From: a bacterium
GTDB taxonomy: Bacteria > UBA8248
DNA length: 64,000 nt
Direction: 5' to 3'
NCBI GenBank assembly: GCA_022828125.1
Contig: JAJEJD010000016.1
Coordinates: 1-64,000 of the forward strand
Part shown: in pieces, positions 1 to 64,000 of the stretch
Numbering within the stretch: the stretch's first letter is position 1
Layout: every line of letters begins with the position of its first letter
Program-made: the position numbers and the translations under genes
Notes under the pieces: model-generated
The model's database searches: none
What the model was told of the DNA's origin: nothing
The model's input: the letters and a program-made list of their open reading frames with translations, nothing else

Positions 1-210
1 GGCCGCGTTGAAGCGAAGCACCGAACCCACCAGGGCGGCGCCCACCGCGAGCGCGGCCGCGAGCTGGCCGCCCGTGCCCCCCACGATCCCGGTCACCGTG
101 TCGAGCGGACCCGAGAACGTCGTGTCCGTCGTCGCCCAGGCGGCATCCAGGCTGCACAGCGCCCAGAGGAGCGCGGCGAGGACGTGTCCGGGCAATAAGA
201 ATTTTTTCAT
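1..210 (-). CDS. VirB2/TrbC-like conjugative pilin, 3' end outside window
   Basis: Read from the ATG at 210 the 70 visible residues begin MKKFLLPGHVLAALLWALCS, a basic start plus hydrophobic segment ending near a WATTD cleavage-like site, followed by GPLDTVTGIVGGTGG and the hydrophobic stretch LAAALAVGAALVGSVLRFN. A signal peptide followed by a glycine-rich turn and a first membrane helix is the layout of VirB2/TrbC pilins of type IV secretion systems, which form the conjugation pilus. The start codon overlaps the stop of the upstream HTH gene (ATGA), so the two are probably translationally coupled. The second membrane helix and the rest of any trb/vir operon lie outside the window, so the family call rests on half the protein. 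Confidence 0.6.
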   Translation of the reverse strand, partial: MKKFLLPGHVLAALLWALCSLDAAWATTDTTFSGPLDTVTGIVGGTGGQLAAALAVGAALVGSVLRFNAA

Positions 211-434
211 CGCGCCGCCCTCCCTGCGGCGACTCCGTCGTCCGACGTCGACGCCCGCCGCCGCGACTTGGCCCACGCCTCCAGGTCCGCGAGCAGGTAG
301 CGCACCCGGGAGCCGAAGCGGTGGAAGACGGGCCCCTCGCCGGTCACGCGGTAGCGGTCCAGCGTCCTCGGCGAGAGGCCGAGCCACTCCGCCGCCTGCC
401 GCGTGCTCAGGTAGTTCCTGGCGTTCTCGTTCAT
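207..434 (-). CDS. Excisionase/AlpA-type helix-turn-helix protein, 75 aa
   Basis: The 75-residue product (MNENARNYLSTRQAAEWLGL...) carries a MerR/excisionase-type winged HTH: LSTRQAAEWLGLSPRTLDRY is the helix-turn-helix and VFHRFGSRVRYLLADLEAWAKSRR is the wing and following helix. Such proteins act as DNA-bending excisionases or small regulators in mobile elements. The ATG at 434 is preceded by a clear AAGGAG-type ribosome site about eight bases upstream. An in-frame ATG at 581 would add 49 residues and sits just after a promoter-like element (see 590-618), so a longer leaderless form is possible. The gene overlaps the pilin gene by four bases, suggesting it controls or accompanies conjugation functions. 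It closely resembles the C-terminal domain of the 239-aa protein at 885-1604. Confidence 0.8.
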   Translation of the reverse strand: MNENARNYLSTRQAAEWLGLSPRTLDRYRVTGEGPVFHRFGSRVRYLLADLEAWAKSRRRASTSDDGVAAGRAAR

Positions 435-589
435 GCGTATCTCTCCTTGTTCTTCGTGCTCGGCCCCGGCAGCCGGGGCCTGTTCGGTGAATTCGCCGTG
501 CGTCGCAAGCCGCGAAAGACGGCGACGCCGCATCCCGATCGCCCCTCCAGAGCCGTGTGTCCGGCGTTCGGGAATTTTCATGGTGAGCG

Positions 590-618
590 AACATAAAGCA
601 AAAATAACCGCATTACAA
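590..618 (-). promoter_or_regulatory. Putative sigma70-type promoter, leaderless layout
   Basis: On the minus strand TTGTAA (613-618) and TATGTT (590-595) are separated by 17 bases. Only eight bases lie between the -10 box and the ATG at 581, so transcription would start at or within a base or two of that ATG. The same -10-to-ATG block is found at the other HTH gene (1613-1642). No start site has been measured. Confidence 0.5.
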
Positions 619-884
619 TCATCAACTTTAGCGTCCCGGTGACGTTCTCACTGGGTTGGCGCCCGCGTGCGCGACCCGCTGCGCAGTGATGCGAAAAAAA
701 ATTCAGGTTTCCCCGCGAGGGAGGGAAAGAAAAGAATGGAGAGTGGGATGACTTGCTGCGGAAAGCGTCGAAAACCGACCGGGAATGTGCGAACGGACGC
801 GGTCCGTTCCGGGCCGTGCCCGGATATCCGCTCACGCGGCAGACGCGGGATGCGATGCGGGAGCGCGATCCCCCGAAAATCTCC
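619..884. other. Intergenic region, no gene recognised
   Basis: This gap lies between the upstream promoter of the small HTH gene and the stop of the larger HTH gene. Open frames here do not resemble proteins, and I see no strong hairpin followed by a T-tract. It starts with a short AT-richer stretch belonging to the promoter and is otherwise unremarkable. Confidence 0.5.
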
Positions 885-1604
885 CTACCGCCTCTTCTTT
901 CTCCGGTCGGTTCTCTCCTCGGACGTGGAAGTCCACCTCCGTGCGGAGGCCCACTTCTCGAGGTCTTCGAGCAGGTAGCGCACCCGGACGCCGAACTTGT
1001 GGAAGTCCGGCCCCTCGCCGCTCACGCGGTAGCGCTCCAGCGTCTTGGGCGAGAGGCCGAGCCAGGCGGCCGCCTCCCGCGTGTTCAGATGGTTCTCCTC
1101 CGCACGCTCATCGACGTCTCCCGCGACCCCGGGTTCCCCGGCAGCGTCCCACGTCCCGTCGAACGGATCGGGCAAGTGCGTAAGCCTCTTGCGTATGGCG
1201 CGGATCTCCTCTTGCGTCGCGTTGGCCGCCATCCAGGCGCGCACCCGGTCGAAGGTCGCAAGATACGGTGAGGCGCCCCGGCGCAGCCTCCCCACGAAGG
1301 AGGGATTCCCCACGGCCTCCTCGCCCAGGATCGAGACCTTTGTCCCGCTCACCGCCAGGAACGCCTCGACCTCGGCCCGCAGGAGCGGTCCCAGGGGCGG
1401 ATACCCCATGAACGCCAGCACCCGATCCGCCGTGTCGACCCGCAGGGGCCGCCCTCGGGCCTGTAAGCCCACGAAGCCGGGAATGCCCAGCGCGCCCACC
1501 CCGAAGCGCCTCGCGCTCATCCCGCGGCGCGCGCGCCAGAGCGCAATGCTCCGGCGCAGCCGCTCGTCCAGCGGGGTGCCGGTATCGTCGTCGAACGCGG
1601 TCAT
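885..1604 (-). CDS. Two phage-repressor-like repeats fused to an excisionase-type HTH, 239 aa
   Basis: The protein has two similar N-terminal modules, about residues 28-69 and 86-128. Each has a hydrophobic G-(I/N)-P-x-FVG core, then a basic turn, then a (T)xDRVxAxM helix, resembling small repressor-type DNA-binding units. The C-terminal part, from about residue 170 (LNTREAAAWLGLSPKTLERY), is a MerR/excisionase-like HTH nearly matching the 75-aa protein at 207-434, including the following wing. It is probably a DNA-binding regulator of the mobile region. The ATG at 1604 has no obvious ribosome site but lies eight bases after a TATGTT box, as expected for a leaderless message. The triple DNA-binding layout is unusual and I know no named family with it. 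Confidence 0.7.
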   Translation of the reverse strand: MTAFDDDTGTPLDERLRRSIALWRARRGMSARRFGVGALGIPGFVGLQARGRPLRVDTADRVLAFMGYPPLGPLLRAEVEAFLAVSGTKVSILGEEAVGNPSFVGRLRRGASPYLATFDRVRAWMAANATQEEIRAIRKRLTHLPDPFDGTWDAAGEPGVAGDVDERAEENHLNTREAAAWLGLSPKTLERYRVSGEGPDFHKFGVRVRYLLEDLEKWASARRWTSTSEERTDRRKKRR

Positions 1605-1612
1605 GGCGCGCG

Positions 1613-1642
1613 AACATAAGGAAAGAACGAGCGCCCGTTCAA
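1613..1642 (-). promoter_or_regulatory. Putative sigma70-type promoter, leaderless layout
   Basis: On the minus strand TTGAAC (1637-1642) and TATGTT (1613-1618) are 18 bases apart, and the ATG at 1604 follows the -10 box by eight bases. The 17-base block from the -10 to the ATG, TATGTTCGC(T/G)C(A/G)CCATG, is shared with the promoter at 590-618 apart from two positions. Confidence 0.5.
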
Positions 1643-2217
1643 TCGTTGTTTCTAGCGCGGAAGGTACACCCGTGAAGAATCCGCGCCCGCTCCCGCGAGC
1701 GGATCACTCATCGATTCAGCCTGAAATAACGGGGGTTTTCCAGAAAACGAGGATCGCCGGAGAACCTGAAGCGAGGCGCTACGGAAAAAAAGGAAGGACG
1801 CCGCCCTCCGGGCGATAGCTCATGAGCCTCTTTTGTTCACGCCGCGGTATCAGCCGCGTCCGGCCTCACGTGCCGTTGCGAAGCTTCGCCGCGGCGCCCT
1901 GTTTCGCGAGTTTTCCCTGTGCATGGCGCTCCGGCATGACCGGCGATTGCCGGCGCCCGGCGAGTTGCATCTCGACCGGAGAAGCCCCTGTCGTGGCAAG
2001 GCGCTGCGCGCTTCCCGTCCGCAGGCCGTATCCGCCGACCCGACCCGTGTACGGGTAGAAACGGCGTCAATTCCCCTGTTTCATTCGTTTTTATTGCATC
2101 GTATGTTGATGTTCCGGGTCGTCCGCCAAATACAATACGGCCTAGTCGAAATAGGCGGACAATCCTACATGGATTGTATGCCAACGGCCCGGACCTTGGG
2201 GGACATATAAAGTATTC

Positions 2218-2260
2218 GGCCGGGTAGGCGGGGGCATTGCTGCTCCCCGCCTACCCGGCC
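2218..2260. terminator. Strong 16-bp hairpin, possible terminator
   Basis: Two perfect 16-base arms (2218-2233 and 2245-2260, beginning GGCCGGGTAGG) flank an 11-base loop. No clear T-run follows on the plus side (TGAAATGTTT), so it is either a weak bidirectional terminator or another structural repeat. No gene ends close to it. Confidence 0.4.
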
Positions 2261-2439
2261 TGAAATGTTTACCGACACGGATTCGCCAGAGTGCGCGGCA
2301 GTTTTAATCAATCCGCTTTCGTTTTGATTACATGGCTGAAAATGCGCATTCGAAAAAGATTCGAAAAAATAAATATATTCAATATTATCAATAGGTTATA
2401 ATAATTTAACGGCCGATTAAAATTGCCTGAATATCAAAA

Positions 2440-2512
2440 GGGGGGGTAGGGGGGGTTGCTCCTTTGACAAAGGCTTTTTCAACAACCCCCTCAAGGGGGG
2501 AGTGATTCCCAT
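2440..2512. repeat. Single arms of dispersed C/G-rich repeats
   Basis: A GGGGGGGTAGGGGGGGTT arm of the C-rich repeat family is followed by CTTTTTCAACAACCCCC and CTCAAGGGGGGAGT motifs, each of which recurs at several places in the window (for example 3520-3540, 5930-5940, 7674-7690, 44515-44530). It looks like a decayed mosaic of these repeats. Confidence 0.6.
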
Positions 2513-2614
2513 TACGTTTCATTGTCGCATGACCCGCCATGCGTCCGCCTTGACACCTCTCAGGCCACCCCATAACCTGATCGCCTACCCCAACAGCGGA
2601 GGCATCGAGACGCC

Positions 2615-3301
2615 ATGCGATTCCAGACTGGCCTGCTTCTCTTCCCGAATCTCACCCAGCTCGACATGACCGGCCCCTACGAGGTCTTCACCAAGTTCCC
2701 CGATTCGGACGTCCACCTCGTCTGGAAGTCGCTTGCTCCCGTCAAGGCGGGCGGCGGCATGCAGCTTCTGCCGAGCACCACGTTCGAAGATTGCCCCCAG
2801 CTCGACCTCATCTGCGTGCCGGGCGGGGCGGGCATGAACGCGCTCTTGAACGATGAGGAGACGCTCGACTTCGTGCGCAGGCAGGCGGCGGGGGCGCGCT
2901 ACGTCACCTCGGTATGCACGGGGTCGCTCGTGCTGGGCGCGGCGGGCCTCTTGAAAGGCAAGCGCGCGACTTCGCACTGGATGTCGCACTCGATGCTCGC
3001 CGCATTCGGCTGCGAACCGGTGAATGCGCGCGTGGTCGTCGACGGGAACGTGATCACCGGCGGCGGCGTGACGGCCGGCATCGATTTCGCCCTCACGGTG
3101 GCAGGAGAGGTGCTGGGGGCCGAGGCCGCGCGCAAGATACAACTCGGCATGGAGTACGACCCCAAGCCTCCATATGATGCGGGCAGCCCCGAACGGGCCG
3201 ACCCGGTGATGGTGGCCGCCGTGCGAGAGGGCGCCGCCGCGCGCCAGAGCGAGCGGGAGGAAGCGGTCAAAGAGGCGGCGGGCAGGCTCGCGAGCGGTTG
3301 A
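2615..3301 (+). CDS. inhA: Isonitrile hydratase-like DJ-1/PfpI family protein
   Basis: This 228-residue protein has the DJ-1/PfpI (class I glutamine amidotransferase-like) fold. The nucleophile elbow VCTGSLVLGAAGLL places the catalytic cysteine at residue 101, the number known for Pseudomonas isonitrile hydratase InhA, which converts isonitriles to N-substituted formamides. The start FPNLTQLDMTGPYEVF with the acidic D17 and E23 and the middle CVPGGAGMNALL are also typical. It is a cytoplasmic enzyme that stands alone, with repeats on both sides, so its natural substrate cannot be read from context. Some homologues in this subfamily are unassigned DJ-1 proteins or AraC-linked sensors; no DNA-binding domain is present here. 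Confidence 0.75.
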   Translation: MRFQTGLLLFPNLTQLDMTGPYEVFTKFPDSDVHLVWKSLAPVKAGGGMQLLPSTTFEDCPQLDLICVPGGAGMNALLNDEETLDFVRRQAAGARYVTSVCTGSLVLGAAGLLKGKRATSHWMSHSMLAAFGCEPVNARVVVDGNVITGGGVTAGIDFALTVAGEVLGAEAARKIQLGMEYDPKPPYDAGSPERADPVMVAAVREGAAARQSEREEAVKEAAGRLASG

Positions 3302-3361
3302 GGGGGATGGGGCCGACATCGCGAACCATATCCTGAAAAAACGTATTTCCTCTCTACAGGA

Positions 3362-3383
3362 GGGACAGGTCGCGACCTGTCCC
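3362..3383. repeat. 22-bp perfect palindrome, GTAGGG family
   Basis: GGGACAGGTCG and its exact reverse complement abut to give a 22-base palindrome, followed by TAC. It belongs to the dispersed palindromes bounded by GTAGGG/CCCTAC (see 5587-5735, 7916-7946, 8175-8216). Confidence 0.7.
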
Positions 3384-3425
3384 TACAAACCCAATCCCCC
3401 AACCCCCTTCTCAGGGGATAAAGGC

Positions 3426-3540
3426 AACCCCCCCTACCCCCCCTTGACAGGGGGCAAGAAAAAGCAAACCCGCCTCAGCCCGTCGGGGGCGAATCGCCTT
3501 TTTATACCCCCCTGACAAGGGGGGGTAGGGGGGGTTGCTT
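3426..3540. repeat. C-rich inverted repeat element, copy 1
   Basis: About 115 bases bounded by AACCCCCCCTACCCC on the left and its inverse GGGGTAGGGGGGGTT on the right. The inner parts CTTGACAGGGGGCAAGAAAAAGC and GCCTTTTTATACCCCCCTGACAAG are also roughly inverse to each other. Near-identical units lie at 5826-5940 and 12756-12872, with partial ones at 44418-44540 and 44730-44790. It would form a long hairpin on either strand. Confidence 0.8.
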
Positions 3541-3635
3541 TTCGTCAGGAGAGCTTTTTCAAAAACCTTTTTTCCTTGCGCGGCCCACGCGAGGCGCTCA
3601 TAATCAAAAGCATCACCCAGAAACAGGAGATGCGC

Positions 3636-4484
3636 ATGAAGATTTTTTTGGCGATTATCGCCCTGGCAATGCTCGCCCTCGCTTTTTCGGCGCAGGCCGC
3701 CGACTGGAAGCCGGGCGCTACGGTGCGGATCGCCACCGAGGGCGCCTATCCCCCCTGGAACGACACGGACGCCTCGGGAAAGCTCGTCGGCTTCGAGATC
3801 GACCTGGCGGCCGACCTGTGCCGGCGCATGAAGGTGACGTGCAGGATGATCCCCCGCGTCTGGGAGGGCATCATACCCGCGCTCCGGGCGGGGGAGTTCG
3901 ACGCCATCATGTCGGGCATGGCGATCACAGATAAGCGAAAGAAGCTCATCACCTACTCGCGTCCGTTCGCCGCCTCTCTCCACGCCTTCGTCGTGCGGGC
4001 CGACGGCCCCCTTGCGGGCGTCACGACCAAAATCTCTTCCGTCACGCTGGGCAGCCTCGACGCCGGGGAGAAAGCCGCCGTCGAGACGCTCCGGAAAGCC
4101 TTCGCCGGCAAGACTATAGGCGCGCAGGCCGACACCGTATTCGTGAACTTCCTGAGAATCCACATGGCCGGCCGGGCCGGGATGCGCACCTTCAAGTACC
4201 AGGGCGACGTCGACGCCGCCCTGCTCGCCGGCCGCGTGGACGCTCTCTTCGCCCAGACCTCCTACCTGAAGCCCGTGCTCGAAAAAGCGAAGGGAAAGCT
4301 GAAAGTCGTCGGCCCCGGCTTCTCGGGCGGCTCCGTGGGCGAGGGAATCGGTATCGGCATCCGAAAGGAGGACAAGGCGCTCGCAGATATGTTCTCCTCG
4401 GCCATCACCGCCGCCATCAAGGAGGGGATCTTGTCGAAACTCTCCCTCAAATGGTTCGGCATCGACCTCAGTCCAAAGGAATGA
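3636..4484 (+). CDS. Family 3 periplasmic substrate-binding protein (amino-acid ABC type)
   Basis: The 282-residue product starts with a signal peptide (MKIFLAIIALAMLALAFSAQA, cleaved before ADWK). It then has the SBP_bac_3 core: VRIATEGAYPPWNDTDASG, FEIDLAADLCRRM and FDAIMSGMAITDKRKKLITY, as in lysine/arginine/ornithine, histidine and octopine binders. It would bind a polar amino acid or opine in the periplasm and deliver it to an ABC importer. No permease or ATPase genes are adjacent, so it is an orphan in this window. The ATG at 3636 is chosen because CAGGAG lies six bases upstream and it starts the signal peptide; an ATG two codons earlier is less well placed. It is followed five bases later by ppk2. 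Confidence 0.9.
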   Translation: MKIFLAIIALAMLALAFSAQAADWKPGATVRIATEGAYPPWNDTDASGKLVGFEIDLAADLCRRMKVTCRMIPRVWEGIIPALRAGEFDAIMSGMAITDKRKKLITYSRPFAASLHAFVVRADGPLAGVTTKISSVTLGSLDAGEKAAVETLRKAFAGKTIGAQADTVFVNFLRIHMAGRAGMRTFKYQGDVDAALLAGRVDALFAQTSYLKPVLEKAKGKLKVVGPGFSGGSVGEGIGIGIRKEDKALADMFSSAITAAIKEGILSKLSLKWFGIDLSPKE

Positions 4485-4489
4485 CCGGG

Positions 4490-5371
4490 ATGAGCGAAGA
4501 CGACAGGCCCCGAACCGACGACTCAGGAGCCGAGCCCGCAGGCGAGAGCGCACCCGCCTTCACGAGGGCGGGAGACGCCGCCAGGGCGCCGCGCCAAAGG
4601 CTGCCCAAAAAGGTGTATGAGGCCGAACTCGAGAGGCTCCAGCTCGAACTCGTGAAGCTCCAGGAGTGGATACGGAACGAGGGCCTCAAGGTCGTCGTCA
4701 TCTTCGAGGGGCGCGACGCCGCCGGCAAGGGCGGCGTCATCAAGCGCATCACGCAGCGCCTGAGCCCGCGCATCTGCCGCGTCGTGGCGCTCGCCGCCCC
4801 CACCGAGCGCGAGCAGACGCAGTGGTATTTCCAGCGCTACGTGCCGCACCTGCCCGCCGCGGGCGAGATGGCGCTCTTCGACCGCTCCTGGTACAACCGC
4901 GCGGGCGTCGAGCGGGTGATGGGCTTCTGCACGGACGAGGAATACCGCGAGTTCCTGCACTCATGCCCCACGTTCGAGCGGATGCTCGTGCGCTCGGGCA
5001 TCATCCGCATCAAGTACTGGTTCTCGGTGAGCGATGAGGAACAGGAGCGCCGCTTTCAGGCGCGCATCGAGGACAGGACGCGGCGCTGGAAGCTCTCGCC
5101 GATGGACCTGGAGTCGCGCACCCGCTGGGTGGAGTATTCCAGGGCGAAGGACGAGATGTTCGCCCACACCGACATCAAGCAGGCGCCCTGGTACGTGGTG
5201 GACGCGGATTCCAAGCGCCGCGCGCGGCTCAACTGCATCAGCCACCTGCTCTCCCTCATCCCCTATGAGGACTTGACGCCCGCGCCCATCGAACTCCCCC
5301 CGCGCCGCGATTCCAAGGCCTACGTGCGCCCTCCCCTGAGCGAGCAGACCTTCGTGCCGGAGCGGTACTAG
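4490..5371 (+). CDS. ppk2: Polyphosphate kinase 2 family protein
   Basis: A 293-residue PPK2 protein. It has the Walker A loop EGRDAAGKGG (residues 73-82), the Walker B-like lid motif FDRSWYNR (130-137) and the conserved RRFQARIEDRTRRWKLSPMDLESR segment. PPK2 enzymes transfer phosphate between polyphosphate and nucleoside mono- or diphosphates; which nucleotide is used cannot be told from the motifs alone. The first 35 residues are acidic and low-complexity and probably disordered. The ATG at 4490 follows AAGGA by nine bases; an earlier ATG at 4481 overlaps the upstream stop (ATGA). The close spacing to the binding-protein gene suggests co-transcription. Confidence 0.92.
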   Translation: MSEDDRPRTDDSGAEPAGESAPAFTRAGDAARAPRQRLPKKVYEAELERLQLELVKLQEWIRNEGLKVVVIFEGRDAAGKGGVIKRITQRLSPRICRVVALAAPTEREQTQWYFQRYVPHLPAAGEMALFDRSWYNRAGVERVMGFCTDEEYREFLHSCPTFERMLVRSGIIRIKYWFSVSDEEQERRFQARIEDRTRRWKLSPMDLESRTRWVEYSRAKDEMFAHTDIKQAPWYVVDADSKRRARLNCISHLLSLIPYEDLTPAPIELPPRRDSKAYVRPPLSEQTFVPERY

Positions 5372-5383
5372 GGGGAGTAAGCG

Positions 5384-5404
5384 TTATTCACCAAAGCTGA
5401 ATAA
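5384..5404. repeat. TTATTCA/TGAATAA inverted repeat
   Basis: Perfect 7-base arms TTATTCA (5384-5390) and TGAATAA (5398-5404) are separated by seven bases. Related palindromes lie at 5478-5502, 7503-7522 and 7599-7621, on both sides of the Fic gene. It is a likely protein-binding site or a repeat associated with that gene. Confidence 0.6.
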
Positions 5405-5477
5405 GAAAAACCACTATTAAAACTTAAATTTAAAAACTGAATAACGAAGCCCGCTTTTCAGCCATATTGCGCGAACG

Positions 5478-5502
5478 CTTAATAAGGGTTTTCGTTATTA
5501 AG
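5478..5502. repeat. CTTAATAA/TTATTAAG inverted repeat
   Basis: Perfect 8-base arms at 5478-5485 and 5495-5502 with a nine-base spacer, in a distinctly AT-rich stretch (5380-5530) downstream of ppk2 and beyond the Fic gene's 3' end. Confidence 0.6.
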
Positions 5503-5586
5503 GGTTCATATTTAAGTCTTAATAAAGAGATTCTTGAAAAGGCCCCCTTGAGGAGGGAGGGGATCCCGATCACCGAATTGTTCATC

Positions 5587-5735
5587 GTAGGGACAGGCCT
5601 CCGTGCCTGTCCCTACAAAACCATCGCGCATGCGCCGGAATGACATTCAAAAACAAAGGCGGGCGGACACACGGGTCCGCCCCTACAGAACTATCGCGTT
5701 TTACGTAGGGGTCAGACATATATGTCTGACTGTGT
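5587..5735. repeat. Cluster of GTAGGG-type palindromes
   Basis: Three adjacent units: GTAGGGACAGGC (5587-5598) with its inverse (5605-5616); GGGCGGAC with GTCCGCCCCTAC at about 5663-5687; and GTAGGGGTCAGACATA with TATGTCTGAC at about 5706-5731. All share a GTAGGG or CCCTAC edge with variable inner arms, like the dispersed palindromes seen in many bacterial genomes. Confidence 0.7.
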
Positions 5736-5825
5736 GTCCTCCTGGTTTTTCTGTCTCCACCATATAACGGAATGATGGGATAGATAATCCCAAAGGGCGG
5801 CGGCGCAGGCTCTCACCTGGAAAAC

Positions 5826-5940
5826 CAACCCCCCCTACCCCCCCTTGTCAGGGGGGCAAGAAAAAACAAAAGCCCCTCTATCGGCGGCGGGTGTTGCCTT
5901 TTTATACCCCCCTGTTAAGGGGGGGTAGGGGGGGTTGCTT
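5826..5940. repeat. C-rich inverted repeat element, copy 2
   Basis: Same boundaries and inner layout as the element at 3426-3540: AACCCCCCCTACCCC at the left, GGGGTAGGGGGGGTT at the right, with GGGGGGCAAGAAAA and GCCTTTTTATACCCC inside. The central 30 bases differ, so the arms are conserved rather than the middle. Confidence 0.8.
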
Positions 5941-5993
5941 TTAAGGCAGGGGGCTTTGCGGAGATATCTACCCGCCAAAGAGAATTTCAAATC

Positions 5994-6181
5994 AACTCCC
6001 CCCTTGAGGGGGAGTCAGTGAGCTAAGGGCGTAAGCCCGCAAGCGAACTGGTGGGGGGAGTTTTTTCGTGGAGAATCCATTCTCTTCAGAACCGTCCCCC
6101 CACCGAATCGGCCTACGCCAAAGCTCGGCCTCTTCGTCTGGCTTTCCCCTCGGGAAGCCAGACTCTCAAGGGGGGAGTTGA
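5994..6181. repeat. CTCCCCCCTTGAGGGGGAG inverted repeat element, copy 1
   Basis: About 188 bases, bounded by ACTCCCCCCTTGAGGGGGAGT at the left and CTCAAGGGGGGAGT at the right. Inside are AAGGGCGTAAGCCCGCAAGC, GGTGGGGGG and, further on, CCCCCCACCGAATCGGCCT, which are roughly inverse to each other. Copies lie at 7732-7894 and 44866-45030. A MITE-like non-coding element is possible. Confidence 0.75.
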
Positions 6182-6238
6182 TTTCTTCTCTACTCGGTCG
6201 GGTTCGACTCCAAAAAAAGGGGGGCTTTCGCCCCCCCC

Positions 6239-7399
6239 TCACACCTCCGTCCCCTCGTTCAGGATCGAGAGGTACGCCTCGTAGCCGAACAGGCGGTTGC
6301 GCTTCTTGCCCGTGAGTTCGCGGACGATTCCGAGCCGCTCGAGCGCCCGCATCCCGCTGGACGCCGCCGGGAACGAGAGGCCGGAGTGCCCGGCGGCGTG
6401 CGCGAGCGAGGCGATGGGCCGCTCCTTGAGCGCGCGGTAGACGCGGAGCGCGGAACCGGCCACGCGGCCCGTCTGCGCGGCCCGGAGTTGATCCGCATCG
6501 AACAGCGCCAGCACCCGGTGCGCGGTCGCCACGGCCGCATCGGAAGTCTCGGCCACGCCCTCCAGGAAGAAGAGGAGCCACGCCTCCCAGTCGCCGCTCT
6601 TGCGCACCTCGTCCAGGAGCGCGTAGTAATCCGCCCGGCGCTGCTTGAAGAAGAGGCTCAGGTACAGCATCGGCTCGCGCAGCGCGCCCTCGCGCCAGAG
6701 CAGGAGCGTGATGAGCAGCCGCCCGACGCGCCCGTTCCCGTCCAGAAACGGGTGGATGGTCTCGAACTGAACGTGCGCGAGACCCGCGCGGAGCAAGGCC
6801 GAGAGCCTCAGGTCCTCCGCGTGCCAGAAACGCTCGAGGTCGGACATGCACTCGCCGACCCGGTGGGGCGGCGGGGGCACGAAGTGCGCCGCGCCCGGCC
6901 TGCTCCCGCCGATCCAGTTCTGGGAGCGCCGGAACTCGCCCGGGCTCTTGCCCGCGCCGCGGCCCCGCGCGAGCAGCCGGCCGTGGATTTCGCAGATGAG
7001 GCGCGCCGAGAGCGGGAAATCATCCCCCCGCATCCGCGCCAGGCCGTGTTCGAGCGCCGCCACGTAGTTCGAGACCTCGACCACGTCGTCAACCGGCGCG
7101 CCCGGCGCCCCCTCCACCTCGTAGAGCAGGAGGTCGGAGAGGGAGGACTGCGTCCCCTCGATCTGGGAGGAGAGCACGGCCTCCTTCCTCACGTAGGTGT
7201 AGAGGAAGACGTGGGGGTCGGGCAGCAGCGCGGCCAGGCTGTCGAGGCGACCCAGCGAGAGCGACGCCCGCTCGAGCGGCTCGTTCAGGGCGGCCAGATC
7301 GAGCGGCGGCCTGGGCGGCAGGCGCGCGGGCACGAACGCGCGCACGGCCTCGCCGCCGAACGTCGTCGTCTCGTATGCGCCCGTCTCTGCGCGTCTCAC
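6239..7399 (-). CDS. Fic family protein with winged-helix C-terminus (AMPylase)
   Basis: The 386-residue product has the full Fic signature HPFLDGNGRVGR (residues 216-227), whose His, Asp/Asn and Arg residues transfer AMP from ATP to a target protein. An N-terminal inhibitory helix motif, SSQIEG (77-82, S-xxx-E-G), is present, so activity should be self-restrained. From about residue 300 the sequence looks like a winged helix (ALRVYRALKERPIASLAHAAGHSGLSFPAASSGMRALERLGIV), as in the SoFic-type Fic-HTH proteins. The start is the GTG at 7399, six bases after a perfect AGGAGG. The upstream region carries TTATTCA-type palindromes, which may be sites for its own DNA-binding domain. The target protein is unknown. 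Confidence 0.9.
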   Translation of the reverse strand: MRRAETGAYETTTFGGEAVRAFVPARLPPRPPLDLAALNEPLERASLSLGRLDSLAALLPDPHVFLYTYVRKEAVLSSQIEGTQSSLSDLLLYEVEGAPGAPVDDVVEVSNYVAALEHGLARMRGDDFPLSARLICEIHGRLLARGRGAGKSPGEFRRSQNWIGGSRPGAAHFVPPPPHRVGECMSDLERFWHAEDLRLSALLRAGLAHVQFETIHPFLDGNGRVGRLLITLLLWREGALREPMLYLSLFFKQRRADYYALLDEVRKSGDWEAWLLFFLEGVAETSDAAVATAHRVLALFDADQLRAAQTGRVAGSALRVYRALKERPIASLAHAAGHSGLSFPAASSGMRALERLGIVRELTGKKRNRLFGYEAYLSILNEGTEV

Positions 7400-7427
7400 C
7401 GCGAACCTCCTGATGAAGCGTTATGAA

Positions 7428-7621
7428 GCGAAAGCTGAATAAGCCGAATCACTATTAATAGATATAGCATAAAAATTAATAAAAGGAAATGCTATTAAGT
7501 GTTTATTCGTAAAATTGAATAATGGGAATGAGTGAGGCAGGGAAGAAGGCGCGGAAACGGCTTCAGGAGGGAAGTAATTCAGCGTTATGGGGGATAGTTG
7601 AATAAGGGGGTGCGTTATTCA
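7428..7621. promoter_or_regulatory. Fic upstream region with TTATTC/GAATAA palindromes
   Basis: This AT-rich stretch upstream of the minus-strand Fic gene holds TTATTC (7503-7508)/GAATAA (7517-7522) and TGAATAA (7599-7605)/TTATTCA (7615-7621). It also contains AAAGCTGAATAAG followed by CACTATTAA (7431-7458), which is shared with 5393-5420 downstream of the gene. The region probably contains the promoter and operators; no clear -35/-10 pair can be fixed by eye. Confidence 0.45.
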
Positions 7622-7731
7622 GGGTTAGGGAAATGTTTCATGGGGGAGGTGCTGTTGTAGGGGCCACTCGCGGGGTTGTTGAAAAATCCTGATGAACGGG
7701 GGTTTAACGCGACCAATGAAAGTGCAAGAAT

Positions 7732-7894
7732 CACTCCCCCCTTGAGGGGGAGTCGGTGAGGTAAGGGCGCAAGCCCGCAAGCGAACCGGTGGGGGGTATA
7801 ATTCGGAGTGGGCGAAAAACGCAATTTACCCCCCACCACATCGGCCTTCGCACAAACCGCTCGGCCTCTGTGACTCCCCCTCAAGGGGGGAGTG
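7732..7894. repeat. CTCCCCCCTTGAGGGGGAG inverted repeat element, copy 2
   Basis: A 163-base unit with the same ends and inner motifs as 5994-6181 (AAGGGCGCAAGCCCGCAAGC, GGTGGGGGG, CCCCCCACCACATCGGCCTT). It is preceded by GGGGTTGTTGAAAAATCC, a motif that also accompanies the copies near 44.5-45.1 kb. Confidence 0.75.
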
Positions 7895-7915
7895 ATTCCG
7901 CAACTCGCCGGTTCC

Positions 7916-7946
7916 GTAGGGGCCGCTCGTGAGCGGCCCACAGCCC
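7916..7946. repeat. GTAGGGGCCGCTCGTGAGCGGCCC palindrome
   Basis: GTAGGGGCCGCTC and GAGCGGCCC form a hairpin with almost no loop. A variant lies at 8175-8216. Confidence 0.65.
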
Positions 7947-8021
7947 TGTTGATTCATCCGGCCATCCGTGCGATGTATCCTTTCAGCATATCGAAAGCCG
8001 CTTCAGATGGAAGGCGAGAAC

Positions 8022-8177
8022 ATGGAAGCCGATAAAGAGAAAGACGCCCCCGAACCGAAACCCGATGATTGGGCCTGGCTCGACGCCATCAAGCGCCCGG
8101 TGGATGAGGATTTCCTGAAGGCCGCGAGCGAGAGGCCGAGGGAGGAGGTGCGCCGGGAGGAATTGGACAATCTGTAG
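8022..8177 (+). CDS. Small protein resembling the C-terminus of an AbrB/VapB antitoxin
   Basis: The 51-residue product (starting MEADKEKDAPEPK) contains WAWLDAIKRPVDEDFLKAASERP and ends REELDNL. This pattern, W-x-WL...D-x-DF...RxELD, is typical of the C-terminal toxin-binding tail of AbrB/MazE-type VapB antitoxins, but the AbrB DNA-binding domain is absent and no toxin gene follows. Its stop codon (8175-8177) is formed by the first bases of the palindromic repeat at 8175-8216, so the gene may be a fragment cut at both ends. The start is uncertain: ATG at 8022 follows GAAGGCGAG, while 8007 and 7968 are alternatives. It may be a decayed remnant rather than a functional gene. Confidence 0.4.
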   Translation: MEADKEKDAPEPKPDDWAWLDAIKRPVDEDFLKAASERPREEVRREELDNL

Positions 8178-8216
8178 GGGCTGCTCGTGAGCAGCCCACA
8201 CTCGTGAGCGGCCCTG
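8175..8216. repeat. GTAGGGGCTGCTCGTGAGCAGCCC palindrome
   Basis: A near-perfect hairpin repeat that overlaps the stop of the small antitoxin-like gene, followed by a second partial arm (CTCGTGAGCGGCCC). It is related to 7916-7946. Confidence 0.65.
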
Positions 8217-8225
8217 TTTTCGACA

Positions 8226-8552
8226 TCAACCAGACGGCTCATCCCCCGCGATTCCCGTGAGCACGACCGGGGCGCGGTCGGGAAATTCAGCCACGAGCGA
8301 GAGGCGCCCGCCCATCGCCTCGACGCTCTTCCTGAGCGTGGAGAGCAACAGGTCGCTTCGCTTCTCGAGCCTCGATACGCCGTCCTGCGTGATCCCCAAC
8401 TGCTCCGCCATACGCGCCTGCGTCAACTCCCGCGCCTTTCTGAGATCGCGCAGCGTCATTTCTTCAGCGATCAACGCTGCCGCCCGCGCTTCGACTTTCT
8501 TGCGTTGCGTGGGGCTCCGTTTGCTGATCTTGTCGTCTACGTTTATGGGCAT
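8226..8552 (-). CDS. XRE-family HTH regulator, HigA-like antitoxin type
   Basis: The 108-residue product has a lambda-repressor-type HTH (LRKARELTQARMAEQLGITQDGVSRLEKR, about residues 37-65). It is followed by LLSTLRKSVEAMGGRLSLVAEFPDRAPV, the usual tail of HigA-type antitoxins and their solitary relatives. No HigB toxin is next to it. It is divergent from the methyltransferase gene at 8786, so it could also act as a controller of the restriction-modification locus. The ATG at 8552 is chosen because it begins the conserved part (MPINVDDKI); the track upstream to 8618 runs through the promoter. Confidence 0.75.
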   Translation of the reverse strand: MPINVDDKISKRSPTQRKKVEARAAALIAEEMTLRDLRKARELTQARMAEQLGITQDGVSRLEKRSDLLLSTLRKSVEAMGGRLSLVAEFPDRAPVVLTGIAGDEPSG

Positions 8553-8581
8553 GGTTCTCGCTCGAAAGTTTGACAGATGAC

Positions 8582-8612
8582 ATAATATGTTTTTGAATAC
8601 ATATGTTGTCAA
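8582..8612 (-). promoter_or_regulatory. Promoter and operator-like repeats of the XRE gene
   Basis: On the minus strand TTGACA (8607-8612) and TATTAT (8582-8587) are 19 bases apart; CATATT two bases earlier gives a 17-base spacing. Overlapping repeats (TGTCA at about 8572-8577 and TGACA at 8576-8581; CATAT arms near 8589 and 8600) could be sites for autorepression. Inferred only. Confidence 0.45.
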
Positions 8613-8785
8613 GCGCATGTTTGGGGAAGATATGTCAAGAAAGATCGCATCAAGGAACCGTGAACTAGCGAGGCCAATTCATGCGTGGTAGTCTCAACCA
8701 AGAAAAACGACTCACGAGACGCTCAAGGGGGGTGGTGCATGGTGGGGACTTGTGCATCGAGTTGTTCTCGTAAGAGGGACAGTAA

Positions 8786-9850
8786 GTGACTGAGCAAAGC
8801 GTGACTCATGTGTATGCCGGGAGTGTCGTCGACCTCTTCTGCGGTGCGGGAGGACTCTCACACGGCTTTTTGCTGGAAGGGTTCGAGATCGCCGCGGGGA
8901 TCGATACGGACGAGGATTGCCGCTACGCTTTCGAACACAACAACGAAGCGCCTTTCATCCAAAAGGATGTCGCCTCGCTCGATGGCGAGACGCTTAATGA
9001 GCTTTTCAAACCCGACCTACCCTCGGTGCTCGTGGGTTGCGCGCCGTGCCAACCATTTTCCATCTACAACCAGAAGAACGCGGACCCGCAATGGGAACTA
9101 TTGGGAGAGTTCGCCCGGATCATCATTGAGACGAAGCCATTGGTTGTTTCGATGGAAAACGTGCCGCGCTTGATGCGGTTCAGAGAAGGTAAAGTTTTCG
9201 AGAGCTTCGTCGAAACTCTCGAACGAGCGGGTTATCACGTCGATTCGCAAACCGCGTTCGCACCCGATTACGGCGTACCCCAGCAGCGTTCACGCCTCGT
9301 GCTCCTGGCATCCTCGTTGGGCGAGATAGAACTGGAACAACCCACGCACGATCCATCACGACACGAGACCGTCTCCCAAGCCATCAAAAATCTCCCGAAA
9401 CTTGATGCGGGCGGCGTCGACCCCGAAGATGCGCTTCACCGCAGCAGCAGGCTATCGCCACTCAACCTGAAACGCATTCAAGCGGCAACAGCAGGGGGAA
9501 GTTGGCGTGATTGGGAAGACGAACTGGTCGCGGATTGCCACAAGGTGGCGACCGGGCGCGGTTATGCATCCGTCTACGGGCGAATGGAATGGGAAGCTCC
9601 TTCCCCGACCATCACGACCCAGTTCTTCGGGTTCGGCAACGGGAGATTCGGGCACCCGGAACAGGACCGGGCGATATCGTTACGTGAAGGCGCGATTCTC
9701 CAGTCGTTTCCATCCGATTACGCTTTCGTAAAACCCGAAGACCCCGTGCAGTTCAAGAAGTTGGGCCGGATGATCGGGAACGCCGTGCCGGTTCTGCTGG
9801 CGAGGGCGATAGCGCGAACGATCAAGCAACATTTGAAGGAATTCGCTTGA
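8786..9850 (+). CDS. DNA (cytosine-5-)-methyltransferase
   Basis: A 354-residue C5 methyltransferase. Motif I is VVDLFCGAGGLSHGF (residues 14-28, SAM binding), motif IV is GCAPCQPFS with catalytic Cys88, motif VI is SMENVPR, motif VIII is around QQRSRLVLLASS, and motifs IX-X are SLREGAILQSFP and GNAVPVLLARAIA. It methylates cytosine in a specific DNA site, shielding it from a partner nuclease. The start is a GTG at 8786 after GAGGG with seven bases of spacing. It overlaps the next gene in a TGATG arrangement, and together with the ATPase/nuclease and Vsr genes forms a compact restriction-modification operon. Confidence 0.95.
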   Translation: MTEQSVTHVYAGSVVDLFCGAGGLSHGFLLEGFEIAAGIDTDEDCRYAFEHNNEAPFIQKDVASLDGETLNELFKPDLPSVLVGCAPCQPFSIYNQKNADPQWELLGEFARIIIETKPLVVSMENVPRLMRFREGKVFESFVETLERAGYHVDSQTAFAPDYGVPQQRSRLVLLASSLGEIELEQPTHDPSRHETVSQAIKNLPKLDAGGVDPEDALHRSSRLSPLNLKRIQAATAGGSWRDWEDELVADCHKVATGRGYASVYGRMEWEAPSPTITTQFFGFGNGRFGHPEQDRAISLREGAILQSFPSDYAFVKPEDPVQFKKLGRMIGNAVPVLLARAIARTIKQHLKEFA

Positions 9851-11859
9851 TGTCGAAAACCAACGAACAACCACTCGAACTCCTGATCAGTATGAGCATC
9901 CTCGAGGATCTCGGCATCAATCTATACGGCAACGTCCCCGCCGTTCTTGCCGAAGCAGTTGCCAACGCCTGGGACGCGGACGCCAACCTCGTCAACATCG
10001 ATTATGACGATGATATTCGACAGTTCACTATCACAGACGACGGGATCGGCATGACACGGGAAGAGATGCAAAAGTTCTATTTGACGGTCGGACATAAACG
10101 ACGCCGTGCAGGCAGGACGATTACTCCAGGTGACCGCAAACCCATGGGACGGAAAGGGATCGGCAAATTATCCCTTTTTTCAATCGCAAATAAAGTAACC
10201 GTTGAAACCATCAAAGACGGTGAGAAAACAGCCATTCTGTTGGATGTGGAAAAGATAAAGCAGAAAATCGAAAACGCGCCGGATGGTCGAGGTCGGTATC
10301 ATCCCGAAGATATCGACGGGAATTGGGACTTCTCAAAAGGAACCCGGATTACCCTGATGGACCTTCGTAGAGACCGCGTCCGGTTCGGGAATGAATTGCG
10401 GAAACGACTGGCGCGTCGTTTTTTCACGATTGGGCAAGGGGCCGGGTTCGAGGTTAGAATTTCGGGCAATCCGTTGACAATTCAAGACCGAGGTTATTTA
10501 GATATCGTCGAATACCTATGGACCGTCGGTACCGATGACGACTGGATAGAAGCAGTTGAAATCGGGAAAAGAGCAACCCAAACTACGAAAATCGAACTAA
10601 AGTCTGGTGAACCAATAATCAAAGGATGGATAGGAACAGCCCACCGAAGCCAAGACCTTACTCGCGACGACAACAACGCGAACAACATCGTTCTGATGGT
10701 GCGGGAAAAGATGGCTTGCCCGGATCTATTAGCGAGTTTTGGCGTTCGAGAATTAGCCTCCAAGTACATAGTCGGCGAAATCCATGCCGATTTCATGGAC
10801 GAAGACGACTTGGACGATATTGCGACGAGTGGCCGTCAAGGATTTCTCGAAGAAGACAAACGATATGAAGCTCTCGTCAAAGCATTGAAACGAGTCATTC
10901 GGAAAGTTATTGCAGATCGCGCACGCTTCAAAAATGAGAAAGCCGAGGAAGTAGCAATCAAGCTAATACCAGCTCTTGAAGACTGGCTCAAGGGATTAAC
11001 CCATGACAGGCGGGAGACTGCTAAAAAGTTGCTTGGCTCTATAAACAATATCTACGAAGACGAGGAAGAGAAAAAACGGGAACACTTCAAGCAAGCTATC
11101 GTCGCCCACCAGATTTTCGACGCAAGAGATCGATTGCGTGAGCTCGAGGATTTGACAACAAACGATGTTGAAACCGTGCTTCGGGCCTTCCAGGAATTCG
11201 ATCAATACGAAGCAGCTTTGTACTACGACGTAGCTAGAGGACGGGTCGAAGTAATCAGAACCCTCGAAGAAAGATATCTCCACAAAAATGAAATTGAAGC
11301 GCTGATCCGTGATTACCTAGCCGAACATCTCTGGCTGCTCGACCCATCATGGGACATGGCGACCGAGCCAGTAGAAACCGAAAGAACTGTAAAGACGTAT
11401 CTCAATAAAGTTGCCGATAAACTTCCCCAAAAAGAAAAGAATGCTCGTTTCGACATCGTTTATCGTAAAGGAGCATCGCGACATATCGTTGTCGAGTTAA
11501 AGCGATTCAAACGCAAGGTTACTGAAGGACAACTGCTTGACCAGATCAAAAAATATTCGAGTGCTCTAGAAGCAGGACTCGCTGAAGTTCAAGATCCGCA
11601 AAAAGCACATGATATTGTGTGTTTAGTCGGACCAAATCAGGATTTTTTAAAATCTGCAAAGGCCCGCAATTCAGCGGATCAAGCCCTTGCACAATATCAT
11701 GGTCGATTGATGACTTATAATGAAATGCTCGATCGAGCCAGAAATTCATACAAAGACTTCCTGAAAGCCGAGGAAAAAAGGAACACCTTGGTACAGTTAC
11801 TGGAAAAAATCGCATCCAATGACTATGCCCCGTCGAGTTCGGAAGAAGCCGCCGATTGA
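9850..11859 (+). CDS. GHKL ATPase fused to PD-(D/E)XK nuclease, putative restriction enzyme
   Basis: A 669-residue protein. The N-terminus has the GHKL/Hsp90-type ATP site: N box EAVANAWDADA (35-45), DDGIGM (63-68) and GRKGIGKLS (100-108). A middle helical, charged region follows. Near the C-terminus FDIVY...VVELKR supplies D535, E549 and K551, the spacing of a PD-(D/E)XK nuclease core. An ATPase plus nuclease next to a C5 methyltransferase is best read as an ATP-dependent restriction enzyme; it may correspond to the group annotated as BbrUII/HgiDII-type enzymes, but I cannot confirm that. The ATG at 9850 overlaps the methyltransferase stop (TGATG). A role as a non-restriction antiphage ATPase is the alternative. 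Confidence 0.75.
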   Translation: MSKTNEQPLELLISMSILEDLGINLYGNVPAVLAEAVANAWDADANLVNIDYDDDIRQFTITDDGIGMTREEMQKFYLTVGHKRRRAGRTITPGDRKPMGRKGIGKLSLFSIANKVTVETIKDGEKTAILLDVEKIKQKIENAPDGRGRYHPEDIDGNWDFSKGTRITLMDLRRDRVRFGNELRKRLARRFFTIGQGAGFEVRISGNPLTIQDRGYLDIVEYLWTVGTDDDWIEAVEIGKRATQTTKIELKSGEPIIKGWIGTAHRSQDLTRDDNNANNIVLMVREKMACPDLLASFGVRELASKYIVGEIHADFMDEDDLDDIATSGRQGFLEEDKRYEALVKALKRVIRKVIADRARFKNEKAEEVAIKLIPALEDWLKGLTHDRRETAKKLLGSINNIYEDEEEKKREHFKQAIVAHQIFDARDRLRELEDLTTNDVETVLRAFQEFDQYEAALYYDVARGRVEVIRTLEERYLHKNEIEALIRDYLAEHLWLLDPSWDMATEPVETERTVKTYLNKVADKLPQKEKNARFDIVYRKGASRHIVVELKRFKRKVTEGQLLDQIKKYSSALEAGLAEVQDPQKAHDIVCLVGPNQDFLKSAKARNSADQALAQYHGRLMTYNEMLDRARNSYKDFLKAEEKRNTLVQLLEKIASNDYAPSSSEEAAD

Positions 11860-12274
11860 GACCGAACCGTCCCCGGAGCGCAGCGCGCTCATGGCGCGCG
11901 TCGGTCAGAAGAATACCAAACCTGAATTGATCGTTAGAAAGCTGTTGCACGGCCTCGGCTATCGCTATCGCCTGCATAGAAGGAACCTGCCTGGAACGCC
12001 CGACATCTGTTTCCCCTCGCGCAAGAAGGTGATCTTCGTTCACGGCTGTTTCTGGCACAGGCACGAGGGATGCCGGCGAACAACCACGCCGAAAACACGA
12101 ACCGACTTCTGGGAAGAGAAATTCCGTCAGAACGTCGCTCGTGATCGTCGGAAAATAGACGACCTCCAAAAACTCGGTTGGAATGCACTGGTCGTGTGGG
12201 AATGCGAAACGGAAGATATATACAAACTCGAATCTCGGCTCATCAATTTCCTGTCGCCCGAAGCGAATAAATAA
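11825..12274 (+). CDS. vsr: Very short patch repair endonuclease (DNA mismatch endonuclease Vsr)
   Basis: The 149-residue product matches Vsr. It starts with the family opening SPERSALMARVGQKNTKPELIVRKLLHGLGYRYRLH. It continues with the catalytic LPGTPDICF (metal-binding Asp) and VHGCFWHRHEGC, whose Cys/His residues are those of the structural zinc site and active His. Vsr nicks next to T:G mismatches that arise when 5-methylcytosine deaminates, so it is the expected companion of the C5 methyltransferase two genes upstream. It overlaps the ATPase/nuclease gene by about 35 bases. The start is 11825 or the ATG two codons earlier; a later ATG at 11891 would remove conserved residues. Confidence 0.95.
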   Translation: MPRRVRKKPPIETEPSPERSALMARVGQKNTKPELIVRKLLHGLGYRYRLHRRNLPGTPDICFPSRKKVIFVHGCFWHRHEGCRRTTTPKTRTDFWEEKFRQNVARDRRKIDDLQKLGWNALVVWECETEDIYKLESRLINFLSPEANK

Positions 12275-12286
12275 CCTCTACCCCCC

Positions 12287-12700
12287 CTACCCCACCTTCC
12301 CCCTTAACCTCTTCTTCTCGCTGCGTTGGCGCTTGTCCTTGAGGCGTTTTTCTTTTGAAAGACGGGTGGGGCGCGTGGGGCGGCGCGGTTTGGGCGGGTC
12401 GGCGGCGGCGGCCAGGGCGGCGCGGAGCTTTTCGAGGCAGTCGGCGACGTTTCGTCCCTGATCGCGAAAACGGCTGCTCGCGATGACGACCTCACCCTCC
12501 CTCGTCACGCGGCGCGGGTGGAGCGTCCGGAGCCGCGCCTTCACGTCCTCGGGCGCGCTCTTCGAAGCCGCCATGTTCCAGCGCAGCACCGCCTTGGTCG
12601 AGACCTTGTTGACGTTCTGCCCGCCGGGGCCGCCCGCGCGCGCGAACTGGAAGTGGATTTCGCGCAGGGGGATTTTGAGCCTCTCGTTCACGATGAGCAT
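12287..12700 (-). CDS. arfB: Alternative ribosome-rescue factor ArfB (peptidyl-tRNA hydrolase)
   Basis: The 137-residue product contains ARAGGPGGQNVNKVSTKAVLRW, the GGQ-loop signature of class I release-factor-like hydrolases (residues 20-41). It ends in a long basic tail (KEKRLKDKRQRSEKKRLRGKVG) that in ArfB/YaeJ inserts into the empty mRNA channel. It releases nascent peptides from ribosomes stalled without a stop codon. Length and tail fit ArfB rather than full RF1/RF2, which have extra domains. It is convergent with the Vsr gene, 12 bases apart, with no recognisable terminator between. Confidence 0.92.
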   Translation of the reverse strand: MLIVNERLKIPLREIHFQFARAGGPGGQNVNKVSTKAVLRWNMAASKSAPEDVKARLRTLHPRRVTREGEVVIASSRFRDQGRNVADCLEKLRAALAAAADPPKPRRPTRPTRLSKEKRLKDKRQRSEKKRLRGKVG

Positions 12701-12755
12701 TTCATACTCCCGGGGGCGGCGGTTTTACCGCCCTGAAAGGGAAACACCATTCAGT

Positions 12756-12872
12756 CACCCCCCCCTACCCCCCCCTTAACAGGGGGCAAGAAAAAGCAAA
12801 ACCCCCTCAGCCCGGCGAAGGTGCATCGCCTTTTTATACCCCCCTGACAAGGGGGGGTAGGGGGGGTTGCTT
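12756..12872. repeat. C-rich inverted repeat element, copy 3
   Basis: Same structure as 3426-3540: CACCCCCCCCTACCCC left arm, GGGGGTAGGGGGGGTTGC right arm, with CAGGGGGCAAGAAAAAGC and GCCTTTTTATACCCCCCTG inside. Parts of the interior (CCTCAGCCCG) are also shared with copy 1. Confidence 0.8.
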
Positions 12873-12926
12873 TTATCCCCTGAGGAGGGGGCATTTTGAA
12901 CAGCCCCCCCACTCGGGTTCGCTCGC

Positions 12927-13410
12927 GCGCGCATTTGCCCGCATTTGCGCGTCGCGCCGCATCCGCGCACCGCCCAGAATACACCACGGCCCGCGCCCCG
13001 AGAAAGGGTCGAGTTTTCCAAGCCAAGAGCGAGGCGACGCATCCGGCGAAAGGGGGTTATCCGAAACCATGCGACTCAGGCAGAGAAGACTTCAGGCGAC
13101 CTCCGGGCCGGCCCCAAGGGTCGTCACCGAACGGGAGAATGCCACGAGACGACTCCGTTCCCCGGCGATTCCCGGCGCCTACCCGCAGCGCACGAGAACA
13201 TCTCTCGGGCCGCTTCGGGAATTACCGGAAAATTCGATAAATATCGATAAATTCACGGGGTTTTTCGATAAATTACCGAAAAATGAATCGTCTGTAACCG
13301 TTTGTAATATAAAGAATTATCTTCAAATCTTAGCGCAACGCACTCAGATATAGCGGCAAAAAAAGTTTTTCCGGCGACCACGCAATTGCCCGCATTTCCC
13401 CGCATCCGCT
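12927..13410 (+). repeat. Composite repeat with TCGATAAAT core and GCATTTGC ends, copy A
   Basis: The left end is GCGCATTTGCCCGCATTTGC (12930-12949) and the right end ATTGCCCGCATTTCCCCGCAT (about 13385-13405). The core at 13219-13280 has ATTCGATAAAT, ATCGATAAATT, ACGGGG and TTTTTCGATAAATTACCG, AT-rich against a GC-rich frame. The same core and end motifs occur at 48512-48780 and 52428-52692. This copy has a longer GC-rich insert between left end and core. It fills the gap between arfB and the acyl-CoA dehydrogenase and contains no recognisable gene. Confidence 0.7.
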
Positions 13411-13425
13411 CCCGGCGCAGGGCCC

Positions 13426-14643
13426 CTAGAGCGCGCCCGCGAAGGCCTCTCCCGCCAGGAGCCTGCCGAGCTTCAAGCGCGTCGTGTCGTTCAGCCCGTC
13501 GATGTGGTAGCACATCATCGCGTCGCGCAGGTGGCGCTCCGCCGGGTGGGTGTCCATGTAGCCGTTGCCGCCGAAGATGTTCATCCCCTTGATGCAGACC
13601 TGGGGCGCCATCTCGGAGGCGAACAGGGCGGCGCGCATGCCCTGCTTGTGGTCGTATTCGTCGTCCCCCGCCGTATCCGCGTGCCAGGCGGCGTGCCAGA
13701 CGGTGTCCCGCGCGACGGTGATGCTCACGTACATGTCGGCGAGAATCTCGCGTATCCGCGCGTGCTCGATGATGGGCTTGCCACCCTGCACGCGCTCCCT
13801 CGCGTAGGTCATGGCGTCCTCGAAGGCTGCGCGCGCGATGCCGACCCCGAAGGTGGCCGTCGTCGGCGAGTGGCGCGAGAAGACGCGGGCCATATAGGGC
13901 AGGCCGCCGTCCACCTCGCTGAGCCGCCATTTTTCAGGCACTTCGGCGTTCTCGAAGATGAGTTCCCCGTTCATCAGAAGGCGCGCGCCGAGCTTGCCGT
14001 GGATGATCCCGTGCCGGAAGCCCGGTATCTCGTCCGTCATGATGAACATGGTGGTCCCCTCGTTCACGGGGACGTCCGGGTTGGTTCTCGCCACGATGAA
14101 ATTGATGTTGCTCATCGCAGCACAGGCGATGAAGTGCTTCTTCCCGTTCAGTATCCAGTTATCGCCCTGCCGGACGGCCGAGAGCCGCGCGCCGCCGTCG
14201 ACGTTCGTGGCGGGCATGATGTTGTCCGTGCCCGCCTGGGGCTCCGTCATGCCGATGGCCATGGTGGAGGTGTCCACGTCCATGTAGCGGGGCAGGAACT
14301 CCGCGCGCTGCTCCTCGGTGGTGAAGTGGCAGAGCATCTTGGCGAGCTTCCAGTTCTGGTGGATGACGGAGGCGAAGCCCGCCTCGCCCTGGAACAGCTC
14401 CTCCAACAGGACCACGTGCGCGAATATGCCGAAACCCTCCCCGCCCATCTCCTTCGGCGTCGTGAGCGTCCGGATGCCCGCTGCCGAGGCTTTCCTGAGC
14501 GCATCCATGGGAAACGGACTCGTCGGGTCGATCCCGTTTTGCCGGTCCCACTCGGCCGCGTATGGCCTCAGTTCGTTTTTCGAGAATTCGGCAATCTTGC
14601 CCTGCCAGGCTTTCAGTTCGTCGTCCAGAATGTAATCCACCAT
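13426..14643 (-). CDS. Acyl-CoA dehydrogenase family protein
   Basis: A 405-residue flavoprotein of the acyl-CoA dehydrogenase family. It has an N-terminal helical domain, the FAD/substrate motif AIGMTEPQAGTDN, the middle WILNGKKHFI strand, and a C-terminal helical domain with MNIFGGNGYMDTHPAERHLRDAMM. Such enzymes oxidise an acyl-CoA to the 2-enoyl-CoA, passing electrons to ETF. The position that usually carries the catalytic Glu (YEGT) reads HIDGLNDTTR, so Asp382 replaces it; the substrate or chemistry may differ. It lies 51 bases downstream of the 3-hydroxyacyl-CoA dehydrogenase gene on the same strand, an apparent two-gene beta-oxidation operon. Confidence 0.9.
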   Translation of the reverse strand: MVDYILDDELKAWQGKIAEFSKNELRPYAAEWDRQNGIDPTSPFPMDALRKASAAGIRTLTTPKEMGGEGFGIFAHVVLLEELFQGEAGFASVIHQNWKLAKMLCHFTTEEQRAEFLPRYMDVDTSTMAIGMTEPQAGTDNIMPATNVDGGARLSAVRQGDNWILNGKKHFIACAAMSNINFIVARTNPDVPVNEGTTMFIMTDEIPGFRHGIIHGKLGARLLMNGELIFENAEVPEKWRLSEVDGGLPYMARVFSRHSPTTATFGVGIARAAFEDAMTYARERVQGGKPIIEHARIREILADMYVSITVARDTVWHAAWHADTAGDDEYDHKQGMRAALFASEMAPQVCIKGMNIFGGNGYMDTHPAERHLRDAMMCYHIDGLNDTTRLKLGRLLAGEAFAGAL

Positions 14644-14694
14644 GTCGGCTCCCCCGCATGAAGGTTCACGAACCTGAATTCCGCTCCGTTTCCG

Positions 14695-15645
14695 TCACGA
14701 AACCTCGTTTTTTCGACTCCGGTACAACCGAATCAACGCCTCGTCCCGCACCCGCGCCGCCTCGCGGGCCGATTCCGCCGTCCACTTGTAAAACCCCTCG
14801 CCGCTCTTGATGCCGAGCAGGTTCTTCTCCACCATCTCGTCCATCAGGGGGCCGGGTTCCGCCCGGTGATCGAGCGTGGGCTGGATATTGCGGTGCACGT
14901 CGCGCAGCACGTCCATTCCCGAGAAATCGTTGAGCTTGCACAGCCCCAGCGCCGGAAAGAGCGGGGCGATAGAGCGCCATACGGCGTCGACGTCCTCGGG
15001 GCGCGCATAGCCTTTCTCCACGATATGATAAGCCTCGCGCCTGAGCGCCGTCGTGAGCCTCACCCCGATGTGTCCGGGCACCTCCCGGCAGACGATGGGC
15101 TCCTTGCCCGCTTTTTCGAGCAACTCGCACGTGATCCGCGTCGCATCGGGACTCGTCCGGCGGCCGGGCACCACCTCCACGACGGGGATGAGATGAGGGG
15201 GGGTGTAATTGTGCGTGACGATGCAGCGCTCGGGATGCTTCGTCCGCGCGGAAATATCCGTCATCCCCAGACCCGAGGTCTCGCTCGCCAAGATCACGTC
15301 GGGCGGGGCGAGCGCGTCCATCTTCTCGAAAACATCCTGTTTGAGCGACAGAATTTCACTCACCGCCTCGACGACGAAATCGCCTCCGTCCACCGCTTCT
15401 TTGAAATCCTGCGTCTGGGCGATGCGCTCAAAAACATCGCGCGCGCCTTCTTCGTCCAGCGCATCCGCATCGACAAGAATATCAAGGCTTTTCTCGATTT
15501 CAGCGCGCGAGCGAGCGGCGCTCTCGGCGCTTCGGTTGAACATCGAGACGCGAAAATCCGCGAGGGCGAACTGCAGCGCCACGCCCCGGCCCACATATCC
15601 ACCCCCGATGACAGCGACGTTTCGGATATCGCCCGTCTCGCGCAT
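14695..15645 (-). CDS. 3-hydroxyacyl-CoA dehydrogenase
   Basis: The 316-residue product has an N-terminal Rossmann domain with VAVIGGGYVGRGVA (glycine loop at residues 14-19), the acidic strand VVEAVSE, and catalytic His145 in CIVTHNYTPPHLIPVVEVVPG. A C-terminal helical dimerisation domain follows, with RLTTALRREAYHIVEKGYA and GLCKLNDFSGMDVLRDV. It oxidises 3-hydroxyacyl-CoA to 3-ketoacyl-CoA with NAD+. The usual HFFNP motif around the catalytic His is changed to HNYTP, so a specialised substrate (as in L-carnitine or 3-hydroxyadipyl-type dehydrogenases) is possible. It is upstream of, and presumably co-transcribed with, the acyl-CoA dehydrogenase gene. Confidence 0.9.
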   Translation of the reverse strand: MRETGDIRNVAVIGGGYVGRGVALQFALADFRVSMFNRSAESAARSRAEIEKSLDILVDADALDEEGARDVFERIAQTQDFKEAVDGGDFVVEAVSEILSLKQDVFEKMDALAPPDVILASETSGLGMTDISARTKHPERCIVTHNYTPPHLIPVVEVVPGRRTSPDATRITCELLEKAGKEPIVCREVPGHIGVRLTTALRREAYHIVEKGYARPEDVDAVWRSIAPLFPALGLCKLNDFSGMDVLRDVHRNIQPTLDHRAEPGPLMDEMVEKNLLGIKSGEGFYKWTAESAREAARVRDEALIRLYRSRKNEVS

Positions 15646-15769
15646 AATGGCTCCCGGTATGGAATGGACTTGAGGTATGCGCGAAAATGTATCACAGACG
15701 AGTTCCCGAGGCCATGAGGTCTTCGGAATGCCTTTAGTCTCAAATAGCTAAAGCCTGAGGGAGTATTCG

Positions 15770-16870
15770 ATGGGGAAGCGAACGATTCTATGTTTTTTGC
15801 TCGGCTTCGTCTTGTCCGCCTGTAGCGGCGAGGGGGATTTCTCCCCGTCGGGGAATATGAACGCCCCCCGGCACGGGCATACGGCCACAAAACTCGAATC
15901 CGGCGAAATTCTCATCGCCGCGGGCCTCACGAAAACCTCTCCACTGGATGACTTCGAGATCTACGACCCGGCCCAGGGAACCTTCAAGCCCTACAAGATT
16001 CAAGGCCTGCGGACACGAGGGTGGCACAAGGCGCTCCTCTTAAAAGACGCCGTGCTGATTACCGGTGGCTGGACAACTGGAGGAAAAGCGCTCAGGGACT
16101 CTTTTCTCATACAACCCGGCGCGGGAGTCCGTGTACGCGCCATGATGAAATTTGGCCGCCATGATCACACCATGACGAAGCTGCCCGCCGGAGACGTGCT
16201 CATCGCAGGCGGCAACGACGGGAAGCGCGCCATCCGCCATCTGGAAATTTACGCGCCCGGCAAAAGGCGCTTCCTCCCCGCGCGCAGGCCCATGCTCATG
16301 GCGCGCCAGCAGCACAGCGCCACCGCGTTGTCGGGAGGCAACATCCTCATCCTGGGTGGCGCGGAAGGAAAGGGGGCGCGCTACGCGGAGCTTTATTTAC
16401 CCTCTCAAGGAAGAACACGGCTGGTCCGGAGCCTGACGACGCAAAGGAGCCGCCACACCGCCACGCGGCTCAAGAACGGGAGGGTACTCGTCACAGGCGG
16501 CCTGGGAAAAGAAAAAACGCTCGCCAGCGCTGAAATCTACGACCCGGCGACGGAAAAATTCATGCCGCTCAATAGTAAACTGCGCGTCAACCGCCAGCAG
16601 CACACCGCCACACTGATGCCTGACGGCAGAGTCGTCCTGATCGGCGGCTGGGGCGGCGAGGGGCGGACCCTGGCCAGCGCGGAAGTGTTCGAACCCGATA
16701 GGGGATGCTTCTGGTCCGTGGGAGTCGAAATGAAATTTCCCAGACGCCTCCATACGGCTACTTCCCTTGGAGGAGGACGGGTACTCATCGCGGGGGGCGC
16801 ATCCGACAACGAAGTGATGAAATCGGCGGAAATTCTTACCATCCCGAACGACGGAAAAAGCGGATGTTGA
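15770..16870 (+). CDS. Kelch-repeat beta-propeller lipoprotein
   Basis: The 366-residue product has a lipoprotein signal (MGKRTILCFLLGFVLSAC) with the lipobox LSAC and Cys18 as the lipidated residue. The rest is about six Kelch-type repeats with the pattern RHxHTATxLxxGxVLIxGG followed by xxxEIYDPxxxxF (for example at residues 33-60, 120-145, 170-190, 215-245). These blades make a beta-propeller held at the cell surface or in the periplasm. The function is unknown; such proteins usually bind other proteins or glycans. It is divergent from the hydroxyacyl-CoA dehydrogenase gene, with 124 bases between. Confidence 0.85.
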   Translation: MGKRTILCFLLGFVLSACSGEGDFSPSGNMNAPRHGHTATKLESGEILIAAGLTKTSPLDDFEIYDPAQGTFKPYKIQGLRTRGWHKALLLKDAVLITGGWTTGGKALRDSFLIQPGAGVRVRAMMKFGRHDHTMTKLPAGDVLIAGGNDGKRAIRHLEIYAPGKRRFLPARRPMLMARQQHSATALSGGNILILGGAEGKGARYAELYLPSQGRTRLVRSLTTQRSRHTATRLKNGRVLVTGGLGKEKTLASAEIYDPATEKFMPLNSKLRVNRQQHTATLMPDGRVVLIGGWGGEGRTLASAEVFEPDRGCFWSVGVEMKFPRRLHTATSLGGGRVLIAGGASDNEVMKSAEILTIPNDGKSGC

Positions 16871-16929
16871 ATTTCGAGATGGCTCGGTAATCATGGGCAC
16901 TCATACAACCTGAGCAAGCGAGGATAAAT

Positions 16930-18135
16930 ATGTCTCTGAAACACGTTCGCCGCCGCGACAACCAGCAATGGATACTTGATTACATCGCCAAGACAGCCGG
17001 AATGGTCCAGAACTTCGAAGACGATAAGTTCGAACTTCCCAAGGGGGTGAAGAACTACAAGATGATCAGCAAGCTGCAGGGCGAAGATGCGGAACACAAG
17101 GAAGAAATCGCCCGGGCGGCGGAAGAGGCCGGCATGCGGGAAACGGCGCTCGAACTCTACGTCCAGGCGTCGGAATCATATCGCAAAGGCCAACACGTGA
17201 TTTTCGAGGACGACCACCCGCAGAAGGTCAAACTCCACACCGGGTTGATCCGCTGCTACGACCGCGCGATGGCCTTGGCCGATTACCCGGTCGAGCGGAT
17301 CGAAGTTCCCTTCGAGGGTCAGAAGATTCAAATCATCCTCCATCTTCTGCCGGATGGGAGAAAATCCCCTTGCATCATCTACATTCCCGGCATGGACCAG
17401 ACGAAAGAATTCTATCCCTACATCCTGCAGAACGACATGATCCGGCGGGGCATGCACGCCTGCGCCATCGACGGCCCCGGACAAGGCATCTCGAACATGC
17501 GCAAAATTCGCGTGACGGAGAATAACTATGAACGCGCCGTTTCGGCGGTGGTTGATTATCTGGTGACCCGCGAGGAAATCGACCCGGATAAAATCGGCGT
17601 TTTCGGCATCAGCATGGGTTCCTACTGGGCACCGCTCGCCGCAGCGATGGACGATAGGATCAAGGCCTGCGCGGGAGGCAGCGCCACCTTTTCGGACAAG
17701 CACGTCATCTTCGGCGAAGCGTCTCCGCGCTTCAAGCAAATCTTCATGTACATGGCCGGATACGCCGACGAAGACGCCTTCGACGAGATGGCCGCAAAGA
17801 TGACGCTCAATGGCTGCGGGGCGAAAATCGCCTGCCCGACGCTGTTGGCCACCGGGGAGTTCGACCCGCTGAGCCACCTGGAAGATGCTTTCCGCTTTTT
17901 CGGGGAGATCGCGGCGCCCAAGGAATTGTGGGTACTGGAAAACGAGTTCCACAGGGTGTGGGGAATGCAGGGACTCGGCAACCTGGACCTGAACCCCTGG
18001 GCCGTGGATTGGCTGAAAAAAGCGCTCCATGGAGAAATTCCCGACGGCCACGACAAGACCGTCTACATCAGACAAAAATCGGGCCGCGGCGCATTGAGCG
18101 GGCCCGTTCCTGATGATCATCCCAGGCGGTGGTGA
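16930..18135 (+). CDS. Alpha/beta hydrolase, FrsA/2,6-dihydroxypseudooxynicotine hydrolase-like
   Basis: The 401-residue product has a helical N-terminal cap of about 120 residues and then an alpha/beta hydrolase core. The nucleophile elbow is GISMGS (Ser228), the acid is Asp312 in ATGEFDPL, and the base is His341 in NEFHRVWG; DGPGQG is the oxyanion region. The layout matches the DUF1100/FrsA group that includes the C-C bond hydrolase of nicotine breakdown. It would cleave a C-C or ester bond in the cytoplasm. It opens a run of catabolic genes on the plus strand. The substrate is not identifiable from sequence. Confidence 0.8.
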   Translation: MSLKHVRRRDNQQWILDYIAKTAGMVQNFEDDKFELPKGVKNYKMISKLQGEDAEHKEEIARAAEEAGMRETALELYVQASESYRKGQHVIFEDDHPQKVKLHTGLIRCYDRAMALADYPVERIEVPFEGQKIQIILHLLPDGRKSPCIIYIPGMDQTKEFYPYILQNDMIRRGMHACAIDGPGQGISNMRKIRVTENNYERAVSAVVDYLVTREEIDPDKIGVFGISMGSYWAPLAAAMDDRIKACAGGSATFSDKHVIFGEASPRFKQIFMYMAGYADEDAFDEMAAKMTLNGCGAKIACPTLLATGEFDPLSHLEDAFRFFGEIAAPKELWVLENEFHRVWGMQGLGNLDLNPWAVDWLKKALHGEIPDGHDKTVYIRQKSGRGALSGPVPDDHPRRW

Positions 18136-18321
18136 ACGGCATCAAGGCACATGCAAAAGCACCACGTCGCATACGTTCTCTCTATACACCCACTGACTGA
18201 GCGTATGGCTGCATGTTCGGAATACTTCGAACTCTTTGCGCATTCATTGTGAATCGACGATGGTGTAGTATTCACAACAAAAAGCGCCGGGCAAATCCAT
18301 GAAAACGGGCCTCCAATCGAG

Positions 18322-19455
18322 GTGCTGGAAAATCCGGCGTGCATTCAATATTTTGGAGAAGACTTGGCCGTTCAGTTTCATTGGGCATTGTGTTCGTTCA
18401 ACGCGGGCGATGGCAATCAAATCAATCCCGCCGTGCCCGAGCGTCCCGCCACGCTGGATTATCTGGCCCGGGTCACCCAGGCGGCCGAAGATGCCGGGTG
18501 CGTCAACATTCTGGTGCCGACGGGCACGCATTGCCTGGATGCCTGGCAGACGGCCTCCGCCTTGGCGACCCAAACGAAGAAAATCAAGTTTCTGGTCGCC
18601 TTCCGCCCCGGTCTGGTGGGTCCGGTCTACGCCGCTCAGCAGGCGAACACGCTCGATTACTTCACGAAAGGCCGCCTATCACTCAACGTCGTCTCGGGCG
18701 CGAACTCAGTGGATCTCAGGCGCTACGGCTACCACGCGCCTCATGATGAAAGATACGAGGTAACAGAGGAATTTCTGGAGATCGTGCATCGCCTCTGGCG
18801 CGAAGAGGGATCCGTGAATTACATGGGCCGCTTTTTTCACGTGGAAGACGCCCACGTGTGGCCCAAGCGTTATTCCGATCCCCACCCCACCATCTTTCTG
18901 GCGGGCAGCTCTCCTGGAGGAAAACGCACAGCTGCGCGCTTCGGCGACGTCCACGTCTTTTTCGCCTATGAACCGGAAACCGTGGCGAAGGAGATCGAAG
19001 AAGTCAAAAAAATAGAAGAAAACTTCGAGCGCGAGGTCCCTCTCGAATTCGGGGTGCGCCACTGCGTCTGCGTGCGGGAGACGAAACAAGAAGCGAGGCG
19101 CACCGTAGAGGGCTGGCTGAACGGCAGCGACATCGCCAATACAGCGACATGGGCGGACTCGGTTCGCCTGAGCGAATCCACGAGCCAGTCGCGCATCAAC
19201 GAGATGGCGTCGAGAGAATCCCTCTGGCTCACCGACACCATCTGGATGGGCGTGAACAAGGTGCGCGCAGGCGGGGCCACCACTTTCGTGGGCACGCCGG
19301 AGATGGTGGCGAATCAGTTCCGTGAATACATCGACGCCGGCGTGACGCATTTCATCATGCACGGCTGGCCTTACCTAGAGGAAGCGCAGATTTTCGGCCG
19401 CGAGGTTCTGCCGCTGCTCGAGGACGTGGCGCCGGTGATTCTGCCCGACCCCTGA
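18322..19455 (+). CDS. LLM-class flavin-dependent monooxygenase (SsuD-like)
   Basis: The product is a bacterial-luciferase-like TIM-barrel monooxygenase. Features include LVPTGTHCLDAWQTASALA, FLVAFRPGLVGPVYAAQQANTLD, RLSLNVVSGAN and HPTIFLAGSSPGGKRTAARFGDV, all as in alkanesulfonate monooxygenase SsuD, which uses FMNH2 and oxygen to release sulfite from sulfonates. No SsuE-type reductase is in the window, and nearby genes do not point to sulfonates specifically. The start is uncertain: GTG at 18322 gives 377 residues with no good ribosome site. A TTG at 18364 follows GGAG at proper spacing and matches the usual N-terminus (VQFHWALCSFN). Confidence 0.88.
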   Translation: MLENPACIQYFGEDLAVQFHWALCSFNAGDGNQINPAVPERPATLDYLARVTQAAEDAGCVNILVPTGTHCLDAWQTASALATQTKKIKFLVAFRPGLVGPVYAAQQANTLDYFTKGRLSLNVVSGANSVDLRRYGYHAPHDERYEVTEEFLEIVHRLWREEGSVNYMGRFFHVEDAHVWPKRYSDPHPTIFLAGSSPGGKRTAARFGDVHVFFAYEPETVAKEIEEVKKIEENFEREVPLEFGVRHCVCVRETKQEARRTVEGWLNGSDIANTATWADSVRLSESTSQSRINEMASRESLWLTDTIWMGVNKVRAGGATTFVGTPEMVANQFREYIDAGVTHFIMHGWPYLEEAQIFGREVLPLLEDVAPVILPDP

Positions 19456-19575
19456 GAGACAGAAGAAAACAAGCATTGGCATGTCTTTCGAGAATGCGTA
19501 CAAACGAGATTGATTTGAAGTTTTCATATTCGCCGATCCCGCATCGGCAATGAAATCCCGTAAAAGGAGGTTGTA

Positions 19576-20838
19576 ATGCCAGGCTATCCCGTGAACAGCA
19601 ACTTGGAGCCCACCACCGAGAACTGGCGGATATCGCAACACTGCTTCTCGGAAGAAATCCGCTCGCAGATGACGCTTCCCGAGAAATTCCAGCTATGCGA
19701 CATCACGCTCAGGGAAGGCAGGCAGCTGCCCGGCGTGTCCTTGAGGCGGGATGAGGTCATCCGCATCGCCGATGCGCTCGTCGACGCCGGCGTGAGCATG
19801 GTGCAGATGCACCACGACGACCCGCTGGAGATGGAGGAGGTGAAAAAGCGCCACCCGGACCTCATCGTGGAGGCGCTCGTACATCCCACCGCCGTGCTCA
19901 ATCCTGAACTCGCCAAGGTGGAAGTGGATCTCAACGTGGAGCACGGTGCGGATTACACGACCCTTTGCTTTTCCTTCTCCCCGAACCAGATGTGCCTGTT
20001 CGAATCAATGGCCGGAGACCCGGACATCACTATCGAGCAGGCCATCGAGCGCGCCTGCGGCTCCGTGGCCTACGCCCGTGAGAAATCAGGCCCCGACAAA
20101 AAAGTGGGCTGCCTGATCCAAGACTGCACGCGCATCCCCATCGAACGGCTCGCCGAAGTATGCGGCAGACTCGTGGACGCAGGGGCGGACATGATCAAGC
20201 TCGACGACATCAACGGCATGGCGATCACGCCGGTCTACACTTACGTCGTCCGCGAGATGAAGCGCCTTTTGCCCGGCACGCAGATCGGCCTTCACACCCA
20301 CAACGACATCGGCCTGGCGTGCGCCGCCTTGTACGCCGGCTTGGAAGGCGGAGCAGAACTGATCGACGCCTGCGTGAACGGCTTGGGCGAGCGCGCCCAC
20401 ATTGCGCCCCTGGCGGAAGTCGCCGCCGTGATCCAGCTCTACTACGGCATCGACTGCGGGATTAGGCTCGAGAAAATGTATGAACTTTCCCGCCTCGTCT
20501 CCGACATCATGAAATGGCCCATGACGGACACCATGCCCTTCGTCGGCAAGACGGCGTTTTCACACCTGGTCGAGGTGCACTATTGCGTGCCCGACACGGA
20601 AGAAGGTTTCTGGGCCTATTCGTGCATGAAGCCCGGGATGTTCGGAAACGGCATGCACAACTTGCTTGGCCATTACTCGGGCAACTGGGCGATCCGCACC
20701 AAGGCGCGGGAGCTTGGCCTCGACCTCCCTCAGGAGAAGGAAAAAGACGTGGTCGAGCGGGTCCGGGCGGAGATCCGCTGGCGCAAGCGGCAGCTGGGAA
20801 ACGAGGAGTTCGAGGCCATCGTCCGGGAAGTCTGCTGA
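19576..20838 (+). CDS. DRE-TIM metallolyase (isopropylmalate/homocitrate synthase-like)
   Basis: The 420-residue product has a TIM-barrel HMGL-like domain. LCDITLREGRQLPGV (residues 40-54) supplies the metal-binding Asp42 and Arg46/Glu47, and GLHTHNDIGLA supplies His240, His242 and Asn243. These enzymes make or break a C-C bond between a 2-oxo acid and an acetyl-CoA-type partner. The LREGRQ reading instead of the common RDGEQ, and the shorter C-terminal part without the LeuA regulatory domain, suggest a specialised member rather than leucine biosynthesis. A perfect AAAGGAGG lies upstream of the ATG. It is followed by two SDR genes, probably in one operon. Confidence 0.85.
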   Translation: MPGYPVNSNLEPTTENWRISQHCFSEEIRSQMTLPEKFQLCDITLREGRQLPGVSLRRDEVIRIADALVDAGVSMVQMHHDDPLEMEEVKKRHPDLIVEALVHPTAVLNPELAKVEVDLNVEHGADYTTLCFSFSPNQMCLFESMAGDPDITIEQAIERACGSVAYAREKSGPDKKVGCLIQDCTRIPIERLAEVCGRLVDAGADMIKLDDINGMAITPVYTYVVREMKRLLPGTQIGLHTHNDIGLACAALYAGLEGGAELIDACVNGLGERAHIAPLAEVAAVIQLYYGIDCGIRLEKMYELSRLVSDIMKWPMTDTMPFVGKTAFSHLVEVHYCVPDTEEGFWAYSCMKPGMFGNGMHNLLGHYSGNWAIRTKARELGLDLPQEKEKDVVERVRAEIRWRKRQLGNEEFEAIVREVC

Positions 20839-20905
20839 GAGAGCGTCTTTGGGGCGAAACACGCACGAAGCATCGGAATTATTCATTCCATAAACAGGAG
20901 AGAAC

Positions 20906-21682
20906 ATGAAACTCGAAGGCAAAGTCGCATTCATCACGGGGGCATCGGGCGGCATCGGCGGGGCCATCGCGCGCACCTACGCGAGCGAGGGAGCGAACCT
21001 CGCCCTGGCCGCCCGCTCGGTGGACAAGCTCGAAGCGCTCGCCAAAGAGATAGAAGCCATGGGGCGAAAAGCGCTCGTCTGCCCGTGCGACGTCATGAAG
21101 GATGAGGACATCCTCGACTCGCTGCGCAAGACTGTAGACGAACTCGGTCCCATCGACATCCTCGTGAACAACGCAGGCATCGTTAGCTTCGAAGCCGTGC
21201 ACGAGCTTCCCGATGCGGTGTGGGAGCGCACCATGCAAATCAACGCGAAGGCGCCGTTCACGGCGATCCGCGAGGTGCTGCCCTCGATGCTCGAGCGCAA
21301 ATCGGGAAAGATCATCAACGTCGCGTCGGTTTCGGGGAAGATCGGCCTGGCCTACAGGAGCGCCTACGCGGCGTCAAAACACGCCGTCCTGGGCCTCACC
21401 AAGGCACTCTCGGCGGAAGTCGCCCCGTTCGGCATCACGGCGAACTGCATCTGCCCCACCTTCGTCTCCACTGGCATGTTCGAGGAGAGCATCCAGAAAT
21501 GGGCCGATGAGACGGGCAAGACTTTTGAGGAACAATCAGAAGAGCTCAGGAACAGGGTGCCGATGAAGCGCTTCATCGAATCGGAGGAATGCGCTCCGCT
21601 CGCGCTTCTTCTGGCGTGTGAGGATTCAGGCGGCATCACCGGACAGGCCATCAACGTGGACGGCGGCTTCGTTCAATTCTGA
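20906..21682 (+). CDS. SDR-family oxidoreductase (FabG-like)
   Basis: A classical 258-residue short-chain dehydrogenase. It has the NAD(P) loop TGASGGIGGA (residues 11-20), NNAG (88-91), catalytic Ser141 and the YAASK motif with Tyr154 and Lys158. CDVMKD at the second strand end suggests adenine-ring contact. It oxidises or reduces a hydroxyl/keto group of a small molecule or CoA ester. CAGGAGAGAAC precedes the ATG. The next SDR begins 13 bases after its stop, so the two are translated from one message with the lyase gene upstream. Confidence 0.92.
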   Translation: MKLEGKVAFITGASGGIGGAIARTYASEGANLALAARSVDKLEALAKEIEAMGRKALVCPCDVMKDEDILDSLRKTVDELGPIDILVNNAGIVSFEAVHELPDAVWERTMQINAKAPFTAIREVLPSMLERKSGKIINVASVSGKIGLAYRSAYAASKHAVLGLTKALSAEVAPFGITANCICPTFVSTGMFEESIQKWADETGKTFEEQSEELRNRVPMKRFIESEECAPLALLLACEDSGGITGQAINVDGGFVQF

Positions 21683-21695
21683 ACAGGAGACCCAC

Positions 21696-22445
21696 ATGCG
21701 GCTGAAGGAGAAGGCAGCCATCATCACGGGAGCCGGAAGCGGCTTGGGCGAGGCCATCGCCAGACGCTTCGCGGCGGAGGGCGCGTCTTTGCTCGTTTGC
21801 GACCGAAACATCCAGGCCGTGGAAGCCCTCTCGAATGAACTCTCCCCCTATGTACCCGGCGTCCGGGCGTGTGAGGTCGACGTTTCGGATTCCGCATCTG
21901 TTCAAAAAATGACCGAATCCTGCATGAAGGCGTTCGGACGAATCGACATCCTCATCAACAACGCGGGCATCTCTCCCAAGAAGGAATATCTCGAATACAC
22001 CGAAGAAGACTGGGACGCCGTGATCGACGTGAACCTGAAAGGAGAATACCTCTGCGCACGCGCCGTCTCCGAGCACATGATGGAGAGGCGCTACGGCCGC
22101 ATCGTCAACCTCTCCTCATCCGCATGGCGTTCGGGCGGCTTCGCAGGCGGGATTCCCTACACCTCGGCCAAGGCGGGCGTCATCGGCCTCACGCGCGCCC
22201 TCGCCAAGACGCTGGGGCCTTACGGTGTCACCGTAAACGCCATAGCACCCGGCCCCACGGCGACGCCCCTCACGGACGGGTGGCTCCCCGCCCGCCGGGA
22301 TGAGATAGTCAAGCAGATTCCGCTCGGCCGTGTCGGCAGGCCGCTGGACGTGGCAAACGCCGCGCTCTTTCTGGCCTCGGACGAGGCGGAATACATAACA
22401 GGCATCTGCCTGGACGTGAACGGCGGCATCGCCATGGGCGGTTGA
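21696..22445 (+). CDS. SDR-family oxidoreductase (FabG-like), second copy
   Basis: A 249-residue classical SDR. It shows TGAGSGLGEA (11-20), NNAG (88-91), Ser141 in LSSSAW, and YTSAK with Tyr155 and Lys159, and ends in the usual ITGICLDVNGG. The start is the ATG at 21696 with ACAGGAG seven bases upstream; an upstream in-frame ATG at 21618 lies inside the previous gene. It differs widely from the preceding SDR, so this is not a recent duplication. Two different SDRs behind a C-C lyase suggest consecutive oxidation or reduction steps of one pathway. Confidence 0.92.
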   Translation: MRLKEKAAIITGAGSGLGEAIARRFAAEGASLLVCDRNIQAVEALSNELSPYVPGVRACEVDVSDSASVQKMTESCMKAFGRIDILINNAGISPKKEYLEYTEEDWDAVIDVNLKGEYLCARAVSEHMMERRYGRIVNLSSSAWRSGGFAGGIPYTSAKAGVIGLTRALAKTLGPYGVTVNAIAPGPTATPLTDGWLPARRDEIVKQIPLGRVGRPLDVANAALFLASDEAEYITGICLDVNGGIAMGG

Positions 22446-22501
22446 TTTATAGAGGATGGGGCGGCAACAAGATTTCGGAAAGTATCCCGAGTAATTTGAC
22501 T

Positions 22502-22924
22502 CTAAGGAGTTTCCCCCGTTGAATTCTTAGGTTCCTGCTCCTGCTCTGGTGGAGGAGATGCCTGACGCCCCCCAAAATAAAAACCGATAACGGAACCGGC
22601 AAGAGTGCCGAAAGCGGTGATGACCTGCTCGAAATGCTTAGGAAACACCGCTGCGCCAAATATGAGAACATTCACGAACGATCCGACAATAAACAACGCC
22701 AGCATCGCCCGTACGGAACCTCGGGGAAGGTTCAAGCCCCGAAGAGACTTTGAAGATTCATCTGTTCGCCGTGCCCATTTTGAATAAATCGGTGCCCCAA
22801 TCAAAACTAATCCCACTAACACGATTTCAATCCAAAAAAGCGGTTCGTAGAGCCACATGATTTCAGCAGCCTTAGAGCCTGATTCCCCCTGTTGAGTGGC
22901 AGCATGCGCAATGTCGGTAAACAT
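22502..22924 (-). CDS. Small membrane protein of unknown function, 140 aa
   Basis: The product (MFTDIAHAATQQ...) has two predicted membrane segments. The first is LFWIEIVLVGLVLIGAPIY and the second, after a basic and polar link (ARRTDESSKSLRGLNLPRG), is AMLALFIVGSFVNVLIFGAAVF, followed by a glycine-rich FGTLAGSVIGFYFGGRQ and a charged, proline-rich tail. I recognise no family. The ATG at 22924 follows AAGGAG with seven bases of spacing, which decides against the ATG six codons upstream. It is the only minus-strand gene in this stretch and convergent with the SDR operon, so it is likely transcribed alone. Confidence 0.7.
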   Translation of the reverse strand: MFTDIAHAATQQGESGSKAAEIMWLYEPLFWIEIVLVGLVLIGAPIYSKWARRTDESSKSLRGLNLPRGSVRAMLALFIVGSFVNVLIFGAAVFPKHFEQVITAFGTLAGSVIGFYFGGRQASPPPEQEQEPKNSTGETP

Positions 22925-23264
22925 GAGAAATCTCCTTCTCATTCACCTTATTCAACCACGCAGTATTGTCGATGAAGTGTTGCGCCAATTCAAGGATGCG
23001 ATTCCCTTTGAATAGAAGTGGCCAGTTCAGGGCTTTCTCTCATTGAATAAATGACCGAGAGTAAAGTGCACTCTAACGCTCCGCTTGCATTTTTGCGCCC
23101 TGCATGACACCCTTTTTCGGTTCATGAATCATTGTTCGAGCGATGGTCGAGACAGCGCATTCTCCGTTGCCTGATGGGTTTCCCGAAAGACGAGTTTCCG
23201 CATGTTCTCGACGCAAATAATGAATGCCGAATGCGAGATTTCACATATTCGAGAGGAAACCGCC
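22925..23264. other. Intergenic region between divergent genes
   Basis: The gap separates the small membrane-protein gene from the M24 hydrolase gene and should contain both promoters. It is somewhat richer in A and T than the genes around it. I see no convincing operator, riboswitch or reading frame. Confidence 0.5.
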
Positions 23265-24422
23265 ATGAACCTGCCCTTTGATAACAACAAGCTCAGCACC
23301 CTGATGGAAGACCAGGGAGCGGACGTCGTTCTCGCCACTTCGAAGGAAAACGTCCGGTACCTGCTCGGCGGCTATCAATTCTTTTTCTTCGCCCACAAGG
23401 ACGCCATCGGCGTAAGCCGCTACCAGCCGATAGTGGGCCTCCCGAAGGGCGCGCCCGACAAGGCCTTCTACATCGGGAACATCATGGAAGGCTGGCAGCA
23501 GGAAGTCGAACCCCTGTGGGTGCCCGAGAAGCGAAACAACCAGTGGCACACCGACCAGGCCGGCAAGGATGCGGCCGATTTCATCCGCAAACTCGGCCAC
23601 GAGAAAGGCACCGTGGCGGTGGAGAAATGCTTCCTCCCGGCGGATTCTTACGAGGCGCTTCAGGAGGAGTTGCCCGACGCCAAGTTCATCGACGCCGTCT
23701 ATCTACTCGAAGAACTCCGGGCCGTGAAGCAGCCCCACGAACTAACTCTCCTGAAAGAGGCTTCTGAAACCATCGTCGAGTGCATGCTCGACGTCATGAA
23801 GAGCACGCCTCCGGGCACCACCATGTACGAAGTCGCCGACGAGATGAAAAAACTCGAGACCCAAAGGGGGCTCGACTTCGAGTACTGCCTCACCTGCACG
23901 GGGCCGAGTTTCAACCGCGCCCCCTCGAACGCCACCTGGGATGAGGGGAACATCCTCTCGCTCGATTCGGGCGGGAACAAGCAGGGATACCTGGGCGATC
24001 TGTGCCGCATGGCCGTCATGGGCGAGCCCACGCCGCTCATGGAGGACTTGCTCGGCGAGATCCAGGCGGTGCAGACGGCCGCGCGCGCCGTGGTGCGCCC
24101 GGGCGTCACGGGACAGGAAATCTACGAAGCCGCCCTCGATGAGCAGGCCAGATGCGAGCACGACGATCAGATGGTCTTCCTCGCGCACGGCATGGGCATC
24201 ATTCAGCACGAAGCGCCGCACCTCACCTCCTCGGGCGTCGTGCCATACCCCGCCACCTATGAGACCAGGGGTCTCGAACCCGGAATGGTGGTGTCCATCG
24301 AAACCGACATGAAAAACCCCGAGGTCGGCTTCGTGAAACTCGAGGACACCGTGGTCGTCACCGAAGACGGATCGGTTGGCTACGGCGACGAAGGACGGGG
24401 CTGGAACATCGGCGGCGCGTAG
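23265..24422 (+). CDS. M24-family metallohydrolase (Xaa-Pro aminopeptidase/creatinase-like)
   Basis: The 385-residue product has the creatinase-type N-terminal domain (about 1-150) and the pita-bread M24 catalytic domain. The five metal ligands can be placed: Asp234 and Asp245 (LSLDSGGNKQGYLGDLCR), His308 (FLAHGMGI), Glu346 (VVSIETDM) and Glu360 (VKLEDTVVV). With all ligands present it is more likely a metal-dependent dipeptidase than a true metal-free creatinase. Within the catabolic cluster it may cleave an amide or C-N bond of the imported compound. The ATG at 23265 follows GAGAGGA; ATGs further upstream are in untranslated DNA. Confidence 0.85.
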   Translation: MNLPFDNNKLSTLMEDQGADVVLATSKENVRYLLGGYQFFFFAHKDAIGVSRYQPIVGLPKGAPDKAFYIGNIMEGWQQEVEPLWVPEKRNNQWHTDQAGKDAADFIRKLGHEKGTVAVEKCFLPADSYEALQEELPDAKFIDAVYLLEELRAVKQPHELTLLKEASETIVECMLDVMKSTPPGTTMYEVADEMKKLETQRGLDFEYCLTCTGPSFNRAPSNATWDEGNILSLDSGGNKQGYLGDLCRMAVMGEPTPLMEDLLGEIQAVQTAARAVVRPGVTGQEIYEAALDEQARCEHDDQMVFLAHGMGIIQHEAPHLTSSGVVPYPATYETRGLEPGMVVSIETDMKNPEVGFVKLEDTVVVTEDGSVGYGDEGRGWNIGGA

Positions 24423-24454
24423 ATTCCATTTCGTGAACGGTAAGGAACGAGCAG

Positions 24455-25630
24455 GTGGATTTTCGCATCAACCCTGAAAATGAAGATTTGCTCGAACGCG
24501 CGAAAATCTACGCGAAGGAAATCCTGGCCCCGAGAGCCGAGAAAATCGACCAGGAAGGGATTTTTCCCCGCGAGAATTTCAACGATTTGGCGAAAGAAGG
24601 CTTCACCTCCCTGACGCTTCCGAAAGACCAGGGCGGCAGGGACCTCTACGAGGACACCGCCACCTACTCGATGGTCCTCTACGAACTCTCCAAGGGCTGC
24701 ACGAACACGGCCATGCTCTTCCACATGCACAGCTCCATCTCCCACGTCATCACCTACCTGGGAACGGACGAGCAAAAGCGCAGGTACGGCGAAATCATAC
24801 GGAGCGGAAAGATCATCGCGAGCTACGCGAGCGAGAACACATCGAGCCTTCACGGCGTCTGGCGCATGGAGACGAAGGCGATTCGCGACGGCGACGTCTA
24901 CCGGATCAACGGGAAAAAATACTTCTGCTCCATGGCCGGCGAGGCGGATTACTACGTGCTCTGGGTGCAGCTGGAAGACGAGGAAGACCTCACGAAAAGC
25001 CTGGGACTTCTCATCGCGCCCTCGGACAACCCCGGCTTCAAGATAGACCAGGAGTGGAACTCCTTCGCCATGCGCGGAACGGTGAGCCATTCGATGATTT
25101 ACGACGACGTGAAGATACCGGTGGAGGATCTGGTGGGCCGGGGCGGTGACCCGATACGCCCCGACGTTCTGCCCAAGTTCGGTTTCGGCTATTCCGCCGT
25201 CTACCTGGGCGCAGGCGGAGGCGCCTTCGACTGGGTGGTCAACTACGCGCAAACCCGGAAGCTCATGCCCGACAACGTGCCCATCGCCACCTATCCCGCC
25301 ATACAGCGCCAGATAGGAGAGATGAAAATCGCGCTCGAGGGCGCGATACTCATGCTCCAGAGAGCGGGCTGGATGATCAACGCCCGCGGCGCGGACAAGG
25401 CGTACGGCGCCATCAACGAGGCGAAATACGTTTGCGCGGAAGCCTCAGCCTTCATCACGGAAAAAGCGCTCAAGGTGGCCGGCGGCCCGGGACTGTTCCG
25501 GCACAACCCGCTCCAGCGCTTCCACCGCGAGGCGAGAGCGGGTCTCATCATGCCGCCCAACACGGAAAAATGCCTGGAACTCACCGCAAAGACCGTGCTC
25601 GAGGGCAGCGCGAACGTGCTGGGCTCATGA
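24455..25630 (+). CDS. Acyl-CoA dehydrogenase-like flavoprotein, copy 1
   Basis: The 391-residue product has the acyl-CoA dehydrogenase fold, with a helical N-terminal domain, INGKKYFCSMAGEADYYV in the middle domain and a C-terminal helical domain. The classical TEPxxGSD motif is replaced by SYASENTSSLHG. The C-terminal region reads LQRFHREARAGLIMPPNTEKC, lacking the usual YEGT Glu and recalling the group D flavin monooxygenases (DszC/HsaA-like). Either desaturation of an unusual acyl-CoA or oxygen-dependent chemistry is possible. A close paralogue lies at 27260-28435 with an acyl-CoA ligase gene between. The start is GTG at 24455, eight bases after AAGGA. Confidence 0.82.
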   Translation: MDFRINPENEDLLERAKIYAKEILAPRAEKIDQEGIFPRENFNDLAKEGFTSLTLPKDQGGRDLYEDTATYSMVLYELSKGCTNTAMLFHMHSSISHVITYLGTDEQKRRYGEIIRSGKIIASYASENTSSLHGVWRMETKAIRDGDVYRINGKKYFCSMAGEADYYVLWVQLEDEEDLTKSLGLLIAPSDNPGFKIDQEWNSFAMRGTVSHSMIYDDVKIPVEDLVGRGGDPIRPDVLPKFGFGYSAVYLGAGGGAFDWVVNYAQTRKLMPDNVPIATYPAIQRQIGEMKIALEGAILMLQRAGWMINARGADKAYGAINEAKYVCAEASAFITEKALKVAGGPGLFRHNPLQRFHREARAGLIMPPNTEKCLELTAKTVLEGSANVLGS

Positions 25631-25650
25631 CGGATGGAGGAACATCGCCG

Positions 25651-27222
25651 ATGAGTGAAAGCGTCAACCTTCCTCCCTACTTCCGGCCCCCGCTCGAATA
25701 TCCCGGTTACGCGTTCCACGGACTGCTCAAAACGGCGTGCGCGCGCCGCCCGGACGCCGTCGCCCTGGTGGACGGGGAGGTCCGCATGAGTTTCCGGGAA
25801 CTCGACGTGCTCTCGAACGCCTGCGCCCGCGCCATGCTCGCCTCGGGTATCGGGACCGGGGACCGCGTCGGCCTTTTTCTCCCCAATTCGGCTGAATTCG
25901 AAATCGCCGCTTTCGGCGCATCGAAGATAGGCGCCGTCTTCACGCCGATGAACCCCGCCTACAAGGAAGCCGAAGCCGCGTACCAGCTAAACGACTCAGG
26001 CGCGAAGATTCTGATCACGACGGCTGAGGGCGCCGCCGTGGTTCGGGAAGTGCAAAAGCAACTCCCGGCGCTCGAAGCCATCATCGTCACGGACGGCGAC
26101 GAAGGAGACGCCCGCTTCGAGGAATGGATAGGCGCGCATTCCACCGAGAACCTCCCCGAACCGCAGATCGACACCGCGGAGGACTTAATCGCCCTGCCCT
26201 ATTCGAGCGGCACGACGGGTCTCCCGAAAGGCGTGATGCTCACCCACAGGAATCTGGTGTCGAACTACCACCAGTGCGTGGCGAACCATCACATCACCGA
26301 CCGGGATTCGGGCCTCCTGTTCCTGCCGCTCTATCACATCTACGGCGCGCTGATCATGGGCTCGCTGATTCTGGCCGGGGCCACCCATGTGCTGATGAAA
26401 CGCTTCACCGTGCCCGACGCCCTGCGCCTCGTGCAGGAACACAAGCTCACGCTCTTCTTCGGCGTGCCGCCCGCGCTCCTGGCCATTGCGCACCATGAGA
26501 ACCTGGGCGATTACGATCTTTCCTCCCTGCGCTACATCATGAGCGGCGCAGCACCCCTGCCGCCCGAGGTGAGACGCGTCGTGCAGGAGAAAACCGGCGT
26601 GCTCACCTTCATGGGCTACGGCCTCACCGAAGCCTCGCCGCTCACGCACATGAACCCTCCCGCCGAAGCCCTCATCCGGGAGGAATCCGTAGGGCCTCCC
26701 GTCTCCGATCAGGAGCAGAAAATCGTCGACGTGGAAACGGGAACGAAGGAACTGCCCGTCGGCGAGGCGGGCGAGTTAATCATCAAGGGTCCCCACATCA
26801 TGAAGGGCTACTGGAACGCGCCCGAAGCCACCGCCGAGGCGCTGCGCGACGGCTGGCTCCATACCGGCGACATCGGGCGGGTGGATGAGGGGGGCTACGT
26901 CTATCTAATGGACCGGAAAAAGGAGATGATCAAGTACAAGGGCTTCGCCGTCGCGCCCGCCGAACTCGAAGCGTGCCTACACCTGCACCCCGACGTTGCG
27001 GACGCTGCCGTCGTCCCCCGCGAGGACCCCGAGGCGGGCGAGATTCCCATGGCCTTCGTGGTTCCCAAAGAAGGCGTACAAGTCGACGAAGAAGCCCTGA
27101 TGAATTTCGTGAACGAGAAAGTCGCGGGCTATAAACACATTCGCGCGGTGGCCTTTACCGACGCCATCCCGAAGTCGGGAAGCGGGAAAATACTGCGCCG
27201 CTTGCTGAAAGAAAAAACGTAA
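25651..27222 (+). CDS. Acyl-CoA synthetase (AMP-forming)
   Basis: A 523-residue member of the ANL superfamily. It has the P-loop-like YSSGTTGLPKGVMLTH, GYGLTEASP, the hinge region WLHTGDIGRVDEGGYVYLMDRKKEMIKYKGF and the C-terminal catalytic lysine in PKSGSGKILRRLL. It activates a carboxylic acid to its CoA thioester through an acyl-AMP. It is most like 4-coumarate- and medium-chain acid ligases. The ATG at 25651 has GGAGG ten bases upstream; an ATG at 25627 overlaps the stop of the previous gene and is also possible. It is sandwiched between the two acyl-CoA-dehydrogenase-like genes, implying activation followed by oxidation of one acid. Confidence 0.92.
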   Translation: MSESVNLPPYFRPPLEYPGYAFHGLLKTACARRPDAVALVDGEVRMSFRELDVLSNACARAMLASGIGTGDRVGLFLPNSAEFEIAAFGASKIGAVFTPMNPAYKEAEAAYQLNDSGAKILITTAEGAAVVREVQKQLPALEAIIVTDGDEGDARFEEWIGAHSTENLPEPQIDTAEDLIALPYSSGTTGLPKGVMLTHRNLVSNYHQCVANHHITDRDSGLLFLPLYHIYGALIMGSLILAGATHVLMKRFTVPDALRLVQEHKLTLFFGVPPALLAIAHHENLGDYDLSSLRYIMSGAAPLPPEVRRVVQEKTGVLTFMGYGLTEASPLTHMNPPAEALIREESVGPPVSDQEQKIVDVETGTKELPVGEAGELIIKGPHIMKGYWNAPEATAEALRDGWLHTGDIGRVDEGGYVYLMDRKKEMIKYKGFAVAPAELEACLHLHPDVADAAVVPREDPEAGEIPMAFVVPKEGVQVDEEALMNFVNEKVAGYKHIRAVAFTDAIPKSGSGKILRRLLKEKT

Positions 27223-27259
27223 ATACCATTTTCATTATCGAGCACTACTACGAGAATTC

Positions 27260-28435
27260 ATGGACCTACGCATAAACCCGGAAAACGAGGCCCTGATTGA
27301 GCGGGCCAGAGAACTCGCCCGAGACGTACTGGCTACCTACGCCGACGAATGCGATCAGGAGCAGCGCTTCCCGAGAGAGAGTTTCGACTCCTTGACCCGG
27401 GCGGGCTTTACGCGCCTCACGCTGCCCGAGCCCTATGGGGGCCGGGCGCTCTGGAGCGACCCCGTCTGCTATGCGATGGTGTTCCACGAACTGAGCAAGG
27501 GCTGCACGAACACCGCCATGACGCTCCACATGCACAGCTCGATTCTCTACTTTCTGCTCACGCTCTCCGATGAAGAGCAAAAGCACCGCTTCGCCGAGGC
27601 GGCCCGAAACGGCGCCATATTCGGCAGCCACGCGGGCGAGGCGGCCTCCAGCCCCCAGTGGAACCGCACCATCACCACGCGCGCTCGCAAAGAGGGTGAT
27701 GAATACGTCATCAACGGGCAGAAGTATTTTTGCTCCATGGCCGGGGAGGCGGACTATTACGTGCTCTGGTGCCTGCTCGAAGGCGTCGAGGAGCTCCAGG
27801 CCGGCCTGCGCTGGGCGGTGCTGGACAAGAACCTGGGCGGCATCACCATCCCGAGCCGCTGGGACGCCTTCGCCATGCGGGGCACGGCCAGCCACTCGCT
27901 CGCCTATGAGAACGTGAGGGTTCCGGCTCGCAACATCGTGGGCACGGGCGAGGGCATCCTCCAGCCAGACTTCGTGCCCAGGTTCGGCCTCGGCTACGCC
28001 GCCGTCTACCTGGGTGCGGGCGCCGCCGCGCTGGACTGGATTGTGGATTACGCGCTCAAGCGCAAACTCCTGCCCGACAACGTGCCCATTGCGAGCTACC
28101 CTGCGATTCAGCGCCAGATCGGAGAGATGAAGATCGCTTATGAGACCGCGCTCATCATGATCCAGAAAGCCGCCTGGGTGCTGGAGACCGAGGGTGCTGC
28201 CAAGGCCATTCCCTTCATCAACGAGGCGAAATACACCGCTTCCGAAGCGGCGGCATCCATGACCGAAAAGGCGCTCAAAATCGCGGGCGGCCCCGGCCTG
28301 CTGAACGACAAACCGCTCCAGCGGTTCCATCGCGACGCCAGGGCCGCGCTGGTCATGCCTCCCAGCACGGAGAAGTGCCTGCAAATGGCGTCGAACTTCG
28401 TTTTGAGTCAGAATGAGGCGGCATCCATCTTCTAA
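27260..28435 (+). CDS. Acyl-CoA dehydrogenase-like flavoprotein, copy 2
   Basis: A 391-residue paralogue of the protein at 24455-25630, with the same length and the same unusual features. Shared segments include ELSKGCTNTAM, FCSMAGEADYYVLW, DNVPIASYPAIQRQIGEMKIA and LQRFHRDARAALVMPPSTEKC. The TEPxxGSD motif is again replaced (GSHAGEAASSPQWN). Two such proteins could form a heteromeric alpha2beta2 enzyme, as known for some steroid acyl-CoA dehydrogenases, or act on different intermediates. It lies 37 bases after the synthetase gene and 33 before the ThDP-enzyme gene, in one operon. No strong ribosome site is visible before the ATG at 27260. Confidence 0.82.
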   Translation: MDLRINPENEALIERARELARDVLATYADECDQEQRFPRESFDSLTRAGFTRLTLPEPYGGRALWSDPVCYAMVFHELSKGCTNTAMTLHMHSSILYFLLTLSDEEQKHRFAEAARNGAIFGSHAGEAASSPQWNRTITTRARKEGDEYVINGQKYFCSMAGEADYYVLWCLLEGVEELQAGLRWAVLDKNLGGITIPSRWDAFAMRGTASHSLAYENVRVPARNIVGTGEGILQPDFVPRFGLGYAAVYLGAGAAALDWIVDYALKRKLLPDNVPIASYPAIQRQIGEMKIAYETALIMIQKAAWVLETEGAAKAIPFINEAKYTASEAAASMTEKALKIAGGPGLLNDKPLQRFHRDARAALVMPPSTEKCLQMASNFVLSQNEAASIF

Positions 28436-28468
28436 CTTGGTCTGAAAATTTCTCGCGGGGGAGAACGC

Positions 28469-30142
28469 ATGAACAGCGGTAACGGATCGGACCTGTTTTT
28501 GGAAACACTCATCGACGAGGGCGTCGCCTGCATGTTCGGCAACCCGGGCACGACCGAGCTGCCCCTCATGGACGCGCTGGTGAACGAGAGCAGGCTCGAT
28601 TACATCCTCTGCCTCCAGGAGTCCGTCACCATCGGCGCGGCGGAGGGCTACGCCTACGCCACCGGCGGCGTGGGCGTGGTGAACCTCCACGTCGCGCCCG
28701 GACTCGGCAACGCCATGGGGATGCTCTACAACATCAAGCGGGCCGGCACGCCGCTCATCGTCACGGCGGGCAACCAGGGCCAGCGCGGCCAGCTCTCAGA
28801 ACCCGTGCTCTGGGACGATCTGCCGCGCATGGCGGAGCCGCTCACCAAGTGGTCCTACGAGGTGCGCCGGGTGGAGGATCTGGAGCAAAGCGTCCGCCGG
28901 GCGATCAAACACGCGCTCACGCCGCCCACAGGTCCGGTCTTCCTCTCGCTTCCCGGCGACGTCATGCTCGCCGAGACGGGAGGACTTACGGGCCGCCCCA
29001 CGCGGCTTTCGAGCGCGTTCCCTGCGCCTGCGGAATCCATCGAACGCGCGGCGCAGACCCTCGCCAAAGCCGAGAACCCCTACATCGTCACCGGCTCGCG
29101 CGTCACCCGCTCGGGCGCGGTGGGCGAAGTCACCCGGCTGGCGGAGCGCATCGGAGCGAAGGTGTTTTCCGACAACCGCCCGAACTCCCTCTCGGTCTCC
29201 CTCACCCATCCCCTCTACGCGGGAGAACTCCTGAACACCATTGAGCCGCTGCTCGACCAGATAGAAGACGCGGACGTCGTGTTCTTCATCGGCACGGAGA
29301 CCTACACCTTCTCCTTCCCGCCGGAGGGGCCGCTGGCCCCGCGCGGCGCGCGGATCATCCATCTCGATCTCGACCCCTGGGAGATCGGAAAGAACTTCCC
29401 CGTCGACGTCGCCATGCTGGGAGACCCCAAGACCACGCTCACAGAACTCACCGGGGCGGTGGAGAAGAAAATGGGCGAAGCGGGCCTTCAAAGCGCAGCC
29501 GAGCGCCGCGCGTGGATCGAGAAGGAACTGGCGGCCGCGAGAAGAGAGATCGCCCCCAAGGCAGGCGACGACGGTGGCCCTCTCACGAAAGAGACCTTCC
29601 AGGCCGCATTCGGAGAGGTACTGCCCCAGGGGACGGCGCTGGTGGATGAGTCCCTCACCATGGGGCACGGGGGCGGACTCAAGAGCGCGGTCGCAGGCAA
29701 GATAGATTCCATCTTCGGCATGAAGGGTGGCGGCATCGGCCTGGGCCTGCCCAGCGCGCTGGGCGTCAAGAAGGCCCTGCCCGATACGCCCGTGGTCTGC
29801 CTCTCGGGAGACGGCTCCGCGATGTACGCCATCCAGGCGCTCTGGAGCGCCGCGAAATACGACCTCGACGCCGTGTTCGTGATCCTGAACAACAAGAGCT
29901 ACCGGATACTCAAAGAGCGGGTCTTGCGGCTAGACGGCAAGACGCAGGAGCACCGGCAATTCGTCGCCATGGATTTCAAGGAGCCGGAACTCGACTTCAT
30001 CCAGATGGCCGGGTCCATGGGCGTGGACGCCGCCCGGGCGAAGACGCCGGCGGAACTCAAAGAGGCCATGGGGAAAGGACTGGCGGGCGGCAAGCCGTAT
30101 CTCATCGACGCCCACATCGAATACGAACGCCTGGAGAACTGA
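28469..30142 (+). CDS. ThDP-dependent enzyme, acetolactate synthase/benzoylformate decarboxylase-like
   Basis: The 557-residue product has three thiamine-diphosphate enzyme domains. The N-terminal domain has the activating Glu51 in CLQESVTIGAAEGYA. A middle domain binds nucleotide in relatives (NPYIVTGSRVTRSGAV). The C-terminal ThDP domain has the GDG motif at 447-449 (SGDGSAMYAIQALWSAAKYDLDAVFVILNN). It is closer in pattern to benzoylformate decarboxylase-like enzymes and stand-alone acetolactate synthase-like proteins than to biosynthetic IlvB, and no IlvN-type subunit is nearby. It would decarboxylate or ligate a 2-oxo acid. It closes the plus-strand catabolic operon and is convergent, six bases apart, with the DUF1116 gene. 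Confidence 0.88.
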   Translation: MNSGNGSDLFLETLIDEGVACMFGNPGTTELPLMDALVNESRLDYILCLQESVTIGAAEGYAYATGGVGVVNLHVAPGLGNAMGMLYNIKRAGTPLIVTAGNQGQRGQLSEPVLWDDLPRMAEPLTKWSYEVRRVEDLEQSVRRAIKHALTPPTGPVFLSLPGDVMLAETGGLTGRPTRLSSAFPAPAESIERAAQTLAKAENPYIVTGSRVTRSGAVGEVTRLAERIGAKVFSDNRPNSLSVSLTHPLYAGELLNTIEPLLDQIEDADVVFFIGTETYTFSFPPEGPLAPRGARIIHLDLDPWEIGKNFPVDVAMLGDPKTTLTELTGAVEKKMGEAGLQSAAERRAWIEKELAAARREIAPKAGDDGGPLTKETFQAAFGEVLPQGTALVDESLTMGHGGGLKSAVAGKIDSIFGMKGGGIGLGLPSALGVKKALPDTPVVCLSGDGSAMYAIQALWSAAKYDLDAVFVILNNKSYRILKERVLRLDGKTQEHRQFVAMDFKEPELDFIQMAGSMGVDAARAKTPAELKEAMGKGLAGGKPYLIDAHIEYERLEN

Positions 30143-30148
30143 AGAGGC

Positions 30149-31399
30149 TCAGGCCACGCCCATCTTCGCGCCGTAGGCTTCGAGCGCCTGCTCGAAGCAG
30201 GCGAGCGGCGCGCGAACGACGCCCGCGCCCACCTGGCCGACGCCGGGTTCCTTGTGCGCGATGCCTGTGTTGATTACGGGCGTGACGCCCAGTTTCACCA
30301 CCCTGGTGATATCTATCCCTGTGGGAACTCCCTCAAAATCGAGGGCGGGAATCGTCCACTCCGGGTTTCGGCCCTGGGTGATCTCGTACATGGCGCGGGA
30401 GTAATTCAGCGCATCCGCCGCGCTGCCCGCCCCCACGAACCCGACGACGGCGGGCGCTGCCGCCATGGCGAATCCCCCCAGCCCCATCGTCTCGATGATC
30501 GTGGAATCGCCCATGTCCGGATTGGCGTCGTCCTCGCCGAAGCCGGGAAAATACAACCCCTCGGGCATCTCCACCGGCGCCGTGAACCATTCGTCACCCG
30601 TCGCGCTCACCCGGATGCCGAAGTCCGTTCCGTTGCGGCACATCGCCGTGACGATGCTCGACGCCCCGATATCGCGCACCGGGTCCATCACCGCCTTCCC
30701 GGTAGCCATCGCGACGTTCAGGAAGAACTGATCGTTTCCGCCGATGAAGGACAACACTTCTTCCAGCGTCTTGCCATCACCCACGACGCGCGCCAGCGCG
30801 GGCGCCGCCGCGCGCATGAAGAGGCTGGTGCAGGCCACGTTGCGCTGGTGCATCTCGTCTCCCATCGAAAGCCCCCGCGCGATGATGCTCTTGAGCGGCA
30901 GCCCGCCCATGCTCTCAAGGGCGTCCGACAGCGCGGGCGCCAGGCGCTCCGCCAGCCAGCGAAGCCGGTTCAGCACTTCCTCGTCGTTCCCGCCGAAGCG
31001 CATCACCTTCCCCAGGCCCTCGTTCAGGGTGCAATACGCCCGGTTCCCGAATTTCGCGTTCTCCACGATCATCACCGGCATCGAGCGCGTGGTGATGCCC
31101 GTCATGGGGCCGACGGCGTCGAAATGATGATTCGGGTGGAAGGCGATACCGCCCGAGGCGGCGAGCGCCTCGCCCGATGCCAAATCTTCCGCCCAGCCCT
31201 CCAGGACGGCCGCTCCCGCTATCGCCCCGCGCAGGGGGCCGCACATCCGCTCCCACTCGATCGGCGGGCCGGCGTGAAGGAGAACGCCCTCCTCCAGACC
31301 CGGTATCACCTCGCCCGCCGGGCGCACGTCCACCAGGACGGGTTCGGCTTCGGTGATGCGGGAGAGCGCCTCGGTATTCGCGTCCGTGATCACGCCCAT
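30149..31399 (-). CDS. DUF1116 family protein, AllG/YlbE-like
   Basis: The 416-residue product is a DUF1116 protein, with DAVGPMTGITTRSMPVMIVEN, GDEMHQRNVACTSLFMR, TAMCRNGTDFGIRVS and GLGGFAMAAAPAVVGFVG as conserved blocks. In enterobacteria AllG (YlbE) is one of three proteins, with AllF (FdrA) and AllH, assigned to oxamate carbamoyltransferase in anaerobic allantoin use. Neither partner is present here. Other DUF1116 proteins are solitary and unassigned, so the exact role is open. Its start overlaps the end of the amidohydrolase gene by ten bases, a tight two-gene operon. Together they suggest handling of an amide- or ring-nitrogen compound. Confidence 0.8.
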   Translation of the reverse strand: MGVITDANTEALSRITEAEPVLVDVRPAGEVIPGLEEGVLLHAGPPIEWERMCGPLRGAIAGAAVLEGWAEDLASGEALAASGGIAFHPNHHFDAVGPMTGITTRSMPVMIVENAKFGNRAYCTLNEGLGKVMRFGGNDEEVLNRLRWLAERLAPALSDALESMGGLPLKSIIARGLSMGDEMHQRNVACTSLFMRAAAPALARVVGDGKTLEEVLSFIGGNDQFFLNVAMATGKAVMDPVRDIGASSIVTAMCRNGTDFGIRVSATGDEWFTAPVEMPEGLYFPGFGEDDANPDMGDSTIIETMGLGGFAMAAAPAVVGFVGAGSAADALNYSRAMYEITQGRNPEWTIPALDFEGVPTGIDITRVVKLGVTPVINTGIAHKEPGVGQVGAGVVRAPLACFEQALEAYGAKMGVA

Positions 31400-32655
31400 C
31401 CAGTCCCCTCCCGCCAGGTCGTATCCGAGACGTTTTCCACGACGACGCGCCCCCCTTTCACCACGAATCGCTTCTCGGGCTGATCGATGAGGACGTCGTC
31501 GAAATTCACGGAATCGAGAACCACGAAATCGGCCGCGCAGCCGGATCGCAACCCGTAACCCTCCTCCACCCCCAGCGCCTTTGCGCCGTTTGTCGTGAAA
31601 AGCCCGGGAACCACGCTCCTCTCTGCTGCGCCGCTCATGTGGAGCGTATGGGCGAGGAGCAAGCCGATTTCGAGCAAATCGCCGCGCCCCGATGGCGTAA
31701 AGGCGTTTCTGATGTTGTTCGATGAGATGGCGACGTTGACGCCCGCGCTCAGGAGGTCTTTCACGGGGGTGAGGCTCCTGAAGCGCGGCGGCTCCTCCCC
31801 CCTGCCGCCCAGAAACAAATCCGTCGCCGGCAAAGGGAGGACGGAGATGCCCGCTTCGAGGATTTTCTCGATCACCGAGGCGGCTTCATCCCGCGCCATG
31901 GCGCCCGGGGAGGTGAGATGACCGGCGGCCACCCGGCCCTGCAAGCCTGCGGCCATCGTGCGGGCGGCGACGGAGTCGATATTCCTCACCCGGGGGTCGT
32001 CCGCGAAATCGAGATGAAAATCCAGTCCACAGCCGAACGCCTCGGCCATCCCGAAAACGATGTCCAGATGCCGCTCGGGGTCCAGGTCGTTATACGGGAT
32101 TCCGCCTACGAGGTCCCCGCCCATCCGCATCGCCTCGCGCATCAAATCCTCCGTGCCCGGCTGCTGCTCGATGCCTTCCTGCGGGAAAACGACAAGTTGA
32201 AAATCCGCCAGACCTGCATATTTCTCCTTGAGCGCCAAGGCGACTTCCACCCCCTTGAGCCCGACGATGGGGTCGACCTCCACCTGCGCGCGAAACCAGG
32301 TGGCGCCGTGCCGGATGCACATGCGCAGCGCGCGCTCGGCGCGATCCATGATGTCTTGTTTCGTTACGCTTTTCTTGAGCGCGAGCGTGATGGATATGGC
32401 GTCTTCGAGCGTGCCGGAACGATTGGGCTCGCGCTCTTCCAGAAACGCCTTGTCCAGATGAATGTGGCTCTCCACGAACGTCGGCAGCACGACGCGGCCG
32501 CCCAAATCGACTTCTTCACAGCCGGAATCGTTGCTCAGACCCGGCGAAATTCTTGAAAAAAGACCTTCACCAACGCATAAATCCACCAATTCGCTACCTG
32601 CGATTCTGGCGTTCCTGAAAATTCTATCGTCTGGAATATCAGCGCACATGACCAT
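31390..32655 (-). CDS. Cytosine deaminase-like amidohydrolase
   Basis: The 421-residue product has the amidohydrolase composite-domain barrel. His64 and His66 in ESHIHLDK, His214 in LDFHLDFADD and His246 in AAGHLTSPG match metal ligands of CodA/AtzC-type enzymes. The usual last-strand aspartate is missing: AISSNNIRNAF has Asn at 313 where relatives have S-D-N-I. That Asp is a metal ligand and acid/base in the family, so activity may be altered or lost. It probably hydrolyses a C-N bond in a cyclic or amide substrate. It starts the minus-strand operon with the DUF1116 gene. Its ribosome site is weak; an ATG two codons later is an alternative. Confidence 0.85.
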   Translation of the reverse strand: MVMCADIPDDRIFRNARIAGSELVDLCVGEGLFSRISPGLSNDSGCEEVDLGGRVVLPTFVESHIHLDKAFLEEREPNRSGTLEDAISITLALKKSVTKQDIMDRAERALRMCIRHGATWFRAQVEVDPIVGLKGVEVALALKEKYAGLADFQLVVFPQEGIEQQPGTEDLMREAMRMGGDLVGGIPYNDLDPERHLDIVFGMAEAFGCGLDFHLDFADDPRVRNIDSVAARTMAAGLQGRVAAGHLTSPGAMARDEAASVIEKILEAGISVLPLPATDLFLGGRGEEPPRFRSLTPVKDLLSAGVNVAISSNNIRNAFTPSGRGDLLEIGLLLAHTLHMSGAAERSVVPGLFTTNGAKALGVEEGYGLRSGCAADFVVLDSVNFDDVLIDQPEKRFVVKGGRVVVENVSDTTWREGTGWA

Positions 32656-32952
32656 TTAACCGGAATGAAATATCACCCTAACAGAAACGAAACGCGCATC
32701 GCCCATAATCGCAAAATGGGAAATTCCGATATTGCGAACTCTATCTTTCCGCGCGGATTTTCGCCAGCGAGAAAGAAGATGGCGGGAAAAACCCCGCATT
32801 CCCGTCAACTTGACCCACACCTCGAATCGGGAACATAATGAACGACTCGGAACCATATTTCATCTCGGTTCTCATGGGACTTGGCGACCTGGTGACGGGC
32901 ATCGGGGGACTTGCTCTCAGGCGCACCGTCCCCGGACTAGAGAGAGACTTGC
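32656..32952. other. Divergent promoter region between amidohydrolase and ABC transporter
   Basis: The 297 bases separate the start of the minus-strand amidohydrolase operon from the start of the plus-strand importer operon and should hold both promoters. AGAGAGA immediately before the ATG at 32953 is a likely ribosome site. I see no clear palindrome. Confidence 0.5.
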
Positions 32953-34050
32953 ATGACCACTCTGAGTTTCACGAACATCCTCGTTCTCAGCTATAACTCG
33001 CTCTCCTACGCCGCGATTCTGTTTCTTCTTGCCAGCGGGCTCTCGCTCATCTTCGGCGTGATGCGCATCGTGAACCTCGCGCACGCCGCTTTTTTCCTCT
33101 TCGCCGGCTATCTCGCCCTGGAATTCTACAACATCATTTTCGGCTCCCTGAGCCTGATGCCGCGGATCATCCAGCTCGTCTCGTGGACACTGCTCTATTT
33201 CGCATGGCGGGGACTCAACTTGTACGTCGCTCCCAGACACGCCGCGCTGGCGCTGCTGCTTACTTACATCGTAATGGAAACCTTGTGCAGCCTGGTATGG
33301 AGCTTCAGATTCTTCGAACTCTTCTTCCCGCACGTGCCCGTCAAGCCCGTCGACAGGATTAACTTCGCGGGCATGATTACCGCCATCCTCGTCGCCCTCG
33401 CCATCGCGGCGCTGTGCGGGATGTTCATCGAGCGCTTCTTCCTGCGCCGCCTCGGGCAGGACACGCTCTCCCAGGTGCTGGTGACAATCGGCTTCGCGTT
33501 TATCTTACAAGACGGCTCGCTCTACACCTGGGGCGGGGACAACTTCATGCTCAAACAGCCCTGGCCTCTCAATTTCAGCGCCGTCGTATGGGGCCTCTCA
33601 CTGCCTCAGTACCGCGCCTTCATGATCGTCATCGCCGTCGTCGTGGCCGCCGCGCTGTTCCTCGGCATTGAGCGCACACGCCTCGGCGCCATCATGCGCG
33701 CGGCGGTGGACGACCCCGAGATGGCGCGCGGCATCGGCATCAACACCAACGTCGTGCAAATGGCGATATTCGCCATCGGCGCGCTGCTGGCCGCCACGGG
33801 CGGCGTGGTGGGCGGCGCGTTTTTCGGCGTCTATCCGGGCCTTGATTTCGAGATACTCCCCTACGCGTTCGCCGTGGTAATCATCGGGGGTCTCGGCAGC
33901 CTGGGAGGGGCCGTACTCGGCAGCATCGTGGTCGGTTTTATCGAGAACTTCGGGACCGCGCTCTTTCCCGAACTCTCTTATTTCGCGCTCTTCGCACCCA
34001 TGGCCATCATTCTGGCGATTAAGCCGACCGGCCTGTTCGGAAAGGGTTGA
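32953..34050 (+). CDS. Branched-chain amino acid-type ABC permease (LivH-like)
   Basis: A 365-residue inner-membrane permease of the LivH type. Conserved segments are GLSLIFGVMRIVNLAHAAFFLFAGY at the start, TLSQVLVTIGFAFILQDGSLYTWGG in the middle, and RAAVDDPEMARGIGINTNVVQMAIFAIGALLAATGGVVGG with the EAA-like loop. It is about 60 residues longer than usual because of extra hydrophobic sequence at about 65-125 (MPRIIQLVSWTLLYFAWRGL and ALALLLTYIVMETLCSLVWSF). It forms the channel with the LivM-like protein encoded three bases downstream. Substrate cannot be told; LivHMGF systems import amino acids, short amides, urea and aromatic acids. Confidence 0.92.
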   Translation: MTTLSFTNILVLSYNSLSYAAILFLLASGLSLIFGVMRIVNLAHAAFFLFAGYLALEFYNIIFGSLSLMPRIIQLVSWTLLYFAWRGLNLYVAPRHAALALLLTYIVMETLCSLVWSFRFFELFFPHVPVKPVDRINFAGMITAILVALAIAALCGMFIERFFLRRLGQDTLSQVLVTIGFAFILQDGSLYTWGGDNFMLKQPWPLNFSAVVWGLSLPQYRAFMIVIAVVVAAALFLGIERTRLGAIMRAAVDDPEMARGIGINTNVVQMAIFAIGALLAATGGVVGGAFFGVYPGLDFEILPYAFAVVIIGGLGSLGGAVLGSIVVGFIENFGTALFPELSYFALFAPMAIILAIKPTGLFGKG

Positions 34051-34053
34051 ACC

Positions 34054-35079
34054 ATGGTGGAGAACCTGGCGGAGAAAAAAAGGGTGCTCATCGTGCTGGG
34101 CGTCTTCGTCGCCCTGGGTGTCGTCACGCCGTTTCTCGACCTCTTCATGCAAAGCCTGGTGACGGAAATCCTCGTGTTCGGAATCCTGGCGATGAGCCTG
34201 GACCTCCTGCTGGGGTTCACCGGACTGGCTTCTCTGGGTCATGCCGCCTACTTCGGCGTCGCCTCCTACACCACGGCCATCATCATGACGAAAGAAGACT
34301 GGACGTGGACCTTCGCCGCCTTCCAGTGGGCGGACTCACTGGGGCTGGGCCTTTTCTACATCTTCATCTTCGCGCTGGTCGTGGCGCTGGCCTTCGCCGC
34401 GTTCTTCGGTTTCCTGGCGATACGCGCGGTGGGCGTGTACTTTTTGATGATCACCCTCTCCCTCGCCATGGTCATCTGGGGTCTGGCGTACCGCTGGAGC
34501 GCCGTGACGGAAGGAGACAACGGCATCAACGTGCTGGGGAGACCGTCTCTGTTCGGCATATCGCTCGAATCGGAGATTCCGTTCTTCTACTTCACGCTCG
34601 CGGTGTTCCTGATCTGCCTGGGCCTGATGTACATGTTCGTGAGAAGCCCTTTCGGAAAAACGCTGGTCGGCATCAGGGAGCGCGAGGAGCGCATGCAGAT
34701 GCTCGGCTACAACATCTGGCTCCACAAATACCTGGCGTTTATCATCGCGGGCGTTTTCAGCGGCGTTGCGGGCGTGATGTGGACGCTGTTCAACCTCTTC
34801 GTGAGTCCGCCCGACATCGAACTCATCACCTCGGCCGAGGCGCTGTTCATGGTGGCGCTGGGCGGACCCGCCACGCTGGTCGGCCCGGTGATCGGCTCGG
34901 CCATCATTCGCTCGCTGCAGCAGTTCATCAGCATCTACGTGGAGCGCTGGCCGCTGATTCTGGGCGCCATCTACATCATCACCATCATGTTGGGACGCCT
35001 CTACGGCGTCGAGGGAATACTCGGATTGTTCGGCAAGTTTCGCAAACCCGCCGCTCCGCCTGAAGCCCCGGAGGGCTGA
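34054..35079 (+). CDS. Branched-chain amino acid-type ABC permease (LivM-like)
   Basis: A 341-residue LivM-like permease with the typical opening EILVFGILAMSLDLLLGFTGLASLGHAAYFGVASYTTAI, then FLAIRAVGVYFLMITLSLAMV and the cytoplasmic coupling loop FGKTLVGIREREERMQMLGYNIWLHKYLAFIIAGVFSG. About nine to ten membrane helices are visible. It pairs with the LivH-like protein encoded immediately upstream (three bases between) in the inner membrane. Confidence 0.93.
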   Translation: MVENLAEKKRVLIVLGVFVALGVVTPFLDLFMQSLVTEILVFGILAMSLDLLLGFTGLASLGHAAYFGVASYTTAIIMTKEDWTWTFAAFQWADSLGLGLFYIFIFALVVALAFAAFFGFLAIRAVGVYFLMITLSLAMVIWGLAYRWSAVTEGDNGINVLGRPSLFGISLESEIPFFYFTLAVFLICLGLMYMFVRSPFGKTLVGIREREERMQMLGYNIWLHKYLAFIIAGVFSGVAGVMWTLFNLFVSPPDIELITSAEALFMVALGGPATLVGPVIGSAIIRSLQQFISIYVERWPLILGAIYIITIMLGRLYGVEGILGLFGKFRKPAAPPEAPEG

Positions 35080-35132
35080 GAACGGAGCGGCACCGCGTCT
35101 CCTGAGCGAGACGAAACGAGGGAGGGAAAAAG

Positions 35133-36386
35133 ATGAAACGAAAACTGATTACCATCATCGCAGCACTCGGCATCGCCTTCGCCGCCGGATCCGGCAGCGC
35201 ACAGGCCGCCGAGGTGCGCATCGGGTTCATCGCGCCGATGACGGGCATCTTCGCCCAGATCGGCAAGGACATGAGCAACGGCTTCAAGATGTACCTGGCG
35301 CACACGAAGAACAAGATGGGTCCCCTGGACGTCAAGTTCATCCTCGAGGACTCGACCGGCAAACCGGCCGTGAACGTGCGCAAGGCGCTCAAGCTCATCA
35401 AGCGCGACAAGGTGCACATGTTCATCGGCGGCCTGCTCGCCAGCACCGGATACGCGCTCGCGCCGGTGGGCGATCGTTTCAAGACACCCTACATCTCGCC
35501 GGTGCCGGCTGCGGACGACCTCACGCAGCGCAAGCTCTTCAAGCACTTCCTGCGCAGCGGCTTCACGAGCAGCCAGAACAGCCATCCGCTCGCCGAGTGG
35601 GCCTACGACCAGGGCTACCGCAACGTGGTCACCATAGGTGCTGACTACGCGTTCGGCTACGAGACCGTGGGCGGCTTCCACAAGGCCTTTGAGGCGCGCG
35701 GCGGCAAGATCGTCAAGAAGATCTGGGCGAAACTCGGCACGAAGGACTTCGGTCCCTATCTGCCGCAGATTCCCAAGGACGCCGACGCCATCTTCACGCT
35801 GATGGTCGGCCCCATGTCCCTGGCCTTCCCGAAGCAGTTCCGCGCCGCGGGCTTCAAGATGCCGATGCTCGGCGGCGTGACGAGCGCGGACGAGTTCATC
35901 CTGCCCAGCATGGGCGATGAAGCGCTCGGCTACGTGACGGCCTCGCAGTACAGCGCCGCTCTCACGACGGACAAGAACAAGGCGTTCGTCAAGGAGTATC
36001 AGCAGCGCTACGGGAAGATGGCCTCCTACTACTCGGAGTCCTGCTACACCACGGGTCAGTGGGTGGACCTCACGCTCAAGAAGATCGGCTACAAGCCGGA
36101 CAACACCGATGCGTTCCTCAAAGCGTTCAAGGAAATCCGCATCAACGCCATCAGGGGGCCGGTGTATCTGGACGCTTACGGAAACCCGGTGCACAACAGC
36201 TACATCCGCCGGGTGACGCGCGTGAAGGGCGACCGCCTGGGCCTGGGCGTGAAGCCGAACTCGCTCTGGAACCTCGTGATAAAGACCTACCCCGCCGTGG
36301 GTCAGTTCTGGAAGTGGCCGGCGAAAGAATTCCTGAAACAACCCGTGTACAGCAAGAAGTTCCCGCCGTGCCCGCATTGTAAGTAA
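35133..36386 (+). CDS. Periplasmic binding protein, Leu/Ile/Val type (type 1 fold)
   Basis: The 417-residue product has a signal peptide (MKRKLITIIAALGIAFAAGSGSAQA, cleaved before AEVR). The Peripla_BP_6 domain follows: VRIGFIAPMTGIFAQIGKDMSNGFKMY, VHMFIGGLLASTGYALAPV, TIGADYAFGYETVGGFHKAF and DAIFTLMVGPMSLAFPKQFRAAG. It captures the substrate for the two permeases encoded upstream. The C-terminus ends in an unusual PPCPHCK, a CxxC motif that may form a disulfide. GAGGGAAAAAG precedes the ATG. Ligand identity is unknown, but the genes around suggest a catabolised organic acid or amide. Confidence 0.93.
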   Translation: MKRKLITIIAALGIAFAAGSGSAQAAEVRIGFIAPMTGIFAQIGKDMSNGFKMYLAHTKNKMGPLDVKFILEDSTGKPAVNVRKALKLIKRDKVHMFIGGLLASTGYALAPVGDRFKTPYISPVPAADDLTQRKLFKHFLRSGFTSSQNSHPLAEWAYDQGYRNVVTIGADYAFGYETVGGFHKAFEARGGKIVKKIWAKLGTKDFGPYLPQIPKDADAIFTLMVGPMSLAFPKQFRAAGFKMPMLGGVTSADEFILPSMGDEALGYVTASQYSAALTTDKNKAFVKEYQQRYGKMASYYSESCYTTGQWVDLTLKKIGYKPDNTDAFLKAFKEIRINAIRGPVYLDAYGNPVHNSYIRRVTRVKGDRLGLGVKPNSLWNLVIKTYPAVGQFWKWPAKEFLKQPVYSKKFPPCPHCK

Positions 36387-36465
36387 GGGCGAATTTTCCC
36401 GCCGTCCGGGTTTCACGGCCCGGGCGGCGGATTCGCGCCGGGCTTCCCAGAGGAGCAACCAGGTT

Positions 36466-37221
36466 TTGACGAACGGGCAACCAGGGCTGGAACTGGAGAG
36501 CGTCACAAAGCATTTCGGCGGCCTTCACGCCGTCGAGGACGTGAACCTGCGCCTGAACCTCGGCGAGCGGCGGGGAATCCTGGGACCGAACGGCGCCGGG
36601 AAAACCACGCTGTTTCACCTGATAACGGGCGTGCTTCCGCTCACCTCGGGCCGCATCCGCCTTTTCGGGCAGGACGTCTCGGGGTGGCCCACCCACAAGC
36701 GCGTGGCTTTGGGGATGGCGCGAACCTTCCAGATCACCAGCCTGTTCCCCAAGCTCACCGTGCTCGAAAACGTCCTTCTCGCCGTGCAGGGTTTGCGCAA
36801 GATGAAGATGGTGATGCTCAAACCCCTCTCCAGGTACAAGGACGTATACGAAAAAGCCGAAAAGCTGCTCAGCGACGTGAATTTCTGGCACCTGAGGGAT
36901 CAGGAAGTCCGCAACCTCTCCCACGGGGAGCAGCGCCAGCTCGAGATCGTCCTGGCACTGGCGAGCGACCCCAAGGTTTTGCTTCTCGACGAGCCTTCCG
37001 CCGGGCTGGCCACGGGAGAATCCCACGAGATGGCCGATTTCCTGAAATCGCTCGACCCGGAGATCGCCATTCTCCTCATCGAGCACGATCTGGACGTCAT
37101 ATTCGAGGTCGTCTCCCATATCAGCGTGCTGCACTACGGCGAGGTTCTCGCCGAAGGGCCCAGCGACGACATCCGCAACGACCCCAGGGTGCAGGAAATC
37201 TACCTCGGAAAGGCGGAGTGA
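36466..37221 (+). CDS. ABC transporter ATPase (LivG-like)
   Basis: A 251-residue ABC ATPase with Walker A GPNGAGKTTL, Q-loop in MARTFQITSLFP, signature LSHGEQRQLEIVLALA and Walker B VLLLDEPSAGL followed by IEHDLDVIF. The long insertion after Walker A and the terminal helix are of the LivG type. It powers the LivH/LivM-like permeases. The start is a TTG at 36466, with AGGAG ten bases upstream. The LivF-like gene begins one base after its stop. Confidence 0.92.
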   Translation: MTNGQPGLELESVTKHFGGLHAVEDVNLRLNLGERRGILGPNGAGKTTLFHLITGVLPLTSGRIRLFGQDVSGWPTHKRVALGMARTFQITSLFPKLTVLENVLLAVQGLRKMKMVMLKPLSRYKDVYEKAEKLLSDVNFWHLRDQEVRNLSHGEQRQLEIVLALASDPKVLLLDEPSAGLATGESHEMADFLKSLDPEIAILLIEHDLDVIFEVVSHISVLHYGEVLAEGPSDDIRNDPRVQEIYLGKAE

Positions 37222-37222
37222 C

Positions 37223-37933
<711 letters not shown>

Positions 37934-38164
37934 AAAAACCATCGCGCAACAGAACCCATTCATAGTATTCTCGTGTCGTTGTGGTGGAAGCTGAACGACA
38001 AATGAAGAGATGCTTCCAAGGAGAGTTCTCTGAGTTTCGTACAGGGAAATGAGTTCCGACCCTGGCGCTCCTCTCCACATCACCCGAAGAAACCAGGTCG
38101 CGACGACAGCGTCGTAGCCTGAATTGACGAACCCGCCGCCACACCCGACAGCGATGCCAAGACG

Positions 38165-40453
38165 ATGACATCTCTACTTCTGGACCGCTATATCGAGGTG
38201 ATTCTCCGCTACCGGTGGCTGGTGGTCACACTCGCCACCTTGCTCACGCTGATCACGGGAGCGGGGTTGCGCTTCATCGGCGTCACGAACGACTACCGCA
38301 TCATGTTCAGCGAAGAAAATCCACAGTATGTCGATTTCCAGGCGCTCGAGAACATTTTTTCCACATCCAACATGGCGTTCATCGCCATCGCGCCCCGGGG
38401 CGGTTCCGTTTTCACGCGCGAAGCGCTCGGCGCGCTCGAGGAATTGACGGAAGCCGCCTGGCGAACGCCCCACTCCAGACGAGTCGACTCACTTACGAAC
38501 TACTCCCATAGCAGGGCTAAGGGAGATGAGCTGATCGTCGAGCCGCTCGTCGATGACGCGCGCTCGCTGAGCGATGCCGACCTCGCGCGAATCAGGAAAA
38601 TCGCGCTCGAGTCGCGCGATCTGCCCGGTCGTCTCGTCTCCCGGAAGGGGCATGTGGCCGGACTGGCAATTACTTTCGTCCTGCCCGACGACATGGACGC
38701 TGCGGTGGTCTCGATAAACGACTACCTGAACGCTCTGTTGAAGAGAGCCGGCGCGAGACACCCGGACATCGCCTACTACCTGAGCGGCGACGTGATCAGT
38801 AACCGCACTTTCTCCGTGGCGACTTACAATGATTTCGTCTTCCTGGCTCCAATCGTGTTCGTCATGATCGTCGTCATCAGCACACTTCTCCTGCGCTCGC
38901 TTCTCGGCACGTTTTCCATCATCGTCGTGATCGGGTTCGTCATCCTGAGCACGATGGGGATTGCGGGCTGGCTCGGCACGGTGTTCAGCCCCACCAACGC
39001 CGGCGTGCCGACCATCGTCATGGCGACATGCGTCGCCCACTCGATCCACATCATCACGACCACCCTGCTGGGCATGGGCCATGGGTTGGACAGGGATAAG
39101 GCGATTGCCGAATCGCTTCGGACCAACGCATGGCCGGTGTTTCTGACTTCGATCACGACCGCCATCGGGTTTCTGAGCCTGAACTCCTCGGATTCGCCTC
39201 CCGCCCGTATTCTGGGGAATCTCGTGGCGCTCGGCGTGTTGTGGGCCTTCCTCTACTCGATGACCCTCCTGCCGGCCCTGCTTTCGATTCTGCCGTTGCG
39301 CGCGCGCCGGATTCCCACCGACAAATCTCCTTTTTTCGTCCGCTTCGGCGCTTTCGTGGTCAAGCGCCGCGCGTTTCTGCTGTGTTTCGTCGCTGTTCTG
39401 ACGGCTGTTCTCATCACAGGCATACCCCGCAACGAGTTGACCGACAGATGGACGCACTATTTCGACGAGCGCTACCGGTTCCGACGCGATTCGGATTTCA
39501 TCTTTGATAACCTGAACAGCATGAATTTCCTGGAGTACGCGCTGAAAGCGGGGCGTGAAGGCGGCATCACCGATCCCGAATACCTGAAAAAAGTCGAAGC
39601 CTTCGCGAAATGGTACCGGGAGCAACCGGAAGTGAGCCACGTCCAGTCTTTTTCGGACATCATGAAGCGTCTGAACAAGAACCTGCACGGCGACGACCCG
39701 GCTTTCTACAAGCTCCCTCAGGATCCCAGGCTTGCCGCGCAATATCTCCTGCTCTATGAGTTTTCCCTGCCCTTCGGCATGGACTTGAACGACCGCATCG
39801 ACGTCGCCAAGTCCACGACGCGAATGAGCGTCATGGTTCGCAGCCGCTCCTCCAGGGACCAGCGTGAACTCGACGAGCGCGCCAAAGCCTGGCTCCGCGC
39901 CAACATACCCGAGTTTGCGACCGAGGCGTCGGGCATCACCATGATCTTCGCGCATTTATCGCTCAGAAACATCCACAGCATGCTGCGCGGTACGATCATC
40001 GCCATGCTGATTATCTCCTTACTCCTGATCTGGGTTTTCAAAAGCGTTCGGCTCGGCCTCATCAGCCTCGTGCCCAACTTCATCCCCGCCGCCATGACCT
40101 TCGGCTTGTGGGGCTACATGGTCGGCCAGGTGGGCTTTGCGGGCTCGTTGATGACCGCCATCGCGTTCGGAATCATCGTGGACGATACGATCCACTTCAT
40201 GAGCCGGTACCAAAAAGCCCGCCGCATGGGCTTCCCCGCGCCCGAGGCCGTGCGCGCCGCTTTTCGAATCGTTGGGCAGGCGTTATGGACGACGACGGCG
40301 GTTTTATCACTCAGCTTCCTGGTGTTCGCCACGTCGGGCTTTCATGGGAGCAGGACGCTCGGCCTGATGGTCGCGATCACGCTCGTCTTCGCGCTCCTGG
40401 CCGATTTCCTGCTTCTGCCGACCCTGCTGATGGCTCTCGACCGGAAGAAATAA
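38165..40453 (+). CDS. MMPL/RND-superfamily exporter, copy 1
   Basis: The 762-residue product has the RND layout: a first helix (WLVVTLATLLTLITGAGLRF), a large periplasmic loop, five helices with a sterol-sensing-like domain (including PTIVMATCVAHSIHIITTTLLGM), a second loop (about 425-585) and six more helices (LRNIHSMLRGTIIAMLIISLLLIWVF onward). AFGIIVDDTIHFMSRY carries the charged residues that usually drive proton coupling. Members of this MMPL-type group move lipids or hydrophobic compounds across the inner membrane; no adaptor or outer-membrane channel gene is nearby. A close paralogue is at 42057-44336, with a DUF2236 oxygenase gene between the two. Confidence 0.88.
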   Translation: MTSLLLDRYIEVILRYRWLVVTLATLLTLITGAGLRFIGVTNDYRIMFSEENPQYVDFQALENIFSTSNMAFIAIAPRGGSVFTREALGALEELTEAAWRTPHSRRVDSLTNYSHSRAKGDELIVEPLVDDARSLSDADLARIRKIALESRDLPGRLVSRKGHVAGLAITFVLPDDMDAAVVSINDYLNALLKRAGARHPDIAYYLSGDVISNRTFSVATYNDFVFLAPIVFVMIVVISTLLLRSLLGTFSIIVVIGFVILSTMGIAGWLGTVFSPTNAGVPTIVMATCVAHSIHIITTTLLGMGHGLDRDKAIAESLRTNAWPVFLTSITTAIGFLSLNSSDSPPARILGNLVALGVLWAFLYSMTLLPALLSILPLRARRIPTDKSPFFVRFGAFVVKRRAFLLCFVAVLTAVLITGIPRNELTDRWTHYFDERYRFRRDSDFIFDNLNSMNFLEYALKAGREGGITDPEYLKKVEAFAKWYREQPEVSHVQSFSDIMKRLNKNLHGDDPAFYKLPQDPRLAAQYLLLYEFSLPFGMDLNDRIDVAKSTTRMSVMVRSRSSRDQRELDERAKAWLRANIPEFATEASGITMIFAHLSLRNIHSMLRGTIIAMLIISLLLIWVFKSVRLGLISLVPNFIPAAMTFGLWGYMVGQVGFAGSLMTAIAFGIIVDDTIHFMSRYQKARRMGFPAPEAVRAAFRIVGQALWTTTAVLSLSFLVFATSGFHGSRTLGLMVAITLVFALLADFLLLPTLLMALDRKK

Positions 40454-40821
40454 CGCAGTGCGTTCATCTCAACCGAGAGACAAAGGGCTCAAGAACGCCG
40501 GAGAATCCTCGCCTCAAGGATTTGGAACAAATAAAGGCTCAGAAAGCGCACCCTGAATCGACTGAAATGTCTCTTGCGCAGTGGATGGATTTAATAGTAT
40601 ATTCAAGAAATTGCAAAGAAACCATAAAGGAAACTGAAACAAATAGTTGCGGGTGAGGGTTCAAGAAAGTGTCTTAACGTCTTTTCGAACGTTTACTTAT
40701 CACTTTGTTCTCGCAGGATCCGACAAGTAAACGAAATTGGCCTTTTCAGCACTCTTCAGTCTTCGTTTCTCCAGAGGTTCGTGAAAGCCGCTGAATGAAC
40801 TTTCGAGGAGACCTTACGGCG
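40454..40821. other. Intergenic region with inverted repeat
   Basis: This AT-richer gap between the first exporter and the DUF2236 gene contains a nine-base inverted repeat: CGTTTACTT at 40690-40698 and AAGTAAACG at 40725-40733, spaced by 26 bases. It lies about 90 bases before the next start codon, so it may be an operator for the DUF2236-exporter pair. No other feature is evident. Confidence 0.45.
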
Positions 40822-41985
40822 ATGCAAATTCCATCCGCCTACGCTGAAGGCTACGAGCAAAAGGCCCGTCTCCACGATCAGGAACTGGCGGACCTCTACA
40901 TCCGGCACACCACCATCGGCGATCCGGAGCTCGACCCGATCATGGAGGAGATATCCTCCATACCGGTCTATGACCTGCACGCGTTCGTCGAGGCCGGCAT
41001 CGAAGGGCATGACCGTGTTCTGCAGGAAGCGCCGCAACCCCTGCGCGATTTCTTCTGGAATTTCGAAGAACCTTCCTGGCTCGACCACGAAGCCTTCAAG
41101 CCGGGGGTCCGCTGTTTCAACGTCAACGTCGACCTCATGCTCGTCGCATTCGTGACGGGGGTGCTGGTGGAGGGCTTTTCGACGCTCATCGCCAAGTCCT
41201 TCAACACGACAGGGCGGGTGGCGGCGACCCCCAGGCGCCTCATGCAGAACAACCGCCAGTTGATGGAGATATTCTACCCGGGCGGCCTGCACAGAAGCGG
41301 CGACGGCTGGAAACTCTCCACGCGCGTCCGGTTCGTGCACGCGCGCATCCGGCAACTGCTGGCGAAATCAGGCGACTGGGACCAGGAAACCTGGGGCGCG
41401 CCGCTGAGCGCGGCGAACTTAGGGTTGGCCATCTCCATCTTCTCGATGCAGCTGCTCAAATACTCGCGGCTGGTGGGAACGAGCTTCAGCATCGAGGAGC
41501 AAGAGAGCGTCCTCGCCGTCTGGCGCTACGCGGGCTACCTCATGGGGATACCCGAAACCATCCTCTACACCGACGGCGCGGACGCGGAGAGAAAACACGA
41601 CATCGCCTACATGTGCGAACCGCCGCCCGGCGAAGATTCGGTAGCCATGTCGAACGCGCTGATCAACGCCATCGCGCCGGTGGCGGGCGTGACGGACCCG
41701 AAGGAGCAGGAAGACTTGACGGATCTGGCCTACCGCCTTTCGAGAGCGCTGATAGGCCAGGAACTCGCGAATCAGTTCGGGTATCCGGATCACTCCCGCC
41801 TCAACACGATGATTACGCTCTACAGTTTCCGGATAAAACAACGCTTCCTGCGATTCTTGCACAGCAAACAGCTCGTCAAATCCCAGAACTTTTCGCAGCT
41901 TCTCCAGATCTCCGTGTACGACGAGGGTGGAATCAGCTACCGGATGCCCGACCACGTCGATGCGTCGAAATCGAGCAAGTGGTAA
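40822..41985 (+). CDS. MpaB/rubber-oxygenase-type haem protein (DUF2236)
   Basis: The 387-residue product belongs to the DUF2236 family (ER-bound oxygenase MpaB, latex clearing protein Lcp). The conserved TRVRFVHARIRQLL motif places a probable haem-binding His at residue 173. LMLVAFVTGVLVEGF, SIEEQESVLAVWRYAGYLMGIP and the downstream helical region are also family features. Lcp cleaves rubber double bonds with O2; MpaB cleaves a farnesyl chain; most bacterial members have no assigned substrate. No export signal is present. The start could be ATG 40795 or, with GAGGAG ten bases upstream, ATG 40822. Lying between two paralogous MMPL exporters, it may act on a lipid or isoprenoid they carry. Confidence 0.82.
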   Translation: MQIPSAYAEGYEQKARLHDQELADLYIRHTTIGDPELDPIMEEISSIPVYDLHAFVEAGIEGHDRVLQEAPQPLRDFFWNFEEPSWLDHEAFKPGVRCFNVNVDLMLVAFVTGVLVEGFSTLIAKSFNTTGRVAATPRRLMQNNRQLMEIFYPGGLHRSGDGWKLSTRVRFVHARIRQLLAKSGDWDQETWGAPLSAANLGLAISIFSMQLLKYSRLVGTSFSIEEQESVLAVWRYAGYLMGIPETILYTDGADAERKHDIAYMCEPPPGEDSVAMSNALINAIAPVAGVTDPKEQEDLTDLAYRLSRALIGQELANQFGYPDHSRLNTMITLYSFRIKQRFLRFLHSKQLVKSQNFSQLLQISVYDEGGISYRMPDHVDASKSSKW

Positions 41986-42056
41986 GCGGCCTGTAATATG
42001 AACCGCTCCGAACTGCCAATCCACGCCCGGCCCGTGACGAGGAGGCGATAACTCCC

Positions 42057-44336
42057 GTGCAACTGGACCGCTATATCGACGCCGTGCTGCGCCGGCGGTG
42101 GCTCGTCGTCGCGCTGGCCGTCGTGATCCTGCTCATCACGGGAGCGGGCGGGCGCTTCATCAAGACCACGAACGACTACCGCATCATGTTCGGCGAAGAC
42201 AACCCCCAGCTCGCCGCCTTCAGAGCGCTGGAGAAAACCTTCTCCACGTCCGACACCGCGCTCATCGCCGTTGCACCCAAAAGCGGTTCGGTGTTCACCA
42301 GGGAGGCCCTCGGCGCGCTCGAGGAGCTGACCCAAGCCGGGTGGAAGGCGCCGCATTCGAGCCGGGTCGACTCCCTCACGAACTATAACCACAGCCGCGC
42401 GGAGGGGGATGACCTGATCGTCGAGCCGCTCGTGGACGACGCGAGCGCGCTTACCGACGCCGACCTTGCGCGAATCCGGAAAATCGCGCTGAACGCCAGG
42501 GAAATCGCCGGACGCCTCGTCTCTCATGATGGCCGCGTGGGCGGGCTGGCGATCACCTTCATCCTGCCCGACGACCTCGACGCCGCGGTGATCGAGATAA
42601 GCGATTACCTGAACGGCGTCCTCAAGAAGGCCCGCGCGAAATACCCGGAGGTCTCCTTTTACCTGACCGGCGACGTCATCATGCACCGCGCCTTCGCCGA
42701 CGTGACGAAAGAAGAGCTGGAAACGCTCATGCCGCTCGTGTTTCTCATGATCATCATCACGACCGCGCTTCTGCTGCGCTCGGTGCTGGGCACGCTGGCC
42801 ATCGTCGTCTCCATCGTATTCATCCTGATCAACACGCTGGGGATCGCAGGCTGGCTGGGGGCGGTGTTCAGCCCCACCAATTCCGGCGTGCCGATCATCA
42901 TCATGGCGATCTCCGTCGCGAACTCGGTCCACATCGTCACGGCCACCCTGCTGGGCATGGGGCGCGGGCTCGACAAGAACGCGTCGATCGCCGAATCGCT
43001 TCGCAGCAACGCCTGGCCGGTGTTCCTGACCTCGCTCACGACCGCCATCGGTTTCCTGAGCCTGAACACGTCGGATTCGCCGCCCTTCCACGTCCTGGGC
43101 AATCTCGTGGCGCTGGGCGTGCTGTTTTCTTTCGTCTACGCCATGACGCTGCTGCCGGCGCTGCTTTCGATTCTGCCCTTGCGCGCGCGCCGGATTCCGC
43201 CCGAGAAATCCTCCGTTTTCGATCGCCTCGGCGCCTTCGTCGTCGAACGCCGCGTCTACCTGCTCACGTTCGTCGCCATTGTGACGGCCCTCCTCATCAG
43301 CGGCATCCCCCGCAACGAGTTGACCGAGAGATGGGCGCACTACTTCGACGAGCGCTACGAGTTCCGCCGCGACACGGATTTCGTGTTCGAGAACCTGACC
43401 GGCCTGGATTCGCTGGAATACTCGCTCAAGTCGGGGCGCGAAGGCGGCATCACCGACCCCGCGTATCTGCGCAAAGTCGAGGCCTTCGCCGAGTGGTGCC
43501 GGAAGCAGCCGAAGGTGAGCCACGTGCGCGCCTTCTCGGACGTCATGAAGCGCCTGAACAAGAACATGCACGGCGACGACCCGGCCTTCTACAAAATCCC
43601 CGACGACCCCAGGCTCGCCGCGCAATATCTGCTGCTCTACGAGTTCTCGCTCCCCTTCGGCATGGACCTCAACAACCGCATCGACGTCGCGAAATCCACG
43701 ACGCGCATGACCGTCGTGATCCGCAGCCTCTCCTCCAAGGACCAGCGCGATTTCGACGAGCATGCGCAAGCCTGGCTCCGCGCCAACATCCCCGAGTTCG
43801 CGGCCGAGGCGTCGGGCATCACCATGGTCTTCGCCCACCTCACGCTCAGGAACATCCACAGCATGCTGCGCGGCACGATCATCGCCATGGCGCTTATTTC
43901 ATTGATTCTGATCCTCGTTTTCAAGAACGTGCGGGTCGGCCTCATCAGCCTCGTGCCGAACTTCATTCCCGCGGCCATGACCTTCGGCCTGTGGGGCCAT
44001 CTGGTCGGCCGCCTGGGCCTCGCCGGCTCGGTGATGACCGCCATCGCATTCGGGATCATCGTGGACGACACGATTCACTTCCTGAGCAAGTATCTGAGAA
44101 ACCGCCGCGAGGGCCTCTCCTCGACCGAGGCCGTACGCGCCGTCTTCCGCACCGTGGGCCATGCGCTGTGGACCACGACGGCGGTCTTGTCACTCGGTTT
44201 TCTGGTGTTCGCCTCATCGGGATTCGAGGTCAGCTGGGCGCTCGGCCTGATGGTGGCGATCACGCTCGTCTTCGCGCTGCTGGCCGATTTCCTGCTGCTT
44301 CCGCCCCTGCTGATGGCTCTCGACCGGAAGGATTGA
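42057..44336 (+). CDS. MMPL/RND-superfamily exporter, copy 2
   Basis: A 759-residue paralogue of the exporter at 38165-40453, alike along the whole length. Shared runs include TNDYRIMF, SVFTREALGALEEL, SRVDSLTNY, LIVEPLVDDA, KRLNKN-HGDDPAFYK and AFGIIVDDTIHF. The resemblance points to tandem duplication, with the DUF2236 gene between the copies. It has the same two large loops and helix clusters. The start is a GTG at 42057; GAGGAGG lies about 13 bases upstream, slightly far. It is probably co-transcribed with the DUF2236 gene, 71 bases before it. Confidence 0.87.
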   Translation: MQLDRYIDAVLRRRWLVVALAVVILLITGAGGRFIKTTNDYRIMFGEDNPQLAAFRALEKTFSTSDTALIAVAPKSGSVFTREALGALEELTQAGWKAPHSSRVDSLTNYNHSRAEGDDLIVEPLVDDASALTDADLARIRKIALNAREIAGRLVSHDGRVGGLAITFILPDDLDAAVIEISDYLNGVLKKARAKYPEVSFYLTGDVIMHRAFADVTKEELETLMPLVFLMIIITTALLLRSVLGTLAIVVSIVFILINTLGIAGWLGAVFSPTNSGVPIIIMAISVANSVHIVTATLLGMGRGLDKNASIAESLRSNAWPVFLTSLTTAIGFLSLNTSDSPPFHVLGNLVALGVLFSFVYAMTLLPALLSILPLRARRIPPEKSSVFDRLGAFVVERRVYLLTFVAIVTALLISGIPRNELTERWAHYFDERYEFRRDTDFVFENLTGLDSLEYSLKSGREGGITDPAYLRKVEAFAEWCRKQPKVSHVRAFSDVMKRLNKNMHGDDPAFYKIPDDPRLAAQYLLLYEFSLPFGMDLNNRIDVAKSTTRMTVVIRSLSSKDQRDFDEHAQAWLRANIPEFAAEASGITMVFAHLTLRNIHSMLRGTIIAMALISLILILVFKNVRVGLISLVPNFIPAAMTFGLWGHLVGRLGLAGSVMTAIAFGIIVDDTIHFLSKYLRNRREGLSSTEAVRAVFRTVGHALWTTTAVLSLGFLVFASSGFEVSWALGLMVAITLVFALLADFLLLPPLLMALDRKD

Positions 44337-44417
44337 CGGGGGGTCCCTCGATACGGCCCCTTCGGGGCCTACTCGGGATGAGGTGTTTTGGCGTCCCTCG
44401 TCCTCCCTTGGCTTGAA

Positions 44418-44540
44418 ACCAACCCCCCCTACCCCCCCTTGTCAGGGGGGTATGAAAAAGCGACACCAGCCGACGGTAGAGGAGCTTTTTGTTCTTTCGT
44501 GCCCACCTGTCAAGGGGCTGTTGAAAAAGCCCGATTAACG
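44418..44540. repeat. C-rich inverted repeat element, partial copy 4
   Basis: AACCCCCCCTACCCCCCCTT at 44420-44439 followed by GTCAGGGGGGTATGAAAAAGC is one arm of the element seen at 3426-3540. The right arm is changed (CCCACCTGTCAAGGGGCTGTTGAAAAAGCC). Confidence 0.65.
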
Positions 44541-44574
44541 AGGATTCGACGCGACCGTGGAGGGGGCGGTTTTT

Positions 44575-44660
44575 GTAGGGGACGCATAGTATGCGTCCCA
44601 GCTTTTTCGACGTCGGAACTCGGGCCGCATATATGTCGGACATATATGTCCGACCTACAA
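44575..44660. repeat. GTAGGGG palindrome with nested TATATGTC repeat
   Basis: GTAGGGGACGCATAGTATGCGTCCC is a hairpin of the GTAGGG family. It is followed by TATATGTCGGACATATA, another palindrome, and GTCCGACCTAC. It resembles the unit at 5706-5731. Confidence 0.6.
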
Positions 44661-44729
44661 TCCCTTCGGCAAGGCGGTATCCCATTACCGGCATTGCAGG
44701 GTTTTTTAACAGCCCCGGCAAGGAGGTTT

Positions 44730-44790
44730 TCTTTTTTTGCCCCCCTGACAAGGGGGGTAGGGGGGGGTTGCCTTTATCCCCTGACAAGGG
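44730..44790. repeat. C-rich inverted repeat element, partial copy 5
   Basis: CCCCCCTGACAAGGGGGGTAGGGGGGGGTTGCC followed by TATCCCCTGACAAGGGGGG. It is the right arm of the element at 3426-3540 plus a second short hairpin. Confidence 0.65.
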
Positions 44791-44865
44791 GGGAAAAGCG
44801 ACACCTCGGCGAGGGCTTTTTGAACAGCCTCTTGAGGGTCAGATCCGACCGAGTAGAGAAGAGAT

Positions 44866-45030
44866 TCACTCCCCCCTTGAGGGGGAGTCGAGGAAGCCGA
44901 GCGGTTTGTGCGAAGGCTGACTCGGTGGGGGGTGAATCTCGTTTTATCGCCAATCCGAATTTCACCCCCCACCGAATCGCTTGCGGGCTTACGCCCTTAG
45001 CTCTTCGACTCCCCCTCAAGGGGGGAGTGA
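44866..45030. repeat. CTCCCCCCTTGAGGGGGAG inverted repeat element, copy 3
   Basis: A 165-base unit with the same ends as 5994-6181 and 7732-7894, but its interior is in reverse order: the GAGGAAGCCGAGCGGTTTGTGCGAAGGC part comes first and GCTTGCGGGCTTACGCCCTTAG last. So the unit lies inverted here. A GTTAATCGAGGCTTTTTCAACGACCCC motif follows at about 45063-45090. Confidence 0.75.
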
Positions 45031-45164
45031 ATTTTGCTCTTTCATCGGATGAGTCAAAACCTCGTTAATCGAGGCTTTTTCAACGACCCCTGCAACCGGA
45101 TTGACGAACTGCTTGAATCGGGCGACCACAGGGGCCCGTCCCTACGGACCAACGCGTTCCGGAA

Positions 45165-47459
45165 TCACGACCTCGCTTTCAGGAGCGCCATGGCGACCCT
45201 GTCCGGCGTCAGGGGCAGGTCGTGGAACCGCACGCCCGTGGCGTCGCAGATCGCGTTGGCGATGGCCGCCGCCGTGGGCACGGTCACCTGCTCGCCGACG
45301 CCCTTCGCCCCGTACGGGCCGTTCGAGTAGGCATCCTCCACGATGAGGGACGCCACCCGGTCGGGCACGTCCTCGACCGTGGGAGCAAGGTAGCCGTGCA
45401 TGTCGGGGTTCTGCATCAGGCCCTCGCGCTGGACGACCTCCTCCATCATGCAGAAGCCGATGCCCATGTAGACGCCGCCCTCGATCTGCTGCTCCACGCC
45501 CATGGGGCTGATGGCCCGGCCCACGTCGTGCGCCGCCCAGACGCCGGTGACCTCCACCTCGCCCGTCTCCTCGTCCACGAGCACCTCGGCCACCTGGCTG
45601 CCGAACCCGTAGATTTCATACGGCTCGCCCTGGCCGGTCTCCGCATCGACCTTGGCGGGCGGCGGGATGCTGTCCGCGGCGCCGATCTGCTTGAGTTCAT
45701 CGGCGACGAAGGCGCCCGCGATCTCGGCGAGCGTGACCCGCGTCTCCTCATGCGAGCGCGAGCGGACCACCCCGCCGCGCAACTCCAGGTCCTCGGGGTC
45801 CGCCTCCAGCAGGATCCCGCCCAGCCGCAGCAATTCCTCCCGCGCCTTGAGAGCGGCGTTATAGACCGCCTTTCCGCCCTGCATGGTGATGCGCGAACTC
45901 GAACTCGTACCCCCGAAGGGGTCGATGGCGGTGTCCACGCTCTCCATCAGGAATTCGGAATAGGGGATGTCCAGCGTCTCGGCGGCGATCTGGCAAAGCA
46001 CCGTCTTGCTCCCCTGGCCGAAATCGACGACGCCGGCGGCCACCTGCACCTTGCCGTCGGCCGTCAGGAAGACGTGCGCCTCCGCCGGGGAGTAGGCGTT
46101 GCCCGTCCCGTAGAGACAACTCGCCACGCCGCGCCCGCGCAGGCGGCCGTCCGCGGCTCTCCCGTTTCCCCCGCTTCCCCAGGAGGAGGCGCGCTCCACC
46201 TCGTTCAGCGTGTCGAGAAAACCGACGCTCTCCGGCAGGTGCTGGTTCCAGGCCGTACGTGTTCCGACCCTGAGCCCGTTCACGCGCCTGATCTCGATGG
46301 GGTCCATCCCCAGCGCCCTGGCGAGTGCGTCCATCTGCTGCTCGCCCGCGAAGTGCACCTGGGGACATCCCGGCCCGCGCATCTGGCCCCCGTAGGGGTG
46401 GTTCGTGTGCACGCAGTGGACGTCCACCTTCACGTTGGGCGCCTGGTAGGGTCCCGCGGCATGGTAGGTCGCGCGCTTGAACGCGGGCGGGTTGTCCCCT
46501 CCGTTGGCCACGTACGCCCCCTTGTCGAGCCAGACCTCCACCTCGACGGCCACCAGGCGTCCGTCCTTCGCCGCCCCGGTTCTGGAGCGGATGAACGACG
46601 CGTGGCGCTTGGTGGAGGCGATCATGCTCTCCTCGCGCGAATAGACGAGCTTCACCGGCCTGCCGGCGGCGCGGGCGAGGACGGCGGCGCGCAGGCAAAC
46701 GTCGAGGCTCGCCTCGCTCTTCCCGCCGAAGGCCCCGCCGGTGGTCGTCTGGACGAAACGGACCGAGCTCTCGCCCCTGAGGCCCAGTATGCGGGCGACG
46801 TTCTGCCGCACCAGGAAGGGCTGCTGGGTCGAACCCCATATCTGGATCCCGCCGCCGGGGTTGGGGCTCGCGCACGCCGCCTCCACTTCGAGATAGAGGT
46901 GATCGATGGAGGGGGTGGAGTATTCGTTCTCGACGATCACGTCGGCCTTCCCGAAGCCCTCCTCGATATCCCCTTTCCGAATCTTCGCCTGGTTGAGCAC
47001 GTTCCCGCCGGGGAAGATGACTTCTGCACCCTCTTCCATCGCCTCGCGCGGACAGGAGACGACGGGCAGGGACCGGTATTCGACCCGTATCAGCCGCGTC
47101 GCCGCCTCGGCCGCCTCGAGCGTCTCCGCCGCGACGAGCGCGACCACCTCGCCCGGGTAGCGCACCCGGTCGTGGGCAATGACGGGCATGGCCCGATTGT
47201 GGGCGGTGATGCAGGGATGCTCGGCCAGGTCGTCTCCCGTGAGAACGGCAACGACGCCGGGGACGCGCAGCGCCTCGCCCGCGTCGAGCGATACTATCTC
47301 GGCGTGCGCGTGTTCGCTGCGAAGCGCCCTGCCGACCAGCATCCCCGGAAGCTGGAGGTCGTCGAGGTAATCCGCTGTGCCCGCCGCCTTTTCGGGGTCG
47401 TCCAGGAAAGGAAGGGACTCGCCGACTACGGCGCCGCCCATGTCTTTGGCTTCCGCCAT
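45165..47459 (-). CDS. Xanthine dehydrogenase-family molybdenum-binding subunit
   Basis: A 764-residue large subunit of the xanthine oxidase family. Ald_Xan_dh_C (about 1-130) has GTADYLDDLQLPGMLVGRALRSEHAHA. The Mo-pterin part has TTTGGAFGGKSEASL, GGQMRGPGCPQV, VDFGQGSKTVLCQIAAE and GPYGAKGVGEQ, where Glu723 is the catalytic base. It hydroxylates a purine, aldehyde or N-heterocycle using a molybdenum-cytosine or pterin cofactor. The FAD (CoxM-like) and 2Fe-2S (CoxS-like) genes normally beside it are absent on both sides, so electrons must pass to subunits encoded elsewhere. It lies alone, divergent from the TauE/SafE gene. Confidence 0.93.
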   Translation of the reverse strand: MAEAKDMGGAVVGESLPFLDDPEKAAGTADYLDDLQLPGMLVGRALRSEHAHAEIVSLDAGEALRVPGVVAVLTGDDLAEHPCITAHNRAMPVIAHDRVRYPGEVVALVAAETLEAAEAATRLIRVEYRSLPVVSCPREAMEEGAEVIFPGGNVLNQAKIRKGDIEEGFGKADVIVENEYSTPSIDHLYLEVEAACASPNPGGGIQIWGSTQQPFLVRQNVARILGLRGESSVRFVQTTTGGAFGGKSEASLDVCLRAAVLARAAGRPVKLVYSREESMIASTKRHASFIRSRTGAAKDGRLVAVEVEVWLDKGAYVANGGDNPPAFKRATYHAAGPYQAPNVKVDVHCVHTNHPYGGQMRGPGCPQVHFAGEQQMDALARALGMDPIEIRRVNGLRVGTRTAWNQHLPESVGFLDTLNEVERASSWGSGGNGRAADGRLRGRGVASCLYGTGNAYSPAEAHVFLTADGKVQVAAGVVDFGQGSKTVLCQIAAETLDIPYSEFLMESVDTAIDPFGGTSSSSRITMQGGKAVYNAALKAREELLRLGGILLEADPEDLELRGGVVRSRSHEETRVTLAEIAGAFVADELKQIGAADSIPPPAKVDAETGQGEPYEIYGFGSQVAEVLVDEETGEVEVTGVWAAHDVGRAISPMGVEQQIEGGVYMGIGFCMMEEVVQREGLMQNPDMHGYLAPTVEDVPDRVASLIVEDAYSNGPYGAKGVGEQVTVPTAAAIANAICDATGVRFHDLPLTPDRVAMALLKARS

Positions 47460-47694
47460 GGCTTGCTCCTGATGAGAAGAGAACCGAGAAAACGAGAGTC
47501 GATGAATGAGCCGTCAATCTACATGCTCGGACGGCGTTTGTCCACGAAATCGGGGGGACGGAAGGGCCGATGACTTACCTTCCGCCCCTGCGCCGCCACG
47601 CCGGCTGTGCGATACTGAGGCGGTGGAGCCATTATTCGACGGAGAGAACGCAGCGCCGCAGGCAACCCTGCGAACGATCTAAAGGAAGGACCCG

Positions 47695-48441
47695 ATGTTC
47701 GACGCCGGCACCATCCTCGCAGTCGCCGGGACCTTCCTGCTCGCGGGCGCGGTCAAGGGGGTCATCGGCCTGGGCCTCCCGACGGTCAGCCTCGCCGTCC
47801 TGGCGGTGGCGATCGATCTGCCGACCGCGATGGCCCTGCTCCTCGTGCCATCGTTCGTGACCAACGTCTGGCAGGGGGCCGTCGGCGGGCACGGACGGGA
47901 CCTCCTGCGCCGGATATGGCCCTTCCTGCTGGTGGCGGCGGTCACCGTGCGGCTCGGAGCGTCCGCGCTGACGCGCGTCGATTTCTCGCTGCTCTCGGCA
48001 CTCCTCGGTCTGCTGCTCGTGGCCTACGCCGCCGCGAACCTGCTCGGGCTCAGGTTCCGCGTCGAGGCGCACCGCGAGAAGTGGGCGGGCCCGCTCGTCG
48101 GGCTCGTGAACGGCGTGCTGACGGGCATGACGGGTTCGTTCGTCGTGCCGGGGGTGATGTACTTACAGGCACTCGGCCTCTCGCGGGACGCGCTCATCCA
48201 GGCGATGGGGATGCTCTTCACGGTATCGACGCTGGCGCTTGCGTTCTCGCTCCAGGCGAACGACCTGCTGCGGACCGAGCACGGCGCGCTCTCCACCCTG
48301 GCGCTTGCGCCCGCGATGGCGGGGATGGCCGCCGGACAGCGCATCCGGAAGAGGCTCTCCGAGGGGCTGTTCCGCAGAATCTTCTTCCTCTCCCTCCTCG
48401 CGCTGGGCGCCTACCTCGCCGCCCGCGCGTTCGGCGGCTGA
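47695..48441 (+). CDS. TauE/SafE-family membrane transporter
   Basis: A 248-residue protein with about eight membrane helices in two repeated halves. The first has FLLAGAVKGVIGLGLPTVSLAVLAVAIDLPTAMALLLVPSFVTNVWQ; the second GPLVGLVNGVLTGMTGSFVVPGVMYLQALGLSRDALIQAMGML. The KGxxGxGxP and NGxxxGMTGxFVxP motifs are those of the TauE/SafE (DUF81) family, exporters of sulfite, sulfoacetate and other small organosulfur anions or acids. With an SsuD-like monooxygenase elsewhere in the window, sulfite export is possible but not shown. AAAGGAAGG precedes the ATG. It is divergent from the molybdenum-enzyme gene. Confidence 0.9.
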   Translation: MFDAGTILAVAGTFLLAGAVKGVIGLGLPTVSLAVLAVAIDLPTAMALLLVPSFVTNVWQGAVGGHGRDLLRRIWPFLLVAAVTVRLGASALTRVDFSLLSALLGLLLVAYAAANLLGLRFRVEAHREKWAGPLVGLVNGVLTGMTGSFVVPGVMYLQALGLSRDALIQAMGMLFTVSTLALAFSLQANDLLRTEHGALSTLALAPAMAGMAAGQRIRKRLSEGLFRRIFFLSLLALGAYLAARAFGG

Positions 48442-48511
48442 AACCGCATCCGGAATTCCGGGAAGACGGCCTGATTCGGGCCCCGCCCTCCCGCATCCGC
48501 CGGGGGAGGAG

Positions 48512-48780
48512 GGGCGCATTTGTCCGCATTTGCGCTTGGCGGCGAAGTTCCGGCTCGGGTATGGTGTCGCTTCGGAAAGCACTCGGCCCCGAAAAACGAA
48601 TTTCCGAAAAATTCGATAAAATTCGACAAATTTCGATAAATTCACGGGGTTTTTCGATAAATTAAATGAATGATTTTTGAAGGTTCGAACAGACGCCGCC
48701 CATCGCAGCGCAGGGGAATACTGCCATGGCCCGCTGCGCTTGAGATAACGGCGAATGCGCGGAGATGCGGGGAATTGCAC
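48512..48780 (+). repeat. Composite repeat with TCGATAAAT core and GCATTTGC ends, copy B
   Basis: The left end is GCGCATTTGTCCGCATTTGC (48514-48533). The core at 48601-48663 has ATTCGATAAA, TTTCGATAAATT, ACGGGG and TTTTTCGATAAATT. The right end (about 48712-48779) has CTGCCATGGCCCGCTGCGCT and GCGCGGAGATGCGGGGAATTGC. The right part matches copy C (52428-52692, inverted) closely. It ends about 24 bases before the ATG of the DinB-like gene, so it sits over that gene's promoter and ribosome-site region. Confidence 0.75.
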
Positions 48781-48803
48781 GTTCGAGCGGAGGAATCCAT
48801 AAG

Positions 48804-49475
48804 ATGCAGGAACGAGAAAATTCAGCGCGCGCGCTTTTCCCTGAGTTCCGACAAGTCGCTGATTTATATGAGGTAGAGACGGATGGCCTCTCCGAGGCGG
48901 TCTTGCGCAGAACGAGGGAGGAGAAGAGCTGGGGCGCCTGGTCTATCCGCGATCAGGTGAGCCACGTGGCGTCCCTGCCCTACCGGTGGCTGCTGGTCCG
49001 CTGGGGGGCTATCCTCTTCGGGGACGACCTCCCGCGCGATGAGGCGCTCCTCACCCGCTTCGACGGGCGGATGATGAAGGAGGCGCATTGCCCGCAAATT
49101 CAAGACCTTATCGGCGTCATGCGGGACTCGTTCGGCCTCGCCTGGGAGGTGCTGGGAGCGGAGACGAGCGAGTCCATCCGCGACGGGAGAAACATCACCG
49201 AGCGCGTGCCGCACGGCATGAAACGGCCCGGAACCGGCGAGGACGTGCGCAGGTGGCGCGAAAACGTCACCCTGAAGGCCCACCAAACCGGCGTGTGGAT
49301 CGACCCCGAAGATACTGAATTATTTCACTTTAACCTCGAATACACGTTCCGCCACATCCTCTGGGAAGCGTACGCGCACCTCAACACCATCCAGATGCAC
49401 AAGAAAGAGGAAGGCCTGGAGCCGCTCGCCCGGATCCCGCAAGAGGGTTACATCGGCGTGCTGAAATGGGAATAA
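48804..49475 (+). CDS. DinB-fold protein (putative metal-dependent)
   Basis: The 223-residue product looks like a DinB/YfiT-type four-helix bundle: WSIRDQVSHVASLPYRWLLVRW with His near the end of helix 2, and LEYTFRHILWEAYAHLNTIQMHKK near the C-terminus supplying an HxxxxxxxH pair. These three His positions bind a metal in the DinB superfamily, whose members are thiol transferases and related enzymes. The exact substrate is unknown. The ATG at 48804 follows GGAGG by ten bases; an earlier in-frame ATG at 48765 lies inside the repeat. The OsmC-like gene follows 67 bases later, so both probably share a message and perhaps a thiol or redox role. Confidence 0.7.
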   Translation: MQERENSARALFPEFRQVADLYEVETDGLSEAVLRRTREEKSWGAWSIRDQVSHVASLPYRWLLVRWGAILFGDDLPRDEALLTRFDGRMMKEAHCPQIQDLIGVMRDSFGLAWEVLGAETSESIRDGRNITERVPHGMKRPGTGEDVRRWRENVTLKAHQTGVWIDPEDTELFHFNLEYTFRHILWEAYAHLNTIQMHKKEEGLEPLARIPQEGYIGVLKWE

Positions 49476-49542
49476 TACCCACATAATCAATCATTTACGT
49501 GAATGGAACCATTCGCATCCAAACCCTGGAGGACAGACGAAC

Positions 49543-50106
49543 ATGGTGGAGAGCATCAATTACCCCTGGCATGAGAGCACCGTGCCCGGCGAGCGGCCGA
49601 TCGACAAACCCGAACTACCGAAAGACGGTTACGAGATCACCATGCTCGCGGAGACGGAGACGATGGACGACGGGCAGCTCAAAATCGGGCGCTTCCGGCA
49701 TTTCGAGGTGTTCAGCGACGAACCGCCCCGCATCGGTGGGCAGGACAGGTATCCCCAGCCGCTCACGTACATCGCCATGGGCGTCGGTTTCTGACTTCTT
49801 ACCCAGCTTGGGCGGTACGCCCATATGACGAAAACGACCTTCGAGAAAGCCACTTGCCGCGTGGAATTCGATTATTTCCTGAAAGGTTCCGTCCTCAAGG
49901 GCGACGTGAACTCAGGGTGCAGAAGGGTGCGGACGCACTTCAAGGTGGAATCGAGCGAAGCGGAAGAGAAAATCCTGAACATCATCCGGTTGGCGAAACA
50001 AGGCTGCTACGCCGAGCAGATGGTTCAGACGGCGGTGCCGCTCACGAGCACGGTTGAGCTAAACGGCAAAAACCTTGATCTGGAAGGAATTACGGACACG
50101 GATTAA
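49543..50106 (+). CDS. OsmC-like peroxidase with in-frame UGA, candidate selenoprotein
   Basis: Two consecutive open stretches (49543-49794 and 49825-50106) are in the same frame, separated by a single TGA at 49792-49794. Read through, they give one 187-residue OsmC/Ohr-type protein: N-terminal strands (KIGRFRHFEVFSDEPPRIGG), then YIAMGVGF-U-LLTQLGRYAHM, then the C-terminal half with the second conserved cysteine in QGCYAEQMVQTAVPLTSTVELNG. Normal homologues have Cys at the UGA site (GFCLLTQL); it is the peroxidatic residue, so selenocysteine at residue 84 would be catalytic. A SECIS-like hairpin follows (49809-49823). GGAGG precedes the ATG by ten bases. An OsmC-like selenoprotein family is known from marine metagenomes. 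A nonsense mutation or sequence error is the alternative. Confidence 0.8.
49792..49823 (+). promoter_or_regulatory. UGA codon and candidate bacterial SECIS hairpin
   Basis: Starting 14 bases after the TGA, TGGGC (49809-49813) pairs with GCCCA (49819-49823) around the loop GGTAC. The loop opens with GG-U, as in the formate dehydrogenase SECIS, and begins 19 bases after the UGA, within the range described for bacterial elements. The stem is short (five pairs, six if the loop closes further), so support is moderate. Confidence 0.6.
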
Positions 50107-50124
50107 CGCGAACGAGGGAGTTTC

Positions 50125-50200
<76 letters not shown>

Positions 50201-50394
50201 AATATATGGAGCAATCGACAGACAACCAACAGGGTTGTTCCTTATCGGCTCATTTCCCGGAAAGGCAAGCGTTTCCATGCCTTTATCAGGAAGACGGGAT
50301 TCTAAAACGCGCAATCCCAGGCGTCAACATGAAAACGCCTTGCATCCCTGATGCGGGACTTGATGCGAGGAAACCTCCTCCCTATGGTGAGAGC

Positions 50395-51408
50395 ATGGTG
50401 AAACGGTCTCCATTTCCCGTGGGCAAGCTCCCGCCGGACGTGCTGGGCGCTCTGCTCCAGAACACGAGTTCGCACCCGCGTCTCGTAGTGGGTCCACAGG
50501 TTGGAGAGGACGCGGCCGTCATCGACATGGGAGATCGCTATCTCGTCGCAAAATCAGACCCCATCACGTTCGTTGAACGTCATATCGGCCGCTATGCCGT
50601 ACACGTGAACGCGAACGACGTCGCCTGTATGGGCGCAACCCCTCTGTGGTTCCTGATGACGCTTCTCCTGCCCGAAGGACGCACTGACGAGTCGATGGTA
50701 AGCCGCATCTGGCAGGAAGTGGGAGACGCATGCGCCGATTTGGGCATCACCTTGTGCGGCGGGCATACGGAAATCACCTCGGGACTCGAGTTTCCGATTC
50801 TCTCGGGCCACATGCTGGGGGAAGTCTCGAAGGAGAATCTGATTCGCGGCGCCGACGCGCAAGCGGATGATTTTATTCTGGTTACACGTCCTGTACCCGT
50901 CGAGGGAACGGCGATCCTGGCGGATGCGAAATACGATTTCCTGAAAAGCATCATGGATGTCGAGATACTGGAGAATGCGAAAAAATATCTGGAATCTCCC
51001 GGGATCAGCGTGGTGGCGCAAGCTCTGGCGGCGGCCGGAACAGGCCATGTACACGCGATGCACGACCCGACCGAAGGCGGCTTGGCCACCGGCGTTTATG
51101 AAATGGCGGGGGCAGCGGGTCTGGGGGCCATCGTGGAGGAGAGCCGTATCCCCATATCCGTTGAGGGTGGAGAGATTTGTAAAGCGTTGGATATCAACCC
51201 CTTGGGCGTCATTACGTCGGGAGCGCTTTTGCTGGCGGTTCCGGCGGAAGGCGAAGAAACCGTTCGGGAAGCGCTCACGGCGACGGGCGCGATGGGCGTC
51301 CGCATCGGTAAATTCTGCTCGCCCGAATCGGGAGTGATGATCCGGCGCGACGAGAAGATTTTTCCGCTGCAACGCTTTGATTCCGATGAAATCTCAAGAG
51401 TGCTGTGA
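50395..51408 (+). CDS. AIR-synthase-related protein, HypE-like
   Basis: The 337-residue product has the two-domain PurM fold. VVGPQVGEDAAVIDMGDRYLVAKSDPITF and YAVHVNANDVACMGATPLWFLMTLLLPEG form the ATP-binding N-terminal domain; DDFILVTRPVPVEGTAILA and HAMHDPTEGGLATGVYEMAGAA belong to the second. It resembles HypE, which makes the cyanide ligand of hydrogenases, but it ends ISRVL and lacks the C-terminal PRIC cysteine of true HypE, and no other hyp genes are here. It also lacks the N-terminal Cys/Sec-x-x-Lys of SelD. Its substrate is therefore unknown. The ATG at 50395 follows GGTGAG; an upstream in-frame region overlaps the tRNA. The HAD gene follows after seven bases. Confidence 0.75.
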   Translation: MVKRSPFPVGKLPPDVLGALLQNTSSHPRLVVGPQVGEDAAVIDMGDRYLVAKSDPITFVERHIGRYAVHVNANDVACMGATPLWFLMTLLLPEGRTDESMVSRIWQEVGDACADLGITLCGGHTEITSGLEFPILSGHMLGEVSKENLIRGADAQADDFILVTRPVPVEGTAILADAKYDFLKSIMDVEILENAKKYLESPGISVVAQALAAAGTGHVHAMHDPTEGGLATGVYEMAGAAGLGAIVEESRIPISVEGGEICKALDINPLGVITSGALLLAVPAEGEETVREALTATGAMGVRIGKFCSPESGVMIRRDEKIFPLQRFDSDEISRVL

Positions 51409-51415
51409 GGAAAAA

Positions 51416-52000
51416 ATGAAACGAATCCTGGAGGGTGTGCTGCTCGATTTCGACGGCACGCTCACGAAACCCGCCTTCGACTGGCCCGCCATGAAAGAGG
51501 AGATGGGCTTGCTCGACGGGGATATATCCATTCTGGATTATCTCCCTACGCAATCCCCCGAACGCGCGCGCGAGATATCGGATATCCTTGAAAAACATGA
51601 GCTTAGAGCCGCCGACAAGGCCGAAGCCAACGACGGCGCGCATGATTTGCTCGCTTATTTGAGGACGAAAAGAATCCCCTTCGGGGTCGTGACGAACAAC
51701 GCGGAGCGGCATGTCCTGAAAATGGTGAAAAAAATCAACGTCTCGTTCGAGGTTCTGATCACCCGGGATATCGGCTACTGGAAGCCGAACCCGAGGCCGA
51801 TGCTGGCGGGCGCCGAGGCCATCGGCGTATCGCCTCCGAAATGCGTCGTCATCGGGGACGGGAAATACGACATGATGGCCGCCGAAGCAGCCGGAATGTT
51901 GTCTGTCCACCTGGCGGAGCGTTCCTCGATTCCCAGCGATTTGACCCTTCGCACCCTCCGAGAAGCGCCTGCCCTGCTCGATCAACTTCTTGATAAATAA
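51416..52000 (+). CDS. HAD-family phosphatase
   Basis: A 194-residue haloacid dehalogenase-type hydrolase. Motif I LLDFDGTLT has nucleophile Asp11 and Asp13; motif II is GVVTNN; motif III has the lysine in YWKPNPRP; motif IV is VIGDGKYDMMAA. A small helical cap lies between motifs I and II (about 20-85), the subclass seen in phosphoglycolate phosphatase and related enzymes. It removes phosphate from a small metabolite. The ATG at 51416 follows GAGG with five bases of spacing. It is in tandem with the AIR-synthase-related gene, whose product would use or produce a phosphorylated intermediate. Confidence 0.9.
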   Translation: MKRILEGVLLDFDGTLTKPAFDWPAMKEEMGLLDGDISILDYLPTQSPERAREISDILEKHELRAADKAEANDGAHDLLAYLRTKRIPFGVVTNNAERHVLKMVKKINVSFEVLITRDIGYWKPNPRPMLAGAEAIGVSPPKCVVIGDGKYDMMAAEAAGMLSVHLAERSSIPSDLTLRTLREAPALLDQLLDK

Positions 52001-52427
52001 AGACTTGGGGCACGCCCCGAAAGACATGCCCCATTTAGGAAGGAATCCGCCCAACTCGGGCGAATCATTCGGCGAGATGTCAGCGAATCAGTATCGGGGG
52101 ATCCTTCAACTGACCACCGGGGAGAAAAGGCTCCTCTATTCAAGGCGCCCATTGAGGGCAAAAGGTTCACACTCCTATAAGAAGCATAAATCGTGCCAAA
52201 AGGAGAATTCTGCGCCAAAAATAAATCTTTTCCATAACTATATGTATTACAATGAGATATGGATCCTACCCAACGCGGAAATTTCCCAAAAACACCTTTC
52301 AGCCTCAGGGGTGCGGCATCACCCGTTGACGATTTTTCGGAAACCGGGGTTTTCCGTCTGACAAAATGTCAATCCGGGACTCGGGTAAGTCCCACGAAAA
52401 ACCCTAAAGTGCTCATAACGAAAAAAG
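52001..52427. other. Intergenic region, no gene recognised
   Basis: The stretch after the HAD gene contains an AT-rich part at about 52180-52290. The frames open here do not resemble proteins, and no terminator hairpin with a T-run is evident. It leads into the composite repeat at 52428-52692. Confidence 0.5.
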
Positions 52428-52692
52428 CCCCGCAACTCCCCGCATTTCCGCGCATTTGCCGTCATCACGGGAGCAGCGGGCCATGGCAGAATCCCCCTGC
52501 GTCCGGATTCCGCGGCGCCTTATGCCAAGAAAATAAATTTTCAGTTTTTTATCGAAAAACCCCGTCAATTTATCGATATTTATCGAATTTTACGGAAATT
52601 CCCCCGGTAGCGAACGAGCCGGTCGGCTTCACCATCATACCGGAATTCCCTGAATCCGCGCGGACGGGAAATGCGGGCAAATGCGGGTTGAT
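52428..52692 (-). repeat. Composite repeat with TCGATAAAT core and GCATTTGC ends, copy C
   Basis: In inverse orientation to copies A and B. It has CCGCATTTCCGCGCATTTGCC (52439-52459), the matching CAGCGGGCCATGGCAGAATCCCC (52473-52495), the core at 52547-52601 (TATCGAAAAACCCCGT, AATTTATCGATATTTATCGAATTT) and GGAAATGCGGGCAAATGCGGG at 52668-52688. The 60-base part around the GCCATGG motif is clearly shared with copy B. It lies between the HAD gene and the 3' end of the nuo operon. Confidence 0.75.
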
Positions 52693-52855
52693 TTCGAGCG
52701 AGACGCAAAGAATCTCGTCCGGATGCCGGGAGGGCGTGGTGAGCGCTTCGCCGCAAATGCGCGCCCTTAAGGACAAGCGCACCGAACCCCCAAGGAGCGA
52801 CGCCCCGCTCGGGAGCGAGAGTCAGGCGTACTGCTTCAGATGTCGCGTGTGATTG

Positions 52856-54358
52856 CTAGATGAACCCGGCGACGGTGCCCTTCGCCGCGTCCAGGAAGCT
52901 GCCCGGGAAGATGCCCAGCAGCAGCGTCGCCACCACGAGCACCACCAGCGCGAAGAAGAGCGAGGGCGCGCTCGAGAAACTCATCACCTCCTGGCTCTCG
53001 CCCCGGTTCTCCATGTACATCACCATGATGATGCGCCCGTAGTAGTACATCGAGACCGCGCTCATCACGAGCCCGATGACGGCGAGCCAGTAGTACTCGT
53101 TCTGCACCGCCGCGGCGAACAGGTAGAGCTTGCCGACGAAGCCGGCCGTCGGCGGAATGCCGCCCAGCGAGAGCAGGAACACCACGAAGGCCATCCCCGC
53201 CCAGGGGTGCGCCTGCCCGATGCCCTTCCAGTCCTCGATGTTGTCGCCCCGGTAGCCGTCGCGGCACACGAGAATCAGCATGCCGAAGGCCCCCAGGTTC
53301 GTGAACAGATAGGCGAGCAGGTAAAACGCCACCGCGCTGATGCCGATGTCGGTGAACGTCACCTTGCCGTCCACGACGCTCATGGTGGCCACCACGCCCA
53401 TCAGCACGTAGCCCGCGTGCCCGATGCTCGAATACGCCAGCATACGCTTGAGGCTCGTCTGGGCGATGGCCGCCACGTTCCCCCATACCAGCGTGAACGC
53501 CGTGAGCGCCCACAAGAGCGCGTTCCACCTGTCCGCCATGGCCGGAAGCGCCACGAAGAATATCCGCATCAGGGCGGCGACGGTCGCGAACTTGACCGCC
53601 ACGGACATGAAGCCCGTAATCGGCGTCGGCGCGCCCGTGTAGGCGTCTGGCAGCCACATGTGGAACGGCGACAGCGCCAGCTTGAACCCGAAGCCCGCGA
53701 CGAGAAGAATGAGGCCGAAAATCATCACCGGGTTCTGGGCGATGGCCGCACCCCCCGAGCCCGAGAACGCCGCCGCGATTCCGCGAATCGAGGTCGTCCC
53801 GGTGAACCCGTAGGTCAGCGCCATGCCGTAGAGCAGAACGCCCGAGGCGAAAGCGCCCATGAGGAAATACTTGAGGCCCGCCTCCCTGCTCAGGGGATCA
53901 TGCCGCATGAACGCCACGAGCACGTAGATGCTGATGCTCATGGTCTCGAGTCCCAGGTAGATCGTAATCAGATCGTTGCCCGAGGCCATCACCAACATGC
54001 CGAACACCGAGAAGAGCAGCATGGCGTAGAGCTCGCCGTAGTTGATCTTCTCGACCTTGGCGTATTGGAGCAGCAACAGGATGGAGATGGCCGCACACAG
54101 CAGCACGCACACCTTCACGAACACGCTCAGGTTGTCGACGACGTAGAAATCGTTGAACGTCGTTCTCGCGCCCTCGCCCCATTGCCCGAAGGCGATGAGC
54201 CCCAGGATAACGACCCCCACGAACGCCACGACGCCCACGCGGGATTTGTTCTCTATCGACACGAACAGGTCGAGGATCAGAACCGCGCAGACGAGAATAG
54301 CCAGCCCTATCTCGGGTAGCGCCAGCGACAAGGCGATATCGGGAATCACCACTTCCAT
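52856..54358 (-). CDS. nuoN: NADH-quinone oxidoreductase subunit N
   Basis: The 500-residue product is an antiporter-like complex I membrane subunit with about 14 helices. Typical segments are ELYAMLLFSVFGMLVMASGNDLITIYLGLETMSISIYVLVAFMR, GLKYFLMGAFASGVLLYGMALTYG, FKLALSPFHMWLPDAYTGAPTPITGFMSVAVK and RMLAYSSIGHAGYVLMG. The lysines in GLKYF and in the FKLALSPFH helix and the Glu in GLETMS belong to the proton channel. It is the last gene of the minus-strand nuo operon, 35 bases after nuoM. A second nuoN-like gene sits at the other end of the cluster (62655). Confidence 0.95.
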   Translation of the reverse strand: MEVVIPDIALSLALPEIGLAILVCAVLILDLFVSIENKSRVGVVAFVGVVILGLIAFGQWGEGARTTFNDFYVVDNLSVFVKVCVLLCAAISILLLLQYAKVEKINYGELYAMLLFSVFGMLVMASGNDLITIYLGLETMSISIYVLVAFMRHDPLSREAGLKYFLMGAFASGVLLYGMALTYGFTGTTSIRGIAAAFSGSGGAAIAQNPVMIFGLILLVAGFGFKLALSPFHMWLPDAYTGAPTPITGFMSVAVKFATVAALMRIFFVALPAMADRWNALLWALTAFTLVWGNVAAIAQTSLKRMLAYSSIGHAGYVLMGVVATMSVVDGKVTFTDIGISAVAFYLLAYLFTNLGAFGMLILVCRDGYRGDNIEDWKGIGQAHPWAGMAFVVFLLSLGGIPPTAGFVGKLYLFAAAVQNEYYWLAVIGLVMSAVSMYYYGRIIMVMYMENRGESQEVMSFSSAPSLFFALVVLVVATLLLGIFPGSFLDAAKGTVAGFI

Positions 54359-54393
54359 CAGAAAGACTCCATCAAATCAAGCGAAAACGCTAT

Positions 54394-55941
54394 TTATTTC
54401 TCGAGCTTCGTCATTTTGCCGAGCACGGCCTTTTGCGGCGCCTCCGCCACGTTCACCATCTTCACGACTTTCTTCACGCTCGCCTCCATCCTCCCCAGGA
54501 ACGGCTTGGGATACAGGCCGATCCAGAACATCAGGATGATCAGCGGCATCAGATAGAGAACCTCGCGCGCGTTGCAGTCGGTGAGCTTCTCGTTCTCGGG
54601 ATTATCCAGGTTCCCGAAGAATACCCGCTGGAAGAGCCAGAGCATGTACGCCGCCCCCAGGACGATGCCGATGACGGCGAACGCGGCGTAGACGTAGCTC
54701 TTCTTGAACGCGCCGATGAGGATCAGGAACTCGCCCACGAAACCGTTCAACCCCGGTAGCCCGATGCTGCTCAGCATCGTGATGGCGAAGAGCACCGTAT
54801 AGACGGGCACGACTTTCGAGAGGCCGCCGTAATCGGAGATGAGGCGCGTATGACGCCTCTCGTAAACGACGCCCACCAGAAGGAACAAGGCGCCCGTGCT
54901 GATTCCGTGGTTGATCATCTGAAGCTGTCCGCCGAGCACGCCCTGTTCGTTCAAGGCGAATATGCCCAGCATCACGAAGCCCAAGTGACTCACCGAGGAA
55001 TATGCCACCAGTTTCTTGATGTCCGTTTGCGCCATCGCCACCAGCGCCCCGTAGATGATCCCGATGATGGAGAGAAGCACCATGAAGGGCACGAAAACCT
55101 GGCTCGCCTGGGGCAGCAGGGGCAGGGCGAAGCGCACGAATCCGTAGGTTCCCATTTTCAGCAGGATGCCCGCCAGGATCACGCTGCCCGCAGTGGGCGC
55201 TTCCACGTGCGCGTCCGGCAGCCAGGTGTGGAAGGGGAACATGGGGACCTTGATGGCGAAGCCGATGAAGAACGCCAGGAATATCCATATCTGGAGCGAA
55301 AGCGGTATCTTCGGCCCCACGCCGTAGAGCTCCACCAGGTCGAACGTAAGGGTTCCGGTGCCCATTTTCAGGTTGGCGAAGTAGAACGCCAGAATTCCCA
55401 ACAGCATCAACACGCTGCCGAACAGCGTATAGAGGAAGAACTTGATCGCCGCGTAGAGCTTCCTCGGCCCGCCCCACACGCCGATGAGGAAGTACATCGG
55501 CACCAGGGTGACCTCGAAGAACACGTAGAAAAGGAAGATGTCGAGCGCGATGAAGGTGCCCAGCATACCGGTCGCCAGCAGGAGGAGGCAGACGTAGTAT
55601 TCCTTTTCGCGCTCCTCGATGGCGGTGAACGAGCACACGACCCCCACGATCATCGTGAGCGTCGTGAGCAGGACGAGCAGTACGCTGATCCCGTCGATGC
55701 CGACGAAATAGCTCACCCCGATGGTGGGTATCCAGCTCACCTTCTCCACGAACTGGAATCCGGCTTCGGACTGATCGAAATTGAACCAGAGGGGGAGCGA
55801 AATCAGGAAGTCCAAGACCGCCACCGCCGTGGCGAAACCCTTGATGGCTTTCGTCTGCTCTTTCTTCATGAAGAGCATGATAATCACCGCCCCGACCGCG
55901 GGCAGGAAGGTGATCAGCGTAAGAAGCGGCATGTTACTCAT
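54394..55941 (-). CDS. nuoM: NADH-quinone oxidoreductase subunit M
   Basis: A 515-residue antiporter-like complex I subunit. It has FFEVTLVPMYFLIGVWGGPRKLYAAIKFFLYTLFGSVLMLLG (with the essential Glu and Lys), KVPMFPFHTWLPDAHVEAPTAGSVILAGILLKMGTYGFVRF and KKLVAYSSVSHLGFVMLGIFALN. It pumps one proton per cycle in the membrane arm. It lies 23 bases downstream of nuoL and 35 upstream of nuoN. Confidence 0.96.
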   Translation of the reverse strand: MSNMPLLTLITFLPAVGAVIIMLFMKKEQTKAIKGFATAVAVLDFLISLPLWFNFDQSEAGFQFVEKVSWIPTIGVSYFVGIDGISVLLVLLTTLTMIVGVVCSFTAIEEREKEYYVCLLLLATGMLGTFIALDIFLFYVFFEVTLVPMYFLIGVWGGPRKLYAAIKFFLYTLFGSVLMLLGILAFYFANLKMGTGTLTFDLVELYGVGPKIPLSLQIWIFLAFFIGFAIKVPMFPFHTWLPDAHVEAPTAGSVILAGILLKMGTYGFVRFALPLLPQASQVFVPFMVLLSIIGIIYGALVAMAQTDIKKLVAYSSVSHLGFVMLGIFALNEQGVLGGQLQMINHGISTGALFLLVGVVYERRHTRLISDYGGLSKVVPVYTVLFAITMLSSIGLPGLNGFVGEFLILIGAFKKSYVYAAFAVIGIVLGAAYMLWLFQRVFFGNLDNPENEKLTDCNAREVLYLMPLIILMFWIGLYPKPFLGRMEASVKKVVKMVNVAEAPQKAVLGKMTKLEK

Positions 55942-55964
55942 AGTTCCTCCAAAACCTCATCGCA

Positions 55965-57986
55965 TCAGCGGAAAAGGTAGGCGCTCAGCATCACGAAGAT
56001 GCCCAACAGCATCACGAATAGATAATTCTGAACCATTCCGGATTGCAGGTATTTGAATACCTGGGAGAAAAAGCGGATGAAGCTCGCCGTGCCGTTCACC
56101 GCGCCGTCCACCGTCCGAAGGTCGAAAATGCCCGAGAAGCGGCTCGACACGACGGTGATGAGCGAACTGCCGTTCACCGCCCCGTCCACCACCTTCGCAT
56201 CGAAGGTCCACAAGCCGCGCATGAGCTTGTAAACCGGCTCGACGATGCAGGTCTGGTAAATCTCGTCGATATAGTATTTGCCGAGAAGCAGGTAATAAAT
56301 GCCCGGCATGCTCCGGTACAGGCGCCGCGGCGCCTCCGTGTCCTTGACGTACATGTACCACGCCAGGGCGATGCCGCCCACGGCGACGACGATGGCCAAT
56401 ATGATCAGCAACACCACCGCCGGCCCGCTGTGCCCGCCGCCGGCGGCGGCGTTCATCAGGTGCACGCCCTGGTCCATGGCCTGGCCGCCCGCCGGCACCT
56501 TCGCCAGCGAGGGCGCCAGGAAGCGGTGTATCCAGCCGGCCTCGGGCGGGAAGCCCGGAATCACGCCGCCGATGACGCTCAGGACCGCCAGGATGATGAG
56601 CGGAACCGTCATCGTGGCGGGCGATTCGTGTATGTGTTCGCGGGCGTGATGGTCGACGCGCATCTCGCCGTGAAACGTCATGAAGATGAGCCGGAACATG
56701 TAGAAGGCAGTCATGAAGGCCGCGACGGTGCCCATGATCCAGACCGTGTAGTGCCCCGTGAAGAAGGCGTTCGCCAGAATCTCGTCCTTGCTCCAGAAGC
56801 CCGCCAGCGGCGGCACGCCCGCGATGGCGATGGCGCCTATCAGGAACGTCCAGTACGTCACGGGCATCTTGTCCTTCAAGCCGCCCATGTAGCGCATGTC
56901 CTGTTGCTGCTCTTCCGGCGCATGGTGAAGCGCGTGGATGACGCTGCCGCTGCCCAGAAAGAGCAGGCCCTTGAAGAAGGCGTGGGTCATCAGGTGGAAG
57001 ATGCCGGCCGCGAAGGCGCCCACGCCCAGCGCCATGAACATGAAGCCGAGCTGGCTCACCGTGCTGTAGGCGAGCACGCGCTTGATGTCGTTCTGCACCA
57101 GGCCGATGCTCGCGGCGAACAGGCCCGTGAGCGCGCCGACGATGGCGATGACGCTCATCGCGTCCGGCCCCATGACGTAGATGGGGCTCGTGCGCGCGAC
57201 CATGTAGACGCCCGCCGTCACCATGGTGGCGGCGTGGATGAGGGCGCTTACCGGGGTTGGGCCTTCCATGGCGTCGGGCAGCCAGACGTAGAGCGGAATC
57301 TGCGCGCTCTTGCCGACGGCGCCGACGAACAGTAGAAGCCCGACGGCCGATGCCGCCGCCGCGCTCATCTCGGGCGCCCCCTTGAACACTTCGGTGTAGG
57401 TGAGGCTGCCCGTCAGCGTCCAGATGAGGAACATGCCGAGCAGAAAGCCAGCGTCGCCGATGCGGTTGACGATGAACGCCTTCTTGCCCGCGTCGGACGC
57501 GGATTGCTTCTCGTACCAGAACCCGATGAGCAGGTAGCTGCAAAGGCCCACGCCCTCCCAGCCGACGAACATGACGAGATAGTTGTCCCCCAGCACCAGC
57601 AGGAACATCGAGAGCATGAACAGGTTGAGCCAGGTGAAAAAGCGCGGATAGCCCGGGTCGCCGTGCATGTAGCCCACGGCGTAGACGTGCACCAGAAAGC
57701 CCACGCCCGCCACCACGAGCAGCATGATGGTGCTGAGCGGGTCGATAAGGAAGCTCATCGAGGCGCTGAAGCTCCCCGCCTCCACCCACGTCCATAAATG
57801 CACGGTGTGGCTGCCGCCCGCGCCGAAGATCATCTCCAAAGCGATGCCCAGCACCACGAGCAGCGACAAGCCCGCCATGACGGAAGCGATGGGGCCCGCC
57901 CTCTCGCCCACGTGCCTTCCGAACAATCCGTTGATCAGAACCCCGATCACCGGAAAAACGGGAATGAGCCAAGCCAGTTCGATCAT
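55965..57986 (-). CDS. nuoL: NADH-quinone oxidoreductase subunit L
   Basis: A 673-residue distal membrane-arm subunit. It has FVGWEGVGLCSYLLIGFWYEKQSASDAGKKAFIVNRIGDAGFLLG, PLYVWLPDAMEGPTPVSALIHAATMVTAGVYMVAR, KRVLAYSTVSQLGFMFMALGVGAF and HAFFKGLLFLGSGSVIHALHH, followed by the long C-terminal lateral helix region. It acts as the outermost proton pump of complex I. It begins seven bases after the nuoK stop and is the longest gene of the operon. Confidence 0.97.
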   Translation of the reverse strand: MIELAWLIPVFPVIGVLINGLFGRHVGERAGPIASVMAGLSLLVVLGIALEMIFGAGGSHTVHLWTWVEAGSFSASMSFLIDPLSTIMLLVVAGVGFLVHVYAVGYMHGDPGYPRFFTWLNLFMLSMFLLVLGDNYLVMFVGWEGVGLCSYLLIGFWYEKQSASDAGKKAFIVNRIGDAGFLLGMFLIWTLTGSLTYTEVFKGAPEMSAAAASAVGLLLFVGAVGKSAQIPLYVWLPDAMEGPTPVSALIHAATMVTAGVYMVARTSPIYVMGPDAMSVIAIVGALTGLFAASIGLVQNDIKRVLAYSTVSQLGFMFMALGVGAFAAGIFHLMTHAFFKGLLFLGSGSVIHALHHAPEEQQQDMRYMGGLKDKMPVTYWTFLIGAIAIAGVPPLAGFWSKDEILANAFFTGHYTVWIMGTVAAFMTAFYMFRLIFMTFHGEMRVDHHAREHIHESPATMTVPLIILAVLSVIGGVIPGFPPEAGWIHRFLAPSLAKVPAGGQAMDQGVHLMNAAAGGGHSGPAVVLLIILAIVVAVGGIALAWYMYVKDTEAPRRLYRSMPGIYYLLLGKYYIDEIYQTCIVEPVYKLMRGLWTFDAKVVDGAVNGSSLITVVSSRFSGIFDLRTVDGAVNGTASFIRFFSQVFKYLQSGMVQNYLFVMLLGIFVMLSAYLFR

Positions 57987-57993
57987 GATTCCC

Positions 57994-58296
57994 CTACCAC
58001 TTCAAAAGGTTGACTTCGTCCACGTTGACCATCGTGCGGTCGCGGTTGAGCGCGATGAGAATCGCAAGTCCCACGGCCGCCTCGCACGCCGCCACGGTGA
58101 TGACGAAGATGGCGAACACCTGGCCCGTCATGTCCGCCAGGTGGCGCGAGAATCCCACGAAGGTCACGTTCACGGCGTTGAGCATCAACTCGATGGACAA
58201 CAGGATGATGATGGCGTTGCGCCGCATCAGAACGCCCATCGCGCCGATGAGGAACAATATGGCGCCCAGGATAAGAAAATGAGTCATCGGTATCAT
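57994..58296 (-). CDS. nuoK: NADH-quinone oxidoreductase subunit K
   Basis: The 100-residue, three-helix product contains [44 protein letters not shown] and [25 protein letters not shown]. The two buried glutamates (in SIELML and CEAAVG) form part of the central proton path. It lies 19 bases after nuoJ on the minus strand. Confidence 0.97.
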
Positions 58297-58315
58297 CGCG
58301 GGTACTCTCTCCCCT

Positions 58316-58825
58316 CTATCTCTCTATCGTGCGCTTCGCAAGAACGATGGCGCCGATCATCGCGGCCAGCAGGAGGATGGAGGCCACCTCGAAGGGGAAC
58401 AGGAATTTCGTGTACAGGACCGCGCCCAGCGCCTCGACGTTGCCCGGCGTGGCGCCCAGCGACCATTCCCACTGCTTTGCCGCCGGGAACTCCACACCCT
58501 TCAGTACGGCCCATATCTCCAGACCCAGCAAAACGGCCGCTACGAACACCACGACGCCCTGGCGGTGCCACTGCCGCATCCGAACGGCCACCTCCACGTT
58601 CATCAGCATGATCGAGAACAGGTAGAGCACCATGATGCCACCCGCGTAGAGCAGAATCTGCACCGCCGCCAGGAACTCCGCCCCCGCCAGAACGAAGATG
58701 CCCGCGAGGAAGAAGAACGTCAGCACCAGCAACAAGGCCGCGTGAATCACGTTCGCGCGCGTGATCATCAGCAAGGAGGTGATGATCATCCCGCCCGAGA
58801 ACATATAGAAGAAATATAGCTCCAC
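58316..58825 (-). CDS. nuoJ: NADH-quinone oxidoreductase subunit J
   Basis: A 169-residue membrane subunit: [73 protein letters not shown] is the strongly conserved first part, including the [10 protein letters not shown] glutamate. It begins 19 bases after nuoH, where nuoI would normally lie; no ferredoxin-like gene fits in that gap. Confidence 0.95.
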
Positions 58826-58844
58826 TCTGCGTCTCTCCCGCGAG

Positions 58845-59816
58845 TTACAAGAACAGGTACTTCAGGAATCCGGTCAGGAAAATGTTGAGCATCACGAGCG
58901 GGAACATGAACTTCCAGCCCACGCGCATCAACTGATCGTAGCGGTAGCGCGGCAGCGTCGCCCGCAGCCATATGAACACGAACATGAACACGGAGAGCTT
59001 CAGGACGTACCAGACGAAGCCGGGAAGCGGAATGAAATCCGGCCCCTCCCAGCCGCCGAAGAACAGCACGATGCCCACCGTCGATACGACAAACATGTTG
59101 GCGTATTCCGCCAGGAAGAAGAACGCGAACTTCATGCCGCTGTATTCGGTATGAAAGCCCGCCACCAGTTCGGTTTCCGCCTCGGGCAGGTCGAAGGGCG
59201 CGCGGTTCGTCTCCGCCATCGCCGCGATGAAGAATACGATGAACGCGATGGGCTGATAAAACACGAACCAAACGTCGCTCTGCGCGTGCACGATCTCCTG
59301 CAAGTTCATGGAACCCGCGAGCATCAGCGGCCCGATGACGGAGAAGCCCAGGAAAATCTCGTAGCTCAGCATCTGCGCCGCGCTCCTGAGCGCGCCCAGA
59401 AGCGAGTACTTACTGTTCGAGGCCCAGCCCGCCATGACGATGCCGAATACGCCGAGCGAACTGATCGCCAGGATGAAGAACAGCCCGATGTTGATTTGCG
59501 TGATGTAGAACGTCGCGCTGAAGGGCAGCACCGCGTAGACGACGAAGGCGGGCACCAGCACCATCACGGGCGCCAGCACGAACACGATGCGGTCCGCCTT
59601 GTCGGGTATGATGTCTTCTTTCAGGAACAGCTTCAGCCCGTCCGCTATCGGCTGGAGAAGCCCGTGCCATCCCACGCGCATCGGCCCCAGGCGCATCTGC
59701 GCGTGGGCGATCACCTTCCGCTCGACGTAGATCGTATACGCCACCACGAGCTGCACGACGTTCAGCACGATGAATATCTTTATCGCGGCGACCGCGATTT
59801 CAAGCGCCATGTCCAA
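58845..59816 (-). CDS. nuoH: NADH-quinone oxidoreductase subunit H
   Basis: A 323-residue subunit forming the quinone channel. It has [76 protein letters not shown] and [39 protein letters not shown]. These glutamate-rich loops line the quinone and proton path. It lies 11 bases after nuoD. Confidence 0.97.
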
Positions 59817-59827
59817 CGAACTGCTCC

Positions 59828-60970
59828 TTACCGATCACACTCGCCCAAAACGATGTCGATGCTTCCGATGATGGCCACCACGTCCGCGACCAGCTGCCCG
59901 ACGCACAGCTTCTTCAGACCGCCCAGGTTGATGAACGAGGGCGGGCGGATGCGGACGCGATAGGGCGTCGTCGTCCCATCGCTCACGATGTAAAAGCCGA
60001 ACTCGCCCTTGGGGTTCTCGATGCTGTGGTATATCTCGCCCTCGGGGGGCTTGATGGTCCGGGGCGTCTTGCAGGTCACCGGCCCGCCGGGAAGCTGCTC
60101 CAGGCACTGCTGGATGATACGGGTGCTCTGGCGCAACTCCTCGATGCGCACCAGATAGCGATCGTAGATGTCGCCGTTCTCGCCGACGGGCACGACGAAA
60201 TCGAGATAGGGATACGCCGCGTAGGGCTTGGCCCGCCTTAGATCCCAACTCACGCCGCTGCCCCGGATGATCGGCCCCGTGAGGCCCAGATCCATCGCAT
60301 CCTCGGCCGAGATGATGCCCACGTCGCGCGTTCTCTGCAGCCAGATGCGGTTGTTGGTAAGCAGCGTCTCGTAGTCGTCGATGCGGCTCGGGAAGATGTC
60401 GATGAACTCCTGGGTGAGCTGCAGGAACTTGTCCGGCACGTCCTCGTGCAGACCGCCGAGACGGAAGGCGTTCACCGTCAGGCGGCCGCCGAAGGCGGTC
60501 TCGAAGAGATCGAGCACCATCTCGCGCTCTCTGAAGCACCACAGGAACACCGTCATCGCGCCGATGTCGAGCGCGTGCGTGGCGAGCCAGAGCAGATGGC
60601 TGGCGATGCGGGAGAGCTCCCCCACCATCGAGCGGATGTACTGCGCCCGCATGGGGATCTCCCAGTCGAAGAATTTCTCCACCGCCGTGACCCACGCGAG
60701 GTTGTTCGAGGGCGCCGCGATGTAGTCGAGGCGGTCCGTATAGGGGATGAACATCGTGTAGGTGATGTTCTCGCCGATCTTCTCGGTGCCGCGGTGGAGG
60801 TAGCCGATGTCGCAGTCGAGATCGTTCACCGTCTCGCCGTCGAGCTTCAGGATGACCCGGAGCACGCCATGCGTGCTCGGGTGCTGGGGACCCATGTTGA
60901 TAACGAGTTCCTCGGTCCCGTGCACGGTGCTCTGCTGCTCGATGCGAGACACGTTCGCTACGCCGACCAT
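59828..60970 (-). CDS. nuoD: NADH-quinone oxidoreductase subunit D (49-kDa)
   Basis: A 380-residue peripheral-arm subunit. It has [24 protein letters not shown] near the start and [12 protein letters not shown], where the His of the quinone site lies, plus [40 protein letters not shown] and [17 protein letters not shown]. It holds the quinone-binding site with NuoB. It is not fused to NuoC, unlike the enterobacterial protein. The ATG at 60970 follows GAGGG; nuoC ends 29 bases upstream. Confidence 0.97.
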
Positions 60971-60999
60971 TTCCTCATTCCCTCAAAAGGCAAGCCGCT

Positions 61000-61590
61000 T
61001 CAGTCGCCGATTTCCTTGCGCGTCGGCTTGGTGTAAATCCGCTCTCCCCTGCCCTCGAGCGGATAGTCCTTCCGCATCGGGTGGCTGCCCCAGTTGTCGG
61101 GCAGAAGAATCCGCCTGAGATCCGGATGGTCCTCGAATTCGATACCGAACAAATCGTATACCTCGCGCTCCATCCAGTCCGCGCTGGTCCATATACCCGA
61201 AACCGTGGGCACCGCCTGGCCTTCCTTGATCCGAACCTTGAGACGCAGCCTGCGGTTATGCTCGATGCTGTAGAGGTGATAGAGCATCTCGAAGGGATTC
61301 TCGGCCTCGGGGTAGTGCGCCGCCGTCAAATCGGTGAGGAGCTTGAAGAGCGAATCGCCGTGATCGCGCAGATGCGTGGCGACGGCGACGAGCGAATCGA
61401 CGCCCAGGACGAACGTCGTCTCGTCCTCATGGTCCTCATAGGCGCTCTGCTCCAGGACGGCGCCCGGAAACGCCGATTCCACCACTTCCTTCAAGTCCTC
61501 GCCGGGCGGGGTCTTCACCTCTTCGGCGGTCTCGCCGGAATCCGGCGCGCCGTTCGTTTCTTCGCTGTTTTCCACCACTTCGTCGGGCAT
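61000..61590 (-). CDS. nuoC: NADH-quinone oxidoreductase subunit C (30-kDa)
   Basis: The 196-residue product has an acidic N-terminal tail (about 1-40), then the conserved core LLTDLTAAHYPEAENPFEMLYHLYSIEHNRRLRLKVRI and the signature WMEREVYDLFGIEFEDHPDLRRILLPDNW. It supports the NuoB-NuoD interface. The start is placed at the ATG at 61590 (MPDEVVENSEE) after AAGGGAAGAAG; an upstream ATG at 61701 lies inside nuoB. NuoB ends 26 bases upstream. Confidence 0.95.
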   Translation of the reverse strand: MPDEVVENSEETNGAPDSGETAEEVKTPPGEDLKEVVESAFPGAVLEQSAYEDHEDETTFVLGVDSLVAVATHLRDHGDSLFKLLTDLTAAHYPEAENPFEMLYHLYSIEHNRRLRLKVRIKEGQAVPTVSGIWTSADWMEREVYDLFGIEFEDHPDLRRILLPDNWGSHPMRKDYPLEGRGERIYTKPTRKEIGD

Positions 61591-61616
61591 CTTCTTCCCT
61601 TGTGCGCCGCAGGCTC

Positions 61617-62093
61617 TTACCGGCGGATGTATTTTTCCTGTTCTATTTTTTTCTGAAGCTGCATGACGCCCCACATCAAGGATTCGGGCCTGGGCGGGCA
61701 ACCCGGGACGTAGACGTCCACCGGGATGATTTCATCCACTCCCTGCATCACCGCATAGTTCGCGTACGGGCCGCCGCAGGTGGCGCAGTTGCCCATCGCG
61801 ATAACCCAGCGCGGCTCGGGCATCTGGTCGTAGACCTTGCGAATCGCGTCCCCCATCTTGTGGGTGACGGTGCCCGCCACGATGATCACGTCGGACTGGC
61901 GCGGCGTGGCCCGGAAGATCACGCCGAAGCGGTCGAAATCGTAGCGCGCCGCACCCGAGGCCATCATCTCGATGGCGCAGCACGCCAGGCCGAAGGTCAT
62001 CGGCCAGAGCGCGCTCTTTCTCGCCCAGGCGACCAGGCTGTCGACCTTCGACGTGATGAAGTTGTCGCTGAATTTGCCCTCGACTATGCCCAC
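61617..62093 (-). CDS. nuoB: NADH-quinone oxidoreductase subunit B (20-kDa)
   Basis: A 158-residue subunit that binds cluster N2. The four ligands are the paired cysteines in [12 protein letters not shown] (38-39), the Cys in [11 protein letters not shown] and the Cys in [10 protein letters not shown]2 passes electrons to quinone. The GTG at 62093 is preferred because AAGGAG lies seven bases upstream; a TTG at 62114 would overlap nuoA by 31 bases. Either way it overlaps the nuoA end. Confidence 0.95.
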
Positions 62094-62485
62094 TCCAACG
62101 CTCCTTTTCGCCAAGCGTAGAAATAACCCACCAACAGGATGGCGATGAACAGCATCATCTCGATGAATCCGAACAGCCCGAGGGCGTCATATTGCACCGC
62201 CCAGGGGAAGAGGAACAAGGCTTCCACGTCGAAAAGCAGGAACAGTATGCCCAGCAGGTAGAACCGGATGGAGAAGCGCTCGTGCGCCTCCATCAGCGGG
62301 GGCATGCCGCACTCATACGGGGAGTTCTTCTCGGGGTCCGGGTTGTGCGGACGCACGATGAGCGCGAAGATCAGAATGCTCGCGGCGAGTGCGAACGCCA
62401 TGAGCGTGACCAGGAATATGGGGATGTAGGGATTGATGGCCTGATAATCCCTGAAAAATGCGCCGACAACTTCCATCGCATCCAT
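62084..62485 (-). CDS. nuoA: NADH-quinone oxidoreductase subunit A
   Basis: A 133-residue, three-helix subunit with [57 protein letters not shown]. The YECG loop and [12 protein letters not shown] are the family signature. It anchors the quinone-site loop. It is the first gene of the main nuo block, with about 170 bases between it and the upstream second nuoN-like gene. Confidence 0.96.
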
Positions 62486-62654
62486 GCTAGGCCCCCACTA
62501 AAACGCGAACCGCCAGGGGGTGATGAAAAATGCGCCGCCCGCATCGTTGCCGCAAGGCGGTCATTCCCCTCGAAAACCCCTGGAACAAATGCCTGAAATC
62601 GAGCGAACCGCCAAACTTATATCATGGCGGCAACCGAAAAACCAACCCCTGAGG

Positions 62655-64000
62655 TCAATTAAAAAAGACTGTGGAGCGATGGGCGAAATCGAGCACCGAG
62701 GAGGGGAAAATCCCCAGTTGCAGGGTGCTCGCGACGGCGAGCACGAGCGCCGCGACGGCGTAGGACCAGCCCGGATGCGGAGCGCTGCTCATGGCTCCAC
62801 CCTCCGGTTCGCGCATGTACATCACCACGACGAGGCGCAGGTAATAATACACGGCCACCACGCTGTTGAGCACCGCGATCACGGTCAGCCAGACGTAGCC
62901 GCCGTTCAGCGCCGCGCTGAACACATGGAATTTCGCCACGAAACCCCCGGTGGGCGGCAGTCCCGAGAGCGACACCATGAACACGGCCATCGCCGCCGCG
63001 AGACCCGGCCGGAAAGAAGCCAGCCCCGCGAGGTTGTCGAGCTTCGTGCCGCCGTCCTCGCGCATGTTCGAGATGAGGATGAGCACGCAGAAAGCGCCCA
63101 TGTTCATGAAAACGTAGACGAGCATGTAATAGAGAAACCCGCTCGTGGCCAGCTCCACGCTCGATCGCGAGGCCACGAGCGCGACCATGAGATAGCCGGC
63201 GTGAGCGATGCTGGAATAGGCGAGCATCCGCTTCACGCAGGTCTGCCAGATGGCGACGAGGTTCGCCAGGCTCATCGTGAGGACGGCCATCACCCACAAG
63301 ACCGTATCGAGACTCCCGCCCGCGTCGCCCGCGGAGAGAAACACCCGGAAGAACGCGGCGAAGGCCGCCGCCTTGGGACCCACGGACATGAACGCCGTGA
63401 CCGCGGTGGGCGCACCCTCGTAAACGTCGGGCGTCCACATGTAGAACGGCGCTGCGGCCACCTTGAAGCCCAGGCCCACCACCATGAAGCCCAGGCCCAT
63501 CAGGAAGGCGGCCCCTCGCGAGGCGGGGTTCTCGTGAAGCCGCGTCGCGATTTCGATCAGGTCGACCGAGCCGGTGGCGCCGTATATGAGCGCCATGCCG
63601 TAGAGCAGAAAACCCGAGGCGAACGAACCGAGCAGGAAGTATTTGAGCGACGCCTCGTTGCCCTCGGGGCGCGAGCGCAGATACCCCGCCAGGACGTAGA
63701 GCGACAGGGAGAACACCTCGAGGCCCACGAATATCATCAGGAGGTTCCGCGTCGCCGCCATGAGCATCATGCCCGAAGTCGCGAAGAGGATGAGGCCGTA
63801 GTATTCGCCCGCGGGCGTTTCGTCCAGCTCCCGCTGGGCCGCGGCGATGAGCACCGCGAAAATGCTCGCGAACAGGATGACGACGTAGAGGAACTGCGTG
63901 AACCCGTCGAAGAGGTACATGCCGCCGAACGAGGCGGCCAGACCCGGCAGCGCGCGCGCGCCGAGCGTCACGCCCAGGGCGGCGGCCAGCGTCACCAGCG
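62655..64000 (-). CDS. Second NuoN-like complex I subunit, 5' end outside window
   Basis: About 448 C-terminal residues are visible. They include EYYGLILFATSGMMLMAATRNLLMIFVGLEVFSLSLYVLAGYLR, SLKYFLLGSFASGFLLYGMALIYGATG, FKVAAAPFYMWTPDVYEGAPTAVTAFMSVGPK and KRMLAYSSIAHAGYLMVALVA, all parallel to NuoN. It keeps the Glu of GLEVFS and the Lys of SLKYF; the third motif reads FKVAAAPFY, again with Lys. The N-terminal part of a normal NuoN (about 40-60 residues) is missing because the window ends. It lies upstream of nuoA and may belong to the same operon or to an adjacent second complex I module. It is distinct from, not identical to, the nuoN at 52856. Confidence 0.88.
   Translation of the reverse strand, partial: LVTLAAALGVTLGARALPGLAASFGGMYLFDGFTQFLYVVILFASIFAVLIAAAQRELDETPAGEYYGLILFATSGMMLMAATRNLLMIFVGLEVFSLSLYVLAGYLRSRPEGNEASLKYFLLGSFASGFLLYGMALIYGATGSVDLIEIATRLHENPASRGAAFLMGLGFMVVGLGFKVAAAPFYMWTPDVYEGAPTAVTAFMSVGPKAAAFAAFFRVFLSAGDAGGSLDTVLWVMAVLTMSLANLVAIWQTCVKRMLAYSSIAHAGYLMVALVASRSSVELATSGFLYYMLVYVFMNMGAFCVLILISNMREDGGTKLDNLAGLASFRPGLAAAMAVFMVSLSGLPPTGGFVAKFHVFSAALNGGYVWLTVIAVLNSVVAVYYYLRLVVVMYMREPEGGAMSSAPHPGWSYAVAALVLAVASTLQLGIFPSSVLDFAHRSTVFFN

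Follow-up and report, generated by a model that had tools for sequence, protein, structure and literature searches.

A predicted OsmC-fold selenoprotein gene of the UxxT family, its SECIS hairpin and the selenocysteine decoding genes of its genome

Gene content of the locus

In the window (the whole stretch of 64,000 nucleotides of contig JAJEJD010000016.1 that was analysed), an OsmC-fold selenoprotein gene is predicted on the forward strand at positions 49543..50106; it encodes 187 residues with a selenocysteine (Sec) at residue 84 and ends with a TAA stop codon. All features described below for this gene are on the same strand. A GGAGG, read from the sequence as a likely ribosome binding site, lies at 49528..49532, 10 bases upstream of the ATG. 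The Sec84 codon is an in-frame UGA at 49792..49794, the sole in-frame TGA of the gene, and corresponds to the first redox position of the OsmC fold. It is followed by a predicted SECIS hairpin, UGGGC-GGUAC-GCCCA (49809..49823), and by the TGC codon of Cys155 (50005..50007), the second conserved redox position, which was invariant in 32 aligned homologues. The initial annotation had proposed that the TGA parts two halves of one OsmC-type protein. Both the frame and the domain across the UGA agree with this, and upon read-through the flanking residues (YIAMGVGF-U-LLTQLGRYA) and the retained QGCYAEQ, which contains Cys155, are as it had described.

Upstream of the selenoprotein gene, the ORF at 48765-49475 had been described as a DinB-fold gene. 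The ORF is real and conserved in the genus, but its match to Pfam DinB_2 (E=0.11) is under the cut-off, and the fold was not confirmed by an AlphaFold2 model that was too poor for this purpose (pLDDT 43.7). Downstream, 50395-51408 encodes a protein of the PurM/HypE/SelD superfamily with AIRS domains, which falls below all equivalog cut-offs and adjoins the selenoprotein gene within the genus. This AIR-synthase-like protein was considered as a candidate SelD and rejected (91.6 bits for a cut-off of 125), the true selD being located elsewhere. A functional link with the neighbours (DinB-like ORF, tRNA-Phe, AIR-synthase-like and HAD genes) was likewise rejected: their synteny with the selenoprotein gene is restricted to the genus, and they were found neither next to the paralogues nor in other phyla. 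The explanation therefore leaves them out.

Assignment to the UxxT family

The Pfam OsmC domain scored 46.7 bits on the read-through protein, 27.4 bits on the part after the TGA alone, and gave no score on the part before it; since the score rises upon read-through, the domain spans the UGA. The NCBIfam model NF041052 (“OsmC-related (seleno)protein”, curated cut-off 95 bits) matched at 162.8 bits (4.5e-48), and the UxxT motif is present as U84-L-L-T87. The 103 open codons that follow the UGA, already counted in the initial annotation, were found as such, but they are weak evidence when taken alone, because in the window (61% GC) 8% of the TGAs have at least 103 open codons after them. The weight of the case rests on homology, codon bias and the hairpin.

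UxxT OsmC-like selenoproteins were first described in 2005, with 3 sequences from the Sargasso Sea (PMC1088965), and again in 2008, from GOS data (PMC2398784), and they appear in reviews of 2022 (PMC9312934) and 2026. A kinship with this family of marine metagenomes had been suggested for the present gene, and the NF041052 score and UxxT motif fit it. In all features open to testing on its sequence, the predicted protein is clearly a member: like the family, it combines an OsmC domain and the UxxT motif with a Sec at the first redox position and a SECIS element directly 3' of the UGA, and no protein feature sets it apart. Whereas the family was initially known from metagenome fragments alone, the present gene belongs to a near-complete genome that has a full set of decoding genes and three paralogues. 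Standard gene calling would split each such gene in two.

Homologues and conservation at the UGA

Search patterns were placed in the N-terminal half of the protein, so that the searches did not select for a TGA. Among the loci retrieved, 111 homologous frames from several phyla were compared, of which 82 are distinct at the site; 108 of the 111 have a TGA there. The other three frames are one true Cys form (L129, from Robiginitomaculum) and two out-of-frame pieces of broken copies. The UGA had been said to stand at the column of the first, peroxidatic Cys; homologues indeed show either Sec or Cys where residue 84 stands, the sole other residue coming from a broken copy, in a piece that is out of frame. 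UxxT and Cys155 are retained in nearly all homologous frames.

The genome itself carries three genes of the family, each with one TGA. The family was found in all 18 genomes of the phylum that were examined, where the 72 matches above the cut-off have one TGA each. Relatives detected in the scan of named genomes belong to Nitrospinota/Tectomicrobia-type MAGs (including isolate UBA8248), betaproteobacteria and SAR202/Dehalococcoidia. Judged by these names, the phylum is probably GTDB UBA8248, and the present bacterium a marine one of Nitrospinota/Tectomicrobia type. In a sample of the class Dehalococcoidia, the family is present in 16 of 294 genomes, nearly always with one TGA. Lower-scoring Cys forms were found in genomes G456 and G590 and in four genomes of the betaproteobacterial sample.

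One genome of the same phylum (G015) shows an unusual expansion, with about 11 OsmC selenoprotein matches above the cut-off, one of them a fragment at a contig end. The Cys homologue of Robiginitomaculum (L129, 4001-4375) is placed by the tree inside the Sec clade, on a long branch. Its gene has no stable hairpin (-3.1 kcal/mol), no SelB above the cut-off was found in its genome, and it is possibly a Sec-to-Cys reversion.

The SECIS hairpin

The hairpin begins after 14 bases 3' of the UGA and has a predicted folding energy of -10.1 kcal/mol; its position and GGUAC apex are those initially claimed. The following bSECIS constraints were used: loop of 3-9 nt, spacing of 16-37 nt, a G within the first two loop positions and MFE <= -7.5. 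Published constraints on bacterial SECIS elements also include an N1-G-[G/U]-N-N2 apex (PMC13188914). The hairpin after the Sec84 codon agrees with all of these, apex included, and hence fits the bacterial SECIS model. As a single sequence, its energy is only mildly better than that of dinucleotide shuffles (z -1.3), so that the comparison across homologues is what counts.

In this comparison, 81 of 82 distinct regions after the UGA satisfied the bSECIS constraints. The codon of Arg91 is CGG in 82 of 82 sequences, while CGG makes up 25% of the Arg codons in the rest of these genes; likewise, Tyr92 is encoded by TAC in 80 of 81 cases, for 51% elsewhere. The second base of codon 90 pairs with the silent third base of Ala93 in all 82 sequences (C-G 66, G-C 11, A-U 4, G-U 1); since the sequences are related, such counts are not independent events, but the types of pair differ between lineages. 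At least five of the six stem pairs are formed in 93% of the observed sequences and in 16% of synonymous codon resamples (highest value 29% in 500 runs), and the mean folding energy is -9.6 for the observed sequences and -5.5 for the resamples. As synonymous resamples fall short of both the observed pairing and the observed energy, a constraint acts on the RNA, beyond that on the protein alone.

Selenocysteine machinery of the genome

The genome assembly (3.92 Mb, 97% complete) was searched for the four components of Sec decoding, as the initial annotation had proposed, and all were present above their curated cut-offs: a tRNA-Sec with anticodon TCA (UCA in RNA; 75.9 bits for a cut-off of 47), selA (575.9 bits), located just 5' of selB (384.5 bits) on one contig, and selD (334.9 bits), which has a UGA of its own at the active-site position (GGUGSK). 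Judged by this gene content, the genome is one that decodes Sec. SelB exceeded the cut-off in 31 of the 41 genomes tested; it was not found above the cut-off in the other 10, which are mostly draft MAGs.

With these genes, the homologues and the hairpin taken together, 49543-50106 is almost certainly a functional gene for a bacterial OsmC-fold selenoprotein, as predicted from its sequence; the candidate proposed by the initial annotation has thus survived the tests that were run. SelB and Sec-tRNA would bind the hairpin just 3' of the UGA and insert Sec at residue 84.

Predicted structure and function

The AlphaFold2 model (pLDDT 89.4) places Sec84 within helix 73-95, and Cys155 where helix 141-154 breaks off before helix 156-164. 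OsmC/Ohr structures rank first in Foldseek searches. The nearest solved structures by sequence are the OsmC-like proteins of PDB entries 3CJE and 2OPL, in which the Sec column holds a Cys; no function is given in these entries, and 2OPL has no second Cys in the alignment. The protein resembles the Ohr/OsmC hydroperoxide reductases (XfOhr, E. coli OsmC) in its fold and its two redox positions, and differs from them by Sec in place of Cys and by the lack of a Glu 10 residues before. By analogy with Ohr/OsmC, the selenol of Sec84 would most likely reduce a hydroperoxide or a similar electrophile and would then be joined to Cys155 in a selenenylsulfide, to be reduced by a cellular thiol. We give even chances to hydroperoxide reduction being the main activity.

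E. coli OsmC has a catalytic Glu49 and a peroxidatic Cys59. The catalytic Glu51 of XfOhr functions with Cys61 (PMC5962072). Counted back from the Cys/Sec column (hhalign aligned E. coli OsmC only near the second Cys, and MAFFT set the first Cys one column off), the position of this Glu, 10 residues before Sec84, is occupied by Leu or Met in 32 of 32 aligned members, and none of them has a Glu at Sec-10 or Sec-9. The label of peroxidase given initially is borne out for the fold and the two redox positions, but the activity itself is made doubtful by the replacement of the Ohr Glu. Arg18 and Arg91 are nearly invariant among the aligned members, the position of the catalytic Arg being different in Ohr and OsmC.

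The selenoprotein may instead have another role, in which Sec84 and Cys155 would serve in thiol-redox chemistry or in the handling of electrophiles, as is perhaps the case for YhfA-type OsmC proteins. In addition to the missing Glu, several residues are invariant instead in the 32 aligned members (Asp59-Glu60, Gly65-Gly66, Pro73 and Tyr76), and the UxxT family is filed under COG1765 (YhfA) in the 2022 review (PMC9312934), the activity of YhfA being itself unknown (PMC5962072). The number of copies, up to about 11 per genome with fragments included, also suggests varied substrates. The fold and the two redox positions nevertheless match those of Ohr/OsmC, and peroxidases commonly use Sec, so that such a role appears plausible at slightly under even chances.

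Other readings of the UGA

Reading of the UGA as Trp or Cys by a near-cognate tRNA, or through a general recoding, would equally leave the frame open. UGA however terminates 33 of the 59 non-overlapping ORFs (>=100 aa) of the window and is thus a normal stop there, as had been stated; in addition, the homologous column has Sec or Cys and never Trp, and a tRNA-Sec and a SECIS element are present. This reading is considered very improbable.

It was also considered that the UGA could be a true stop, by nonsense mutation or in a decayed gene, or a TGC or TGT miscalled during assembly. Apart from the stop codon itself, nothing speaks for this. Opposed to it are the conservation of the TGA at this site, in 108 of the 111 frames and across several phyla, the SECIS constraint and the purifying selection 3' of the UGA, where dN/dS is 0.05-0.11 (five orthologues), a value which indicates that the second half is selected as protein. 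A base error is practically excluded, because the TGA recurs in more than 100 frames, contributed by dozens of genomes that were assembled independently, and the probability left to this group of explanations is negligible. The alternative of two genes, one for an 83-residue protein and another that would start at the in-frame ATG at 49825, is given an equally negligible probability, since the OsmC domain runs across the UGA and the ten codons from the UGA to this ATG are highly conserved both as protein and as RNA.

Further candidate OsmC selenoprotein subfamilies

Besides its three genes of the UxxT family (hereafter family A), the genome has a fourth OsmC gene with a UGA at the first redox position (C29:37485-37979, forward strand; L130:1486-1980), here considered as a candidate subfamily B. 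Its motifs are AGHAGUGLYTLL and CPIHNTL; it scored 51.1 bits with Pfam OsmC and 59.6 with NF041052, under the cut-off of 95. Subfamily B is present in 7 of the 18 genomes of the phylum, always with the UGA, and has a SECIS-like hairpin of its own (CGCUGCU-GGG-AGCAGCG) whose loop starts 17 nt after the UGA. A subfamily C comprises three OsmC genes of relatives with an in-frame UGA (L137, L138 and L139, on G015:C20, G014:C110 and G010:C23), likewise under the NF041052 cut-off. Their motifs are LG(A/S)UM(M/T)(S/G)xVLEF, for instance LG(A/S)UMMSNVLEF, and GCRIHNTL. The hairpin of subfamily C is GUUCUGG-AGUUUUG-CCAGAAC, one member having GUUUUGG/CCAAAAC, which constitutes a compensatory pair.

A tree of 62 OsmC proteins was built with the column of the second Cys dropped and the Sec column kept, Sec being coded as C; as both are invariant, the tree should be unaffected. 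The Sec or Cys state used for counting was taken from the codon at the site or, for L174-L183, from the lack of a TGA in the match. The three Sec groups are separate in this tree, and its best version implies 4 changes; the branches are long and the deep order unsure, but the well-supported branches force at least 2 such changes. Within this clade, Sec was probably acquired by the OsmC fold on several occasions, in separate subfamilies. It appears fairly likely that at least three separate gains occurred (A, B and C), that B and C are undescribed subfamilies with SECIS hairpins of their own, and that some genomes encode about ten OsmC selenoproteins. Within the limits of the literature covered, B and C look undescribed because the table of the 2026 review has a single entry for an OsmC-like selenoprotein, the UxxT form.

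Of more interest than the single gene is this wider pattern of a fold that uses Sec again and again. It points to a lineage in which a single redox fold employs Sec repeatedly and with hardly any exception. Cys forms are nearly absent from family A, and one Cys homologue is placed inside it, which makes the family well suited to ask what Sec contributes to OsmC proteins. In the sample of 274 genomes, the nearest Cys relatives of subfamily B are mostly OsmC domains within open frames of about 400 codons.
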